A DNA stretch of 64,000 bases from Pseudomonadota bacterium (GTDB taxonomy: Bacteria > Pseudomonadota > Gammaproteobacteria > Burkholderiales > Rhodocyclaceae): positions 37,170 to 101,169 of the forward strand of contig JAGTRU010000012.1 of the NCBI GenBank assembly GCA_018261905.1, written 5' to 3'. The notes beneath the pieces were generated by a model. It searched no databases. It was not told where the DNA came from and saw nothing but the letters and a program-made list of their open reading frames with translations. The position numbers and the translations under genes are program-made. Positions 1 through 64,000 of the stretch are shown here, piece after piece; the first letter of the stretch is position 1; each line of letters starts with the position of its first letter.

Positions 1-1136
1 GTGTCCATGTCGTCCTGGTCGGCTTCGGCATGGTTGGTGTAGCAGATGTCGCAGCCCATCGGCAGGCCGAGCAATTTGCCGCAGAAATGGTCCTCGAGGC
101 CGGCGCGGATGATCTGCTTGCCGTCGTAGAGATATTCCGGGCCGATGAAACCGACCACGGTATTGACCAGCAGCGGCTGATAACGCCGCGCCAGACCGTA
201 GGCGCGCGCCTCGATGGTTTGCTGGTCGACGCCGTGGTGGGCGTTGGCCGACAGGGCGCTGCCCTGGCCGGTTTCGAAATACATCACGTTGTTGCCGAGC
301 GTGCCGCGGCCGAGTTGGCGCGCCGCCGTGTTGGCTTCGTCGAGGAGCGCGGCGGACACGCCGAAACTGCTGTTGACGCCCTCGCTGCCGCCGATCGACT
401 GGAAGACCAGATCGACCGGCGCGCCCTGATCGATGGCGCGCAGCGTATTGGTGACATGGGTCAGGATGCAGCTCTGCGTCGGCACCGCGTATTGCTCGCG
501 GAAATCGTCGATCAGGCGGAGCAGGGCGGTGATCGCCGGCAGGCTGTCGGTCGCCGGGTTGATGCCGATCACCGCGTCGCCGGCGCCGTAGAGCAGGCCG
601 TCGAGCATCGAGGCGGTGATGCCGCGCGGATCGTCGGTCGGGTGGTTGGGTTGCAGGCGCACGGCGAGCCGGCCGGGCAGGCCGAGGGTGTTGCGAAAAC
701 GGGTGACGACCGAGCACTTGGCGGCGACCAGGATCAGGTCCTGGTTGCGCATCAGCTTGCTCACCGCCGCCACCATCTCCGGCGTCAGGCCGGGCGCCAG
801 CGCGGCCAGGCTGGCCGTGTCGGCGGCATCGGAGAGCAGCCAGTCGCGGAACTCGCCCACCGTCAGACCGGCCACCGGCAGGAAGGCGCCGGTGGCGTGG
901 CTGTCGATGATGATGCGGGTGACCTCGTCGTCTTCGTAGGGAATCACCGCCTCGTCGAGGAAGTGGGCGAGCGGGATGTCGGCGAGCACGAGGCGCGCCG
1001 CCATCCGTTCCTCCTCGCTGGCGGCGGCGACGCCGGCCAGCATGTCGCCGGAGCGGGCCGGACTGGCCTTGGCCAGCACAGCCTTGAGGTCGGGGAAGAC
1101 GTGGCGGTGCAGGCCGAGGGTGCAGGCGTGGATCAT
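1..1136 (-). CDS. eutB: Ethanolamine ammonia-lyase large subunit (3'-truncated by window edge)
   Basis: Reverse-strand translation from ATG at 1136 gives MIHACTLGLHRHVFPDLKAVLAKASPARSGDMLAG...; recognisable EutB segments (NPATDS, TNHAEADQDDMDT). Runs off the left edge; not in the supplied ORF track. Confidence 0.93.
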   Translation of the reverse strand, partial: MIHACTLGLHRHVFPDLKAVLAKASPARSGDMLAGVAAASEEERMAARLVLADIPLAHFLDEAVIPYEDDEVTRIIIDSHATGAFLPVAGLTVGEFRDWLLSDAADTASLAALAPGLTPEMVAAVSKLMRNQDLILVAAKCSVVTRFRNTLGLPGRLAVRLQPNHPTDDPRGITASMLDGLLYGAGDAVIGINPATDSLPAITALLRLIDDFREQYAVPTQSCILTHVTNTLRAIDQGAPVDLVFQSIGGSEGVNSSFGVSAALLDEANTAARQLGRGTLGNNVMYFETGQGSALSANAHHGVDQQTIEARAYGLARRYQPLLVNTVVGFIGPEYLYDGKQIIRAGLEDHFCGKLLGLPMGCDICYTNHAEADQDDMD

Positions 1137-1157
1137 GATGCGTTTCCTGGCGTTCGC

Positions 1158-2546
1158 TTATTCGGCTTCGGCAGCCAGTTCAGCGAAAGGGAGGGCGGCG
1201 CGCTGGGCGTGGGTGATCCGGAAGTAGCCGTAGCCAATGGCCAGGATCAGCACGAAGAGGCCGGCCAGGGTCGGGTTGAACCAGGCTACCGTGCCCAGGC
1301 AGACCAGGGCGCCGGCCAGTGCGATGGCCGGGAAGACCGGGTAGAACGGTACCTTGTACGGGCGGGCGAGACGCGGTTCGCTGCGGCGCAGCTTGAACAG
1401 CGCGGCCATGCTCAGGGCGTACATGAGCAGGGCGCCGAACACCGACATGGTGACGATGTTGGCTGTCAGGCTCTGGCCGCCGAAAGACAGCACCTCGTCG
1501 CTGAAGATGGCGGCGATGCCGATCAGGCCGCCGGCGATGATGGCGCGGTGCGGCGTCTTGAAGCGCGGGTGGATCTTGCCGAGCCAGCCCGGCAGGTAGC
1601 CGGCGCGGGCCTGGGCGTAGATCTGCCGCGAGTAGCCGAGGATGATGCCGTGGAAGGAAGCGACCAGACCGAACAGGCCGAGCCAGACCAGCATGTGCAG
1701 CCAGCCGCTCGATTCGCCGACGATGGTCTTCATCGCCTGCGGCAGCGGGTCGTTGATGTTGGCGAGCTTGGTCCAGTCGCCGACGCCGCCGGCAAAGACC
1801 ATGACGCCGATGGCCAGCACGACCAGAGTGAGGATGCCGCCGGTGTAGGCGATCGGGATCGAACGCTTCGGATCGCGTACTTCCTCGGCGGCCATGGCAA
1901 CGCCTTCGATGGCGAGGAAGAACCAGATGGCGAACGGGATGGCGGCGAAGATGCCGGTCAGCGAAGCGAGCGAGAACTCGTCGGCGCCGCTCCAGCCGCC
2001 GGCCGTGAAGTTGGCGAGCGAGAAGCCTGGGGCGACAACGCCCATGAAGACGAGCAGTTCGAAGATGGCGAGGATGGTGACGAACAGCTCGAAGGTCGCG
2101 GCGATGGTCACGCCGATGATGTTGAGGCCCATGAACACGACGTAGGCGCCGGTCGCCGCGATCTTGGGATCGAGCGCCGGGAACTGCACGTTGAGATAGG
2201 CGCCGATGGCGAGCGCGATGGCGGGCGGCGCGAAGATGAATTCGATCAGCGTCGCCATCCCGGCCAGGTAGCCGCCGGTCGCGCCAAAGGCGTGGTAGCT
2301 GTAGGCGAAGGGGCCGCCGGCGTGCGGGATGCTGGCGGTCAGTTCGGTGAAGCTGAAAATGAAGGTACCGTACATGATGGCGACCATGATGGTGGTGACC
2401 AGGAAACCGAGGGTGCCGGCCGTCGCCCAGCCGAAACTCCAGCCGAAATACTCGCCGGAAATCACCAGGCCGACGGCAATGCCCCACAGTTGCCAGGTGC
2501 CGAGGCTGGCCGAGAGGCCATGCGCCGAATGGGAAGGGGTAGTCAT
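1158..2546 (-). CDS. Ethanolamine permease, APC superfamily
   Basis: MTTPSHSAHGLSASLGTWQLWGIAVGLVISGEYFGWSFGW...; multi-TM APC protein next to eutB; start trimmed from the ORF track to the ATG at 2546. Confidence 0.9.
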   Translation of the reverse strand: MTTPSHSAHGLSASLGTWQLWGIAVGLVISGEYFGWSFGWATAGTLGFLVTTIMVAIMYGTFIFSFTELTASIPHAGGPFAYSYHAFGATGGYLAGMATLIEFIFAPPAIALAIGAYLNVQFPALDPKIAATGAYVVFMGLNIIGVTIAATFELFVTILAIFELLVFMGVVAPGFSLANFTAGGWSGADEFSLASLTGIFAAIPFAIWFFLAIEGVAMAAEEVRDPKRSIPIAYTGGILTLVVLAIGVMVFAGGVGDWTKLANINDPLPQAMKTIVGESSGWLHMLVWLGLFGLVASFHGIILGYSRQIYAQARAGYLPGWLGKIHPRFKTPHRAIIAGGLIGIAAIFSDEVLSFGGQSLTANIVTMSVFGALLMYALSMAALFKLRRSEPRLARPYKVPFYPVFPAIALAGALVCLGTVAWFNPTLAGLFVLILAIGYGYFRITHAQRAALPFAELAAEAE

Positions 2547-2870
2547 GATGTGCTCCGAAAAATGTTGGTGACTGCATCTTCGAACAGGCGGCGGGACGAT
2601 ACATATCAAGAATCAGCACCGCAATATCAAAAATCGGCACAAATGGCGGTCGACCGTAAAAAAACCCGCGTTTTGCACCGCGGCAGTGCCCGAAAACCGG
2701 GAAATGCACCACGCCGGACGGCATTGCGCCCGGTTTTGCCTATTTTTTCGTCATGACCTGCAAGCGGCGTGCCCGCTGCCGACGCCAATCACGAAAACGG
2801 CATAGGTAATTTGCGCCGGATGGTACGGGCCTTGCATTGAATCGCGCGACAGCAACAGCGGAAAGCCACC

Positions 2871-3839
2871 ATGAGCGCACTCACCACATCCCATCCGGCC
2901 TTTGCCCGGCCACTGCGCCGCGAGATCCGGGCGCGCGATGCGGACGAGCATGCGCGCAACCTGTCGCAGTGGGATCAGCGCTACGACCAGCTTTCGGCCG
3001 GCAGCTTCAGCGGTGAAGTCACCGAACTGTGGCTGCCCAAGACCCAGGTTTTCGTCGAACGCGCCAATCAGCAATTGCGCCAGACCTGCGCTGCCTGGCC
3101 CAACTCGGTGTGGTTCGGCATCCCCGACATGGCCGACGGCCTGATGGCGATGGGCGGCAAGCAGCTATCCTCGCGCGCCGTCTGCATCCGCGACGGCGGT
3201 GCCGAGTTCGATTTGCTCACCGCGCCGGATTTCGACCTGTTCGGGGTCGTCGTCGACCGCGAAAGTTTTGCCCGGCATCTCGATGCCACCTGCCATCTCG
3301 ATCTCGACCGCCTGCTGCAGCAAGGCGACGTGCGCGACCTGGCGCCGGGGCGCAAGGAACACCTTTGCCGCAAGCTGGCCAACATCCTGGCCGACGCCAA
3401 CAGCAGCGAAGCCGACAGCGCCGCGGTCGACGACCTGCAGGGGCGCATTTTCGAAGCCCTGGCCGGCGTGCTGACCAGCCAGGATTCGCAACCGGCGTCG
3501 CTCAGCCGCACCCGCCTGCAACACCAGCAGGTCGTAGACAAGGTGCGTCGCCGCGTCCTTGAACAGCCCGATGCGCCGCCCAGCGTCGCCGAACTCTGCG
3601 AGCAGTTCCACATCAGCCGGCGCGCCCTGCAGAACTGCTTCGAAGACGCCACCGGCCTGCCGCCGCTCGCCTACGTGCGCAGCCTGCGCCTCAACGAAGT
3701 GCGCCGCCAGCTGCGCGCCAACACGGCGCGCCCGATTTCCTGCATCGCCTACGACTGGGGCTTCTCGCACCTCAGCCAGTTCGCCCAGGATTACCGCCGC
3801 CTGTTCGGCGAACTGCCTTCAGAGTCTTTGCGCAGCTAA
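2871..3839 (+). CDS. AraC-family regulator, EutR-like
   Basis: C-terminal AraC HTH (FHISRRALQNCFEDATGLPPLAYVRSLRLNEVRRQL); divergent from the ethanolamine permease. Confidence 0.85.
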   Translation: MSALTTSHPAFARPLRREIRARDADEHARNLSQWDQRYDQLSAGSFSGEVTELWLPKTQVFVERANQQLRQTCAAWPNSVWFGIPDMADGLMAMGGKQLSSRAVCIRDGGAEFDLLTAPDFDLFGVVVDRESFARHLDATCHLDLDRLLQQGDVRDLAPGRKEHLCRKLANILADANSSEADSAAVDDLQGRIFEALAGVLTSQDSQPASLSRTRLQHQQVVDKVRRRVLEQPDAPPSVAELCEQFHISRRALQNCFEDATGLPPLAYVRSLRLNEVRRQLRANTARPISCIAYDWGFSHLSQFAQDYRRLFGELPSESLRS

Positions 3840-4068
3840 ATACCCAAGTCAGGTGAGTCGAAGTGCGCAGAGCCAGCTCCGGCATCCACCTCGGTCACGT
3901 CTTCGCCGACGGCCGTGCTGGCGTTGCATGGCTGGCCGCGGGCTGGTCGGCTGGCCGTCAGCCCGAAGCCCCGGCTTATTTCGCCTCCGGCTTCGGCCGG
4001 GCGAACGTGGCCGCCAGTGTGCCGGATATCCTGCTGATGACGAGTGGCCGGCCGGGAGCGGCTTTCCC

Positions 4069-6450
4069 TCAGCCTTGCCCCGACAACTGCGGAATAAAGT
4101 CCTTGCTTGGGGCGCCCGGCGGGGTAGTTGGCAGCGTGCCCGGCGGCGCGTCGGGGGCCATGATTTCCTCCATGTCCAGGGCCCTGATCCCGCTGTCGCC
4201 GTTGAATTCGTCGTAGAGCCATTCGCCGTCGATGAACGAGACGCCCGGCGGCGGCGTTCTTTCGTTGTTCGGCTTGCCGGCCAGCGCCTGCCGCATGTAG
4301 TCGATCCAGATCGGGAGCGCCAGGGTGGCGCCGAATTCCCGGCCGCCCAGCGATTTCGGTTGGTCGAAGCCCATCCAGGCGACGGCTACGACATCGCCGG
4401 CGTAGCCGGCAAACCAGCCGTCGAAGGCATCGCTCGTCGTGCCGGTCTTGCCGGCCACGTCGGGGCGTCCGAGGCGCGCACCGGCCAGGGCGCCGGTGCC
4501 GCTATGGGCGACTTCGCGCAGCATGCTGTCCATAATGAAGGCGTTGCGGCTGTCGATCACCCGTTGTTCGTCCTGCCGGACGGGCAGCGGCGGGGTTTCA
4601 TGCAGCACGGTGCCGCGGGCGTCGGTGATTTTCTGGATCAGGTGCGGCGTGACCTTGTAGCCACCGTTGGCGAACACCGCGTAGGCGCCGGCCATCTGCA
4701 GCGGCGTCACCGAGCCGCTGCCCAGGGTCATGGTCAGGTTGGCCGGATGCTTGGCGGCGTCGAAACCGAAGCGCCCCATGTAGTCGCGGGCATATTGCGG
4801 CGAGATGGCGCGCAGTAGCCGCACGGCGACGATATTCTTGGAGCGGGCCAGCGCCCGGCGCAGGCTGATCGGGCCATCGTAGCCGTCGTCGTTCTGCGGC
4901 TCCCAGGCCTGGCCGTTCTCGCCGCCGGGCAGCGAAAGCGGCGCGTCGTTGACCAGCGTGGCCGGCGAAAAGCCTTTTTCCAGCGCCGCCGAATAGACGA
5001 AGGGCTTGATGCTCGAGCCCGGTTGGCGCCAGGCGCTGGTGACATGGTTGAACTGCTTGCGCGAAAAATCGAAGCCACCGACCAGGGCGCGGTAGGAACC
5101 GTCTTCAGCGTTGAGGGCGACGAAGGCGGCATCGACCTCCGGCATCTGGCTGATCGCCCAGCGCCCCTTGCCATCCTGACTGGCCCGGATCACCGAGCCG
5201 ACACGGATCTTCAGGTCCGGCTTGGCGTTCGTCTGCAGGGCGCGGGCGGCGAAGCGCAGGCCGTCTCCGCTGATTTCCAGGGTGTCGCCGGAAGCCGGTT
5301 CGGCGCGCACCTGTTTGGCCGAGACGGCGGTAACTACGGCTGATACCAGGTTGTCGCTGGTCGGGTGCTTGGCCAGGATCTGATCGATGGCGTCGTCCCG
5401 CTCGTCCTCGTCGCTCGGTAAATCGACGAAGTCTTCCGGTCCGCGATAGCCGTGGCGCTGGTCGTAGGCCAGCACATTGTTGCGCAGCGAACTGTAGGCG
5501 GCGTTCTGTTCGGCCTTGTTGAGCGTGGTATAGACATTCAGGCCGCGGGTGTAGGTCTCTTCCTTGTATTCCGCATAGAGCTCCTGGCGGACCAGTTCGG
5601 CGACATGGTCGGCATGCACTTCGAATTGCTGGCGACTGCTTACCTTCAGCGGCTGGTCGACGGCCTCGGTATATTGCGCCTGGGTGATTCGACCGAGCTG
5701 CAGCATGCGCTTCAGGACCAATTGCTGGCGCGCCTTGGCCCGCACCGGATTGACCGCCGGATTATGCTTCGCCGGGTTCTGGGGGATGCCGGCCAGCATT
5801 GCCGCTTCGGCCAGGCTCAGTTCCGGCAGGCGCTTGTTGAAATAGGTGCGGGCGGCGCTGGCGAAGCCGTGCGTTCTTTGCCCGAGATAAATCTGGTTCA
5901 TGTACAGCTCGAGAATCTGGTCCTTGCTCAGTGCCGCCTCGATGCGGTAGGCGAGCAGGGCTTCGGTCAGCTTGCGGGTCAGCGTCTTTTCCCGCGACAG
6001 GAAGAAATTGCGCGCCACCTGCATGGTGATGGTTGAAGCGCCTTGGTGGAAGCCGCCGGTCAGGTCGGCGACCAGCGCCCGCGTCACGCCCCGGTAATCG
6101 ACCCCGCCATGTTCGTAGAAACGCGAATCCTCGATCGACAACAAGGCATCCTTGAGGAGCGGCGGAATTTCCTGGATCGGCACGAAGTCCCGGTGTTCCT
6201 CGCCGAATTCGCCGAGTAGCGCGCCGTCGGCCGTGTAAATGCGCAAGGGGATCTTCGGCCGATAGTCGGTGACGATATCCAGGGGCGGCAGCGTCGGCAG
6301 CACGGTGAGCAGCATGAACGCGAGCAGCAGCACCACCAGCAGGGCGCCGTCGGCGGCCACGGCGAGCAGCGTTCGCCGTAACTGAGCGCGGTAATTTGCT
6401 GTCGCAAAGGGAAGGGTCAGAAACTTAACAGCAGTCGAAAATATGCTCAC
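4069..6450 (-). CDS. mrcA: Penicillin-binding protein 1A (bifunctional GT51 + transpeptidase)
   Basis: GT51 motifs IEDSRFYEHGGVD, GASTITMQVARN, KDQILELYMNQIYLG; transpeptidase motifs SSIKPF and KTGTT. Confidence 0.95.
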   Translation of the reverse strand: MSIFSTAVKFLTLPFATANYRAQLRRTLLAVAADGALLVVLLLAFMLLTVLPTLPPLDIVTDYRPKIPLRIYTADGALLGEFGEEHRDFVPIQEIPPLLKDALLSIEDSRFYEHGGVDYRGVTRALVADLTGGFHQGASTITMQVARNFFLSREKTLTRKLTEALLAYRIEAALSKDQILELYMNQIYLGQRTHGFASAARTYFNKRLPELSLAEAAMLAGIPQNPAKHNPAVNPVRAKARQQLVLKRMLQLGRITQAQYTEAVDQPLKVSSRQQFEVHADHVAELVRQELYAEYKEETYTRGLNVYTTLNKAEQNAAYSSLRNNVLAYDQRHGYRGPEDFVDLPSDEDERDDAIDQILAKHPTSDNLVSAVVTAVSAKQVRAEPASGDTLEISGDGLRFAARALQTNAKPDLKIRVGSVIRASQDGKGRWAISQMPEVDAAFVALNAEDGSYRALVGGFDFSRKQFNHVTSAWRQPGSSIKPFVYSAALEKGFSPATLVNDAPLSLPGGENGQAWEPQNDDGYDGPISLRRALARSKNIVAVRLLRAISPQYARDYMGRFGFDAAKHPANLTMTLGSGSVTPLQMAGAYAVFANGGYKVTPHLIQKITDARGTVLHETPPLPVRQDEQRVIDSRNAFIMDSMLREVAHSGTGALAGARLGRPDVAGKTGTTSDAFDGWFAGYAGDVVAVAWMGFDQPKSLGGREFGATLALPIWIDYMRQALAGKPNNERTPPPGVSFIDGEWLYDEFNGDSGIRALDMEEIMAPDAPPGTLPTTPPGAPSKDFIPQLSGQG

Positions 6451-6764
6451 TTACTGGTCCTGGCATGAGTGCCCGGCCGAGTCCTGCACCATTCGGGCGG
6501 TTGAAGACGCTGGGCTGGCCAGTCGCCGAGGCCGCTAGTTTAGCCCTTCGGCCCGTCGCCCAGGCAACGTTCTGTAACCATTGGTGCTAACTGCGTATCA
6601 CGTCGCTCGCCGCGTTTGGTCGGAAACGGAGGAGCAGGAGACGCGGGCCGATACCGCCATTTTGTTTCCAATTGTTAAGGGGGCGAAACCAGGCGCCGTC
6701 TGGCGCGTTCTTATCTGCATAGGGCGATCCTCTGGGGTTGGCTTTATCTTTAAGGAGGTCTGAT

Positions 6765-7070
6765 ATGAAAACTATCCACATCGCTCTGCTCGGCTTGGTG
6801 CTCTCGGCCGGATTGGTGTCAGGTGCCCAGGCGCATGAGCCGCGCGTCGGTTTCAGCGTCCAGTTGGGCTATCCGGGCTATGTTCCGCCGCCCGTCTACT
6901 ACGCGCCGCCGCCACCGGTGGTCTACCTGCCGCCCCCACCCATGGTTTACGGGCCGGTGCCGGTCTATGGGCCGCGCTACGTCAACCCTGGCTACTATGG
7001 CTACGATCGTGGTTACCGTCACGGTTGGCGCCGACATGGGCGGCATCGTCATTGGGAAGACAGGGATTGA
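6765..7070 (+). CDS. Small secreted Pro/Tyr/Gly-rich protein with His/Arg-rich C-terminus
   Basis: Signal peptide MKTIHIALLGLVLSAGLVSGAQA; PPPVYYAPPPPVVYLPPPP tract; aaggagg RBS just upstream. Confidence 0.75.
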   Translation: MKTIHIALLGLVLSAGLVSGAQAHEPRVGFSVQLGYPGYVPPPVYYAPPPPVVYLPPPPMVYGPVPVYGPRYVNPGYYGYDRGYRHGWRRHGRHRHWEDRD

Positions 7071-7222
7071 CCGGCCGGCGGAATAGGGCCATGAATCAGG
7101 ACGGGCGCGAGTAAAAACCGGCAAGCGCTGGTCGGGGTGACCCCCCTGGCCAGCGGCAATGCGTGTTTTTTCGTTCCGTTTGCGCGCTTCCCGATGTCGT
7201 CAAAACGAGGGATTGAAAGCGC

Positions 7223-7621
7223 CTAGCGTTTCTCCCTCTGCGCCGCCAGAATCTCCGGCAACTTCACCTCGATCCAGTCGGCCAGCGCTTCCACCTTGCC
7301 GCCGATTTCCTCGCCCAGCGGCGTCAGCCGGTATTCGACATGGGGCGGTACGACGGGGTAGGCGATGCGTTCGACGAAACCATCACCTTCCAGCCATTGC
7401 AGGGTCTGGGCGAGCATTTTTTCGCTGATGCCGTTGACCTTGCGGCGTAGGTCGCTGAAGCGGTGCGTGCCGCTCAACAGGGCGACCAGCAGCAGGACGC
7501 CCCAGCGACTGGTGACATGCTTCAACACTTCGCGTGACGGGCATTTTTCCGAGAATAGCTCGCCGCGCCGCATGAGGTCGGCAAGGGCGGGCTGGGCGGC
7601 ATTTCCATCGGCGTTATGCAT
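7223..7621 (-). CDS. HxlR-family transcriptional regulator
   Basis: CPSREVLKHVTSRWGVLLLVALLSGTHRFSDLRRKVNGISEKMLAQTLQWLEGDGFVER; divergent from qorB-like gene. Confidence 0.9.
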   Translation of the reverse strand: MHNADGNAAQPALADLMRRGELFSEKCPSREVLKHVTSRWGVLLLVALLSGTHRFSDLRRKVNGISEKMLAQTLQWLEGDGFVERIAYPVVPPHVEYRLTPLGEEIGGKVEALADWIEVKLPEILAAQREKR

Positions 7622-7710
7622 TTTGAACTTACCTTTAGGTGCGTACTTACGAAAAGTTAGCGATGTCGCTATTCTGCCGGCTCCCCTCATCGAAATAAAG
7701 GAAATTCATC

Positions 7711-8562
7711 ATGATCGTGGTTACCGGAGCCGCCGGCCAATTGGGCCGCCTTGTCATTGAAGCCCTGCTGCAGAAACTGCCGGCCGGCGAGATCGTTGCC
7801 GCCGTGCGCCATCCCGAGAAAGTTGCCGATCTGGCAGCGCGCGGCGTGCAGGTTCGTCAGGCTGATTACGAGCAGCCGGCCAGCCTGGTCGCCGCCTTCC
7901 ATGGCGCCGACAAGCTGCTGCTGATTTCGTCCAGCGAGGTCGGTCGCCGCGTGCCGCAGCATCGCGCCGTGATCGACGCCGCCAAAGTAGCCGGCGTCGG
8001 CCTGCTGGCCTATACCAGCATCCTGCATGCCGATACTTCGCCGCTGCCGCTGGCCGCCGAGCACAAGGAAACGGAAAGCCTGATCCGCGCCTCCGGCCTG
8101 CCGGCAGTCATCCTGCGCAACGGCTGGTACACCGAAAACTACCTCGCCGGCATCCCGGCCGCGCTGCAATACGGTGTACTGCTCGGTAGCGCCGGGCCGG
8201 GCCGGATCGCCTCGGCGGCGCGCGCCGACTATGCCGCAGCGGCCGCCGCCGTGCTGACGCTGGACAACCAGGCCGGGCGCATCTACGAGCTGGCCGGCGA
8301 CGAGGCCTACACGCTGGCCGAGCTGGCCGGCGAAATCGCGGCTCAATCGGGCAAGGCCGTGGCTTACCAGGATTTGCCGGAAAGCGAATTCACGGCGGCT
8401 TTGCTCGGCGCCGGTCTGCCGGCGGGGCTGGCAACGCTGTTGGCTGAGTCCGACGTTGGCGCCGCGCAAGGTGGTTTGTTCGACGAGAGCCACCAGTTGA
8501 GCCAACTGATTGGCCGTTCGACGGCGCCGCTGACCGAACTGGTCAAAGGCGCTTTGCGGTAA
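7711..8562 (+). CDS. qorB: NAD(P)H:quinone oxidoreductase, QorB/YtfG-like (NmrA-type SDR)
   Basis: MIVVTGAAGQLGRLVIEALL...; same divergent HxlR-qorB arrangement as E. coli ytfH-ytfG. Confidence 0.85.
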   Translation: MIVVTGAAGQLGRLVIEALLQKLPAGEIVAAVRHPEKVADLAARGVQVRQADYEQPASLVAAFHGADKLLLISSSEVGRRVPQHRAVIDAAKVAGVGLLAYTSILHADTSPLPLAAEHKETESLIRASGLPAVILRNGWYTENYLAGIPAALQYGVLLGSAGPGRIASAARADYAAAAAAVLTLDNQAGRIYELAGDEAYTLAELAGEIAAQSGKAVAYQDLPESEFTAALLGAGLPAGLATLLAESDVGAAQGGLFDESHQLSQLIGRSTAPLTELVKGALR

Positions 8563-8661
8563 TTGCCGCGCGGCGGCTCGCGGCGCCGGGCGTCGCGAGT
8601 CCGCTGGCTGGCGAGTTGCGAATATACTGGCGCCGTCCGATTCCTGCGGGAGCATCCATCC

Positions 8662-9567
8662 ATGAAAATCCTCATTCTCGGCGCCGGCGGCATCGGCGGC
8701 TATTTCGGCGCCCAGTTGCTGCGCAGCGGCGCCGACGTGACTTTCCTGCTGCGCGAAAAGCGCCAGGCGCTGATCGCCACCGAGGGCCTGCGCATCGAGA
8801 CGCCGCACGGCAATTTCACGGTGCAGCCGCCGACCGTGACGGCGGCCAGCGTCCAGCCGATCTACGACCTGATCATCCTGGCGCCGAAGTCCTACGACCT
8901 CGGCGACGCCCTGGCTTCGCTGGGAAATGCCCGGGGTAGCGCGGTCGTGCTGCCTTTCCTGAACGGCATCGAACATCTGGCGGTGCTCGACCGCGAGTTC
9001 GGTCGGGCAAAGGTGATGGGCGGGGTCGCCCACATCGCCGCGATGATTACCGAAAGCGGCGCCGTCCGGCAATTGAACGATATTCACAGCCTGACCGTCG
9101 GGCCGCGCGACCCGGCGCACGCCGAACTGGCCAAGGATTTCATCGCACTGTGCGGCAAAGCGCCATTTACCAGCGTTTATGCCGAGGATATCGAACAGGC
9201 GTTGTGGGACAAATGGGTCTTCCTCGCCGCGCTGGCCGGCATGACCACGCTGTGCCGCGGATCGGTCGGCGAAATCCTGGCGACGCCCTACGGTGAAGGC
9301 CTGATTCGCCAGATGTACGAGGAGTGCTGCGCGGTTGCCCGCCTGAGCGGCTATCCCACCGGTCCGGCGGCGACGCAAAGGGCGCTCGGCATGCTGATCG
9401 CGCCCGGTTCCCCATTTACCGCCTCGATGCTGCGCGACCTGCTGGCTGGGCAGCGCACGGAACACCAGCACATTCTTGGCGCCATGGCCGAGCGCGGCAT
9501 GGCCCTCGGTTTACCCATGGATTTGCTGCGCCTGGCGCACACGCATCTGGCGGTGCAGGCCAGCTAG
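8662..9567 (+). CDS. panE: 2-dehydropantoate 2-reductase family protein
   Basis: MKILILGAGGIGGYFGAQLLRSGADVTFLLR...; ApbA/PanE fold signature. Confidence 0.85.
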   Translation: MKILILGAGGIGGYFGAQLLRSGADVTFLLREKRQALIATEGLRIETPHGNFTVQPPTVTAASVQPIYDLIILAPKSYDLGDALASLGNARGSAVVLPFLNGIEHLAVLDREFGRAKVMGGVAHIAAMITESGAVRQLNDIHSLTVGPRDPAHAELAKDFIALCGKAPFTSVYAEDIEQALWDKWVFLAALAGMTTLCRGSVGEILATPYGEGLIRQMYEECCAVARLSGYPTGPAATQRALGMLIAPGSPFTASMLRDLLAGQRTEHQHILGAMAERGMALGLPMDLLRLAHTHLAVQAS

Positions 9568-9754
9568 CAGGTAGGGTCTGAGAGAAAGTCCAGGCGACCG
9601 GTAGTACGGTGGCGAGATACTCGGGATGCCAAGCGGCAGACATATAATCTTTTGGCCTAGTGCTGTGAGGTTGGAGTGATTCCACAGGCATGAAGGTTTG
9701 GCGATAAATACTATTCTGATAGCATCCGCCTATCTTCATGGCGGGGTGTGGTGA

Positions 9755-11479
9755 ATGATTGTCGGCATTGATCTTGGTACGACCAACAGCTTGATCGCGG
9801 TCTGGGAGGGAAACGGACCGCGTCTGATAAAGAACAGTCTCGGAGAGGTGCTGACGCCTTCTTGTGTCAGCCTCGACGATGACGGCACCGTTCTCGTCGG
9901 ACGTGCCGCCCGCGAACGTTTGCAAACCCATCCCGAGTTGACGGCAAGCGCCTTCAAACGCTTCATGGGGAGCAACAAGCAGATCAGGCTCGGTAAACGC
10001 GACTTCCGGGCCGAAGAATTGTCTGCTCTGGTTCTCCGTTCGTTGCGCGAGGATGCCGAGGCAGCCCTCGGGCAACCGGTGACCGAGGCGATCATTACCG
10101 TACCCGCCTATTTCTCGGATGCCCAGCGCAAGGCGACGCGCGCCGCCGGTGAACTGGCCGGGCTACGTGTCGAGCGCCTGCTCAATGAGCCGACCGGCGC
10201 CGCGCTGGCCTACGGCATACACAACCGCGATGGCGAATCACGTTTTCTGGTCTTCGATTTAGGTGGCGGTACCTTCGACGTGTCCGTGCTCGACCTCTTC
10301 GAGGGAGTTATGGAAGTTCGTGCGTCAGCTGGCGACAACTGCCTGGGCGGGGAGGATTTTGTTTCCTGCCTGGTCGATCACTTTTTCGAGCAGAACAAGT
10401 TGCCAGCCAAGCTCAAGAACCATAGGGAGTTCATGCAGCGTCTGGCGGCCCAGGTCGAAATCGCCAAGCGCAAGCTCAGCGAGGTGGGACAGACAACAAT
10501 CCGTCTGCATCATGATGACAACGAATATTCGATGCCTCTCGACGAGCCGCTGCTCGAACGCCTTTGCGCACCACTTCTCCTCCGGCTGCGGACACCGGTG
10601 GAACGGGCTTTACGGGATGCGAACCTGCGCAGCAACGAACTCGATAATATTGTCCTGGCAGGTGGGGCGACGCGCATGCCCATCGTGCGGCGCCTGGTGG
10701 CACGCATGTTCGGACGTTTTCCGGCGAGCGAGATCAATCCGGACGAGGTTGTCGCGCTCGGTGCCGCGGTTCAGGCCGGCCTCAAAATGAAGGATGCCGC
10801 CCTGAGCGAGGTGGTGATGACCGATGTTACGCCGTATTCGCTGGGCATCGCGCTGTCCATTCAGATTGGCGATAATCAGTTTTCGGAGGGGCATTTCGAT
10901 CCGGTCATCGAGAGAAATTGCGCGGTTCCGATCAGCCGGGTGAAACAGTATTTTCCCGTCCGTGAAGGGCAGCGCCTGTTGAACCTGGAGGTCTTCCAGG
11001 GCGAAGCCAGGATGGTCAAAGACAACATTCACCTAGGCACCCTGAAAATTCCCATGCCCGGGGGAAGACTCGACGAATGCGGTATCGACGTCCGCTTCAC
11101 CTACGATGTCAATGGCCTACTGCAAGTCGAAGCCTCTGTCCTGAAAACCGGTGAAAGTTTTTCGCTGATCATCGAGGGCAACCCTGGGCTGCTGAGTCAG
11201 GAAGAGATTGCATTCCGACTGGTCTCGCTGGCCGACTTGAAGATACACCCGCGTGACCGTATCGAGCATCGGACCTTGCTAGCGCGAGCCGAGCGCCTAT
11301 ATCAGCAGTTGCGTGGCGAGCAGCGCGAATGGTTTGCCCTACAGATTCTGAGCTTCGAAAAAGCCCTGGCGTCGCAGGATCGTCGGGTGATAGACCAGCG
11401 CCGCAAGAAATTCGAGGATATCCTCGAATATCTCGAACGCGACGCCTTCATCAACCCGCCGGGGGCGGATCTGACCTAG
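9755..11479 (+). CDS. hscC: Hsp70-family chaperone HscC
   Basis: MIVGIDLGTTNSLIAVWEGNGPRLIKNSLGEVLTPS..., VFDLGGGTFDVSVLDL; ~574 aa, HscC-like length and C-terminus. Confidence 0.92.
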   Translation: MIVGIDLGTTNSLIAVWEGNGPRLIKNSLGEVLTPSCVSLDDDGTVLVGRAARERLQTHPELTASAFKRFMGSNKQIRLGKRDFRAEELSALVLRSLREDAEAALGQPVTEAIITVPAYFSDAQRKATRAAGELAGLRVERLLNEPTGAALAYGIHNRDGESRFLVFDLGGGTFDVSVLDLFEGVMEVRASAGDNCLGGEDFVSCLVDHFFEQNKLPAKLKNHREFMQRLAAQVEIAKRKLSEVGQTTIRLHHDDNEYSMPLDEPLLERLCAPLLLRLRTPVERALRDANLRSNELDNIVLAGGATRMPIVRRLVARMFGRFPASEINPDEVVALGAAVQAGLKMKDAALSEVVMTDVTPYSLGIALSIQIGDNQFSEGHFDPVIERNCAVPISRVKQYFPVREGQRLLNLEVFQGEARMVKDNIHLGTLKIPMPGGRLDECGIDVRFTYDVNGLLQVEASVLKTGESFSLIIEGNPGLLSQEEIAFRLVSLADLKIHPRDRIEHRTLLARAERLYQQLRGEQREWFALQILSFEKALASQDRRVIDQRRKKFEDILEYLERDAFINPPGADLT

Positions 11480-11493
11480 AAGTCGGCAATATC

Positions 11494-13176
11494 ATGACGA
11501 ATAAACTCGCCTTCCTGGAATACTTGGAACTCGACAACACCGCCGATGAGCGCGCCGTCCGCCGTGTCTACGCTCGCAAGTTGAAGCTGATTAACCAGGA
11601 GACGGACGCTGCCGGTTTTCAGGCGCTGCGCGAGGCCTATGAAGTGGCGTTGCAATGGGCGCGCTGGCAACAGCAACAGGCCGCGCAGCAGGCGGCCGGG
11701 TCGAAAGAAGGGATTGTTGCGGAGGTGACTCCGGTTGGCAACGAGCCGTCCGCCCCGGCGCCGGGGAGGGAGGACAAGCCGGGGCTGGCCTCAATTCGAG
11801 AGGGGGAACTCGATACCGTCCCGCCCGAAGTGGCGGCGCAGGCCGTCTTCAACGAGTTGGTGGCGGAACTTGCCGCATCGTCTACTGCGGCTGGCTGGTC
11901 GTCCGACAAGGTGCACCACGACAAGTTACTGCGCTGCCTCGACGATCCCCGTCTGCTCTCGATTGCCGCCCGTGATGTCTTCGAGTGGTACGTCGCCGAA
12001 CTCCTGGCCAGTGCTTGGCGGCCCGGCCAGGAGGCTCTGCTGGTTGCTGCCACACGGGTTTTTGCCTGGCAGGATGATCCGCGGCGTCTGGCCCGCTTTG
12101 GCTGGGTTGGCGATACCCTGAATCGCGCGATCACCGAGCGGGCGGTATTCGATCAGCAACCGGAGAGCGCTAAAAAGGCGCAGCGCGATCTGATCGCGCG
12201 CCTGCGCGATCCAGCGCAGCCTAGTCACGGCGAACTGATTGCCAAGATGCCACTGCTCGAGTGGACCTTTTCCCGATTTCCTGCATGGCTACCGTTGATT
12301 ACTAACATGGAGAACCTGCGGCTATGGCGGGAACTGGATTCCCGGGTGCCCTCCTGGAAACGCCGCCTTTCTTTCCAGAAGAAAGGAACAGCCAAGGATT
12401 CTTTGAAATTTGCGCATGTCCCCGCGAGTCAAGGCATAAATTGGCGTTGGAGCATGGTATTTCTTGTTTATGTGTTTTTCAGAGTCGTCTCTGGCATGAC
12501 AAGTAGCGATTCGCCGCCACCCGTCGTTTCGACGTCCGGTCTGCCGAGTGCTTTCCAGCAACAGGGTGGTGCGCCAGGGAGCCTGCCCGGTGGAGCGCGC
12601 CACGTAAATGCTTCTGGCGCCTTTCCCTATTCCTCTTCGGCTGCTGATGCATTCCAGGCTGATCCGCTGAAAGTACCCGAGAACAGGCCGGTGCCACCTT
12701 CCAAGTCGCAATTGTCGGCACTCGTAAGTGGTAAGCCGAACCTGGAAAAGTGTGATGAAATCAGTCGGCTGACGCTGGTTTTCAAAATTGGTACCACCCA
12801 GTCGCTCATCCAGTTCGGTCCGGCCTTCGAACGGCAGGTGATCAACTGCGCCAATGCGCGTCTGTGGCCACGATCGGTCTATCAGGATCCGGCTGTTCAG
12901 GAGGCGGTTCGCCACGAAGAGCAAAGAAGTGCCGCGATCATTAAGTCTATGCAGCGCGAGATGGCAAACCTTGTCAAAGTTAGCCCGCCAGTCGAAAAGC
13001 CGGTCGGTTTGCCGGTTCCCGAGAAGACTGTGACGGCGCCAAGAGCACCGGGTTTGAACGGAGTGGTAGTGGCAACACCAAGCTTCAAGCCGGTCGAGCA
13101 AGCCTGGACCTTGAATGCGGATAGCGACAAGTACCGGCTGAATCCCAAGGAAGTTCAACTCAATGCCAGGGATTGA
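11494..13176 (+). CDS. J-domain-like membrane protein, putative HscC partner
   Basis: N-terminal LEYLELDNTADERAVRRVYARKLKLINQETDAAGFQALREAYE (degenerate J-domain-like); TM segment WRWSMVFLVYVFFRVV; 14 bp downstream of hscC. Confidence 0.75.
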   Translation: MTNKLAFLEYLELDNTADERAVRRVYARKLKLINQETDAAGFQALREAYEVALQWARWQQQQAAQQAAGSKEGIVAEVTPVGNEPSAPAPGREDKPGLASIREGELDTVPPEVAAQAVFNELVAELAASSTAAGWSSDKVHHDKLLRCLDDPRLLSIAARDVFEWYVAELLASAWRPGQEALLVAATRVFAWQDDPRRLARFGWVGDTLNRAITERAVFDQQPESAKKAQRDLIARLRDPAQPSHGELIAKMPLLEWTFSRFPAWLPLITNMENLRLWRELDSRVPSWKRRLSFQKKGTAKDSLKFAHVPASQGINWRWSMVFLVYVFFRVVSGMTSSDSPPPVVSTSGLPSAFQQQGGAPGSLPGGARHVNASGAFPYSSSAADAFQADPLKVPENRPVPPSKSQLSALVSGKPNLEKCDEISRLTLVFKIGTTQSLIQFGPAFERQVINCANARLWPRSVYQDPAVQEAVRHEEQRSAAIIKSMQREMANLVKVSPPVEKPVGLPVPEKTVTAPRAPGLNGVVVATPSFKPVEQAWTLNADSDKYRLNPKEVQLNARD

Positions 13177-13233
13177 GCGGGGTTTCGCGGTAAGCTGACG
13201 CATTCCCTCAATGCCTTGCCGGACGCCACAACC

Positions 13234-13548
13234 ATGAGCCATCGACACTCGGGCTGCCCACTATGCGGCGGCAAGCTGACCGCCCTGGATTTGCTCAATG
13301 CCTGCGACGAACTGGTCGACGCCGAGCTTGGCGTACTTTCGGCGCGCTGCCCGTATTGCCAGGGGCGCCTCGAAATCCGGCCGGCCGCCGGGCAGATCGA
13401 AATCGGTTACATCGTCGGCGCCAACCAGCCCCGTTTCGACGTGGCCTTCGTCATGGATTGCGCCGGGCTGGAGATGCTTGCCGGCGATGAAGCCGGCGGT
13501 TTGCGCCTGCGTACTTCGGAACAGTACTGGGCATTCCGCGAAGCGTAA
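13234..13548 (+). CDS. Small zinc-ribbon-like hypothetical protein
   Basis: Two CxxC pairs (CPLCGG, CPYCQG). Confidence 0.65.
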   Translation: MSHRHSGCPLCGGKLTALDLLNACDELVDAELGVLSARCPYCQGRLEIRPAAGQIEIGYIVGANQPRFDVAFVMDCAGLEMLAGDEAGGLRLRTSEQYWAFREA

Positions 13549-13557
13549 ATCCCCGGC

Positions 13558-14337
13558 TCAGGTCATCGCCGGCTCGCCGGAAAAATAGCGGCGCGGTTCC
13601 ATGCCCAGGGTCCGCTTGAACATTGCGGTAAAGGCACTGGCGCTGCGGTAGCCGAGTTTTTCGGCGACCAGCGCGACCGGCATGCCATTGGCCAGGTGGC
13701 CGAGGGCTTCGACCAGCCGTGCCTGCTGCCGCCACTGGCGAAAGCTCATGCCGGTTTCGCGCTGGAACTGGCGGGCCAGCGTGCGGCTGCTGGTCGCCTG
13801 TTGTTCGGCCAGGGTTTCCAGGGTTTCGCGGCTATCCGGGTTGCCGACCAGTTCTTCGCACAACCGGTGCAGGCGCGCTTCGCCGGGCATCGGTAGATGC
13901 AGCGCCGGGATTTTCAGGAAACGCAGTTCGCTCAGCACCAGCGCCGCGATCTGGCCGGCCCGGCCGGCGCGGTCGTAGGCCAGCGGTTCGTCGATCAGGG
14001 CGAGGATCAGGGCGCGCAGCAGCGGGCTGACTTCCAGCAGGCAGCAACTGTCGGGCAGGCCGGGCGCGGCGTCCGTCCGGATATAGAGCGTGCGCATTTC
14101 CACCGTCCCCAGCATGATCACGCGGTGCGCCGTGTTGGCGGGAATCCACACGCCGCGCACCGGCGGCACCACCCAGCTGCCGGCCTCGGTCTCGACGCGC
14201 ATGACGCCGCTGCCGGCATAGATCAGTTGCGCCCGCAGGTGGCTGTGCACCGGCGTTTCACCACCGCGGTAATTGCGTGCCTTGGCGGTGACCGGGTGGG
14301 GCAGGGTCTGATGTTCGTCGTCGTGGCCGCAACTCAT
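13558..14337 (-). CDS. AraC-family regulator with N-terminal cupin
   Basis: TPVHSHLRAQLIYAGSGVMRVETEAGSWVVPP (cupin) and C-terminal AraC HTH. Confidence 0.88.
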   Translation of the reverse strand: MSCGHDDEHQTLPHPVTAKARNYRGGETPVHSHLRAQLIYAGSGVMRVETEAGSWVVPPVRGVWIPANTAHRVIMLGTVEMRTLYIRTDAAPGLPDSCCLLEVSPLLRALILALIDEPLAYDRAGRAGQIAALVLSELRFLKIPALHLPMPGEARLHRLCEELVGNPDSRETLETLAEQQATSSRTLARQFQRETGMSFRQWRQQARLVEALGHLANGMPVALVAEKLGYRSASAFTAMFKRTLGMEPRRYFSGEPAMT

Positions 14338-14434
14338 GGTTGGGCCGGCGATTGTCCAATTCACGATATTTTCTGTCCGGACATGTGAGGATCAGTCATT
14401 CTAGACTGCAGTTCCGGAAAACTGAAAGTCCCGC

Positions 14435-15676
14435 ATGGAAAAGACGCTCACCGCCGCTGCCCATCCCGCCGCGCCGCGCGCGGCCGACGCGCTCAGCGCC
14501 ACCACTTACCCGGTGATTGCCGCGATCAGCTTCTCGCACCTGTTGAACGACATGATGCAGTCGGTGCTGCTCGCCATCTACCCGATGCTCAAACTCGGCC
14601 TCAACCTGAGCTTCGGCCAGATCGGCCTGATCACGCTGACCTACCAGCTCACCGCCTCGCTGCTGCAACCGCTGATCGGCCTGTATACCGACCACCGGCC
14701 GAAACCGTATTCGCTGCCGGTCGGCATGGCCTTTACCCTGGTCGGCCTGTTGTCGCTGTCGCAGGCCGGCAGCTTCGAGGCAGTGCTGGTTTCGGCGATG
14801 CTGATCGGCATGGGGTCCTCGGTCTTCCACCCGGAATCCTCGCGCGTCGCCCGCATGGCGGCCGGCAGCCAGCCCGGCCTGGCGCAGTCGCTGTTCCAGA
14901 TCGGCGGCAATCTCGGCTCGGCGATCGGGCCGCTGCTCGCTGCGCTGATCGTCGTGCCGTACGGGCAGGGCAGTGCCGCCTGGTTCTCGCTGTTTGCGCT
15001 GGTTGGCGTCGTCGTGCTGAGTTTTGTCGGGCGCTGGTCGAGCCACCATGTCGCCAATTTCCGCAAGCGGATGCAGGCGCACGCCGCCAACGGCCTGACG
15101 CGCAGCCAGATCGGCTGGTCGCTGGCCATCCTCGGCCTGCTGATCTTCTCCAAGTTCTTCTACATGGCCAGCCTGAGCAGCTATTACACCTTCTACCTGA
15201 TGGACAAGTTCGGCCTGACGCTGCCGCACGCCCAGATCTACCTGTTCGTCTTCCTCTTCGCCGTCGCCGCGGGCACCGTGGCGGGCGGGCCGATCGGCGA
15301 CCGGGTCGGGCGCAAGCGCGTGATCTGGGGTTCGATCCTCGGCGTCGCCCCGTTCACCTTGCTGCTGCCGCATGTCGGCCTCTTCTGGACCGGCATCCTC
15401 TCGGTGATCATCGGCATGATCCTCGCCTCGGCCTTCTCGGCCATCCTGGTGTACGCCCAGGAACTGCTGCCCGGCAAGGTCGGCGCCATTTCCGGCCTGT
15501 TCTTCGGTTTCGCCTTCGGCATGGGTGGCATCGGCGCCGCGCTGCTCGGCCAACTGGCCGACGCGACGAGCATCGAAACGGTGTACCAGGTCTGCGCCTT
15601 CCTGCCGCTGATCGGGCTGCTGACGGCGTTTTTGCCTACTATCGAGAAACCTAGCTCTCGCGTCAGGCCGCTTTAA
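14435..15676 (+). CDS. fsr: MFS transporter, fosmidomycin-resistance (Fsr) type
   Basis: FSHLLNDMMQSVLLAIYPMLK..., YTDHRPKPYSLPVGM; Fsr-like. Confidence 0.88.
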   Translation: MEKTLTAAAHPAAPRAADALSATTYPVIAAISFSHLLNDMMQSVLLAIYPMLKLGLNLSFGQIGLITLTYQLTASLLQPLIGLYTDHRPKPYSLPVGMAFTLVGLLSLSQAGSFEAVLVSAMLIGMGSSVFHPESSRVARMAAGSQPGLAQSLFQIGGNLGSAIGPLLAALIVVPYGQGSAAWFSLFALVGVVVLSFVGRWSSHHVANFRKRMQAHAANGLTRSQIGWSLAILGLLIFSKFFYMASLSSYYTFYLMDKFGLTLPHAQIYLFVFLFAVAAGTVAGGPIGDRVGRKRVIWGSILGVAPFTLLLPHVGLFWTGILSVIIGMILASAFSAILVYAQELLPGKVGAISGLFFGFAFGMGGIGAALLGQLADATSIETVYQVCAFLPLIGLLTAFLPTIEKPSSRVRPL

Positions 15677-15828
15677 TTTGATGACGAGGATTGCGACAGG
15701 CGGCGTCGGCGAGAAGTGATTCCAGCATCCAGAAACGGGAATTGCTGCGCATTATGACAATGTTGTTTTAGTATTCGCTCCGGCCGATGACGGATCGGCC
15801 GATCGACAGCAACATTGGGGAGAGTCGC

Positions 15829-16215
15829 ATGGCATCAGCGGCAAAGAGCATCAAGGTGAACCTGGCGCAACAAATCGTTCAAGCTTGTGAAGGAAGTACG
15901 AAGGTATTCAGTTTCGACTGCGTGACTGGTGACAACGAGCATCCAACGTATCGGGGAGTTTTCAGAGTCTTGCGGACGGTTCATCCCTACCGCAGCCATA
16001 CCTATAATGTGCAGATGGACTATGCCTTGTTCTTTACCCACGACGGCAAGGCACTGCATCAGTACCACGGGGTCGTGCCACTGTCCGTCGTGCGCACCGC
16101 TCGCGGTAGCGTCGGCGACTGGTTCGGCTCACACGGCTGTGTGCGCTTGAGCGAGGCTGATGCGAAAGTGCTTTACGGGTGGGCTTCGGTGGGTACAACG
16201 GTGCAGGTCTCATGA
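15829..16215 (+). CDS. L,D-transpeptidase (YkuD) domain protein, no apparent signal peptide
   Basis: SHGCVRLSEADAKVLY catalytic motif; N-terminus MASAAKSIKVNLAQQ enters the domain directly. Confidence 0.75.
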   Translation: MASAAKSIKVNLAQQIVQACEGSTKVFSFDCVTGDNEHPTYRGVFRVLRTVHPYRSHTYNVQMDYALFFTHDGKALHQYHGVVPLSVVRTARGSVGDWFGSHGCVRLSEADAKVLYGWASVGTTVQVS

Positions 16216-16778
16216 ATTCGGCGATCAAGCGATATGGAATATTTGGCCTGGTTTTTCTCGGCGGATTGTTTTTCGGGGCGGGCCTGAGCCAATTCGTCTC
16301 CCATGATCAGGTGACAGCAAGTCCCGAGCAGAAGATCGCTGCCGATACCCAAATCATCAGCCTCCTGGGCGAGGAAGTGATGTCGCTGACCTACCACACG
16401 GAGGCGCTGACCTTGACCGCACAACGCTCGAAGCCCGCCGATCCGTTCGCCGTCCAGATCACCTTTGCCGATGGCCGAAAGCCCCAGCAATGCCTGACCT
16501 CGCCTGACCTGGCCGGGCTCCTGGGCGACTTCTCAACTATCACCGCGAAACGACAGATTCAATCGCCGCGCTTCGAAGCCGAATTTCCGCAACCGCTGGG
16601 AACCCTCGAAATCCGTGATCGCATCGTCGCCGAAGCCCCGCCCGCGATGCTCTTTCGCACGACAGCTAACCGTCAAGCCGTAGCGCTATCCTACGATGGC
16701 TACACCGCCGAGGTGCGTACCTCGATCGACGGGTTCGTCAAGCTGGAAGGCGGTTGTGAAGCGTTGGTGCAGCGCTGA
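16212..16778 (+). CDS. Membrane-anchored hypothetical protein
   Basis: Start overlaps the YkuD stop (ATGA); single TM YGIFGLVFLGGLFFGAGLSQF. Confidence 0.7.
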   Translation: MNSAIKRYGIFGLVFLGGLFFGAGLSQFVSHDQVTASPEQKIAADTQIISLLGEEVMSLTYHTEALTLTAQRSKPADPFAVQITFADGRKPQQCLTSPDLAGLLGDFSTITAKRQIQSPRFEAEFPQPLGTLEIRDRIVAEAPPAMLFRTTANRQAVALSYDGYTAEVRTSIDGFVKLEGGCEALVQR

Positions 16779-16913
16779 TGTAAGTGTGTTAGCCCCATTG
16801 ATCCGGCTGATGGGGAGGAGGGGGCGCTTACAAAAGCCATGCTTCACCCCCCCTTTCGTGACAAAAACAGGAGGCTCCGTAAGTACCCTGTTCTGGCGGT
16901 CAGGTACGGTGGG

Positions 16914-17405
16914 TCAGGTCCTCAGCCAGCCACGTCCCTTGAGTAGCGCAAAGCGTTCAGGGGGCAGGCAAGCTTTCATGTCCTGGTGTGGATCGACTTC
17001 ACAAGAGTTATCAACCACCACTACTACGAAGTCGTCGGTCACCGGGGTGATTGTCGGCCAGTCGAGTTCATTGAGCTGTTTGGCCACTTCCACCAGAAGT
17101 TTCTTGCCCGAGGTGTAGCTGCCCTTGTCTGACATCAGCATTTTGTGGCGTAGGCACAGGCCGGCGATTTCCTCGTCGCAATCCAGCCAGAGTTCGTGCT
17201 CGGTGCCGCTACCGCGAATCTCGTCCGGTGCCCACAGGAAATAGCCTACCTGCTCTGAAGTTTGCTCTCGCCAGGATTGCCGACCCCAGACCAGAAACGG
17301 TGGCCAGGCGGCCTCGAAGTCTTCCTGCGTGTAGCACAGCAGCAGCGCATAGAGCGGTCCATCGAGGGCTGCCTGTTTGACCGGTTCCGGAATCTTTTTC
17401 AGCAT
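16914..17405 (-). CDS. Hypothetical protein
   Basis: Open frame MLKKIPEPVKQAALDGPLYALLLCYTQEDFEAAWPPF... with protein-like composition; no family recognised. Confidence 0.6.
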   Translation of the reverse strand: MLKKIPEPVKQAALDGPLYALLLCYTQEDFEAAWPPFLVWGRQSWREQTSEQVGYFLWAPDEIRGSGTEHELWLDCDEEIAGLCLRHKMLMSDKGSYTSGKKLLVEVAKQLNELDWPTITPVTDDFVVVVVDNSCEVDPHQDMKACLPPERFALLKGRGWLRT

Positions 17406-17741
17406 TGCCGCCTTGCTGGCGCTTCCCGGCCTCGTTGGGCAGGCGAGCAAAAAAAGAAGGCGCAGCTTAGTTGACTAGTGCGTATGTCACAAGCATTTGT
17501 ATTTGAATTGGATAGATGGCCGACGGCCGGAATCGCAGCCCAATCCAGCGGTCGATGGGGAAAATCTCCGGTTTTCCGTGTCGACCACTGCCGCCGTTTT
17601 GCCGCCTAATTTCTTAACCGTGACTACCCGGTCGTAGCTGTTCTTGTGGCACTGCAGGTAGAGGCGGTGCTGGCGGGCGAGGTGGCGGTTGGCGAAGAAA
17701 ATAACAGAGGGAAGCCCCCCTCAGCATTCCATTGCGCTACT

Positions 17742-17912
17742 TCACTTTTTCGGGCTTACCGATGCCTTGCTTGAGCGATCCGTGAAAAATAGGGCAAGGC
17801 GAAGGGCGGTAACGCAGCCCAGGGAGACTACGAGAATTGTCGCCCAGGACCATTCCGGGAAGAGATAACTGGCCAGGCTGGCCAGACACAGGAAGATGAT
17901 GACAAAAAACAT
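17742..17912 (-). CDS. Small two-TM hypothetical protein (56 aa)
   Basis: Manual translation MFFVIIFLCLASLASYLFPEWSWATILVVSLGCVTALRLALFFTDRSSKASVSPKK; below the ORF-track size cut-off. Confidence 0.45.
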   Translation of the reverse strand: MFFVIIFLCLASLASYLFPEWSWATILVVSLGCVTALRLALFFTDRSSKASVSPKK

Positions 17913-17989
17913 TCGGGACTTTTCTTGGTTTCGTGAAAGAGATTGTAATGCCCGAAATCAGAAGGCATCAGCGCCCGCTTGCTCGCTGC

Positions 17990-18180
17990 TGTCTACGAGG
18001 GCAGTGAATCGGCTGCGCGACCAGGGGCGCCGAGTGCTGTGCAAACTTTGCTGATGGTTGAAAAACGTTGGCTGGCATCGGGACGCAGCGCCTTGTAGAG
18101 CGCTCCGCGGGTAATCCCGGATGCCTTGGCAATGTCGTCATCCCCCGTACCCGTGCAAGCGGGCCCAACTTCTGCCGTCG
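17990..18180 (-). pseudogene. 3' relic of HI1420-type antitoxin gene
   Basis: DIAKASGITRGALYKALRPDASQRFSTISKVCTALG matches the intact antitoxin at 21679-21990; nucleotide similarity runs through both with a 1-nt deletion near 18138. Confidence 0.8.
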
Positions 18181-18214
18181 CCAGGGGAAAAGGGGGCTCA
18201 GCGACTTTGTGTAT

Positions 18215-18300
18215 TCTCTTTACCTCTTTGCTCGCCACCGAGATCGCCCCGCTCAAGAAATTCATCGAGGCCGAGGAACACCACCCGGACTACCTGTTCA
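18215..18300 (+). pseudogene. Fragment of peptide methionine sulfoxide reductase MsrA
   Basis: Translated LLATEIAPLKKFIEAEEHHPDYLFKTH resembles the MsrA segment TEIAPLKTFYPAEEYHQDYL; no MsrA N-terminus in frame. Confidence 0.55.
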
Positions 18301-18461
18301 AAACCCATACAGCTACTGGGGCCTGGGCGGCACCGGCGTCAGGTATCCGCTTGCCAGCGTATTCCACCGGCCACCGCAGCGAGCGATTGAGTGAAAGAAA
18401 AGCTATGTAAACTGACGCCAGGGATTATTCAAAATTTGGGCGTTTCAGCCAGGAGTCGGTC

Positions 18462-19259
18462 ATGCAACAGTTATCAGCGCAGGGGCAGCAGTTCATTCAG
18501 GGTTTGGCGCAGCGCTACGGTATCAGCACCGACGCGGCGATCAGCATGCTTTATGCGGTGATGAACGGTAACGGGACGATGGCGCAATTCAGCCATCCGG
18601 AACTGGGCGGCTCTGGCCAATGGATGCAGGGCGGCATGACCATGGTCGGCGACATGTTCAACTACGGGCTGAAAGCCAAGGTCGATGGGCTGTGCAGCGA
18701 AATCTCCAACCAGTTGATGAACCAGCCGGGCTATTTCCAGCCGGCCCAGTCGCAATTCCAGTCGTCCGGCAACGCCCCCGGCGTCAATCTGTTCGTCTCG
18801 GCAGCAGCGGCCGGCCAATGGTGGCCCGGCGATCTCGGTTCGCCATCATCAACCGGCGGTCAGAACAACGTGCGCTATGCGGTGTTTCCCGGCTCGCGGC
18901 GCCTGGTGGTCGACATCGGTGGCCAGGTCACGGTCTACGACACGCTCGACAACCAGATCGGCGGCGTTTCGCAGCAGCAGGGCGGCAACGATTCGATGAC
19001 CTTCAGCAGCCAGTACGGAACGATCAGCGTCAGCAGCCTGCCGCTCATCAGTATCAACGGCTACCTGCAACAACAACCGCAACAAAACTTCATCGCGCCA
19101 GCCCAGAACTTCAACGAAGCGCCGCCCCAGCCGGCGCCAACTGCCCAGGAAGGCGATGTCTTTGCCAAAATCGAGCGACTGGCCGATCTCTTTCAAAAGG
19201 GCATCCTGACCGAGCAGGAATTCACCACCAAGAAAATGGAATTGCTCAGTCAGCTTTGA
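18462..19259 (+). CDS. SHOCT-domain protein
   Basis: C-terminal DVFAKIERLADLFQKGILTEQEFTTKKMELLSQL (SHOCT pattern); Gln/Gly-rich N-terminal part. Confidence 0.75.
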   Translation: MQQLSAQGQQFIQGLAQRYGISTDAAISMLYAVMNGNGTMAQFSHPELGGSGQWMQGGMTMVGDMFNYGLKAKVDGLCSEISNQLMNQPGYFQPAQSQFQSSGNAPGVNLFVSAAAAGQWWPGDLGSPSSTGGQNNVRYAVFPGSRRLVVDIGGQVTVYDTLDNQIGGVSQQQGGNDSMTFSSQYGTISVSSLPLISINGYLQQQPQQNFIAPAQNFNEAPPQPAPTAQEGDVFAKIERLADLFQKGILTEQEFTTKKMELLSQL

Positions 19260-19283
19260 TCGGCTTGATGTCGGAGAAAGGCC

Positions 19284-19330
19284 AAATGGCTCGGAGATAT
19301 TTTCAATGAAATATCTTCGAGCCATTTTTT
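19284..19330 (+). terminator. Rho-independent terminator after the SHOCT gene
   Basis: AAATGGCTCGGAGATATTT-TCAATG-AAATATCTTCGAGCCATTTTTT: long hairpin plus T-run. Confidence 0.85.
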
Positions 19331-19399
19331 GTACTTGGGCATTGGACTGTGGTTGCCAATCCCGGGATTGATCCTTGTGCATATGGCAGCCCCCTTGGC

Positions 19400-19524
19400 T
19401 TCTGGACTTTTGTCAGGCAGCCCGCCAGCCGGCGACGTGTCATGTCGTCCCTGAGGCCGTTCTGCCATGCCGTGAACTCGGGCAGGGGCTTGATTGAGTG
19501 GGTGGTTGAGTTGTACTCGGGCAA
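19400..19524 (-). pseudogene. 5' relic of HI1419-type (RelE/HigB superfamily) toxin gene
   Basis: SIKPLPEFTAWQNGLRDDMTRRRLAGCLTKVQK vs intact SIKLLPEFTAWLNGLKDGMTHRRLARRLEKAQK at 21994-22290; similarity then breaks off. Confidence 0.8.
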
Positions 19525-19613
19525 TTACTTTTGGTTAATCTTGGGCACAATTAGGCATGGAAATTCGCGTCATGTGATGCTATCGTTGAAGCGTTCCACA
19601 GAAGGAGAACCCC

Positions 19614-19811
19614 ATGCGCACGACGCTCGCCCTCGATGATGATTTGCTTGCCAAGGCCCAGGCCTTGACTGGGGTTTCGGAAAAAACCGCCTTGATCCGC
19701 GAAGCCCTGCGCGCGCTGATCCAGCGCGAAAGCGCCAAGCGTCTGGCGCTGCTCGGCGGTTCCGAGCCGCAACTCGATTCCGTACCACGGCGCCAGACGG
19801 AGCCGGCATGA
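19614..19811 (+). CDS. vapB: VapB-type antitoxin
   Basis: MRTTLALDDDLLAKAQALTGVSEKTALIREALRALIQRE; overlaps the PIN toxin gene. Confidence 0.88.
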   Translation: MRTTLALDDDLLAKAQALTGVSEKTALIREALRALIQRESAKRLALLGGSEPQLDSVPRRQTEPA

Positions 19812-20179
19812 TCCTGGTCGATACCTCGATCTGGATCGACCATCTACGTCAGCGCGACGAGCGCCTGAGCAAACTGCTCAATCAGGGCCAGGTGCTGGCC
19901 CATCCCTTCGTGATCGGCGAACTGGCCTTGGGCAGCCTGCAAAACCGCGCGGCGATCCTCGGCGCGTTACAGGATTTGCCGCAAGCACCGGTTGCCACGG
20001 AAGGCGAGCTCCTGAGCTTCATCCAGCAAAATGCCCTCTACGGTATGGGCATCGGCTACATCGACGCGCATTTGCTGGCCGCGGTACGTCTTGCCCCGGG
20101 CGCCGCATTGTGGACGCGTGATAAACGGCTGCTGGCAGCAGGCACGAGCTTGGGGTTGGTGGAAAATGGGGGGCATTGA
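19808..20179 (+). CDS. vapC: VapC-type PIN-domain toxin
   Basis: MILVDTSIWIDHLR..., VIGELALGSL, GYIDAHLLAA, LWTRDKRL: PIN acidic residues present. Confidence 0.92.
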   Translation: MILVDTSIWIDHLRQRDERLSKLLNQGQVLAHPFVIGELALGSLQNRAAILGALQDLPQAPVATEGELLSFIQQNALYGMGIGYIDAHLLAAVRLAPGAALWTRDKRLLAAGTSLGLVENGGH

Positions 20180-20364
20180 GCGAACATCTTGTCGTTCTGC
20201 GCACAAACCTATGGCGTGGCCGACTCCCGATCTTTCGTAAATGTCTCTGGCTTCAAAATTGCACAACGGACAAAGAGGGGCCGGATGAATTGGATTTTCA
20301 ATTGCCCCTTTGATCGGTGCCAGCCAAGTGTTTTCTCTGAACATGCAGGCGGACTTCTGCTAAT

Positions 20365-20399
20365 CTTGCAAATCGAAACTTAAACTTTCGATTTGCAAG
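20365..20399. repeat. Perfect 14-bp inverted repeat with 7-nt loop upstream of the DUF4143 ATPase gene
   Basis: CTTGCAAATCGAAA-CTTAAAC-TTTCGATTTGCAAG; right arm ends 12 nt before the ATG at 20412. Confidence 0.9.
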
Positions 20400-20411
20400 A
20401 ATTGAGCGCTC

Positions 20412-21572
20412 ATGTACCTACGTCAAGCCCGCAACACCTTGGACCGGCTAGCCCGGGGCTTCCCTGTGCTGGCCTTGACCGGGCCGCGTCAGTCCGGCAA
20501 GACGACGCTGGCGCGGGCCGGTTTTCCCGACAAACCTTATATTTCGCTGGAAAACCTAGACGAACGGGACTTTGCCGAGCATGACCCCAAGCGCTTCCTG
20601 GCGCGCTTTCCCGAAGGGGCGATTCTGGATGAAGTGCAGCGTTGCCCGGCGTTGTTGTCCTGGTTACAAGGCGTGGTCGACGAATGCCCGGTAATGGGCC
20701 AGTTTGTGCTGACCGGTTCGGCCCAGTTTGATCTGATTGCCGGCATGAGCCAGTCGCTGGCCGGCCGGGTAGGGCGGGTCGAACTGTTGCCGCTGTCGCT
20801 GACCGAAATGCAGGATGGCGACTGTCTGCCGCCGACGCTGGACCGCTTGCTGCTCAACGGCGCTTACCCGGCCATCTATCAGCGCGACCTGGCGGCGACG
20901 GACTGGTTTCCCAACTATGTGGCAACCTATCTGGAGCGCGATGTCCGGCAGATCATCGCCGTGCGCGATCTGTCGCAGTTCCAGCGCTTCGTGCGGATGT
21001 GCGCGGCACGCTCCGGGCAATTGCTCAATCTGGCGGCCCTGGGTGCCGATTGCGGCATCTCGGCGGTGACGGCGCGCGACTGGCTGTCGGTGCTGGAAGC
21101 CAGCTATCTGGTGACCCGTCTGCCGCCGTACTTCCAGAATTTCGGCAAACGCCTGGTGAAAACGCCCAAGCTCTATTTTCTCGATGTCGGCCTGATGGCC
21201 TGGCTGCTGGGAATCCGCGACGAAGCATCGCTAGCCACCCACGCCGCCCGAGGCGCCCTGTTTGAAACCTGGGTGGTGTCAGAACTGATCAAACAACGCT
21301 TTAATGATGGCCAGCCGGCCGACCTGTACTTCTGGCGCGATAGCGCCGGGCACGAAATCGACGTGGTATTCGAAACCGCCGCCGGTTTACAGGCAGTTGA
21401 AATCAAGTCCGGTAGCACCTTCGCAGCGGACTGGGTGGATGGGCTGAAGAAATGGCAGAAAATCGCCGGCGATACACCGACCCTGAAGCCCATCCTGATT
21501 TATGGCGGCGAGGACAGCCATGAGCGGGAGCGCTGTTTTCTTACCGGGTGGAAGGATGTGGGGCGGGGCTAG
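20412..21572 (+). CDS. AAA+ family ATPase with DUF4143 C-terminal domain
   Basis: Walker A LTGPRQSGKTTL, LDEVQRCPALL, FVLTGSAQFDL, C-terminal VEIKSGSTF. Confidence 0.92.
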   Translation: MYLRQARNTLDRLARGFPVLALTGPRQSGKTTLARAGFPDKPYISLENLDERDFAEHDPKRFLARFPEGAILDEVQRCPALLSWLQGVVDECPVMGQFVLTGSAQFDLIAGMSQSLAGRVGRVELLPLSLTEMQDGDCLPPTLDRLLLNGAYPAIYQRDLAATDWFPNYVATYLERDVRQIIAVRDLSQFQRFVRMCAARSGQLLNLAALGADCGISAVTARDWLSVLEASYLVTRLPPYFQNFGKRLVKTPKLYFLDVGLMAWLLGIRDEASLATHAARGALFETWVVSELIKQRFNDGQPADLYFWRDSAGHEIDVVFETAAGLQAVEIKSGSTFAADWVDGLKKWQKIAGDTPTLKPILIYGGEDSHERERCFLTGWKDVGRG

Positions 21573-21678
21573 CTTGCGACGGTCATCAAGCGAAATTCTC
21601 GAACTTTGAGTCAGGCCCTTTTGGCGTGCGGGAGAGGCAAGGTCGTAAAAAGAGCCTCGCCCGCCTGATTCCTGTGGC

Positions 21679-21990
21679 CTACGAAGGTGTGTGAATCGGC
21701 TGGGCGACCAGGCGAACGCCGAGCGCCGCGCAAACCTTGCTGATGGTTTCAAAACGCGGGCTGGCATCCGGGCGCAGCGCCTTGTAGAGGGCTTCGCGGG
21801 TAATCCCGGACGCCTTGGCAATGTCGCTCATGCCCCGCGCCCGCGCAATGGTGCCCAGCGCATCCGCCAGCGCCGCCGGATCATTTTCTTCCAGTATCAC
21901 GGTCAGATACTCGGCAACGGACTGCTCGTCCGGCAAATGCTCTGCCATGTCGAATTCGGGCAGATCGGTGATTTTGATTTTTCGGGTCAT
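21679..21990 (-). CDS. Addiction-module antidote, HI1420-type (HigA-like)
   Basis: GMSDIAKASGITREALYKALRPDASPRFETISKVCAALGVRL; typical family HTH, downstream of toxin. Confidence 0.9.
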   Translation of the reverse strand: MTRKIKITDLPEFDMAEHLPDEQSVAEYLTVILEENDPAALADALGTIARARGMSDIAKASGITREALYKALRPDASPRFETISKVCAALGVRLVAQPIHTPS

Positions 21991-21993
21991 CGT

Positions 21994-22290
21994 TCAATCC
22001 TCCAGCATGGCGGCCAACCTGACGGCCTTGGCAATATCAGTTGTCTGCGTGCCTTTGTCGCCACCACCCAGCATCACAATCAGCACCTCGCCGCGTTGCA
22101 CGTAATACATGCGCCAGCCGGGTCCGAAGTGCTCCCGCATCTCAAACACGCCATCGCCAACCGACTTCACATCGCCAAGATTGCCTTTCTGGGCTTTCTC
22201 CAGGCGGCGCGCCAGACGACGATGCGTCATACCGTCCTTGAGGCCGTTCAGCCATGCGGTGAACTCGGGGAGGAGCTTGATCGAGTACAT
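21994..22290 (-). CDS. Addiction-module killer protein, HI1419-type (RelE superfamily)
   Basis: LPEFTAWLNGLKDGMTHRRLARRLEKAQKGNLGDVKSVGDGVFEMREHFGPGWRMYYVQRGEVLIVMLGGGDKGTQ. Confidence 0.92.
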   Translation of the reverse strand: MYSIKLLPEFTAWLNGLKDGMTHRRLARRLEKAQKGNLGDVKSVGDGVFEMREHFGPGWRMYYVQRGEVLIVMLGGGDKGTQTTDIAKAVRLAAMLED

Positions 22291-22417
22291 GGGTAAAGTG
22301 TAGTCGTTCGATTACGGTTGGTCAATTTTGAGCTGGGGGAGTCAAACCGTGGTCTGGCCGCTGTTGTTGCTAATCTCTCTGACCCTTTCGGTTTGTGATG
22401 CCTTTGGTTTGTGCAAA

Positions 22418-23077
22418 TTATGTGAAGCTAAGTACCATTTGGCGCACATAACTTCCCCAGTCTCGGTAACATCTTATCGAGGCAGATTTAACTGATGGAG
22501 CACCTTCCGTTACATCAAGTTTTTCTTTTAGAAGCCACATGGTTTGAGATATGTTTTTAATAGTTTTGTGTGCATCAAGGTTTGGAATAATTCCGGAGTC
22601 AATGAACCCTTTGTTTAAGTTTTTTGGGCCGCGGTGAATATTTTCTTGCCAAAAGTTTTTTTCTCTTTCATTCTTTGGTTCGATATTTCTTGACTCGAAG
22701 TTGTATGACCAATAATTAAATTCATCTTTCATTTTTTCAAACAATTTCTCTGAGATTATGAATATATCTAGATCAGAGTGTGGGCCAAAAGTTTTGCCCA
22801 ATTTATTGGGCGCGAGTGATTGGCCAATTCTTGCGCTGCCAGATAAATGAAGATCTTTTGGATCTACATCTAGCCGAATGCTAAGCCAGCCTCTAACTGA
22901 CTCGTAAAGTGCAGGATTGTCTCGAAAAGCATAAGGGATTCCTTCGGACATCCATAGTCGGGCTATGGCAATCTTCGACTGCTCGCCTCCTTTTTTTGCA
23001 GCATCGAGAAGTGCACTGGCTTCAGGATATGTGCCTGTAAGCTTAGCCAATTCGCTTGGTACTTTAAAAGCTTCCAT
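22418..23077 (-). CDS. Nucleotidyltransferase-fold (pol-beta-like) protein
   Basis: LHLSGSARIGQSLAPNKLGKTFGPHSDLDIFIIS: GS...DLD signature; AT-rich; 10 nt downstream of the GT51 gene. Confidence 0.75.
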   Translation of the reverse strand: MEAFKVPSELAKLTGTYPEASALLDAAKKGGEQSKIAIARLWMSEGIPYAFRDNPALYESVRGWLSIRLDVDPKDLHLSGSARIGQSLAPNKLGKTFGPHSDLDIFIISEKLFEKMKDEFNYWSYNFESRNIEPKNEREKNFWQENIHRGPKNLNKGFIDSGIIPNLDAHKTIKNISQTMWLLKEKLDVTEGAPSVKSASIRCYRDWGSYVRQMVLSFT

Positions 23078-23087
23078 CGTTTTAGGC

Positions 23088-23648
23088 CTATTTTTTCGGA
23101 ATGGACGTTGTGTGGCGCTGAAGAATATAACTGGCTCGGGTTTTTATTTTTTTAATTCTATCAATGCTAGGGGTTTGGGGCTCTGGGTATTTTAGTCTAG
23201 CAACTATTTCGGCAGCTAAGTATGAGGTGATAGATTTAGGGTCAAAATTTAGACGTATAGCAGCTTGTTTGATTCCATTCATCTGCCATCCATAATAGGC
23301 AATCATTAGGTATATTCTTGGAATATCATTCTTTCCAATAATTTTTGTTATCCCTAATGCAAAAATTATTTCGATTAACTTTCTTTTGAGTGTTCTCTGA
23401 TAGCGTCCAGTTAGTACTCTTACTAGTTGCATCGCAATGGTTGAGCCGCCTTCGATTTTGTTTCCCCGAAGCATTTTCCAAGCCGCGCGAGCTAACGATT
23501 GAAGATCAACACCTGCATGTGACCAAAATCGATGGTCTTCTGCAACAATGAGCATTGTTGTTAGTTCTTCTGATATCTGAATATATTGGCATTTAGATTG
23601 AATATCTTTGGCCCGTGTTATTAGTAGAGTCCATTCTTCTAGCAGCAT
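23088..23648 (-). CDS. Stand-alone GT51 (transglycosylase) domain protein, no recognised signal or anchor in the annotated ORF
   Basis: VAEDHRFWSHAGVD, EGGSTIAMQLVRVLTG, TLKRKLIEIIFALGI, NGIKQAAIRLNFDP align with PBP1A GT51 motifs in this same window; no transpeptidase domain. Confidence 0.85.
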   Translation of the reverse strand: MLLEEWTLLITRAKDIQSKCQYIQISEELTTMLIVAEDHRFWSHAGVDLQSLARAAWKMLRGNKIEGGSTIAMQLVRVLTGRYQRTLKRKLIEIIFALGITKIIGKNDIPRIYLMIAYYGWQMNGIKQAAIRLNFDPKSITSYLAAEIVARLKYPEPQTPSIDRIKKIKTRASYILQRHTTSIPKK

Positions 23649-23859
23649 GATCGTATAAATTAACCTAACCGAAATATATAAATGGACTATGTTTGGCCGA
23701 GGCTCGATACATATTCATATTGCCGCTTATCCATAAATGGCAAAGGATTGTATCGCCAAGCGTGCAATGAGTAAGAAGCCCCCAGGCTAGTTGACGGCTG
23801 TTTATGGCGCAAGTATTCAGTCGCGGGGAGTGGTCAATCCAATCTAGCACTCCCATCCC

Positions 23860-26800
23860 TTATATCCTCAACCGCGAATACCCAACCCCGCCGCCCTTCT
23901 CAACCCGTATCTGCGCCGGAATCCGTTCCTTCATGCCTTCGACGTGGCTGATGACGCCGATCATCTTCCCGCTGGCGTTCAGGGTGTCGAGGGCGTTGAG
24001 CGCGATTTCCAGGGTGTCGGCGTCGAGGGTGCCGAAGCCTTCGTCGAGGAATAGCGAGTCGATTGAGGTCTTGTGGCTGACCAGGTCGGAGAGGGCGAGG
24101 GCGAGCGCCAGACTGACCAGGAAGCTTTCGCCGCCCGATAGCGTGCGCGTGTCGCGGGCGACTTCGCCTTGCCAGCTATCGACGATGTCGAGTTCCAGTT
24201 CGCCGCTGCTTTTGCGGCGCAGCAGGTAGCGGCCGTGCAGGCGGGCGAGGTGGGCGTTGGCGAGGTGCAGCAGGTGGTCGAGGGTCAGGCCCTGGGCGAA
24301 CTTGCGGAACTTGTCGCCTTTGGCCGAGCCGATCAGGCTGTCGAGGCGTTGCCAGAGGTCGCTTTCGGTGGTCTGCGCGGCGATTTCCTTGAACAGCGCT
24401 TGCTGGTTCTGGCGCGCCTGTTCGTCGCGGGTGAGCAGGGCGCGCTGGGCGCCGAGTTGTTCGCTGAGTTCGCGGCGCGTGGTGTCGAGTTGAGTTAGGA
24501 GGTATTCCAGTTCAGGGAGGGTTGGGAACCCATCCCCCTCCCAGCCTCCCCCTTGAAGGGGGAGGAGTTTGGCCGGCGGGCTGCTTTGCAGGCGCAGCAG
24601 CTTTTCGCTGGCGGCCTTGAGCACGGCAGCGGCCTGCTGCTGGGCGAGTTGCCGGGCTTCCTTCAATTGCAGCAGGCGCTGGCGTTCTTCGGCGGGGAGC
24701 AGCGCCGCCGCGTAGGCGGCGAGGTCGGCGAAGGGGCTGGCGGCGAGGTCGGTTTGCCAGGCGGTCGACGCGTCGGCGAGGGCCTTTTTCTGTTCTGCCA
24801 GATTGGCGGCGAGCTGCGCCTGCCGGCCTTGCTGGGCGGCGAGTTGCTGCGTCAGGTCGGCGATGGCTTCGGCGCAGCGGGCGAGGGCGGCGGCCGGGTT
24901 GGCGCTGACTTCCGCCAGTTTTTGCCCTTCCTGGGCGGTCGACCGTTCGGCGGCGACGATTTTCCAGCGGTCCTGCCAGTGCGCGGCTTGCGCCTGCGCG
25001 GCCTCAGTGCGGTCCTGCTGCTTGACGAGAATTTCGCCGAGTTCCTGGCGGCGTTTCTGCGTCTGCTGCCAGTGTTGCCATTCGCCGTCGCGCTCCTGCA
25101 GCCAGGCGGCGGGTTCGGCGGGGATTTCGTAGCCGGCGGCGCTCAGCGTGGCGCCGAGTTTGGCGTCGAGGTCGACCTGTTCCTGGGCGATGGCTTGTGC
25201 GGCTTTGGCGAGTTCGGCCTGGCGTTGCTGGCCGGTTTGCGTCGCCTGTTGCAGCAGTTTCTGCTGGTTGCCGGCGTTGAGCAGCGTCTGCGCGGCTTCG
25301 GCGGCGGTTTTGCGGGCGGCGTTGAGCGCCTGTTCGCCCTGATCGGCGGCTTGCAGGCGTTGGGCGAGTTGGGCCAGCGCCTGTTCGGCGGCGGCGCGGC
25401 TGGCAGCCAGGATTTTTGCGTCCTGCCAGGCGTCGACCGCGAGGGGTGTGGTGCTGGCGAGGTTGGCGACCAGTTCGGCCCATTCCGCTTGCAGGTGGGC
25501 GCCATCCGCGGCCGTCTTGCTTTGCTGCTCGAGCAGGACCTTTTGCGTCGTTTGCGCCGCGGTTTGCTCGTTGCGGGCTTGCTGGCCGGTTTCCACCAGC
25601 GCGTCGAGCGCCGCCTGCTTTTCCTTGAGCGCGTTTTCGGTCGTGGAAACGTCGAGCGCCGCGTAGTCGGCAATCGCCGGGTGTTCGTGCGCGCCGCACA
25701 GCGGGCAGGCGTCGCCCGGCTGCAGTTGCCGGCGATGCTCTTCCAGGCTGCGGATGCGCTGTTCCTGTTCGAGCAGTTTTTTCTTGTCGGCGACCTGGGC
25801 GGCGAGTTCCTTGTGCTGTTCGCGCAGGGCGACCAGCTTTTTCTCCTGTGCTTCGATCTTCGCCTGCGCCTGCTGTAATTGCGTCGCCTGCGCGCTTTGC
25901 GTCGCGGCGAGTTCGCGCCGGCGCTGGGCGAGGGCTTCGAGTTGTTGCCAGCGATTCAGGCCGGTTTGTTCGCGCTGCCAGTGCTGGCGCAGTTCGGCCA
26001 GGGTCTGGCCGGCCAGGCGCTGGTTTTGTTCGGACTGGATTTTTTCCAGCGCGGCGTCGGCGGCGGTTTTTGCCTTTTCTGAGAGGACGACCGCTGTGGC
26101 TTGCGTGGCGAGTTGGCGGGCGGTGGCGGCGAGTTCATCGGCCAATTTTTGCTGCGCCTGCTGCTGGGCGGCGAGGTCACGGCCCAGTTTTGCCTTTTGC
26201 TCGAACTGCTGGCGCCAGACGCCGAGGCGTTCGCCGAGTTGGGCGCGTTGCGGCTGGGCGGCGCAGAAGTCGTCGATTTGTTTGGCTTCGCTCTGGCTGA
26301 GTTGCAGGGCCTGCTGCGCCAGGGTGGCGACTGCGGCGCTGTAGTGCCGGGCGGCGGCGTGCTGGGCGAGCTGTTCGGTTTGCAGCTTTTCGCGGGCGGC
26401 GTGCAGGGTTTTGAGTTCGTTTTCGCTGTGCTGGCAGGCGGCACCGGCCTGTTGCCATTGCAGGTGCAGCGGTTTGAGCGTTTCGGCCGGTTCGCTGGCG
26501 GTGAGCCTGGCCAGTTCGGGCGCGGCGGCAGTCAGCGCAGCCTCGGCTTCCTGCTGCTTGCCTTCGGCGGCTTTGACTTCCTGCTCGCCTTGCGCCAGGT
26601 CGAGGCGCCACTGGCGCTGGGCTTGGGTTTGATCGTGGTGGCGCTGGACGTCGGCGAGTTGCATATCGAGGCGGGCGACTTCGGTTTGCATCGCGGTACG
26701 TTGCTCGTCAGAGAGCAGTTCCATGCCGTCAGCGCGGGCTTTGAGCTGGTCGAGCTGGCTTTTTGCCTCGCGCGCCTGCTCGAAAACCTTGCGCGAAATT

Positions 26801-27348
26801 TCGCCGTAGATCTCGGTGCCGGTCAGTTCTTCGAGCAGTTCGGCGCGTTCGTTGGCGCTGGCGTTCAGGAAGGCCGCGAAGCCGCCCTGGGCGAGCAGCA
26901 TGGACTTGGTGAAGCGCGGAAAATCGAGGCCGGTGATCTCGGCGATGCGCTTGAGTTTGTCGTTGGTCTGCGTGCTGAGGATGGTGCCGTCGCCGGTGGC
27001 TAATTCAACTTTGGGCGCCTGCAATGCGCCGTCGATCTTGTCGCGCGAGCGGCGCTGGCTCCAGAAGGCGCGGTAGACGGCGCCTTTCACTTCGAATTCG
27101 ACCTCGGCCAGGCAGTCGGCGGTGTGCCGCGTCATGATGTCGTTGTCGGATGCCGAGATGCTCTTCAGGCGCGGCGTCTGGTGGTAAAGCGCAAGGCAGA
27201 TGGCGTCGAGCAGCGTCGACTTGCCGGCGCCGGTCGGGCCGGTGATGGCGAACAGGCAGTTGTCGGTGAAGGGCTGCTTGGTGAAGTCGACGAACCATTC
27301 GCCCTTCAGCGAATTGAGGTTCTTCAGGCGCAGGGTCAGGATCTTCAT
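23860..27348 (-). CDS. sbcC: Exonuclease subunit SbcC
   Basis: MKILTLRLKNLNSLKGEW..., ITGPTGAGKSTLLDAICLALY, zinc-hook CPLCGAHEHP, LSGGESFLVSLALALALSD. Confidence 0.96.
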   Translation of the reverse strand: MKILTLRLKNLNSLKGEWFVDFTKQPFTDNCLFAITGPTGAGKSTLLDAICLALYHQTPRLKSISASDNDIMTRHTADCLAEVEFEVKGAVYRAFWSQRRSRDKIDGALQAPKVELATGDGTILSTQTNDKLKRIAEITGLDFPRFTKSMLLAQGGFAAFLNASANERAELLEELTGTEIYGEISRKVFEQAREAKSQLDQLKARADGMELLSDEQRTAMQTEVARLDMQLADVQRHHDQTQAQRQWRLDLAQGEQEVKAAEGKQQEAEAALTAAAPELARLTASEPAETLKPLHLQWQQAGAACQHSENELKTLHAAREKLQTEQLAQHAAARHYSAAVATLAQQALQLSQSEAKQIDDFCAAQPQRAQLGERLGVWRQQFEQKAKLGRDLAAQQQAQQKLADELAATARQLATQATAVVLSEKAKTAADAALEKIQSEQNQRLAGQTLAELRQHWQREQTGLNRWQQLEALAQRRRELAATQSAQATQLQQAQAKIEAQEKKLVALREQHKELAAQVADKKKLLEQEQRIRSLEEHRRQLQPGDACPLCGAHEHPAIADYAALDVSTTENALKEKQAALDALVETGQQARNEQTAAQTTQKVLLEQQSKTAADGAHLQAEWAELVANLASTTPLAVDAWQDAKILAASRAAAEQALAQLAQRLQAADQGEQALNAARKTAAEAAQTLLNAGNQQKLLQQATQTGQQRQAELAKAAQAIAQEQVDLDAKLGATLSAAGYEIPAEPAAWLQERDGEWQHWQQTQKRRQELGEILVKQQDRTEAAQAQAAHWQDRWKIVAAERSTAQEGQKLAEVSANPAAALARCAEAIADLTQQLAAQQGRQAQLAANLAEQKKALADASTAWQTDLAASPFADLAAYAAALLPAEERQRLLQLKEARQLAQQQAAAVLKAASEKLLRLQSSPPAKLLPLQGGGWEGDGFPTLPELEYLLTQLDTTRRELSEQLGAQRALLTRDEQARQNQQALFKEIAAQTTESDLWQRLDSLIGSAKGDKFRKFAQGLTLDHLLHLANAHLARLHGRYLLRRKSSGELELDIVDSWQGEVARDTRTLSGGESFLVSLALALALSDLVSHKTSIDSLFLDEGFGTLDADTLEIALNALDTLNASGKMIGVISHVEGMKERIPAQIRVEKGGGVGYSRLRI
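24518..24575. repeat. Short palindromic C/G-rich repeat embedded in frame in sbcC
   Basis: gggaacccatccccctcccagCCTCCCCCTTgAAGGGGGAGGagtttggcc; encodes PPAKLLPLQGGGWEGDGFPTLPE. Confidence 0.7.
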
Positions 27349-28565
27349 GCTTCTTCGCCTTGCAGGCCGGCGACGATGGCGCGGTAGCGTTCATTCAAGG
27401 CTTGTTGCATCTCTTCGCCGAGTTCTTCCTGTTGCAGGCGGCGGGCGAAGACGTCGTGCGGGCTGAGTTCGTCCAGGGTTTCGCGGGCTTCCGTCGCCAG
27501 GCTGGCGACGGCGTTGCCGCGCTGACGGCGGATGCGCAGGACTTCGACCGGCCAGCCTTCGGTCAATGCTTCGATGCGCGCCGGCAGGTCGGCCAGGTAA
27601 TCGTCTTCGGCGACGGTGACTTCCAGCCAGGCCGGGCATTCGCGCGTGCCTTGGGCAGCCGCGGCGCCGATGGCGCCGGCCAGGGTTTCGAGATTGCCGC
27701 TGACTGCGACCAGACCCTGGAAGCACGGTACGGGCAGCGGCGTGACGCTTTTCAGGCCGTCGCAGTCGAGTTCGACGAGCAGCATTTCCTTCTGCTGCTT
27801 CGCTTCGTCGAAGCCGAGCGGGATCGGCGAGCCGCAGTAGCGGATGTGTTCCAGGCCGCCGACTTTCTGCGGTCGATGGATGTGGCCGAGCGCGATGTAG
27901 TCGGCCGGCGGAAAGGCGGAAGTCGGGAAGGCTTCGAGGGCGCCGACGTAGATTTCGCGCACCGATTCGCTGGTGCTGGCGCCGACCGTGGTCAGGTGGC
28001 CGGTGGCGACGATGGGCAGTTTGCCGGGGAGTTCGGCCATTTTGGCCAGGGCGGCGGCGTGCACTGCGGCGTAGTGTTCCTGGATGGCGGTTTGCAGCGA
28101 CAACTGCTTGTCCTCGGCGCTTTGCCCGGCCTGGCTGTGCAGCACGTCGCGCGGCCGGACGAAAGGCACGGCGCAGACGAGGCAGCCGGGCTCGCCGTTA
28201 CGCTGCGGCAGGACGATGACCTGCGTGGCGACATCTTCATGCGTCGCGGCGATGACGGTGGTGCCGAGGTGGGCGAGCAGTTCGCGGCTTTCGCCCAGGG
28301 TGGCCGGCGAATCGTGATTGCCGCCGAGCACCAGCAGCGGCACACCGGCCTTGAACAGTTGCCCGACCAACTGGTTGTACAACTCGCGGGCGTAGCTGGG
28401 TGGCGTGCCGGTGTCGAAAATGTCGCCGGCGACGAGCACCGCGTCGACCGCCTGCGCTGTCACCTGCTCAAGCAGCCAGGCGATCAGCGCCTGATGCTCG
28501 GCCTGGCGGCTTTTGCCCATGAAGTGCTGGCCGAGGTGCCAGTCGGAGGTGTGGAGGAGGCGCAT
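27345..28565 (-). CDS. sbcD: Exonuclease subunit SbcD
   Basis: MRLLHTSDWHLGQHFMGKSR..., LVAGDIFDTG, LGGNHDSP; overlaps sbcC start. Confidence 0.96.
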   Translation of the reverse strand: MRLLHTSDWHLGQHFMGKSRQAEHQALIAWLLEQVTAQAVDAVLVAGDIFDTGTPPSYARELYNQLVGQLFKAGVPLLVLGGNHDSPATLGESRELLAHLGTTVIAATHEDVATQVIVLPQRNGEPGCLVCAVPFVRPRDVLHSQAGQSAEDKQLSLQTAIQEHYAAVHAAALAKMAELPGKLPIVATGHLTTVGASTSESVREIYVGALEAFPTSAFPPADYIALGHIHRPQKVGGLEHIRYCGSPIPLGFDEAKQQKEMLLVELDCDGLKSVTPLPVPCFQGLVAVSGNLETLAGAIGAAAAQGTRECPAWLEVTVAEDDYLADLPARIEALTEGWPVEVLRIRRQRGNAVASLATEARETLDELSPHDVFARRLQQEELGEEMQQALNERYRAIVAGLQGEEA

Positions 28566-28819
28566 GCGGGCGATCGAACCGGAAAAGGGTGAATTCTACG
28601 CTGCGGACGACGCTGGCAACGCCTGGCGGGGCCGGCTTTAGCCGCTGGGCAGAAGCCTTTTCGTCCCAACTGCCCAATTGAACCGTAGAGATGCTGAGGA
28701 AAAACAAAGATGAGCCTGAATTGCGCGGCCCGCTTTGGGCGTGGCCCAATAAGCGATGCCAGCAACTGCTTTCAAGATCCTCTCCGCTTCTCTGCGACTC
28801 TGCGGTGAGGTTTTTCGCT

Positions 28820-30514
28820 TCAGTCGTTCGTCTCGAAACCGGTGAGAATCAGGATTTGCGCTTCGTTGGCGGCGACCGGGCGGGAGTAGAGAAAACCCTG
28901 CGTGTAACCGACGCCCATGGCGGCCAGGATGGCGGCCTGCTCTGCCAGTTCGACCCCTTCACAGATAACGTCCTGCTCCAGGCGCTGTGCCAGGTGCACG
29001 ATGGTTTCGACGAAATGGCGGTCGGTCGGGTTCTCGTGCAGGTGGCGGACGAAGGAGCGATCGACCTTGAGGGTGTCGATGGGCAGACGGTGTAGGTAGG
29101 CGAGGGAGGAGTAGCCGGTGCCGAAGTCGTCGAGCAGGATGCGGATGCCCATGGCCTGGAGTTGTTCGAGCAGCAGGGCGGCTTTCTCCGTATCCTGCAT
29201 CATCGCGCTTTCGGTGATTTCCAGCTTCAGCGAGTGCGGCGACAGGCCGCTCGTCGCCAAGGCCTCGCGCACATCGTCGAGCAGGCCGGGGTGTTGCATC
29301 TGTTTGCCGGAAAGATTGACGCTGACGGTCAGCGCCGCCGCGTTCGGCAACGTGTTCTGCCAGTGCCGCAACTGGCGGCAGGCTTCGCCCAACATCCAGC
29401 GGCCGAGCGCCACGATCAGCCCGCTTTCCTCGCTGACCGGAATGAATTCGACCGGGGAAATCAGGCCCTTGTTCGGGTGGTTCCAGCGCACCAGGGCCTC
29501 GAAGCCGGCCAGCGTGCCGTCCGCCAGTTTGACGATGGGCTGGTAATAGGCCTGGAATTCGCCATGTTCGAGGGCGTGGCGCAGATCCATTTCCAGTTCC
29601 ATGCGCCGCACCGCCTGGTCGTGCATGCCGCGGTTGAAGACCTGGTAGGCGCCGCCGCCCTGCTGCTTGGCGCCGAGCATGGCCAGGTTGGCATCGCGCA
29701 GCATGGCGTCGGGCACCAGGTATTCGGCGCCGCTGGCAACGATGCCGAATGAAATGGTGCTGAACACCTCGTGTTCGTGCAGCATGAACGGCAGTTGCAG
29801 CTTTTGCAGGATGCGGCTGACCACCTGCAGGGTCGAGCTGACATCGCGGATGTCCTCAAGCAGGATGCCGAATTCGTCGCCGGCCAGGCGGGCCACCATG
29901 TCGGTCGGCCGGATGGTGTTGCGGATCAGGTTGGCGACGCACATCAACAGCAGGTCGCCCATGCGGTGCCCGAGGCTGTGGTTGATCACCTTGAAACGGT
30001 CGATGCCGCAGTGTAGGACGGCGAACTGGATGTCCTTGCGGCGCTCGGCGCGGCGGAAGGTGTGTTCGAGACGGTCGAGAAACAGGCTGCGATTGGGCAG
30101 GCCGGTCAGGCCGTCGACGAACATCTCCGGCAGTTGCGGTTCATCCGGCGAAAGGTGGACGGCCGTTTGATGCGCCGCTGCGTAGAACAGTTCGAGGTCG
30201 CTGTCGAACGTCAGGTTCCAGACCACCCCCAGGTAGCCGCCTTCCTTGCGGCAGCAGCGACTGGAAAAACGCAGGGTGGGGGCCTCGGCATTCATGGCGG
30301 CGAGTTTTTGCCGGCAGGCGCTGCGGTCGTTTTCGTACAACAGGTCGAAAAAACAGTATTGCTTCAGTTCGCCCAGGTCGTAACCCAGGGCCTCGACCCA
30401 GGCATCGCTGATCATGGCCAGCCGCCCTTGGCGATCGAAAACCAGCAACAGGGTATCCGGCAACTTGAGAAAAGCACTGGAGAGCGGATTGGGCGGGTTG
30501 CGTGGTCGGTACAT
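28820..30514 (-). CDS. PAS-GGDEF-EAL cyclic-di-GMP signalling protein
   Basis: DTLLLVFDRQGRLAMISDAWVEALGYD (PAS), ARLAGDEFGILLED (GGDEF), GFEALVRWNHP and LDDFGTGYSSL (EAL). Confidence 0.93.
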   Translation of the reverse strand: MYRPRNPPNPLSSAFLKLPDTLLLVFDRQGRLAMISDAWVEALGYDLGELKQYCFFDLLYENDRSACRQKLAAMNAEAPTLRFSSRCCRKEGGYLGVVWNLTFDSDLELFYAAAHQTAVHLSPDEPQLPEMFVDGLTGLPNRSLFLDRLEHTFRRAERRKDIQFAVLHCGIDRFKVINHSLGHRMGDLLLMCVANLIRNTIRPTDMVARLAGDEFGILLEDIRDVSSTLQVVSRILQKLQLPFMLHEHEVFSTISFGIVASGAEYLVPDAMLRDANLAMLGAKQQGGGAYQVFNRGMHDQAVRRMELEMDLRHALEHGEFQAYYQPIVKLADGTLAGFEALVRWNHPNKGLISPVEFIPVSEESGLIVALGRWMLGEACRQLRHWQNTLPNAAALTVSVNLSGKQMQHPGLLDDVREALATSGLSPHSLKLEITESAMMQDTEKAALLLEQLQAMGIRILLDDFGTGYSSLAYLHRLPIDTLKVDRSFVRHLHENPTDRHFVETIVHLAQRLEQDVICEGVELAEQAAILAAMGVGYTQGFLYSRPVAANEAQILILTGFETND

Positions 30515-30731
30515 GCAGCATGAACGGGGCCGGAGAGCGGCCATTATGTACCAAAGCCGACAGCCGGGGAAATGGCCGCCGGGCGAGCCGGCCAGAGTTT
30601 CGATCAAGGCCCGGGTGGGCCGTCTTTCTCCATGCCCATGGCCTGGCGATTGCTCAACCCGGCCGGGCAAAAAATCCCGTCGGCGCTGGCGACGACGGGA
30701 GGGCGGCGCGCAGCCGGGGGGCGGCCGGGGC

Positions 30732-30959
30732 TCAGTGGTCGGCGGAGAGGCCGGGGGGCAGGGCCGCCAGTTGGATGCGCTCGCTGGCCGCGGCGTTTTC
30801 GGCCTGCTGCAGTGCGACCGGCGGGCTAGCCAGGGGTTGCCCGGGAATTCTGCCGAGGGCGGAGGGCAGGAAGACGAAGGCACAGTTGGCGGTGAATAAC
30901 AGCGTGCCGAGGATGACCGTGCTCAGTTCCTTGAAAAATTCCGTCTGTAGTAATTTCAT
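30732..30959 (-). CDS. Small membrane-anchored hypothetical protein
   Basis: MKLLQTEFFKELSTVILGTLLFTANCAFVFLPSALG... Confidence 0.5.
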   Translation of the reverse strand: MKLLQTEFFKELSTVILGTLLFTANCAFVFLPSALGRIPGQPLASPPVALQQAENAAASERIQLAALPPGLSADH

Positions 30960-31360
30960 ATTATCGATCTCCAATTGCGGTTGGGGGGCAAGTCGTTTCC
31001 GGTCCTGCCGAATGGCTAACGCAGATAGCGGGCCAGCTTGGAGAGTCGTCGTTAAATCAATGACTTGTCGCGTTGCTGGCGCCCGTGCCCGGCCTTTCTG
31101 TCGCCGGGGAGCGACGCCGCTCGGCGGATGGGCCGGTCAGCGCGGCCATTTCGGTGAAATTGCCTGTCGCCGAACGGCGACGTCCGGCCGGCGGGCTGCC
31201 GACGCACGAACCAAAGGCGCCCGGAGCGGTCTGACACGCTGAGCGGAAGTCGCTTCGCGCCGTTGTTCGGTCAAGCGTGGTCCTTGTGGGTCGAGGATAT
31301 TCAACGCCTTGGTGAGCTTCTGGCGAGGCGGGTTTTTCGCCGTACCTTGAGGAGAGTCAG

Positions 31361-31570
31361 ATGAAAGCGAATATCGGCAACATCGATCGCATCGCCCGTG
31401 CCGTGATCGGCATTGTTCTTATCGGCGCCAGCCTGGCCGGCTTGATCGGCGTCTGGGGGTGGATCGGCATCGTCCCCCTGGCCACTGCCGGCTTCCGCTT
31501 TTGCCCGCTTTACGCCGTGCTCGGCGTCAATTCCTGCGATCTGACCAGCGGCGGCAAGCCGTCGACCTGA
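31361..31570 (+). CDS. DUF2892 (YgaP-like TM domain) protein
   Basis: MKANIGNIDRIARAVIGIVLIGASLAGLIGVWGWIGIVPLATAGFRFCPLYAVLGVNSC. Confidence 0.9.
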   Translation: MKANIGNIDRIARAVIGIVLIGASLAGLIGVWGWIGIVPLATAGFRFCPLYAVLGVNSCDLTSGGKPST

Positions 31571-31739
31571 TCTTGGTTGCGCCCTGGGCTGCTGTGCGGG
31601 GTGGAGCCGTTGCTGCGTTCGGCGATTCGCATTTCTCAAGCGGTGAGCGGTGTTCAAGGACACGTTCAACAAATCAGTTTGCCTGAGCCGCCGGCTGAAA
31701 ACTGTGCGTCTCTGCCTCTCCGCGGTTCAATGGCGTTTT

Positions 31740-33341
31740 CTAGGATAAATCAGCCTTTCCCGCTAACTCTTCCGCCTCTTCAAGGCCGACCCGGAAGCGC
31801 CGCGCCCCGGTTTGGGCGCTGGCGATCAGGGCGGTCAGCCGGTCCGCCGGCCAGTTCAGTTCCTCGACCAATAGCTCGCCCACCCGGCCGATCACCGCCG
31901 TCGCCGCCGTGGCGTCGAGAAAGAGGGCTCGCGTCCGGCGGGCCAGCACATCCTCGATGCGGCGCGCCGCTTCGTAGCGCACGGCGAAGCGCACCATCGC
32001 TTCGCTATAGGGCAGGGCGGGGTGGAGCCGCCGGTCGTGGCCGGGCAGCGCGGCCAAGAGCGGGGCATCGGTGCCATAGGCGTCGTTGCTCGGGGCATCC
32101 GGGCTGCCGTGCAGTTTCAAGGTCCGGGTCGGGCAAGGTTCGGCGGGCAGGCCGCCAACTTGGCTCGCCCGGTCGACGACCTGCTCGGCCATCAGCCGGT
32201 AGCTGGTCCATTTGCCGCCGGCGACGGTGACCAGGCCGCTGGCGCTGACCAATACGGCGTGTTCGCGCGACATGGCGGCGGTGCTCCGGTGGTCGGCGCT
32301 GGCCGGATGGATCAGCGGGCGCAGACCGGCGAAGGCGCTGCGGATGTCGGCCCGGCCCGGCGCCCGTTGCAGCACGCCGGCCGCGGTGCGGAGCAGGAAG
32401 TCGATCTCGCTGGTCAGCGGTTGCGGATCGTCGAACTCGGTCAGCGTCGGGCGCGGCGTGTCGGTGGTGCCAAGCAGGACCTTGCCCTGCCAGGGAATGG
32501 CGAACATGACGCGGCCGTCCTCGGTTTCCGGAATGAGCAGGGCCTGCTCGCCGGGCAGGAAATCGGCGTCGAGGACCAGATGGATGCCCTGGCTCGGGGT
32601 CAGCAGCGGGGCGGCGGCCGGATCGTCGAGGTGGCGCACGCGGTCGGCATACACGCCGCTGGCGTTGATGACGACACGGGCGGCGACCTCGAATTCCTCG
32701 CCGCTTTCGGCGTCGCGCAGCACGGCGCTGGCGAGGCGCCCCCCGGTCTTGAGCAGGCCGATCGCCGGCAGGTAGTTCAGGCAGCAGGCGCCGAACTCGC
32801 TCGCCGTGCGCATCAGCGCGATGGCCAGCCGGGCGTCGTCGAACTGGCCGTCCCAGTAGCGGATGCCGCCGCACAGGCCGGCCCGGCGCAGGCCGGGCAG
32901 GGCGGCGATGACCTGCCGGCGGTCCAGGCTGTGCGCCGCGGCCAGGTTGTGGTGGCCGGCCAGCAAGTCGTAGAGCTTGAGCCCGGCGGCGTAGAGCAGG
33001 CGGTCGACCTGGCGCCGGGCGGGAATCACGAAGGCCAGCGGATGCACCAGGTGGGCGGCGTTCTGCAACAGGTAGGCGCGTTCGCGCAGCGCATTGCGGA
33101 CCAGGGCGAAATCGCCCTGGCGCAGGTAGCGGACGCCGCCGTGGATCAGCTTGGTGCTGCACGACGAGGTACCGGAGGCAAAGTCGCGGGCTTCGACGAG
33201 CAGCGTGCGATAGCCGCGGGCCGCCGCATCGACCGCCGCGCCCAGCCCGCTGGCCCCGCCGCCGATGATCAGCACATCCCAGGGACGGGCTTGGCGCAGG
33301 GCGGCGAGTTGCTCGGCGCGGCCGGACGGGGGCTGGCTCAT
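31740..33341 (-). CDS. glpD: Glycerol-3-phosphate dehydrogenase (FAD)
   Basis: [53 protein letters not shown]. Confidence 0.94.
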
Positions 33342-34846
33342 GTCGCCCGGGCCCAGTTCAGCGTGCGGCTGACGGCACGTCGCCAGTCGGCGAACCGGGC
33401 GGCCCGCTGGTCTTCCGCCATGGCCGGCTCGAAGCGGCGTTCGGCTTGCCACAGCGTCGTCAGTTCCTCTTCGTCCTGCCAGAAGCCGACGGCCAGACCG
33501 GCCAGGTAGGCGGCGCCGAGCGCCGTCGTTTCGGTAACCCGCGGCCGGACCACGGGGACGCCGAGGAGATCGGCCTGGAACTGCAGCAGCAGGTCGTTGC
33601 GGGCGGCCCCGCCATCGACGCGCAGTTCGCGCATCGGCTGGCCGGCATCGCCTTCCATCGCCTGCAGGACTTCGGCACTCTGGAAGGCGATCGCTTCCAG
33701 CGCGGCGCGCGCGATATGGCCGCGGTTGGTGCCGCGCGTCATGCCGAACAGGGCGCCGCGGGCGTCGGGGTCCCAGTACGGTGCGCCGAGGCCGGTGTGG
33801 GCCGGCACCAGGTAGACGCCGCCGTTGTCCGGGACCGAGGCGGCGAGCCCTTCGATCTGGTCGGTACGGCTGATCAGGCCGAGGCCGTCGCGCAGCCATT
33901 GCACGGTGGCGCCGCCCATGAAGACGCTGCCTTCGAGCAGGTAGGTGGTGCTTCCCCGGCGTTGCCAGCCGATGGTGGTCAGCAGTTGATGGCGCGAAGC
34001 CATCGGCTGCGCTCCGGTGTTCATCAACAGGAAGCAGCCGGTGCCGTAGGTGTTCTTGGCCATGCCGTGTTCCAGGCAGGCCTGGCCGAAGGTTGCCGCC
34101 TGCTGGTCGCCGGCCATGCCGCAGAGGGGAATGGCGGCGCCCAGCCAGGCCGGGTCGAGGCTGGCGATGTTGCCGCTGCTGTCGACTAGGCGCGGCAACA
34201 GCGCCGCCGGGATCTTGAGCCGGGCCAGCAATTCCTCGTCCCAGCACCGGCGATGGATGTCGAAAAGCAGGGTGCGCGAGGCATTCGACGGGTCGGTGAG
34301 GTGCTGGCGGCGGCCCGTCAGATTCCAGGCCAGCCAGCTATCGATGGTGCCGCCGGCCAGTTCGCCGCGTTCGGCCCGGGCGCGGGCGCCGGGCACATGG
34401 TCGAGCAGCCATTGCAACTTGGGGCCGGAAAAGTAGGCGTCGAGGACGAGCCCGGTGCGCGCCCGGAACAAGTCGCCATGGCCGGCGGCCGTCAGTTCGT
34501 CGCAGATGCCGGCGGTGCGCCGGTCCTGCCAGACGATGGCGCGGTGCACCGGGCGGCCGCTGGCGCGCTCCCAGAGCACCGTCGTCTCGCGCTGGTTGGC
34601 GATGCCGACGGCGGCGATCTGCGCCGCGGTGACGCCGTGCTGGCGCAGGACGGCGCGGGCGACGCCAAGCTGGGCCTGCCAGATTTCATCGGCGTCATGC
34701 TCGACCCAGTCGGGCTGCGGGTAGTACTGGGTGATTTCCTGCTGGGCGAGGCCGTGGATATTGCCCCGCCGGTCGAACAGGATGGCGCGGGCGCTGGTCG
34801 TGCCCTGGTCGAGGGCCAGGACGAACTGGTCGGAACGGACTTCCAT
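33338..34846 (-). CDS. glpK: Glycerol kinase
   Basis: [44 protein letters not shown]; overlaps glpD by ATGA. Confidence 0.95.
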
Positions 34847-34948
34847 GCGGATCTCCGGCAAGCGGTGTCCGGCCAGTATAGCCGGCTCTCCGAGGGATGC
34901 GGCAGCGCCGCTCGCGGGCAGTCTGGCCGGCCCGCGCCGGGGGCCGGT

Positions 34949-35605
34949 TTAGCGGCGGCGGGTGGCCTGCAGTTCGTCGTCGATCAGGCGCTGCAGTTGT
35001 TCGAAACCAAAGCTCGGCAGCGGCTTGCCGTTGACGAAATACTCCGGGGTCATCGTCACGTTCAGGGTCTTGGCGTCGGCCAGGTCTTGGGCGATGACCT
35101 TGGCGATTTCCGGCGAAGTCAGGTCGAAAGCCATCTGTTCCATGTTCAGTCCCAAGCCGTCGAGATGCTTCCAGACCCGATCGACCTGCGCCGTGTGGTT
35201 GGCTACCCAGTCGGGTTGCGCCGCCAGGATGGCCTCCAGCACCGGCCAGAATTTACCCTGCAGACGAGCCGCTTCGAGCAGCCCGACGACCTTGTCGGAA
35301 CCGTTATGGAAAGGGGCATAGCGCAGCACGAGGCGAATCTGCTCGGGGTTGGCTTGCAAGATTGCTTTGACCCGCGGATAGAAGTCCCGGCAGGTTTCGC
35401 AGGCCGGGTCGAAAAATTCGACGATGACGACCGGTGCCTCGACCTTGCCGAGGGCCGGCGAGTGCAGGCGCACCAACGCCGAGCGGTTGGCGGTGGCCAG
35501 TTGGCCGGCCGCCTTTTCCTGTTGCGCCGAGTAGAAATAGGCGCCGCCCGAGAAGGCAATGAGCAGGAACGTCAAGGCGACGACGAAAAGGGTTTTCTGG
35601 TTCAT
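34949..35605 (-). CDS. DsbA-family thiol:disulfide protein
   Basis: N-terminal TM, VIVEFFDPACETCRDFYP active site (CETC), MTPEYFVNGKPL. Confidence 0.88.
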   Translation of the reverse strand: MNQKTLFVVALTFLLIAFSGGAYFYSAQQEKAAGQLATANRSALVRLHSPALGKVEAPVVIVEFFDPACETCRDFYPRVKAILQANPEQIRLVLRYAPFHNGSDKVVGLLEAARLQGKFWPVLEAILAAQPDWVANHTAQVDRVWKHLDGLGLNMEQMAFDLTSPEIAKVIAQDLADAKTLNVTMTPEYFVNGKPLPSFGFEQLQRLIDDELQATRRR

Positions 35606-36054
35606 CGGGGACTCCTGGAGTGCGCGGCGAGCAGCAGCGCGGCGATGGAAATGAAAGCGAAGATGGAGAGCAGCGGGATGGTCAGGAATCCGAACCAGGT
35701 CACCACCGTGACCGAGCAGGGGACGCCCGGCATGCAGGGCTTGATGCTTTCCGGAATGACCCCGGCCACCAGCAATTGGTGAAAGATGGCGATCAGGCCG
35801 CCGATGCCGGCCAGCGGCAGGGTATAGCGGACGACCTTAGGATCGTAGGGAAAGAGGCCGAAGGGAAGGAGCACGGCCAGCGGAAACATGAAGATGCGCT
35901 GATACCAGCACAAGGTGCAGGTTGGGTAATGCATCACTTCGCCAAAGAAAAGGGCGCCGAGGGTCGACGTGCTGGCCACCAGCCAAGCGGCGAAAACCAG
36001 TTGCCAGGCTCGAACGGCGGCGGGTGTGGGCGGGCGAAGGTGGGCGGGGGGCAT
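35602..36054 (-). CDS. Disulfide bond formation protein, DsbB/BdbC-like
   Basis: YPTCTLCWYQRIFMFPLAVLL and KPCMPGVPCSV cysteine pairs; overlaps the DsbA-like gene; start uncertain (longer ORF to 36135). Confidence 0.87.
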   Translation of the reverse strand: MPPAHLRPPTPAAVRAWQLVFAAWLVASTSTLGALFFGEVMHYPTCTLCWYQRIFMFPLAVLLPFGLFPYDPKVVRYTLPLAGIGGLIAIFHQLLVAGVIPESIKPCMPGVPCSVTVVTWFGFLTIPLLSIFAFISIAALLLAAHSRSPR

Positions 36055-36292
36055 GGTCGAACTACTCGGGACGGCGTTGAGCTGCGCACTATACCGATTA
36101 GACCTCGGCACTGCCATGGCGTGCCCTTCCTTCACCGAACAGCCGGCTCACGATCTGCCAAAAAAACATCAATCCTGTCGCTCCGAATCCCCTCCGTCCC
36201 GGAGCGGCTTTATGTCGCTTGGGCATTCTCCGGCCGGCCAAATCCTTCGCTCCTGCAGTGCCGCACGCTTGCGTCAGCTAACCGGAGGAGGC

Positions 36293-36928
36293 CTAGGGCG
36301 GGGCTTCGGCGGGGTTGAAATCGACGGCCAGGTCGATGCTGAAGCTGCGGCCGCGCAGGCTGGCCGGTACCTCGGTGTGGCTGGCGGCGAGCCCCATCAT
36401 TTCCAGCGCCGCCTGGTCGAGAACCGGGAAACTGCTGCTGCCCAGCAACTCCAGGTTGAGCGGGGCACCGCTTTCGGCGACCACCAGACGCAGGCTGACC
36501 CGGCCTTGCCAGCCGGCCGCGCGGGCGGCCGGTGGGTAGCGGCGAAACTGCCTGGCTTGTTGGCCGAGGGCGAGGTGATATTGGCGCAAGCCGGCCAAGT
36601 CGATGCCCTCATTGCTCGTCGCGGGCGGCGCTTCGGCCGGCTGTGGCGGATAGCGGCGCTCGGTCGCTGGCCGGGGGGCGGCTGGTTCGGCGGCGGCCCC
36701 AGGTCGGCGGGCGACGGCTGGCGGTGGTGGTGGGGCGACCGGCATCGCTTGCAAACTGGCGCGCAGGCTCCCGTGGGCGGCTGGCGAGGCCGGCGCCGGC
36801 AGCCGGCCGGGCGTTGGCGCCAGGAGCAGGGCATGGATCAGCAGGGAGGCGAGCAGCGGGCGGTGCAAGCGGCGCCAGTCGTCGAGCTGAAAGCCATGGT
36901 GCGGGAGCGGTAGGGAAAGCCAGGACAT
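36293..36928 (-). CDS. TonB C-terminal-domain (energy transducer) protein
   Basis: RYPPAARAAGWQGRVSLRLVVAESGAPLNLELLGSSSFPVLDQAALEMM. Confidence 0.85.
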   Translation of the reverse strand: MSWLSLPLPHHGFQLDDWRRLHRPLLASLLIHALLLAPTPGRLPAPASPAAHGSLRASLQAMPVAPPPPPAVARRPGAAAEPAAPRPATERRYPPQPAEAPPATSNEGIDLAGLRQYHLALGQQARQFRRYPPAARAAGWQGRVSLRLVVAESGAPLNLELLGSSSFPVLDQAALEMMGLAASHTEVPASLRGRSFSIDLAVDFNPAEAPP

Positions 36929-37057
36929 GCCGCCGAGTATGTTCGTCGGCGCCGGCCGCGGTCAACGCGGCTTGCCGCGCCGGCCGCCCCGGGGCTACCC
37001 TGCGGTTTGTCGCCCGGCCGTCAGCGGTCCGGGCCAACCACTGCCCAGAGAAAAGCA

Positions 37058-37657
37058 ATGATCGCCAACCAGGAACGTTTCAATAAAGCCATCGCCCTGT
37101 TCGACGCCGCCAATGCCGAGGACCCCAATCTCGACGAAGGCCAGCCCAAGGAACTGCTTTACGCCATCCGGATGACCGAGATGATCGGCCGTTTTGCCCC
37201 GGCCGCCAGCGAAGTCGCCCAACTCGCCGTGCGCGCCCAGCACATCCGGCGGTGGACCGTGCCGCGCCACAATTATCCCCTCGGCAAACCCGGTTACTTT
37301 GCCTGGCGCACCGGTCTCTACCGCTTTCACGCCGAAACGGCGGCGGACCTGATGCGGCAGGCCGGTTACGACGTGGCGATGATCGAGCAGGTGAAAACGG
37401 CGGTCAGCAAGCAGGAGATGAAGAGCAACCCGGCGACGCAGATGCTCGAAGACGTCAGCAGCCTGGTTTTCCTCGAACATTACATGCAGGGCTTCGCCGG
37501 CCAGCACGCCGACTACAGCGAAGAAAAGTGGCTCGGCATCATCCGCAAGACGTGGAAAAAAATGTCCGACAACGCCCATGCCTTCGCCACCTCGGGCGGC
37601 ATCACGTTGCCGCCAGCGCTCCTGCCGCTGATCGAGAAAGCCCTGGCCGACGCCTGA
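37058..37657 (+). CDS. DUF4202 protein
   Basis: FNKAIALFDAANAEDPN..., AQHIRRWTVPRHNYPLGKPGYFAWRTGLYRFHAE. Confidence 0.85.
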   Translation: MIANQERFNKAIALFDAANAEDPNLDEGQPKELLYAIRMTEMIGRFAPAASEVAQLAVRAQHIRRWTVPRHNYPLGKPGYFAWRTGLYRFHAETAADLMRQAGYDVAMIEQVKTAVSKQEMKSNPATQMLEDVSSLVFLEHYMQGFAGQHADYSEEKWLGIIRKTWKKMSDNAHAFATSGGITLPPALLPLIEKALADA

Positions 37658-37934
37658 TTTAGGCGTCTCCGGAACGGGCCGAGGGTCTGGCGCCGCCTCC
37701 CGGGGCATCGATTGATCGGCCTCGTTTTCCGGCTTTTTCGCCCTAAGTGCGATATCGCACCGACAGTGCGGCCCGGGCTCGGTAGTCTGGATTTCGCCTC
37801 CCGGAGCGGCCTGCTGGCGCTCTGCAGGGTCGCCCCGTCGGCGGCCGTTGCCTTGCTTCGCGGCAGGGACGACGGCGGCAGCGGGGTGGGCGACGGGCAA
37901 TTTCGCCGGTCTGCCAAACACATGGAGTCTGGAT

Positions 37935-38156
37935 ATGAGCTGGGATATTGACGCGGAAGCATGGAAGCTGGTTCGGGGCAAAATCAAGTCGCGCTGGGGC
38001 AAGATCAACGAAGCCGTGCTCGTCGCCATCGACAGCAAGCGCGAAGGTCTGGTCAGCAAGGTGCAGGAACTCTACGCCGTGAGTCCGGAAGAGGCCGAAA
38101 CCCAGGTCAAGAGTTTCGAGTCGCACACCAAGGAACTGCGCCCCAAGGCCGCCTGA
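37935..38156 (+). CDS. CsbD-like small protein
   Basis: MSWDIDAEAWKLVRGKIKSRWGKINEAVLVAIDSKREGLVSKVQELYAVSPEEAETQVKSF. Confidence 0.7.
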   Translation: MSWDIDAEAWKLVRGKIKSRWGKINEAVLVAIDSKREGLVSKVQELYAVSPEEAETQVKSFESHTKELRPKAA

Positions 38157-38203
38157 TCTGCGGCGACGGTCGGACTTCAAGGTCCGCCGTCGTTGCCCGG
38201 CGC

Positions 38204-39598
38204 TCAGCGTTTGTCGTTGGCGCGTCGGGTCGTGATGCCCTGGCCGAGGGGCAGGTTTTCAATGAAACGGCGGTAGCGCATTTCCGAATGTTCCAGCGCC
38301 TGCAGCGTGGCGCGCTGCTCGGTGATGTCCAGTAGCACCATCCGGCACTCGTGGCCGGCCTCGTCCGGCACCGCTTCGACCCGGACGGTGGCGGCCGGGC
38401 GCCAGGGCGTCGCGGCCAGTACGATCTCGCACAGGTTGCGCGTTTTCTCGTGCAGCACCTGGTCGACAAACTTGTCGAAGGCCGCCTGGCATTCCGGCGC
38501 CAGATAGCTGCCGAAACGCAGCCGGCTTTTCTGCGAGCGTTTCAGGCCGAGCAGAATGGCGCCGGCCAGGTTGAGATCAAGAATGTAGCCCCGGGCATCC
38601 AGCGTGAAATAGCCGATCGGCGCAAAGTCGTAGATGTCGGCATAGCGCTCGCTCCGTGCATCCGCCGTGTCAAAGGCCTGATGCAGCGCCTCGTTGCTGA
38701 TTTCCAGTTCGATCTTGCGGATTTCCAGCTCATGCAGCAGGCGCGCACTGTCCGAAGGGCTTTCCGGGTTCGCCGTCGGCAAGTCGCGCCAGCGCGCTTC
38801 GGCCCGTTGCCGCAAGCTTGCCGGCGGTGGGCGCGCGCGGCTGGGCAAGAGACTTTCCGCCATCGCCTGGAAGTAGCGCCCATATTCGCCACGGATGGCC
38901 CTGTAACACTCGCAGGCCGCGTCCTCCAGGCCGGGCCGGTCGAGGACGACGATCTTGCCACGCTGGTACTGGATCAGACCGGCCGCCTGCAGCTTGCCGG
39001 CGCCGTCGGTGACCGCTTCGCGCCGGACACCGAGCAGGCTGGCAATACGGTCCTGGGTCATGTTGATCGCCTCGCCGGGTCGCCGGTCGAGGCAAAGCAA
39101 CAACCAGCGGCAGAGCTGCTGGGCGATCGGATGGTGATTGGCACAGACGAAATTCTGCCCGGTCTGGGCCAGCAGGGCCTTGGCATAGCGCAGGGCGAGG
39201 CGCTGCAAGCGGCCGCCCTGGGCCAATTCCCAAGCCATGATCCCGGCTTTCAGACGATAGGCCTGGCCGGCACATTGAACGACCAGTTGCTGGCTGCTCA
39301 CGGTGTCGCCCAGCACCAGCGAAACGCCGACCAGTCCCTCGTTGCCGACCATGGCCAACTCCGTCGAGGCGCCGTTGGCGGTGCTGGCGATCAGCGAAAC
39401 GATGCAGGTGGTCGGGAAATAGACGTCGCTCAGCACCTCGCCGGCGTTCTGCAGGACGGCGCCGGCCGGCAGCGCAAGGAGTTCAAGATCGTCCTGCAAT
39501 AAGGCCAGTTCGCTGCTGCTCAGCCCGGCCAGAATGAAATTCGGCGGCCCGGGCAAGGCTGCGGGGGGCATGGCTTTCCTTTTAGGGTGACCGGTCAT
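38204..39598 (-). CDS. Crp/Fnr-type regulator with C-terminal PAS domain
   Basis: Cyclic-nucleotide-binding-like N-terminus, NMTQDRIASLLGVRREAVTDGAGKLQAAGLIQYQRGKIVVLDRPGLE (Crp HTH), then YDFAPIGYFTLDARGYILDLNLAGAILLG (PAS). Confidence 0.88.
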   Translation of the reverse strand: MTGHPKRKAMPPAALPGPPNFILAGLSSSELALLQDDLELLALPAGAVLQNAGEVLSDVYFPTTCIVSLIASTANGASTELAMVGNEGLVGVSLVLGDTVSSQQLVVQCAGQAYRLKAGIMAWELAQGGRLQRLALRYAKALLAQTGQNFVCANHHPIAQQLCRWLLLCLDRRPGEAINMTQDRIASLLGVRREAVTDGAGKLQAAGLIQYQRGKIVVLDRPGLEDAACECYRAIRGEYGRYFQAMAESLLPSRARPPPASLRQRAEARWRDLPTANPESPSDSARLLHELEIRKIELEISNEALHQAFDTADARSERYADIYDFAPIGYFTLDARGYILDLNLAGAILLGLKRSQKSRLRFGSYLAPECQAAFDKFVDQVLHEKTRNLCEIVLAATPWRPAATVRVEAVPDEAGHECRMVLLDITEQRATLQALEHSEMRYRRFIENLPLGQGITTRRANDKR

Positions 39599-39946
39599 CC
39601 TAAAATTGGACGGCCAAGCGTAGACAGCCTAAGCCCTTCGGCGCTTGGTCGAGGGATTTATTTTGGACCGGGAATAAGCCGTGTCGGCCAAGGAAATCAC
39701 GGATTTATCCTGAAAGCCTTGCCGCAGCGTCGCAGAGGAGTAGAGAAGAACGTGAAAACAGTGGCTTGCGTCGTTTTTGCAGCTCACCCCAAAGGTTGGC
39801 CGAATAATCCACGCAAGCCGCTGTTTTTCCTCCGCATCTCTGTGGCTTACTTGCGGTTGCTGGGTTTATTCCCCAGCGTTTGGGCCGAGCCCGACGTAGC
39901 GATTGTCAATTGCCCGTCGCCGGGCGTCCTCCGGTCTTTGGCGCAA

Positions 39947-41974
39947 TCAAGCAGGCGGCTCAGGCGGGTGGTTTAGTTCAGCGTTAACCTGGGTCTTGGC
40001 GTATTGCCAGGCGAATTGACCGCTGTCGCCGGAAAAGAGCGGCCGGCTTGCGTTGTCGGTGGCGCGCAGGCGCAGACGCAACTCCTTGGCCGGCAACTGG
40101 GCGAGCGGTGGCGCATCGAGCTTGACGGTCAGGCTGCGGATGCGGGTTTCGCCGACGATCTGGCCGACCGTGCAGGCGACGCCGACGCCGGCTTCCTGTT
40201 CGGCGCTGTCGAGGGCGGCCAACTGGCTGTGTACGTCCTCGATGTTGGCCTGCAGGGCATGCCCGCTGTCGCTCAACAGGCGCAGGGCACGCAGGGCGGG
40301 AGCGACCTGGGTGGCCAGTTTTTTCCAGCCCTCCTGCTGTTCCGGGGCCAGCGTCAGCTCCTTGCGCTGCAGTTTGCTGGCGATTTTCAGGTAATGGCTG
40401 ATTTCCTTTTGCTGCCGGATGCTGTCTATCTTGCGCTGCTGCTCCTCGAGGGCGGTCTTGAGCCTGGCTTCTTCCTCGTGCAGGTGGTTGCGTTTGGCGT
40501 GAAAGGCGGAGAGGTCGGGGACGAGCAGGGAAAAGACGTTCTCTACCTCGCGGGCGTTGCGGGCCTGGACGACTTCGACCTGGTGCCCGGCGATGGCGCA
40601 GCTTTCGGCGTTGGCGATGACGATCCGGTCGGCCAGGATATCGCAGCAGCGGGCCTGATCGATATGCACTTCGCGGCCGATGAGCAGGCAGTTCTCGGCT
40701 TTTTTCAGGTGCAGGCAACCGGCCGGGGCAAGCAGCGTCGCCCCCGAGCAGACGCCTTCGACGCTGATGTCGCCGGCTGCGTTGCTGGCGCTGCCGCCGA
40801 CCAGGTTGTGTTTGAGCAGGACTTCACCGCCCTGTGAAACGATGTTGCCGAAAACGTCGCCGTGGACAGTGATGCTGTGACATTTGACGGTGCGTTTTTC
40901 CTGGATTTCGCCGAACTCTTCGTACTCTTCACCGGCGAGCTGGAGGTCGCCGGTGGTGCGCAGGCTGACCCCTTCGCGACTGACGATCTTGGCGGTGATC
41001 GAGATCAGGCCGCTGGCCGCGTCGATATTGAGAAATCCGGCGGCGGTGGTGATCAGGCATTCGCCATCGGCTTCGTTGACGATCTGGGTGCCGGGGCCGG
41101 CGCAGTGGCTCAGGTCGAGGTCGGCCGGAAGGGGGGCGGGAATCGGCTTGCCGCTGATTTCGAGTCCGTCTTCGCCGGGCTGCCGGGGAAATTTCTTGAA
41201 TAGCCGCAAGTCCTTGGTCACCTGCGGGTGGCGGTTTTCGAACTGGGTCAGGTCGATACGGCCGCCCGACAGTCTTTTCGGGGCATTGCTGCGCTGCAGG
41301 TTGCTCGATTCCGGCTTGATCTCGGCGTCCTTGCCGGGAATGAAGGGGCGCGGCCGGGCGACGACGAGGCGCTCGGTCTTGCCGCTCTGTATCGCCTGGG
41401 CGACGGCGGCATAGTCGATGCCGTAGCGGATGTCCTGCAACCAGGCGGCGGCGATGAACTCATCGACATCGAGGCTGGTGCGCTCATTCAACGTGCGCTG
41501 TTCGACGCGCAAGAGGCCGAAACTGCCATCTTCGAGGTCGCCCATGATCGGTTCGTCGACCACGGTTTCAAGGTAGGCCGGCTCGAACAGATAAACGGCT
41601 TCGCCGTTGTCGACCTTGAGCTGGCGGTAGAGGGCCTGCCGCTCCGGGGCGAAGCTCAGGATGTTGCCGGCAAAGCGCAGGGTCGGCGGATAGCGCCCCC
41701 CCAGGCTGGCCGGGTCGTCGAACAGAAGGGCAATGAAAGGCGGGTAATCGAGCTGGCTGAAGAAGGTGCCGATGGCGAAGCTGCGTTCGACAAAGGCAAA
41801 AAACTGATCGTTCTGCGTTGCCTCGGCCAGATCGACATAGAGGCCGTCCGGACGTTGGCTGATGAACGAAGGTAGCGCGATTTCGCCCTCCTGGAGGTCG
41901 GCTAGGTTGCCGATGGCGCAAGCCTGGTCGCCGGCGGCGGGGGGGGAGGGGGGCATGGTGGGGGCGCTGTTCAT
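39947..41974 (-). CDS. DUF342/FapA-family protein
   Basis: Beta-repeat core ISITAKIVSREGVSLRTTGDLQLAGEEYEEFGEIQEKRTVKCHSITVHGDVFGNIVSQGGEVLLKHNLVGG, then coiled-coil. Confidence 0.85.
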   Translation of the reverse strand: MNSAPTMPPSPPAAGDQACAIGNLADLQEGEIALPSFISQRPDGLYVDLAEATQNDQFFAFVERSFAIGTFFSQLDYPPFIALLFDDPASLGGRYPPTLRFAGNILSFAPERQALYRQLKVDNGEAVYLFEPAYLETVVDEPIMGDLEDGSFGLLRVEQRTLNERTSLDVDEFIAAAWLQDIRYGIDYAAVAQAIQSGKTERLVVARPRPFIPGKDAEIKPESSNLQRSNAPKRLSGGRIDLTQFENRHPQVTKDLRLFKKFPRQPGEDGLEISGKPIPAPLPADLDLSHCAGPGTQIVNEADGECLITTAAGFLNIDAASGLISITAKIVSREGVSLRTTGDLQLAGEEYEEFGEIQEKRTVKCHSITVHGDVFGNIVSQGGEVLLKHNLVGGSASNAAGDISVEGVCSGATLLAPAGCLHLKKAENCLLIGREVHIDQARCCDILADRIVIANAESCAIAGHQVEVVQARNAREVENVFSLLVPDLSAFHAKRNHLHEEEARLKTALEEQQRKIDSIRQQKEISHYLKIASKLQRKELTLAPEQQEGWKKLATQVAPALRALRLLSDSGHALQANIEDVHSQLAALDSAEQEAGVGVACTVGQIVGETRIRSLTVKLDAPPLAQLPAKELRLRLRATDNASRPLFSGDSGQFAWQYAKTQVNAELNHPPEPPA

Positions 41975-42324
41975 TTTAATTATCGGTGACCGAGTTATCC
42001 GGCGATGAATTGCAAGGGTTCAACGACCGGGCAGGGGGTGACCAAAGCCATCCGGTGCGCCAGAGTGCCGCCAGTTTATAGCCGGCAGGCGGCAATGTTC
42101 AACACCCAGCGCCGGGCTGCCAAAGCCCGCTGCGGTCTGGCTTTTTCGTCGGGTGGCGCGGCGTTGTTCCACTTTCCTTGCTTGGCTTGGGATGCCGGGC
42201 GGTGGCGATGCGCCGGGGGTATGCGAACGGTTTTGCTTGACGATATTTTCAAGTCAAGGCGGCACCGCGGATAGAATTGGGCGCCACTCTTGCCTTGCCG
42301 TCGGCCCCCCTTGGGGCAGGGCTT

Positions 42325-43047
42325 TTAGTGTGCGGCGCTTGCCCGGCGATAGCGCAAGGAGAGCCACGCCGCCAGCAGGCCGAGGCCCAGACCGCCGAGA
42401 ACATCGAGAAAGACGTGCTGACGGATGGCCATGGTCGAATAGGCGATACCGAGACACCAGGCCCAGTTGCCGGCCAGGACCCACGGCGGGCAGGCAAAAC
42501 GCTGCAGCAGGTGGTGCAACCACAGCGCCGAGAAAACCGAGGTGGCGACATGCAGCGAAGGGCAGGCGTTGCCGGCGGCGTCGATGCCCTTCAGGAAGTC
42601 GAGCTCGGGAAACCGTGTCCAGTCGATATCGGCCGGGGGGACGGTGGTCGGCCAGAAGTAGAAAATGGTCAGGCCGGCCAGACAGGTCAGGCCGATATCC
42701 CGGGCGTAGTTCCACAGTTCGCGGCGGGTCGCCAGCAAGGCGGGGGGCAGCGAGACATAGACCCACATCGAGACATAGAACGGCATGGCCAGCGGCTGCA
42801 CGTCGATCAGGCGATCGACCCAGGTGACGGGCATTATCGTTGCCGGATAAGCCGGATTCCTGAGCAAATAAAAATAGGCGTTGAAGAACAGGCTGATGAA
42901 AACGGTCGTGCCGATTGCCTTGAGATAGCCATGGCGGAAAATCATCACCGCTATCTGGCGGTACCATGGCGCTGGCGTCTCGGCAGCGCTGCCCGCTGGG
43001 CCGGGGCACTTCATGAACGGGCCCGGTGGCAGGTGGCACAATGCCAA
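42325..43047 (-). CDS. PAP2-family membrane phosphatase
   Basis: AAGNACPSLHVATSVFSALW and TMAIRQHVFLDVLGGLGLG motifs; multi-TM. Confidence 0.85.
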   Translation of the reverse strand: MALCHLPPGPFMKCPGPAGSAAETPAPWYRQIAVMIFRHGYLKAIGTTVFISLFFNAYFYLLRNPAYPATIMPVTWVDRLIDVQPLAMPFYVSMWVYVSLPPALLATRRELWNYARDIGLTCLAGLTIFYFWPTTVPPADIDWTRFPELDFLKGIDAAGNACPSLHVATSVFSALWLHHLLQRFACPPWVLAGNWAWCLGIAYSTMAIRQHVFLDVLGGLGLGLLAAWLSLRYRRASAAH

Positions 43048-43282
43048 ATGACGAGCGCCGTCATGCGGCTGGCCAATGCGCGTTGTCCTCGTTCGCCCTC
43101 ATTCTCAATCTCCTCGCTGCCGACTCTTTTGGGGAAGCTATGTTAGCACCGGGGTTTTAAAGCAAAAGTAGCGAATGTATTCGGCCTAAGTTTGGCGGCT
43201 CCGGGCAGGGGATTTTTCCGCCCGTATTTGCGCTCAGCTTTGCCCCTACAATTAGCGCTTCTTGCTTCCCCGCCAAAATGCC

Positions 43283-43558
43283 ATGACCATCGAAATTTCC
43301 GCCGACGCCAGCAAGGCCGCCATCGTTTCAATCCAGCGCTATTTTTCCGAAAACCTGGAGGAGGAGATCGGGGGGCTGGCGGCCGGTGCCCTGCTCGGGT
43401 TTTTCCTCAAGGAAATTGGCCCCCTGATCTACAACAAGGCGATTGCCGATGCCCAGGCGCGGCTGCAGGCCCGGGTCGCGGAACTTGATGTCGAGGTGTA
43501 CGAGGATGAGTTCCAGTACTGGGTAAAGCCGGGGCGGCCGGGCAAGCGTCATGGATGA
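43283..43558 (+). CDS. DUF2164 protein
   Basis: MTIEISADASKAAIVSIQRYFSENLEEEIGGLAAGALLGFFLKEIGPLIYNKAIADAQ. Confidence 0.88.
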   Translation: MTIEISADASKAAIVSIQRYFSENLEEEIGGLAAGALLGFFLKEIGPLIYNKAIADAQARLQARVAELDVEVYEDEFQYWVKPGRPGKRHG

Positions 43559-43796
43559 GCTGAATTCCCTGGCCGGCCTCGGTTGGACGCTGCCCACTCC
43601 GGCCTACCTGATCGGTGCCCTCCTGTTCGGCATCATCGGCTTTGCCGCCTACCGCTACGGCAAGCGGATGTCGCGCAACCGGGTGAAATGGATTGGCGTC
43701 GCCCTGATGCTTTATCCCTATGCGATTTCCGGCACCGCCCAACTCTATGCCGTCGGTACCGCGCTCTGCCTGGGCTTGTATATCAGGCGCGATTAG
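43551..43796 (+). CDS. Small membrane protein
   Basis: Two TM segments, overlaps the DUF2164 gene end. Confidence 0.8.
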   Translation: MDELNSLAGLGWTLPTPAYLIGALLFGIIGFAAYRYGKRMSRNRVKWIGVALMLYPYAISGTAQLYAVGTALCLGLYIRRD

Positions 43797-43927
43797 TCGG
43801 GCGTGGAAGGCTGACCGTCGTTTTTGCCGGGCCGTCCAGGTTAGGCGTCGGCCGGACTTTGGGTGATGCGTTTTCGATATTTCGCCCGGGCTGGCGAGCA
43901 TTTCTCGGCTCGTGAATCCTCTCCGCC

Positions 43928-45709
43928 TCAGCCGGCTTTTGCCAGCGGCTTGCTGAACTGCATCGGCGCCTGCCATCGGAGCAGGATCTCGAAAAGTTTT
44001 TCCGGGCTGACCGGTTTGGCGATGAAGTCGTCCATGCCCGCGGCAAAGCAGCGCTTCTTGTCTTCGGCAAAGGCATTGGCCGTCATCGCCAGGATCGGGA
44101 CGTGAGCGCCGCGCGGCAAATGGCGGATGTTGCGCGCCGCTTCCAGACCGTTCATGTAGGGCATCTGCATGTCCATCAGGATCAGGTCGTAGCTGTTGCG
44201 GCGAACGAGTTCCATGGCTTGCAGGCCGTTTTCGGCCAGATCGACGATCTGGCCGATGTCGCGGAGCAGTTCCTGAACGATTTCCCGATTGATCGGTTCG
44301 TCTTCCGCCAGCAGAATTCGGCGCCCCCGGTGCTCGCGGGCCAGGGTGGCTTCGGCCAAGCCGGCCGGCGGTTTGGCTAGCGTTTTGCTGACGCCGCTCG
44401 CCGCCTTGAGGCGGGCCGTAAACCAGAAGCAACTGCCGACGCCCAGCGTGCTTTCGGCACCGGCTTCGCCGCCCATCAGGTGCGCCAGTTTCCGGGTAAT
44501 GCTCAACCCCAGCCCGGTGCCGCCGTGCGTGCGGCTGGTCGAACTGTCGGCCTGCGCGAATTCCGAGAAAATGCTGCGCAGGTGTTCCGGGCTGAGCCCG
44601 ATGCCGCTATCGCGCACCTCGAAACGCAGCAGCGCATGTTCGCCGTTGTCTTCGTCGAGTCGCACGCGCAGGGTGACGCTGCCGGTTTCTGTAAACTTCA
44701 GGGCATTTGCCGCGAAATTGAGTAGCGCCTGCTGGAGCCGGGTCGGGTCGCCACGCAGGTTGCGGGGCAGGGCCTTGTCGGTCTCGACGCGCAATTCCAG
44801 TTTTTTGCTTTTCGCCTTGTCGCCCAGCATGGAAACGATGTTGGCGGTAATGCTCTCGATGCTGAGGTCGATTTCTTCGAGAACGAGTTTGCCGGCTTCG
44901 ATTTTCGATAAGTCGAGGATGCCATTGACCACTTCCAGCAGGTGATGGCCGGCCGCGTTGATCTTGTCGAGTTGCACCGCCTGATGCGGTAAGACGCCTT
45001 CGCGCTTGATGATGTGGGCGATCCCGGTAATGGCATTGAGCGGGGTACGGATCTCGTGCGACATGTTGCTGAGAAATAGCGATTTGGCGCGATTGGCCCG
45101 CTCGGCCGCCTCTTTGGCGGCTTTCAGTTCTTCCTCGACGGTCTTTCGCCGGCTGATCTCACGGCTTAATTGCAGCGTGCGACTGGCCAGTTTGTCGTAC
45201 ATGCTCATCACGGTTTCGATGAGAAGCGGTGTTGCCCCGCTCATTTCATCATCGGCGAGTTGTTTTGCCTGTTCCAGCGAAAGGCCGGCGCGCCGGGCCA
45301 GCGCCGCCTTGGCCATGCGCTTGTCGGATTCGAGAATGTGCAGGGCCAGCCAGTGGCTGAGAAACCGGACGATCTCGTCGATGACATCTTCCGGCGTCTG
45401 CTCGCCGCCGTGCGCTCGCATCGCGGCCACCTGGTCGATGAAATCGACATGGCCGATGCGGTGCCCGGACTCCCATGTGTCGTTGCCGAAGTAACCGGCC
45501 CAGATACGCTCTTCGGTGGCGAAATGGACGGCGGTGTACTCCCGGAGTTGCTCAAAGATGGCGTTGATGCCCGGAACATCGTCCGGCTTGCTCAAGTATC
45601 CGACCAATTGGTTGAGCAGACTGATCAAGCCCCGGTGCTGCTGATCAATTTCTTCAATTCCAGTATTGAAGTTGTCGTTCCACGGGAAAATATCGACTGT
45701 TTGAATCAT
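43928..45709 (-). CDS. Hemerythrin-domain hybrid sensor histidine kinase with receiver
   Basis: [28 protein letters not shown] (hemerythrin), [14 protein letters not shown] (HisKA), [12 protein letters not shown] (HATPase), [16 protein letters not shown] (REC). Confidence 0.94.
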
Positions 45710-46114
45710 TGCACCCTCCACTGGCAACGGGCGCCCACTTCCCGTTTTTGCCTGACCGCTAGCCGCTGATCAGATTGTTGCGGTGGGACGCTGAAATATT
45801 GTCTGTTCTATTTTTATGCATTTTGAAATATCGGACGGTACGCCAGGGTGAGCCAAGGGAAAAAACGGGCTTCCCATAAAGCGCTTGACGACTTTCAAAT
45901 TAATCAAATTATTACTATTGTAATAGATCGATGGGTTTTCGCTACAACTTTGTCCTCTGGTCAGTTGCCGGGCGCTCGAAAGGCTCCGGCAGCGACGGAC
46001 CGTTTCGGGATTTAGTGGCCTGGCCGGAGGCGGCCTTTGCGCAAGGCGATGCCCGGCCGTTTCCGCGCCTCGGGTATAATGCCGGCCTCTCCGCCTAACC
46101 AGACCCCACTCCCC

Positions 46115-49100
46115 ATGGCCGACATTCTTTGCCTCAAGGGCGACGCCGCCTTTTCCGCCTTCCGTCTGCAACGCCTGCAAGCCCGCCTGGTGGCGGCCGT
46201 GTCGGATATCGAATCCGTGGCGGCAGATTACTGGCATGTCGTGGCGCAAAAGCGCGTCCTGAATGCCGACGAGCGCGCCAAGCTGGCGACGCTGCTGGAA
46301 GAGAAGGCAGCCGGTGCTGATGCCGGCGAACTGTTCCTGGTGGCACCGCGCATCGGCACTATTTCGCCGTGGTCGTCGAAAGCCACCGACATCGCCTGGA
46401 ATTGCGACCTGGATGCCATCGAGCGCATCGAGCGCGTCATCGCCTTCCACGTCGTGCTCAAGGGTGGTCGTGCCTTGAATGGCGAGGAAAAGAAGACGGT
46501 TGCCGCGTTGTTGCACGACCGCATGACCGAATCGGTGCTGCCCGGTTTCGCGGCGGCCGGCGAACTGTTCCGCCATTTCGAGCCGAAGCCGCTGAATACC
46601 GTCGATGTGCTGGCCGGCGGCAAAAGCGCCCTGGTCGAAGCCAATGCTTCGCTCGGTCTGGCGCTGTCCGACGACGAAATCGATTACCTGCTCGACGTCT
46701 TCACCAAGGCCGGCCGCAATCCGACTGATGTCGAACTGATGATGTTCGCCCAGGCCAATTCCGAGCACTGCCGCCACAAGATTTTCAACGCCTCCTGGGT
46801 GATCGACGGCGAGAAGAAGGATAAAACGCTGTTCGGCATGATTCGCGAAACCCACGCCGCCCACCCGCAGGGGACGGTGATGGCCTATGCCGACAATTCC
46901 TCGATCATCGAAGGCGCCAGCATCCAGCGTTTCTACCCGGATGCCGACCGCGGCTATTCCTACAAGGAAGAGCTGACCCACATCCTGACCAAGGTCGAGA
47001 CGCACAACCACCCGACCGCCATTTCTCCCTTCCCCGGCGCGGCCACCGGCAGCGGCGGCGAGATCCGCGACGAAGGCGCCACCGGCAAGGGGTCCAAGCC
47101 GAAGGCCGGCCTGTGCGGTTTCTCGGTCTCCAACCTCAATCTGCCGGACGCCCCGCAGCCGTGGGAACACGCCTACGGCCGTCCGTCGCGTATCGCTTCG
47201 GCGCTCGACATCATGCTCGAAGGCCCGATCGGCGCCGCTGCCTTCAACAACGAATTCGGCCGCCCGAACCTGACCGGCTATTTCCGTACCTACGAGCAGG
47301 ATGTCGCCGGCACGGTGCGCGGCTACCACAAGCCGATCATGATCGCCGGCGGCCTCGGTTCCATCCAGGCCGGCCAGTCGTTCAAGGAAGAAACTTTCCC
47401 GGTCGGCACGAAATTCGTGCAACTCGGCGGCCCCGGCATGCTGATCGGCCTGGGCGGCGGCGCAGCCTCGTCAATGACGGCCGGCACCAATGCTGAAGAC
47501 CTTGATTTCGCCTCGGTGCAGCGTGGCAATCCGGAAATCCAGCGACGGGCGCAGGAAGTCATCGACCGCTGCTGGCAACTCGGCGCCAATAACCCGATCC
47601 TGTCGATTCACGACGTCGGTGCCGGCGGCGTTTCCAACGCCCTGCCGGAACTGGCCCACTCGGGCGGCGTTGGCGCGGTGTTCGATCTGCGCAAGGTGCC
47701 GACCGAAGAGCCGGGCATGTCACCGGCCGAAATCTGGTCCAATGAATCGCAGGAACGTTACGTGCTGGCCATTCCGCCGAACCGCATTGGCGAATTCCAG
47801 GCGATGTGCGAACGCGAGCGCTGCCCGTTTGCCGTGGTCGGCGAAGCCACCGGTGACGGCCACCTGACGGTGACCGACGCGCATTTCGGCGTCAATCCTG
47901 TGGACATGGAAATGGAAGCCCTTTTGGGCAAGCCGCCGCGCATGACGCGCGACGTGACGCACCAGCCGGAAACTTTCGTCTCCTTCGACGCCGCCTCCAT
48001 CGAACTCAAGGATGCCGCCTATCGCCTGATGCGTCTGCCGACTATCGCCGACAAGACCTTCCTGATCTCCATTGGTGACCGCTCGGTCGGCGGCATGACC
48101 GCCCGCGACCAGATGGTCGGCCCGTGGCAGGTGCCGGTGGCCGACGTCGCGGTGACGACGATGGGTTATCAGGGTTACTTGGGTGAAGCCTTCGCCATGG
48201 GCGAACGCACGCCGCTCGCCGTGCTTGATGCGCCGGCCTCCGGCCGCATGGCCATCGGCGAAGCGCTGACCAACCTGGCCGCCGCCGACATCGGCGATCT
48301 CGGCAAGGTCAAGCTCTCGGCCAACTGGATGGCGCCGTGCGGTGTGCCGGGCGAGGATGCGCGCCTGTACGACACGGTTGAAGGTATTTCCGAGTTGTGC
48401 AAGGCGATCGGCGTGTCGATCCCGGTCGGTAAGGATTCGCTGTCGATGCGCACCGCCTGGGAAGATCAGGGCGTCAAGAAACAGGTGGTGTCGCCGCTGT
48501 CGCTGGTCATCACCTCGTTTGCCGCGGTGGACGACGTGCGCAAGACGAAAACGCCGCAACTGGCTGTCGATCAGGGCGAAACCGAACTGCTGCTGCTCGA
48601 TCTTGGCCAGAACCGCCTCGGCGGCTCGGCGCTGGCGCAGGTGTACAACGCCACCGGCAACGATGTGCCGGACGTTGATGATCCGGCCAAGTTGAAAGGC
48701 TTGTTCGACGCCGTGCAGAAACTCAATCGCGACGGCCTGCTGCTCGCCTATCACGACCGTTCCGATGGCGGCCTGTTCGTCGCCGCCTGCGAAATGGCCT
48801 TTGCCAGCCGTCGCGGCGTGTCACTCGATCTCGACGGCATCTGTTACGACGCCGGTGCCGGCGATGTCGATGGTTCGGAAAAACTGACCAACCTGCTGGC
48901 CGGCCGCGATTTCGAGAACATCGTGCGCGCCCTGTTCAACGAAGAACTCGGCGCCCTGATCCAGATCCGCCGCGCCGACCGCGAAAAGGTCACGCCCATC
49001 CTGCGCGCCCTGCGTGTGCCTTACCATTTCGTCGGCACCATGAACGAGTGGGACGAAATCCGCGTTACTCGCAACGCCAAGCGCGTGCTGCGTGAAAAGC

Positions 49101-50044
49101 GCGTCGACCTGCAACGCGCCTGGTCGGAGACCAGCTACCAGATGCAGGCCATGCGCGACAACCCGAGCTGCGCGCAGCAGGAATTCGACCGTATCCTCGA
49201 CGTCGCCGATCCCGGCCTGACGCCGAAGCTGACGTTTGATCCGCAGGAAGATTTCACCAAGGTTTACCAGGATGTCAGCGGCCGCCCGCGCGTCGCCATC
49301 CTGCGCGAGCAGGGCGTCAATAGCCATTACGAAATGGCCGCCGCCTTCGACAAGGCCGGTTTCGCCTCGGTCGACGTGCATATGAGCGACATCCTGGCCG
49401 GCCGCGTCAGCCTCAAGGATTTCAAGGGCTTGGTCGCCTGCGGTGGTTTCTCCTATGGCGACGTGCTCGGCGCCGGCCTCGGCTGGGCGCGGACCATCCT
49501 GATGCACGACGGTTGCCGCGACGAATTCGCCGCCTTCTTCAATCGCAAGGACACCTTTGCTCTCGGCGTCTGCAACGGCTGCCAGATGATGAGCGCGCTG
49601 AAGTCCATCATTCCCGGTGCCGAACACTGGCCGGCCTTCCGTCGCAACAAGGTCGAGCAGTTCGAAGCGCGTTTCGTGATGACCGAAATCCTCGATTCGC
49701 CGTCGATCTTCTTTGCCGGCATGGAAGGCTCGCAAGTGCCCATCGTCGTCTCGCACGGCGAAGGCCGGGCGGTGTTCGACAATACCGACGACCAAGCCAA
49801 GGTGCTGTCGGCCGTGCGCTACGTCGACAACAAGGGCGAACCGACCGAAGTCTATCCCTACAACCCGAACGGTTCGCCGAACGGTTTGACCGCGGTGACC
49901 ACGGCTGACGGCCGCTTCACGATCATGATGCCGCACCCGGAACGTGTCTTCCGCACCGTTCAGATGTCCTGGCACCCGGAAAGCTGGGGCGAGGATTCGC
50001 CGTGGCTGCGCATGTTCCGCAACGCGCGGCGCTGGGTGGGCTGA
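46115..50044 (+). CDS. purL: Phosphoribosylformylglycinamidine synthase
   Basis: [19 protein letters not shown]... [46 protein letters not shown]-terminal glutaminase GVCNGCQMM. Confidence 0.97.
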
Positions 50045-50060
50045 GACAGTAACTGCTATA

Positions 50061-50089
50061 AAAGGAACTCTGAGGAGTTCCTTTTTTTT
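50061..50089 (+). terminator. Rho-independent terminator after purL
   Basis: AAAGGAACTC-TGAG-GAGTTCCTTT followed by TTTTT. Confidence 0.93.
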
Positions 50090-50276
50090 ACGCCCGAACG
50101 GCCATCGCGCTGCTGTCAAAGCAGGTTTTTGTTTTCCCGGGAAGCGCGGGTTGGCGGAACGCTCCGCCTTGCACAGGAATCACGCCTATCTGACGTATGT
50201 CATAATTCATTCTGTCTGAATAGATGCCTGATCCATTTCGCCGGGTCAGTGGTTGAGCGTGAGGAAAGAAGACGCT

Positions 50277-51002
50277 ATGGTCGATATGGAACACTTGCAG
50301 GCATTGTTGAATTGTGCGACGGAGAGCGATTGGCAGGAGGTGTTCTTCTCGCTCTGCCGTGGTCAGGGTTTCGATCTGGCATTGTTTGCGGTGGTGCCGA
50401 GTCGGCATGTGGCATTGGAGAGTGCTTTCGTGCACAGCAGTTATGCCCCCCGCTGGCGCGCTACCTACGATACGGAGAAATTGCACTATGTCGATCCGAC
50501 GGTCGAGCATTGTCTGGCGAGGAATGTGCCAGTCGTGTGGTCACCTTCGATTTTTCGCAGTAGCTGCCAGAAACGCCTTTACGAGGAGGCATCGGCCTAC
50601 GGGATTCGTTCCGGGATTACCTTCCCCATTCACGGCCCACGGGGTGAGTTCGGCGTATTGAGCTTGGCGACTGGAAATCTGGGTAGCCGTGACTTCATCA
50701 GCGAATTTGGCCATACCTTGCCCGATCTGGCGTTGATTCGGGATTACGTTTTTGAGTCCTGTTTGCGTTTCGCACCGGGGGGGCGATCGGCCGAACGCAC
50801 AGTGCATCTCACGCCGCGTGAGCGGGAGTGCCTGCAATGGAGCATGGAAGGCAAGTCCTCATGGGAGATCGCCCGAATATTGTGTTGCTCGGAGGCGACG
50901 GTAAATTTTCATGTGGCGAATATCCGGCGCAAGTTCGACGTGACCACACGTCGTCAGGCGGTGGTAAAGGCAATCCGCCTTGGTTTGATTAGCGTGGGCT
51001 GA
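50277..51002 (+). CDS. luxR: LuxR-family quorum-sensing regulator (autoinducer-binding + HTH)
   Basis: Autoinducer-domain-like N-terminus (HYVDPTVEHCLARNVPVVWS, GIRSGITFPIHGPRGEFGVLSLA) and LTPRERECLQWSMEGKSSWEIARILCCSEATVNFHVANIRRKFDV; alternative TTG start at 50253. Confidence 0.93.
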   Translation: MVDMEHLQALLNCATESDWQEVFFSLCRGQGFDLALFAVVPSRHVALESAFVHSSYAPRWRATYDTEKLHYVDPTVEHCLARNVPVVWSPSIFRSSCQKRLYEEASAYGIRSGITFPIHGPRGEFGVLSLATGNLGSRDFISEFGHTLPDLALIRDYVFESCLRFAPGGRSAERTVHLTPRERECLQWSMEGKSSWEIARILCCSEATVNFHVANIRRKFDVTTRRQAVVKAIRLGLISVG

Positions 51003-51285
51003 GTTCCGACTGCCTCGGGGGCATCGTCGGGGGCTTCGGTGCCGGGGTGGTGCGGGCCGAACGTAAATCGCTGTCGCTGACAGCTCCGTCCAGATAGAGA
51101 CTGAGCAGGATGGCAACAGGGAAAGGTATTTCCATACCGAGTTCAAAGCGACTCCCTCGTGACTGTGAAACACCAAAACGCTGCCAGAAACGGGTCTGAC
51201 TTTCGCGCTTTCTCTTGCGCAATGCACGCAATTCTGCAGCACTTACTGCAAACCTGCCGATCGTTTTGGATGGATGTTCTTTCAT
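50989..51285 (-). CDS. rsaL: RsaL-like HTH repressor
   Basis: ESQTRFWQRFGVSQSRGSRFELGMEIPFPVAILLSLYLDGAVSDSDL closely resembles remembered P. aeruginosa RsaL; located between luxR and luxI on the opposite strand. Confidence 0.85.
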   Translation of the reverse strand: MKEHPSKTIGRFAVSAAELRALRKRKRESQTRFWQRFGVSQSRGSRFELGMEIPFPVAILLSLYLDGAVSDSDLRSARTTPAPKPPTMPPRQSELSPR

Positions 51286-51468
51286 ATGGCTTCTTGAGTC
51301 AGGTTCTCTGCTGGGCGGACTATTTCAGCACCCTGGGCGAATGGGAGAGGAATAATCCAGTCTCTCTCGAAGCATTTCAACCTGTCTGTTGTGATGATTG
51401 CCGGATTACCCGATACGCATATCATGGGCCGCCTGAAGTCATCGAGGCGAAAGAAAGAGAGGCCCATC

Positions 51469-52056
51469 ATGTCGCTGCAGATTCAAATTGCTCCCCGGCG
51501 GGAATTTCAGAGCAAAGTGCTGTGGGAAATGCACAAACTTCGTGCCAAAGTCTTCCGGGATCGGATGGGTTGGGAGGTGGCGGTGATGAGTGGGATGGAA
51601 ATCGATGGTTACGACGCGATCGATCCCTATTACATGCTGATCAGGGAGGCGGGGGGCGAGTTGCGGGGATGCTGGCGTATATTGCCAACCGAGGGCCCCT
51701 ACATGTTGAAAGACTCGTTCCCGCAATTGCTGCATGGCCAAGTCGCGCCACAGGATCCCGATGTGTGGGAATTGAGTCGCTTTGCTATCGATACCGATGG
51801 CCGCCATAGCTTTGGTTTTTCCGAGGTTGCCATGGAGTCGATACGGGAAATCATCGCCTATGGGCATCGGAGTGGCATCCGCTTCTATGTCACGGTGACC
51901 ACTACTGCTATTGAGCGGCTCTTGCGTCGCGCCGGTGTTTCCATTGCCCGTCTCGGACCGGATATGAGGATCGGTGTCGAGAATGCGGTGGCGCTATATG
52001 TTGATGTCGGCAAAACCTACGAGCGTATTTGCGGTGCCTTGCCGCAGGCGGCCTGA
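51469..52056 (+). CDS. luxI: Acyl-homoserine-lactone synthase (LuxI family)
   Basis: HKLRAKVFRDRMGWEV, DAIDPYYMLIREAGGELRGCWRILPTEGPYML, VWELSRFAID. Confidence 0.95.
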   Translation: MSLQIQIAPRREFQSKVLWEMHKLRAKVFRDRMGWEVAVMSGMEIDGYDAIDPYYMLIREAGGELRGCWRILPTEGPYMLKDSFPQLLHGQVAPQDPDVWELSRFAIDTDGRHSFGFSEVAMESIREIIAYGHRSGIRFYVTVTTTAIERLLRRAGVSIARLGPDMRIGVENAVALYVDVGKTYERICGALPQAA

Positions 52057-52123
52057 GCCTTGTCGAATCGATTCGGGTCGTGGGCCATTTTTCGATCCGG
52101 CGAGGGCTGGTCGAGGTGCTCCG

Positions 52124-52693
52124 TTAGCCGGCAAGGAGAGGGACGCTTACGGTTAGCGAAGGACGCGAGCAGTAATATCCGAACAATTCCTGCGTTTCGC
52201 CATCTTTTGCCAGGGTGTATAGCCCAAAGCATATGCTGAGCTTCTCCATGCCATGTCCTTTTGTTCTTGATTCGAGGCTGGAAAAATCGATGCTGGTATG
52301 GCCTGGGGGGATGCCGGTTTCAACCTCGGGGTCTGGCGTTACTGCGTAGGAGCGGGTCAGAAACGATGGTGAAAATGCGTTGAATGCCATCTCTCCGGCC
52401 GTGTATTCAAGGCTGTACACGACTACAGCATCATCCGAATTGTGGTAGATCGAGGTGCCGGAGATCGAGACGTAGTCGCCGGCATTGGCGCTGAATTGCA
52501 GGTTGGCGCTGCATTGCCCCGCGATATTTCCGCGAGCGCCGCTGCCGAGTATGAACAGATTTTCCTGATCGACCGGGGTTGGGGCGGCGGGGTCTTGGCT
52601 GGGAGCGGGGAGCGTCGCCTTGACGTTTGCCGTGTCAACGACGACCAGTATGTTGATGATGGCGGTAGAAACAGCATCCACGTCTGATTGCAT
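52124..52693 (-). CDS. AidA/PixA (inclusion body) family protein, copy 1
   Basis: INILVVVDTANVKATLPAPSQDPAAPTPVDQENLFILGSGARGNIAGQ...; homologous to the neighbouring copy. Confidence 0.85.
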   Translation of the reverse strand: MQSDVDAVSTAIINILVVVDTANVKATLPAPSQDPAAPTPVDQENLFILGSGARGNIAGQCSANLQFSANAGDYVSISGTSIYHNSDDAVVVYSLEYTAGEMAFNAFSPSFLTRSYAVTPDPEVETGIPPGHTSIDFSSLESRTKGHGMEKLSICFGLYTLAKDGETQELFGYYCSRPSLTVSVPLLAG

Positions 52694-52887
52694 GATGAGT
52701 CCTCTCTTGCGAATTCAAAACGTTGCGCCGACCGTGAGGCTAACGAGCGCCAAAAATCTTGATGACAAGCGGCATTGCAATATGACATCTCCGCGGTTTG
52801 GCGAAGAAGGTCTTCGCCGGGTGACTCGGCAAGACGACGGCGCTCGAGAGTCAAGCGCCATCGTTCGGAGCGTTGAAGCGAAATCCG

Positions 52888-53442
52888 TCAACCTACGGTA
52901 ATCGTCGGATCCCAGTAGTAGTAACCAAATAGCTGTTGCGTTTCCCCGTCGGGAGCCAGTGTGTAAAGCCCAAAATTGACGTAGAAATTCTCGCTGCCCG
53001 CCTTGGCGACTTTCGAGTCAAGGCTTGAGAAATTGATCGAGGCTTGCACCGGGGGAATCCCGTTCGAGGTGCTGGTGTTCGGGATCACCGCTTTCGACCG
53101 TGTCACGATGTTGGGCACGAAGGTGTTGAAGACAGAGTCGCCGCTCCAATATTTGATGCCGTAAATGATTACCGCATCATCGGAGTTGTTATAGATCGAA
53201 GTGCCGGTGAACCCCACGTAATCGCCGACGTTGGCCCGGAAGTTAAGGTCGGCGGTTCCCTGGCCCCCGATGATGCCGCGCGATCCCGTGCAAATCATGA
53301 ACTGACTGCTATGGTTGATGCCGGTTGGGTGGGCTGGATCTGTGCTGGGATTGGGGTAATTCTTCTTGACATACTCGGTGTCGATCACGATGAGAACGTT
53401 GATCTGTTGCACGCTGGCGGCATCTATTGAGATTGATGTCAT
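52888..53442 (-). CDS. aidA: AidA/PixA (inclusion body) family protein, copy 2
   Basis: INVLIVIDTEYVKKNYPNPSTDPAHPTGINHSSQFMICTGSRGIIGGQG... Confidence 0.9.
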   Translation of the reverse strand: MTSISIDAASVQQINVLIVIDTEYVKKNYPNPSTDPAHPTGINHSSQFMICTGSRGIIGGQGTADLNFRANVGDYVGFTGTSIYNNSDDAVIIYGIKYWSGDSVFNTFVPNIVTRSKAVIPNTSTSNGIPPVQASINFSSLDSKVAKAGSENFYVNFGLYTLAPDGETQQLFGYYYWDPTITVG

Positions 53443-53877
53443 CGCTTTTCCCTTTCTGGGTTGTGGTGCCTACTCATATGGCTTTTCGGCGACGCCTCGT
53501 CGAGGGCGGCTGGCTACCGCTGCCCATGTCCAACGAGTATTTATGTTGGCCAGAAAGCATTGCGCTGCCTACCTATGTTCTTTGCTAGGTTTACACGGCG
53601 AGCGAGTGTTGGCGGTGAGAACTGAGACTGGCCGCCGGTAGCTGAGTACAGCATGACTGTGATCGGGGGGGTAAAAAGGGTGTGTCAGGATGGAACACCC
53701 ATACCTTCACGTTCCTAGTTGTGATTGATTAAGGGAAATGAGGGGGTTAGAACTACTCCATAAGAAATAAAGGTTGGGCCATGCGATTGCTTTGCCGCGT
53801 AACCAGCGGCAATTCGGCAGCGTGGTTAGGGCGGAGACGAAGGCAAAATCGATTTGAACTGCACAGGGGGAATTCAG

Positions 53878-55692
53878 ATGAACGCTCTAACACTCATATT
53901 CGCGGCGGCCTGCATTTTCGCGATTGCCTATCGCTTCTACGGGATCTTCATCGGCAGCAAGGTGATGAACCTGCGCGACGACCGGGAAACGCCCGCCGTC
54001 ACTCAGGCCGATGGTCACGATTTCGTGAAGACCGACAAGTACGTGCTGTTCGGTCACCATTTCGCTGCCATCGCCGCCGCCGGTCCGCTGCTCGGGCCGG
54101 TGCTGGCCGCCCAGTTCGGCTTTCTGCCGGGTGCCTTGTGGATACTGATCGGCGCCGTATTGGCCGGCGGCGTGCACGATGCGATCGTGCTCTTCGCCTC
54201 GGTTCGCCATAAGGGACGAAGTCTGTCGCGCATCGCCGAGGCCGAAATCAGCAAGGCGGCCGGCAAGGTCGCTTCGGTGGCCATTCTGTTCATCCTGATC
54301 CTGACCCTGGCCGGGCTTTCCATCGCCGTGGTCAATGCCATGTTCAACAGTCCCTGGGGCACCTTCACCGTCTTCGCCACCATCCCGATCGCCATGATCA
54401 TGGGGGTGTACATGCAGAAAGTCCGTCCCGGCGACATCCGCGGCGGCAGTATCATCGGCGTCGTATTGCTGGCGCTGTCCATCCTGGTCGGGCCGTATGT
54501 CGCTGCCGATCCGGTTCTCGCCGCCATGCTCACCTTCTCCAAGAAGGAACTCGCCGTCATCATTCCGGCCTACGGCTTTGCCGCCTCGGTGCTGCCGGTC
54601 TGGTTCCTGCTGGTGCCGCGCGATTACCTGTCCACCTACCTGAAGATCGGCACTATCGCGCTCCTCGCCTTGGGCATCGTCTTCGTCCATCCCGACCTGC
54701 AAATGCCGGCCGTGACGTCGTACTTCTACGGTGGCGGCCCGATCATCCCGGGCGCGGCTTTCCCCTTCGTTTTCATTACCATTGCTTGCGGCGCGCTGTC
54801 GGGCTTCCACGCCATCATCGGTTCGGGGACGACGCCGAAGATGATCGCCAACGAGAAGGACATCATCTTCGTCGGCTACGGCGCCATGCTGATGGAAGGC
54901 TTCGTCGGCATCATGGCCCTGATCGCCGCCTGCGTCCTGGTGCCGGCCGATTACTTCGCCATCAATGCGGCACCCAAGGTGTTCGCCACCCTCGGCATGC
55001 TGCCGGTCAATCTGCCGGAGCTGGCCGCCCAGGTCGGCGAACAGGTCCAGGGGCGGCCGGGCGGTGCCGTTTCGCTGGCTGTCGGCATGGCCTTTATCTT
55101 CTCTTCGGTGCCCTTCCTGGAAGGGATGATGGCCTACTGGTATCACTTCGCCATCATGTTCGAGGCGGTCTTCATCCTGACCGCCGTCGATGCGGGTACC
55201 CGTGCCGGTCGCTACCTGCTGCAGGAAATGCTCGGCAAGGTCTATGCCCCGTTCGCCGACAACACCTGGATTCCCGGCATCGTCGTGACCAGCGCGCTGT
55301 TCACCTCGGCCTGGGGCTACCTAGTGTATACCGGCGATATCTCCACCATCTGGCCGCTGTTCGGCATGAGCAACCAGCTTCTTGCCACTTGTGCGCTGAT
55401 TGTCGGCACCTCGATGCTGATCCGTCTGGGCAAGGCGAAATACGCCTGGGTGACCGCCGTGCCCGGGCTGTTCATGTTGCCGATCGTGATGTGGGCGGGC
55501 TACCTCAATATCACCGCCAACTTCCTGCCCAAGGGCTTGTATCTGCTGGCCGGCATGTCGGTGGTCCTGATGGTGCTGATGACCATCGTTTTCGTCGAGG
55601 CTTTCCGGCGCTGGTACGCCTTGCTGCAAGTCGAGAAAACGGTTGCCGACAGCTATGGCGATCAGGTGCTGGCGATGGCCGAGGATCGCTGA
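53878..55692 (+). CDS. cstA: Carbon starvation protein CstA family
   Basis: MNALTLIFAAACIFAIAYRFYGIFIGSKVMNLRDDRETPAVTQADGHDFVKTDKYVLFGHHFAAIAAAGPLLGPVLAAQFGFLPG. Confidence 0.96.
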   Translation: MNALTLIFAAACIFAIAYRFYGIFIGSKVMNLRDDRETPAVTQADGHDFVKTDKYVLFGHHFAAIAAAGPLLGPVLAAQFGFLPGALWILIGAVLAGGVHDAIVLFASVRHKGRSLSRIAEAEISKAAGKVASVAILFILILTLAGLSIAVVNAMFNSPWGTFTVFATIPIAMIMGVYMQKVRPGDIRGGSIIGVVLLALSILVGPYVAADPVLAAMLTFSKKELAVIIPAYGFAASVLPVWFLLVPRDYLSTYLKIGTIALLALGIVFVHPDLQMPAVTSYFYGGGPIIPGAAFPFVFITIACGALSGFHAIIGSGTTPKMIANEKDIIFVGYGAMLMEGFVGIMALIAACVLVPADYFAINAAPKVFATLGMLPVNLPELAAQVGEQVQGRPGGAVSLAVGMAFIFSSVPFLEGMMAYWYHFAIMFEAVFILTAVDAGTRAGRYLLQEMLGKVYAPFADNTWIPGIVVTSALFTSAWGYLVYTGDISTIWPLFGMSNQLLATCALIVGTSMLIRLGKAKYAWVTAVPGLFMLPIVMWAGYLNITANFLPKGLYLLAGMSVVLMVLMTIVFVEAFRRWYALLQVEKTVADSYGDQVLAMAEDR

Positions 55693-55739
55693 GCAGAGTC
55701 GTTGTTCGCCGGCGGCGCCCAGCGGTTTGAAGTGACGGG

Positions 55740-55763
55740 AAAGGAACTCCGCGGAGTTCCTTT
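55740..55763. terminator. Palindromic terminator between cstA and the convergent methyltransferase gene
   Basis: AAAGGAACTC-CGCG-GAGTTCCTTT; same 10-bp stem as the purL terminator. Confidence 0.8.
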
Positions 55764-55765
55764 CT

Positions 55766-56863
55766 CTATTGGGGCTGGGTGCGCAGCAGCAGGATATTGC
55801 CGAAGGATTGCAGCCCGACCACTTCTTCGAGTTGCAGTCGGCTGGCGGTGAACAGCGCCTGCCAATGGCTCAGCGTGCGTTCCCGGCCGCGCGTGCCCAT
55901 CAACATCTGCAGGTCGAACGAGGCGCCGACCAGGTCGGCATGGCTTTCCGGCAGGACCATTTCCAGCAGCGCGATGCGCGCCCCGGTGCGGCCGCAGGCC
56001 GTGGCCAGGTTACCCAGCACCTGCCGGCAGGTGGCGTCATCGAAGGCGTGGAGGATGGCAGAAAGCAGATAAATGTCCTGCTCGTCACGGGCCGGCGGCA
56101 CCGAAGCCAGCATGTTGCCGGCCGCGAATTGCTGGCGTTCGGTCTTGCGATTTTCCGCCTGGGCGATGACTTGCGGCCGGTCGATGACCAGGGCAGTCAG
56201 CTTCGGGTGATGTTTCAGGATGGCCGCCGACTTGGCGCCGAGTGAGCCGCCGACGTCGATGATGCGGGCGAAGCGGCCCCAGTCGAAATCGGTGGCGAAG
56301 CTGTCGCCGGTCAGGGCTTCGACGCTGCTCATGGCTTGCGAAAACAGGGCGTCGAGTTCGGCATTGTCGTCGAGGTAAGCAAACAGCTCCTTGCCGTGGC
56401 TTAGCTGGAAGGGCGGCACGCCCCGTCGAATGCCATTTTCGAGCTGTTCGTACCAGGGGCGGCTCATGGCGTCGGCGTTGTGCAGCAGGATCATGGCGCG
56501 CACGTTATCGGGCCGCTCCGGGCGCAGAAAATTCGAGGTCTTGTTGTTGCGAAAGCGCTGCGCCGAGGTTTCTTCGAAAATGCCCATGGCGGCGAGCAGG
56601 CGCAGCAGGCGGCCGGTGGCGTCGGGATTCGTGCCGAGGCGGGCGGCGATATCCGTTGCGGCGAGTTCGTCATCGCCCAGCGCGCCGGCGATGTCGAGCC
56701 GGGCGGCGACATAAAGGGCGCGCGATTGCCAGAAGGCGGAGCCGATCTGCAGCAGGCGGAAGGGCGGCGGCGTCAGCTTGTGGTGCAGGGCCTGCAGCCA
56801 GGCACCGAATCGGGTTAGTCGGGCGAAGCGGCGCACGGCGCCGGCATTTTTCTGGAATGACAT
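55766..56863 (-). CDS. O-methyltransferase family protein (class I SAM, dimerisation domain)
   Basis: Winged-helix dimerisation region ALYVAARLDIAGALGDDELAATDIAARLGTNPDATGRLLRLLAAMGIFEE; FARIIDVGGSLGAKSAAIL. Confidence 0.87.
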   Translation of the reverse strand: MSFQKNAGAVRRFARLTRFGAWLQALHHKLTPPPFRLLQIGSAFWQSRALYVAARLDIAGALGDDELAATDIAARLGTNPDATGRLLRLLAAMGIFEETSAQRFRNNKTSNFLRPERPDNVRAMILLHNADAMSRPWYEQLENGIRRGVPPFQLSHGKELFAYLDDNAELDALFSQAMSSVEALTGDSFATDFDWGRFARIIDVGGSLGAKSAAILKHHPKLTALVIDRPQVIAQAENRKTERQQFAAGNMLASVPPARDEQDIYLLSAILHAFDDATCRQVLGNLATACGRTGARIALLEMVLPESHADLVGASFDLQMLMGTRGRERTLSHWQALFTASRLQLEEVVGLQSFGNILLLRTQPQ

Positions 56864-56873
56864 GGCTGTCCTT

Positions 56874-57476
56874 TCAGGCTTCGGGCGCCAGGCCGGCCGA
56901 GAACAGGCGGCCGTTGAAAACCGCCAGTTTTTCCAGAAAGGCCGCATCCATCGGCTGTTCCATCTGTTCCTCGAAAATTTCCTTCAACAGCATCGGCGTC
57001 ATCGCCAGGCTGACGAAGGCCATGCGCACGATGTCGGGGTCGGTGCCGGCGGCGACCTGGTGGTCGGCTTGCAGCTCGTTGATCCGGCTGGCGCCGCGGC
57101 TGCGGCCGCGTTCGAGCAATTGCTGGATGAAGCGTCGGCCGGGACCTTGCTTGAGTGCGAGAACCTTGAGAATGAGCTTGGGGAATTCAGGATGCGCCGT
57201 CATCGTCATGTAGTAGAGACGCAGGAAATCGCTGAAGCCGCCAACCGAGGCCAGCATCGGGCCGTCGAGAACGGCCAGCAGCGGCTGCATCGTCTCACGT
57301 ATCATCTCTTCGTAGAGGCCTTCCTTGCTGCCGAAGTAGTAGCGGATCATCGAGACATTGGCGTCGGCTTTTTCGGCAATCAGCCGGGTGGTCACCCGGT
57401 GGTAGTCGTCGGCCAGGAAACATTGCAGCGCCGCCTGGATCAGGCGTGCCCTGAGTGGTTCGGTCGTGGCGTCCAT
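56874..57476 (-). CDS. TetR-family regulator
   Basis: RLIQAALQCFLADDYHRVTTRLIAEKADANVSMIRYYFGSKEGLYEEMI. Confidence 0.92.
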   Translation of the reverse strand: MDATTEPLRARLIQAALQCFLADDYHRVTTRLIAEKADANVSMIRYYFGSKEGLYEEMIRETMQPLLAVLDGPMLASVGGFSDFLRLYYMTMTAHPEFPKLILKVLALKQGPGRRFIQQLLERGRSRGASRINELQADHQVAAGTDPDIVRMAFVSLAMTPMLLKEIFEEQMEQPMDAAFLEKLAVFNGRLFSAGLAPEA

Positions 57477-57596
57477 CGTCTTGCTCCGGATTGCGATGGA
57501 ATAAAGACTAGCACTGCCGCTCGCCGCTCTCGTAGTGCTTTCGTCAATCAAGATGCAGGGCTTGATTGAAGCGGGGAAGCGGTTACTTGTGGCGAA

Positions 57597-58058
57597 TCAG
57601 GCCTGGCAGACGTCGACCCACCGGCCGCCGGTAATTTCAGCCAGTTGCTGCGGGCTGATGCGGACCGCGCTGTGGACGGCGCCGGCGGCGGGCAGGACTT
57701 CGTCGAAAGCCTGCAGCGACTGGTCGAGGTAGATCGGCAGCTCGTTGGTCAGGCCGAAGGGACAGACGCCACCGACCGGATGCCCGGTCAGTTCGACGAC
57801 TTCCTCGGCCGGGAGCATCTTGCCCTTGCCGAAACGGTCCTTGAATTTGCGGTTGTCGATGCGGGCATCGCCGCGCGCGACCAGAAGCATGGCCTGTCCA
57901 CCGTTCACGCGAAAAGCCAGGGTCTTGGCAATGCGGCCGGCTTCGACGCCATGCGCGGCGGCGGCCAGCGCGACGGTTGCCGTGCTGACTTCCAGTTCGA
58001 TGATCGGGATGTCCAACTGGCGAGCCGCGAAGAAGTCGCGGACTGACTGCAGGCTCAT
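57597..58058 (-). CDS. YbaK/EbsC-family aminoacyl-tRNA deacylase-like protein
   Basis: AKTLAFRVNGGQAMLLVARGDARIDNRKFK..., GHPVGGVCPFGL. Confidence 0.9.
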   Translation of the reverse strand: MSLQSVRDFFAARQLDIPIIELEVSTATVALAAAAHGVEAGRIAKTLAFRVNGGQAMLLVARGDARIDNRKFKDRFGKGKMLPAEEVVELTGHPVGGVCPFGLTNELPIYLDQSLQAFDEVLPAAGAVHSAVRISPQQLAEITGGRWVDVCQA

Positions 58059-58402
58059 GACTCTCGGTATTCGCGCAGTCTGTCGAGTTGGCCGACCAGT
58101 TGGTGCGAGGATTCGTTGAGTTCCGGCAGCAGCAGGTCGGCCGAGTCGCCGAGGCCGCTGTTGCTGAGTTCGACGATTTCGTTGGCCAGGTGATGGAAGC
58201 GCTCGTGGATGACCACCAGTTGCTGGTAATCAGCAGACGTGACGCCGGTGCCGGTGGCTTCGTTCAAGGTGCTGGCCAGGAGGCAGCCCCGGTGTTCGGA
58301 AAGAGGCATGTCGGCATAGGCGCCGCCGGCAAAAGCATTCATGAACTGGCGTCGCCACTGGGTATGCAAGCGTATGGCGTGATCGATATCGATACGCTTC
58401 AT
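58055..58402 (-). CDS. Stand-alone CZB (chemoreceptor zinc-binding) domain protein
   Basis: AIRLHTQWRRQFMNAFAGG...HRGCLLASTLNE...YQQLVVIHERFHHLANEIVEL: H, C, H, H pattern of CZB. Confidence 0.75.
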   Translation of the reverse strand: MKRIDIDHAIRLHTQWRRQFMNAFAGGAYADMPLSEHRGCLLASTLNEATGTGVTSADYQQLVVIHERFHHLANEIVELSNSGLGDSADLLLPELNESSHQLVGQLDRLREYRES

Positions 58403-58504
58403 GGACTGTCTCCGGAAAATTGAAGGCGAGCGGCTCGGTTGCCGCTTCTTGCCGAAGGCTGAATTATGCCGCAGGGCCGTTTATGGGCAAGGGGGCGCGC
58501 GGCT

Positions 58505-59062
58505 TTAAATCGGAAAACGCTGGTGGGCGACGAATGTTTCCAGTTGTTCGCCAGCGAAAAACACCAGTCTGACTTCGTCGATCATCGGAGTATCGGCGAG
58601 GACCTGGCTCAGTGTGGTCGACACGACAATGGCGGCCTGTTCCGGCGGATAGCCGTAGACGCCGGTCGAGATGGCCGGGAAAGCCAGACTTTTCAGAGCG
58701 TGGCTGGTCGCCAGTTCAATGGCGTTGTGATAGCAGGCGGCGAGCAGTGCCGGTTCTTCTCCGTGCTCTTGGCCGTAAATCGGGCCGACGGTATGGATAA
58801 CGAAAGGCGCCGCCAGCTTGCCGCCTGGCGTTATCGCTACCTGGCCGGTCGGCAGCCCGTCCGGCCACCGGTCACGGCGCAGGGCGCGGCAGGCTTCGAG
58901 GATGGCCGGGCCGCCGCGCCGATGGATGGCGCCATCGACACCGCCGCCGCCGAGCAGGCTGCTATTGGCGGCATTGACGATGGCATCGACGGCGTGCTCG
59001 GTGAGATCGCCGAGGTATAGGGCGATGCGGCCGTTGAGATAGTGGTGGAGGGCGGGTTGCAT
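58505..59062 (-). CDS. Macrodomain O-acetyl-ADP-ribose deacetylase, YmdB-like
   Basis: GDLTEHAVDAIVNAANSSLLGGGGVDGAIHRRGG, FPAISTGVYGYP. Confidence 0.94.
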   Translation of the reverse strand: MQPALHHYLNGRIALYLGDLTEHAVDAIVNAANSSLLGGGGVDGAIHRRGGPAILEACRALRRDRWPDGLPTGQVAITPGGKLAAPFVIHTVGPIYGQEHGEEPALLAACYHNAIELATSHALKSLAFPAISTGVYGYPPEQAAIVVSTTLSQVLADTPMIDEVRLVFFAGEQLETFVAHQRFPI

Positions 59063-59131
59063 GGCTGAGTTCTTTACCGGTTAGCGACATGATAGCTGTC
59101 TCCCGGCTTCTTTTCGTTCGACGGGCGTCGT

Positions 59132-59296
59132 TCAGGCAGCGCAGATGCGGGACCGCCGGCGCCAGCAGGCCGGAGTCTGCAGGGCCTCGATATTCGGACC
59201 ACGGGAGCCGAAGATCTGGCGGGCGCGCTCGAGGCGGGCCTGTTCGTCGTGGGCAATGCCGGCAATCAGGTCGAACCAGTGTTGAAGACGTTTCAT
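59132..59296 (-). CDS. Small putative SOS-regulated protein (54 aa)
   Basis: Manual translation MKRLQHWFDLIAGIAHDEQARLERARQIFGSRGPNIEALQTPACWRRRSRICAA*; RBS-like aaggag upstream; LexA-like box 24 nt upstream; below ORF-track cut-off. Confidence 0.6.
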   Translation of the reverse strand: MKRLQHWFDLIAGIAHDEQARLERARQIFGSRGPNIEALQTPACWRRRSRICAA

Positions 59297-59319
59297 GGTG
59301 GCAACTCCTTTATTGGTGG

Positions 59320-59335
59320 CTGTATGGATGAACAG
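59320..59335. promoter_or_regulatory. LexA (SOS) box-like site 1
   Basis: CTGTATGGATGAACAG matches CTGT-N8-ACAG. Confidence 0.85.
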
Positions 59336-59367
59336 TGTCTGGCGTTCGGGTGCAGAATAACCGAAAG

Positions 59368-59383
59368 CTGTATGTATGTACAG
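59368..59383. promoter_or_regulatory. LexA (SOS) box-like site 2
   Basis: CTGTATGTATGTACAG matches CTGT-N8-ACAG with alternating AT-rich core. Confidence 0.9.
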
Positions 59384-59445
59384 TATTCGAAAATACTTTT
59401 ATCCAGAGTAGGCTTGCGGCATTCTCAAGGGACGGGAGACCCACG

Positions 59446-59658
59446 ATGTCGCGCGCAAAATCAGCCTGGTTGCCCCCGGCCGGTACGCTGGCGACCTATC
59501 GCGGCCGCAGTCGCCGTTCGCTGCGCAATGTCCGGGTGCTGGCCGAGGCCTCGGCCGGACGCATGGTGGTCGAGGCCGTCGGCCGCCAAGGCGTACTGGT
59601 GCGGCTGACCGTCAAGCAGACGAATCTGGCGCCGATGCAGCCGGATTTGTTCGACTGA
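59446..59658 (+). CDS. Small basic protein (70 aa) with C-terminal QPDLFD
   Basis: MSRAKSAWLPPAGTLATYRGRSRRSLRNVRVLAEASAGRMVVEAVGRQGVLVRLTVKQTNLAPMQPDLFD; downstream of SOS box 2. Confidence 0.7.
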   Translation: MSRAKSAWLPPAGTLATYRGRSRRSLRNVRVLAEASAGRMVVEAVGRQGVLVRLTVKQTNLAPMQPDLFD

Positions 59659-59675
59659 GTCTTTCCGCTAAATCG

Positions 59676-60011
59676 TCAAGCAGGCGGAATTTCCTGCTGT
59701 CGGGTAAGTGCCTGGAATCCGGATTTCCCCCAAAAATTTCGGATGCTGTTCAGCCAAGTTTTCAGCCCGCTCTCCCGGCGCGGCATGTCCAGCCGAAACC
59801 GCCCGTCCGCGATGCTTTCGACGAGACAGAGGCCCATGCCGGCAATCTGCCAGGATTCGCCGGGGGACAGGAAAACGTCTTCCGTTTGGCCGGTGACCGT
59901 GATCCAGATCGTTCCCGAGGTGCAGTGCAGGCGAATCCCCTGCGCCTTGCTCAGGCGTATCGGGCGATCGGCGGGTAGATCAATTTCGCCGGAGCGCAAT
60001 TCGATTTTCAT
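59676..60011 (-). CDS. DUF2917 protein
   Basis: MKIELRSGEIDLPADRPIRLSKAQGIRLHCTSGTIWITVTGQTEDVFLSPGESW. Confidence 0.88.
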   Translation of the reverse strand: MKIELRSGEIDLPADRPIRLSKAQGIRLHCTSGTIWITVTGQTEDVFLSPGESWQIAGMGLCLVESIADGRFRLDMPRRESGLKTWLNSIRNFWGKSGFQALTRQQEIPPA

Positions 60012-60092
60012 GGTCCTCTCCGATGCTCCTACAGGAGACAAAGTGTAGAAGGCGCGGATTGTTTGATACAGTTCCAGTAAAGTTAAATTGTG

Positions 60093-60128
60093 ACCAGTAC
60101 AGTCGTTTTGTTTTATAACTGTGCTGGT
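60093..60128. promoter_or_regulatory. Inverted-repeat operator-like site between DUF2917 and MocR genes
   Basis: ACCAGTACAGT-N14-ACTGTGCTGGT (11-bp arms, one mismatch). Confidence 0.7.
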
Positions 60129-60155
60129 AGCTGACTGGGCAAACTGTACGGGTGA

Positions 60156-61574
60156 ATGATGAGCATGCTTCGTTATGAAAAGTTGGCTGCCGAACTGGAA
60201 GGCATGATTGCCAGCGGCGCGTTGCGCCATGGCGATCGCCTGCCATCGGTGCGGCGCCTGTCGCTGGAACGCCGATTGTCCATTTCGACGGTGCTCCAGG
60301 CTTTGCGGCAACTGGAAGAGCGCTCGCTGGTCGAGGCACGGCCGCAATCCGGCTACTTCGTCCGGCCGGCTGGGCAGGCGAGGGCTGAGCCGCGAGCGCG
60401 CACGACACCGGTATCGCCGGTACCGGTCGATGTCTCGCAACGCCTGGTTCGTGTTTTGCAGGCCGGAATGCAGCCCGGCGTGGCACCGTTTGCCGCAGCT
60501 TTGCCGGCGCCCTCGTTATTGCCCCTGGCGGCGTTGCATCGCCTGTATGCCGGCGTCGCCCGCCGTCACCCGAAACTCCTCGAAGGCGGCAGCCACGTCA
60601 ATATGGACGAACCGGCCCTGGTCCGCCAGTTGGTGCGTCGTTCGCTGGCCTGGGGCGGGCCGCTGGCGGGGGAGGAAATTGTCGTTACCAATTCCTGTAC
60701 CGAGGCACTCAGCCTTTGCCTGCGCGCGGTCACCCAACCGGGCGATACGGTAGCCGTCGAATCGCCGGCCTATTACCTGATGCTGCAGTTACTCGAGACC
60801 TTGGGCCTGAAGGCGCTGGAGATTCCGACCGATCCACGTACCGGTATTTCGGTTGAGGCGCTCGATCTGGCGACGCGCCATGGCGGCATCGCCGCCTGCC
60901 TGCTGGTACCCAATGCCAGCAACCCGCTGGGCAGTGTCATGCCCGACGACAGCAAGCGCCGGCTGGCGAATCTGCTGGCCAGTCGCAATGTTGCGGTAAT
61001 CGAGGACGATATTTACGGCGATCTGCATTTCGCTAGCCAGCGGCCGTGGCCGATCAAGGCGTTCGACACGGCCGGCAACGTCATGCTTTGTTCCTCCTTT
61101 TCGAAGAGTCTGACGCCATCGCTGCGCATCGGTTTTGTCGCGGCCGGCCGCTACCGGGCGGCGATTGCCTTGCAGAAAACTATTACCAGCGGCGCGACCA
61201 ATCCGATCACCCAGCATGTGTTGGCCGAATACCTGGCATCCGGTTCGTTCGAGCGGCACCTGCGCGGCTTGCGGCGCTGTTATGAAAGTCAGGTCGAAAG
61301 CATGCGGGCAGCGGTCGGTCGGTATTTCCCGGCGGCAACCCGCATGGCCCAGCCGCAAGGCGGTTTCGTGCTGTGGGTGGAATTGCCGGAAGAATTTGAT
61401 GCTTCGCGTTTGCACCAGCGGGCGGTCGCGGAAAATCTGGCTTATGTGCCGGGCGAACTATTCTCGGCCAGTAGCATGTACCGCAATTGCCTGCGCCTGA
61501 ATTGCGGCAATCCGCATACCCCGGAAATCGATGATGCGGTGCGCCGTCTCGGTGCCTTGATGGAAAAGCCCTGA
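60156..61574 (+). CDS. MocR/GntR-type regulator with aminotransferase domain
   Basis: GntR wHTH GALRHGDRLPSVRRLSLERRLSISTVLQALRQLEERSLVEARPQSGYFV fused to PLP fold (NASNPLGSVMP, IEDDIYGDL, CSSFSKSLTPSLRIGFV). Confidence 0.95.
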   Translation: MMSMLRYEKLAAELEGMIASGALRHGDRLPSVRRLSLERRLSISTVLQALRQLEERSLVEARPQSGYFVRPAGQARAEPRARTTPVSPVPVDVSQRLVRVLQAGMQPGVAPFAAALPAPSLLPLAALHRLYAGVARRHPKLLEGGSHVNMDEPALVRQLVRRSLAWGGPLAGEEIVVTNSCTEALSLCLRAVTQPGDTVAVESPAYYLMLQLLETLGLKALEIPTDPRTGISVEALDLATRHGGIAACLLVPNASNPLGSVMPDDSKRRLANLLASRNVAVIEDDIYGDLHFASQRPWPIKAFDTAGNVMLCSSFSKSLTPSLRIGFVAAGRYRAAIALQKTITSGATNPITQHVLAEYLASGSFERHLRGLRRCYESQVESMRAAVGRYFPAATRMAQPQGGFVLWVELPEEFDASRLHQRAVAENLAYVPGELFSASSMYRNCLRLNCGNPHTPEIDDAVRRLGALMEKP

Positions 61575-61699
61575 GCGCACCAATTTTGGGGCACAAAAAC
61601 TACGGTATCATTCGCCTTTGGCCCGAAATGGCCAGGCATCAAAATTGAAGGCGGGCATGGGTCCGCTTCTTATCTTGCATCCGAAGGGTTTGTCCTCTC

Positions 61700-63586
61700 A
61701 TGTTTGACGCAGTCCGGAACAACAAGAAGATCGTCCAGATTTTTCTGGCGCTGATTACACTGCCGTTTGCCTTTTTCGGCGTCGAGTCCTATGTGCGTAG
61801 CACCGGAGCAGGGGAAGACGTGGCCAAGATTGGTGATAGCAAAATCACTCAGCCACAATTTCAGCAGGCCCTCCGTGAGCAGCAGGAAAAACTGCGCGCC
61901 CAATTGGGTGGTCAGTTCGATCCGAAAATACTCGATACCCCCGAAGCGCGCAGCGCAATTCTCGATGATTTGATCAGTCAGCGTCTGCTGCTGCAGGAGG
62001 CCAGCAAAAAGGGCCTATTCGTCGGCGATGATGCCATTCGGCGGACTATCGGTTCAATCGAAGCTTTCAAGGTCGATGGCAGTTTTTCCAGTGAGCGTTA
62101 TGAAGCAGCGCTACGTGGCCAAGGGATGACGCCGGCCGGCTTCGAAGCGCAATTGCGTCAGGACCTGATCCTGCAACAATTGGCTGGCGCGCTCGCTCAG
62201 TCGGGCGTGACGGCGCAAAGCGTCGGCGAACGAGTGCTGGCTTTGCAAACCGAGAAGCGCGAAGTGCTGGAGTTCCGTTTTCCGGTGGATGGCTATCTTG
62301 ATAAGGTCAAGCTGGCGGATGGCGAAGTCAGGAAATTTTATGACGAAAACAGTAAACAATTCGCCGTCCCGGAGCAGGCGAAGGCTGAATATCTGGTGTT
62401 GTCGATGGATACCATTGGGGCGCAATTGACGGTTGGCGAGGCTGAGATCAAGTCCTGGTACGACGATCACCGGTCTCGTTTCCAGCAGCCGGAAGAGCGG
62501 CGCGCTAGTCATATCCTGATCGGCTCGGAAAAGATCGGCAAGGCCAAAGCCAAGGCTAAGGCAGAAGATGTTCTCAAGGAAGTCCAGAAGAATCCTGCCG
62601 CCTTCGCTGAGCTGGCCAAGAAGAATTCGGATGATCCGGGGTCTGCTGCCAAAGGTGGTGACCTTGGTTTCTTCGGCCGCGGCATGATGGTCAAGCCTTT
62701 TGAGGATGTCGCTTTCAAACAGAAGGAAGGCGAAATCTCCGGTATCGTCGAATCCGACTTCGGTTTCCACATTATCAAGGTTACCGGCATCCATGCCAGT
62801 AAGGAAAGAGCGCTGGCCGAGGTCAAGGGGGAAATCGAGGCTGAATTGAAAAAGACGGCTGCCGCTCGCAAATTCGCCGAGGCTGCCGAAGCCTTTAGTA
62901 ATACCGTTTATGAACAGTCCGACAGCCTGAAACCGGCGGCCGAAAAGTTCAAGTTGAGCATCAAGCAATCCGACTGGTTGGGGCGTCAGGCCAATCCGGC
63001 CAACGGCCCCTTGGGTAATGAAAAACTGTTGGCGGCACTTTTCTCCGAAGACTCGATCAAGAACAAGCGCAATACCGAGGCGGTGGAAGTTGCGCCGAAT
63101 ACCCTGGTTGCGGCGCGTATTCTCGACCACAAGCCGGCGTCGCTACAACCCTTCGATAGCGTAAAAGCCGCTATCGAAAGCCAGCTCAAATACCGCGAAG
63201 CGCAAGCTCAGGCTAAAAAGGACGGAGAGCTTCGCCTAGAGGCGTTGAAGAAGGGCGAAGACAAGCTGGCCTGGGGGGGGGGCAAGAGTATCTCCCGGAT
63301 GGATTCCCGTCCCATCCCGCCGCCGGCTGCGTCAGCGGTTTTCAAGACAGATGTCACCAAGCTGCCGGCCTATACCGGTGTCGAGTTGCCGGGTACCGGC
63401 TACGTCCTATTCAAAATTAGCAAGCTGGAGGCTGGTGAAAAAATGGACGATGCCCGCCGTCAGGCCTCCTTGGGTCAAATCGGCGCGCTTGGGGCGCAGG
63501 AAGAAATCAGGCTCTATCTGGTCGCCTTGCGCGATCGGTATAAAGTTGATGTCAACAAGGCTGCGCTGGAAGCCAAAGAGCGCTAA
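61700..63586 (+). CDS. ppiD: PpiD/SurA-type peptidyl-prolyl isomerase, membrane-anchored
   Basis: [31 protein letters not shown]..., parvulin domain [14 protein letters not shown]...[19 protein letters not shown]. Confidence 0.93.
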
Positions 63587-63610
63587 CCTCATAACTGTTT
63601 CGCCAGCTCA

Positions 63611-63646
63611 CCAAAAGCCGACTGAAGTATGCAGTCGGCTTTTTGG
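63611..63646 (+). terminator. Rho-independent terminator after ppiD
   Basis: CCAAAAGCCGACTG-AAGTATG-CAGTCGGCTTTTTGG. Confidence 0.9.
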
Positions 63647-63700
63647 TGTCTAGAAAAGGCTAAGCTTGCTAAGGGCTTTGGATTATTTTTTGGTTTGCTG

Positions 63701-63728
63701 TTGACCCGCGATCGAAACTCTATATAAT
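63701..63728 (+). promoter_or_regulatory. Sigma70 promoter P1 of putative rRNA operon
   Basis: TTGACC-N16-TATAAT followed by GC-rich discriminator GCGCCCC. Confidence 0.8.
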
Positions 63729-63827
63729 GCGCCCCTCCTTACAGCGCTTGGGTTTTGGCGGGGTGGGGAGGAAGCGGTGGATGAGGAAGTTTGAACGGCG
63801 GCGAGCAAAAAAGATTCATCGAAATGC

Positions 63828-63856
63828 TTGACGAAGTTTAGGAAGTTCTTCATAAT
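63828..63856 (+). promoter_or_regulatory. Sigma70 promoter P2 of putative rRNA operon
   Basis: TTGACG-N17-CATAAT. Confidence 0.65.
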
Positions 63857-63907
63857 CTCGCCTCTCTGCTGCAGACGAATCAAACGAGACGGCGCAGCGG
63901 GGCAAGC

Positions 63908-64000
63908 AGTTCTTTAACAATTTGAACAATCGATAGGTGTGGGTGCCTTGATACGCAGTGACTTCGGTCACACAAAGTATTAAAGGCAATCACACGGATG
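63908..64000 (+). other. rRNA operon leader (boxA-like TTCTTTAACAA and downstream leader); 16S expected just past the window
   Basis: agttctttaacaatttgaacaatcgataggtgtgggtgccttga is a typical betaproteobacterial 16S leader; no mature 16S start seen. Confidence 0.75.

Follow-up and report, generated by a model that had tools for sequence, protein, structure and literature searches.

GT51 enzymes polymerise lipid II, which is made on the inner leaflet and then flipped outward. Peptidoglycan precursors are also attacked from the cytoplasm in conflict modules, by the Zeta/PezT toxins, which are kinases of UDP-GlcNAc. Nucleotidyltransferases occur in several described systems. The HEPN/MNT pair (HepT/MntA) is a mobile module of two genes, one of which encodes MntA, a small nucleotidyltransferase with GS...DxD that neutralises HepT by the addition of AMPs via a GSX10DXD motif (PMC7641770). 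In CBASS, a nucleotidyltransferase is combined with exchangeable effectors of the DNA or the envelope type, and nucleotidyltransferase toxins are represented by MenT (PMC10435456). The DUF262 domain is known for its role in defence (PMC10952713) and, as GmrSD_N with the DGQQR motif, is shared by GmrSD, BrxU, SspE, PD-T4-2, Menshen and GrwAB.

The locus described here lies in a 64-kb stretch of DNA, which as a whole is referred to as the window, and pairs a GT51 protein with a nucleotidyltransferase-like (NTase) protein. It is neither HEPN/MNT nor MenAT, PADLOC does not recognise it as a CBASS, and it is not MtgA or a PBP. Its mode of action may still resemble that of an MNT-type or CBASS-type switch. 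The GT51 protein has the same fold and catalytic motifs as the monofunctional enzymes MtgA/SgtB and the GT51 domain of class A PBPs, but it has no anchor, signal or transpeptidase, its YLN motif is changed, it has a constant NTase partner, and it belongs to a separate clade. An ordinary HEPN/MNT pair was rejected because partner and motif spacing fail: the partner is GT51 or, in a sister branch, DUF262, with no HEPN domain, and the NTase has the spacing GS-X20-DxD, extra N- and C-terminal parts and no recognisable third carboxylate. Unlike in CBASS, the NTase has only about 200 aa and no PADLOC CD-NTase match, the partners are not known Cap effectors, and there is no sign of a cyclic-nucleotide receptor. 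Compared with MenAT and AbiE, no AbiEii/DUF1814-type match is obtained for the NTase in Pfam or NCBIfam. The DUF262 proteins listed above contain the domain of the sister-branch partner, whereas the window module has GT51 instead, and in the literature examined the NTase is not a described component of those systems. The proposed cytoplasmic attack on peptidoglycan precursors is reminiscent of Zeta/PezT, which have an unrelated fold and no GT51.

The gene pair and its surroundings

Both genes were recovered as intact minus-strand open reading frames with ATG starts and a gap of 10 nt from GT51 to NTase, as a sequence-only reading of the window had described.

23088-23648, minus strand: gene 1, GT51-only protein, 186 aa, ATG start, PF00912
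22418-23077, minus strand: gene 2, NTase protein, 219 aa, ATG start, sub-threshold PF01909
23538-23540, minus strand: first catalytic Glu of GT51, E37 of AEDHRFWSHAGVD, invariant in the 5-member alignment and aligned with EDxxFxxHxG of 3nb6/2oqo
23370-23372, minus strand: second conserved Glu of GT51, E93 of RTLKRKLIEI, invariant in the 5-member alignment and aligned with RTLERKIKE of 3nb6
22835-22840, minus strand: GS motif of the NTase, G80-S81, invariant in 21 of 21 aligned members
22766-22774, minus strand: DxD motif of the NTase, D102-L-D104, both Asp invariant in 21 of 21 aligned members

The GC content of the 1231-bp pair is 0.394, against a mean of 0.620 (standard deviation 0.050) for all stretches of that length in the 64 kb. 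The minimum among these is 0.389, at position 22501, which places the pair essentially at the bottom of the range and means that its low GC is not due to chance. The claim of a strikingly AT-rich stretch is therefore well founded (39% GC versus 62% in the window), and the hand count behind it, 16 G or C in 22681-22740, is exact.

PF00912 is the sole Pfam match of the first protein (E=1.3e-34 over residues 17-178), in agreement with its earlier description as a GT51 fold only, and every motif quoted in that description is present. Given its 186 aa and the absence of a transpeptidase domain, it does not qualify as a class A PBP. E37 (EDHRF), E93 (RKxxE), GxST..Q and the basic residue that follows it, R77, are invariant in the five aligned copies and have aligned counterparts in S. 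aureus MGT and Aquifex PBP1A; reading of the sixth copy (L047) reveals these motifs as well. The best Foldseek matches of the predicted structure (pLDDT 69) are S. aureus MGT 3vmt and Aquifex PBP1A 3nb6 (prob 1.00, TM about 0.64). Fold and motifs (EDxxFxxHxG, G(G/A)STxxxQ, RKxxE) together satisfy what defines the GT51 family. In a tree with 26 other GT51 domains, most of them parts of bifunctional PBPs, the six copies, all of which are short, group on a branch of their own (100/100). They have in common a private ending, RLKYPEP, and carry YLS, YLM or YMR instead of the usual YLN.

No membrane segment or export signal was found in any of the six GT51 copies, for which the highest mean hydropathy over 19 residues is 1.0-1.5. 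The value for the window protein is 1.26, and the anchor of the PBP1A encoded in the window, used as control, gives 2.74. With nothing above 1.5 in six proteins, the N-terminal anchor of monofunctional MtgA and class A PBPs is lacking. Since neither anchor nor export signal is present, it is inferred from the protein sequences that this GT51 would be made in the cytoplasm.

The second protein matches PF01909 below threshold (E=0.026, Pfam) and phrog_32008 with E=9.4e-9 (PHROG 32008, function unknown, matched by relatives). PADLOC, NCBIfam and a PDB sequence search assigned it to no family; a PDB match to an AI-designed TIM-barrel consisted of one short stretch repeated four times, below threshold, and was disregarded. 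Judged by these comparisons at the sequence level, the NTase is a new family related to phrog_32008. The GS...DLD signature that had been pointed out is present and invariant in relatives, with 20 residues between the two motifs in the window protein. When compared with a Pol beta-like core (hG[GS]...DxD with a third acidic residue), GS and DxD are invariant and the third acid is not found, there being no recognisable third acidic residue or carboxylate in the 21-member alignment. Structure prediction is of no help here: the AlphaFold model, made with four input sequences, has a pLDDT of 52 and no Foldseek match, and carries no argument. Given the missing third carboxylate and the poor model, catalysis by the NTase is not assured.

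The toxin-antitoxin cluster said to adjoin the pair was confirmed, with VapBC and HigB/HigA-like genes.

19614-20179: VapBC toxin-antitoxin
20412-21572, plus strand: AAA_14/DUF4143 ATPase, PADLOC candidate defence family PDC-S01 (E=1.6e-105)
21679-22290: HigB/HigA-like toxin-antitoxin
22297-23860, no strand: variable slot between sbcC (which ends at 23860) and the promoter region of the HigB-like gene, with the pair as its cargo here

In the same region, a small ORF at 19303-19524 resembles the start of the HigB-like protein of 21994-22290 (IKPLPEFTAWQNGL) and is an apparent relic of a duplicated toxin-antitoxin gene. The pair is missing at the sbcC site in nine congener sequences that carry sbcC, where other DNA is found, and in L065 the same pre-HigB sequence as in the window is preceded by different cargo. 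The DNA 3' of sbcC differs in nearly every genome inspected (L063-L067, L069, L072 and L073), as in a variable slot of the genus. No convincing flanking repeats or att sites were found around the pair, and promoter and terminator scans gave no signals there above chance level.

Recurrence of the pair and its sister branch

Lack of conservation as neighbours would have refuted the proposal of a two-component module, but adjacency holds at six independent loci. These comprise, with the window, two genomes of the window's order, Pseudomonas, a Campylobacterota plasmid and two (pro)phages; identities below are to the window proteins.

L003, 5989-7213: pair in a Pseudomonas MAG, NTase 57%, GT51 43%
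L030, 9406-10660: pair in Aliarcobacter cryaerophilus plasmid pM830MA, NTase 53%, GT51 43%
L034, 1500-2742: pair in viral contig IMGVR_UViG_3300013000_000077, NTase 57%, GT51 45%
L036, 5159-6471: pair in viral contig IMGVR_UViG_2791355582_000001, NTase 36%, GT51 34%
L047, 9367-12100: genome G962, of the window's order, GT51 intact and NTase broken

The order GT51 then NTase is kept at all six loci, and where both genes are intact the intergenic distance ranges from a 14-nt overlap to 25 nt. L003, L034 and L036 were reached via the GT51 gene alone, so that the presence of the NTase beside it in all three is an independent observation. In G962, a frame change and a transposase gene lie inside the NTase while the frame and motifs of the GT51 are intact, a natural NTase-minus state. 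Both viral copies were missed by viral-contig scans with 3-row alignments and were found with a DNA pattern for ARLKYPEP; another locus from that scan, L035, was rejected, given that a profile search finds neither gene there.

The pair is rare. A search of well over a thousand genomes with the NTase found it in two, and it is absent from all of the roughly 36 congeners and 200 family members searched. Of the 25 GTDB GT51 loci, L003 alone has the score of a close relative of the solo GT51; most of the others are bifunctional PBPs, and none has an NTase match nearby. Three GT51-NTase pairs used as queries had no match in E. coli genomes, and members of the NTase family had none in phage records.

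Several copies are found in mobile or defence-type settings. On the Aliarcobacter plasmid, PADLOC identifies Septu-like PDC-M01AB/PtuA, Hp1-Hp2-Hp3, bSEFIR (E=1.4e-83) and PDC-S21 (E=4.9e-118) on the flanks of the pair, and this neighbourhood is a defence island. In L034, the pair is at the end of a P2-like prophage tail cluster, after gpD and the tape measure gene, and in L036 it is in a prophage cargo region between Dam and umuC/integrase. Neither the window copy nor the Pseudomonas copy lies within a recognisable prophage. Five of the six GT51-NTase loci, and all 14 DUF262 loci computed, are AT-rich relative to their surroundings. With the Aliarcobacter island, the two prophages and a sister branch in the P2 A-Q hotspot, the family is placed in defence islands and prophage hotspots. 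Two further genes of L034 may be mentioned: the chromosomal gene past the pair reads, from its ORF, as a mismatch DNA glycosylase, and a 179-aa ORF (L034:2977-3516), located between the pair and tail gene D of the P2-like cluster, has no Pfam or PADLOC match and is possibly further prophage cargo.

The sister branch is larger, with 16 loci where the NTase is directly upstream of a DUF262/GmrSD_N gene; L055 is counted among them though its contig ends before the partner. The DUF262 partner was checked with Pfam at four loci, and elsewhere the DGQQR motif was seen in the listed sequences.

L029, L032, L048 and L049: genomes G158, G496, G1039 and G1139
L031 and L033: a Pseudoalteromonas plasmid and a 6.2-kb Cronobacter plasmid
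L037: P2-like prophage of E. coli strain 1500
L053-L061: nine viral contigs
L037:3286-4880, L060:4830-6507 and L061:4941-6601: NTase-DUF262 pairs between gpA and the portal gene of P2-like prophages

These NTases are 16-23% identical to that of the window over the full length, and the sole E. coli match came from a query with a DUF262-type pair. In the NTase tree, a single branch with 100/100 support has the GT51-linked members on one side and the DUF262-linked members on the other. The NTase is the second gene in the former and the first gene in the latter, and the DUF262 partners retain DGQQR. Given that GT51 and DUF262 pair with branches of the same family, this is one NTase family with two exchangeable partners, one DNA-restriction-like and the other envelope-related. 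The A-Q hotspot of phage P2 is where old, tin and a large number of defence systems are found (PMC9122126, PMC9519451). For the pairs between gpA and the portal gene, PADLOC gives a good match for the DUF262 partner only (NsnA, PD-T4-2_A), and the NTase-DUF262 pair in this hotspot is a good separate candidate for a defence system. A C5 cytosine methyltransferase adjoins the pair in L049, L058 and L059 (in L058 by sequence reading). At these loci (L049:5230-9979, L058:3339-7946 and L059:3706-6597), NTase-DUF262 appears as if in a larger restriction-type operon, with Vsr in L049 and an SRA/HNH protein in L058.

Proposed role and alternative explanations

That the pair is a recurrent mobile module can be stated with high confidence. 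A role in defence or another conflict between elements is probable, in the absence of phage challenge or toxicity data. The transferred two-component conflict module put forward in the sequence-only reading is therefore supported, with its function among defence, toxin-antitoxin and envelope attack untested, and nothing named there as refuting it holds: besides the conserved adjacency, full lengths, separate clades, intact GT51 motifs and intact NTase GS and DxD speak against a decayed fragment, and neither protein matches PADLOC, which for the libraries used excludes a remnant of a known element.

The best reading, which remains tentative, is that of a horizontally moving two-gene conflict module, most likely anti-phage, with the NTase as switch and a cytosolic GT51 as effector. 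It builds on the observed recurrence, mobility, intact motifs, missing anchor, defence-type settings and partner exchange. Given that the NTase is common to both branches, it is inferred to be the sensing or switching component, with GT51 and DUF262 as alternative effectors. The GT51 would be a peptidoglycan glycosyltransferase that remains in the cytoplasm, and it is on account of this location, without anchor or export signal, that it is inferred to act on, or bind, lipid II before flipping, with harmful effect. Once switched on, by a phage trigger that is itself inferred, it would use, or bind, the unflipped lipid II of the inner leaflet, and cell-wall synthesis would be starved or blocked until the infected cell stops growing. 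Action on inner-leaflet lipid II under NTase control is a possible but uncertain part of this scheme, given that intracellular activity is inferred and that access of an anchorless GT51 to lipid II is unproven. In the sister branch, the effector would be a DUF262/GmrSD_N protein acting on DNA, in a layout of one switch with exchangeable effectors.

Among the alternatives, the pair could be a toxin-antitoxin system in which a cytosolic GT51 toxin wastes lipid II and the NTase, as a MntA-like antitoxin, adenylylates it. Two small adjacent or overlapping mobile genes beside toxin-antitoxin pairs are what would be expected of it, MntA is a precedent for such an antitoxin, and GS and DxD are invariant in the present NTase. 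It is nonetheless unlikely: the third carboxylate is missing and the motif spacing is X20 rather than X10, the NTase is second in the GT51 branch yet first in the DUF262 branch, and the intact GT51 beside the broken NTase of G962 would be an unopposed toxin, hard to reconcile unless unexpressed. Because such a toxin is not expected to persist in G962, the NTase as activator is favoured over the NTase as antitoxin, although this is one genome and absent expression could explain it.

The loss of the NTase in G962, where the GT51 survives, fits an NTase that is itself the toxin, MenT-like and directed at tRNA or another target, with the GT51 or DUF262 protein as a repurposed regulator or antitoxin, and the NTase is indeed the constant component of both branches. 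This reading is improbable, given that the GT51 retains all its catalytic residues across 34-45% identity, which is unexpected for a mere binding antitoxin, and that the DUF262 partners likewise retain DGQQR. Equally improbable is prophage or plasmid cargo that alters the envelope, for instance for superinfection exclusion via a peptidoglycan change, with the NTase as accessory or unrelated passenger. Prophage and plasmid locations, and the normal role of GT51 enzymes in building peptidoglycan, agree with it, but none of the six GT51 copies has an export signal or anchor, and the NTase is no passenger because it adjoins the GT51 at all six loci. A decayed PBP fragment and an unrelated gene, drifting without function, would account for AT-rich foreign DNA and for one of two genes already broken in G962, but it can hardly be maintained when copies that are 34-57% identical to the window proteins still agree in length, order and motifs, and when those of the GT51 group together, separately from PBPs, with 100/100 support; conserved motifs and separate clade contradict it.

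The NTase switch with a cytosolic GT51 effector can be extended to a new immune family built on the NTase, with effectors that can be exchanged and with CBASS-like logic but unrelated parts. On infection, the NTase would switch on either a DUF262 DNA effector or a cytosolic GT51 that uses up lipid II on the wrong face of the membrane. This broader proposal is doubtful at present. We know of no earlier case of a GT51 enzyme that serves as effector in a conflict system. No description of an NTase-GT51 or NTase-DUF262 pairing was found in PADLOC, Pfam, NCBIfam or open-access papers, in line with the earlier statement that no described system with the GT51-NTase pairing was known to its author; subscription papers and recent defence catalogues were mostly outside the search, and the pairing is new against the libraries searched.

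If the proposal is true, a cell-wall polymerase would join the list of immune effectors, and inner-leaflet lipid II would be suggested as a target of abortive infection. It would also reveal nucleotidyltransferase switches that, within one family, exchange an effector directed at DNA for one directed at the envelope, and would give a concrete label to the phrog_32008-type prophage proteins of unknown function.
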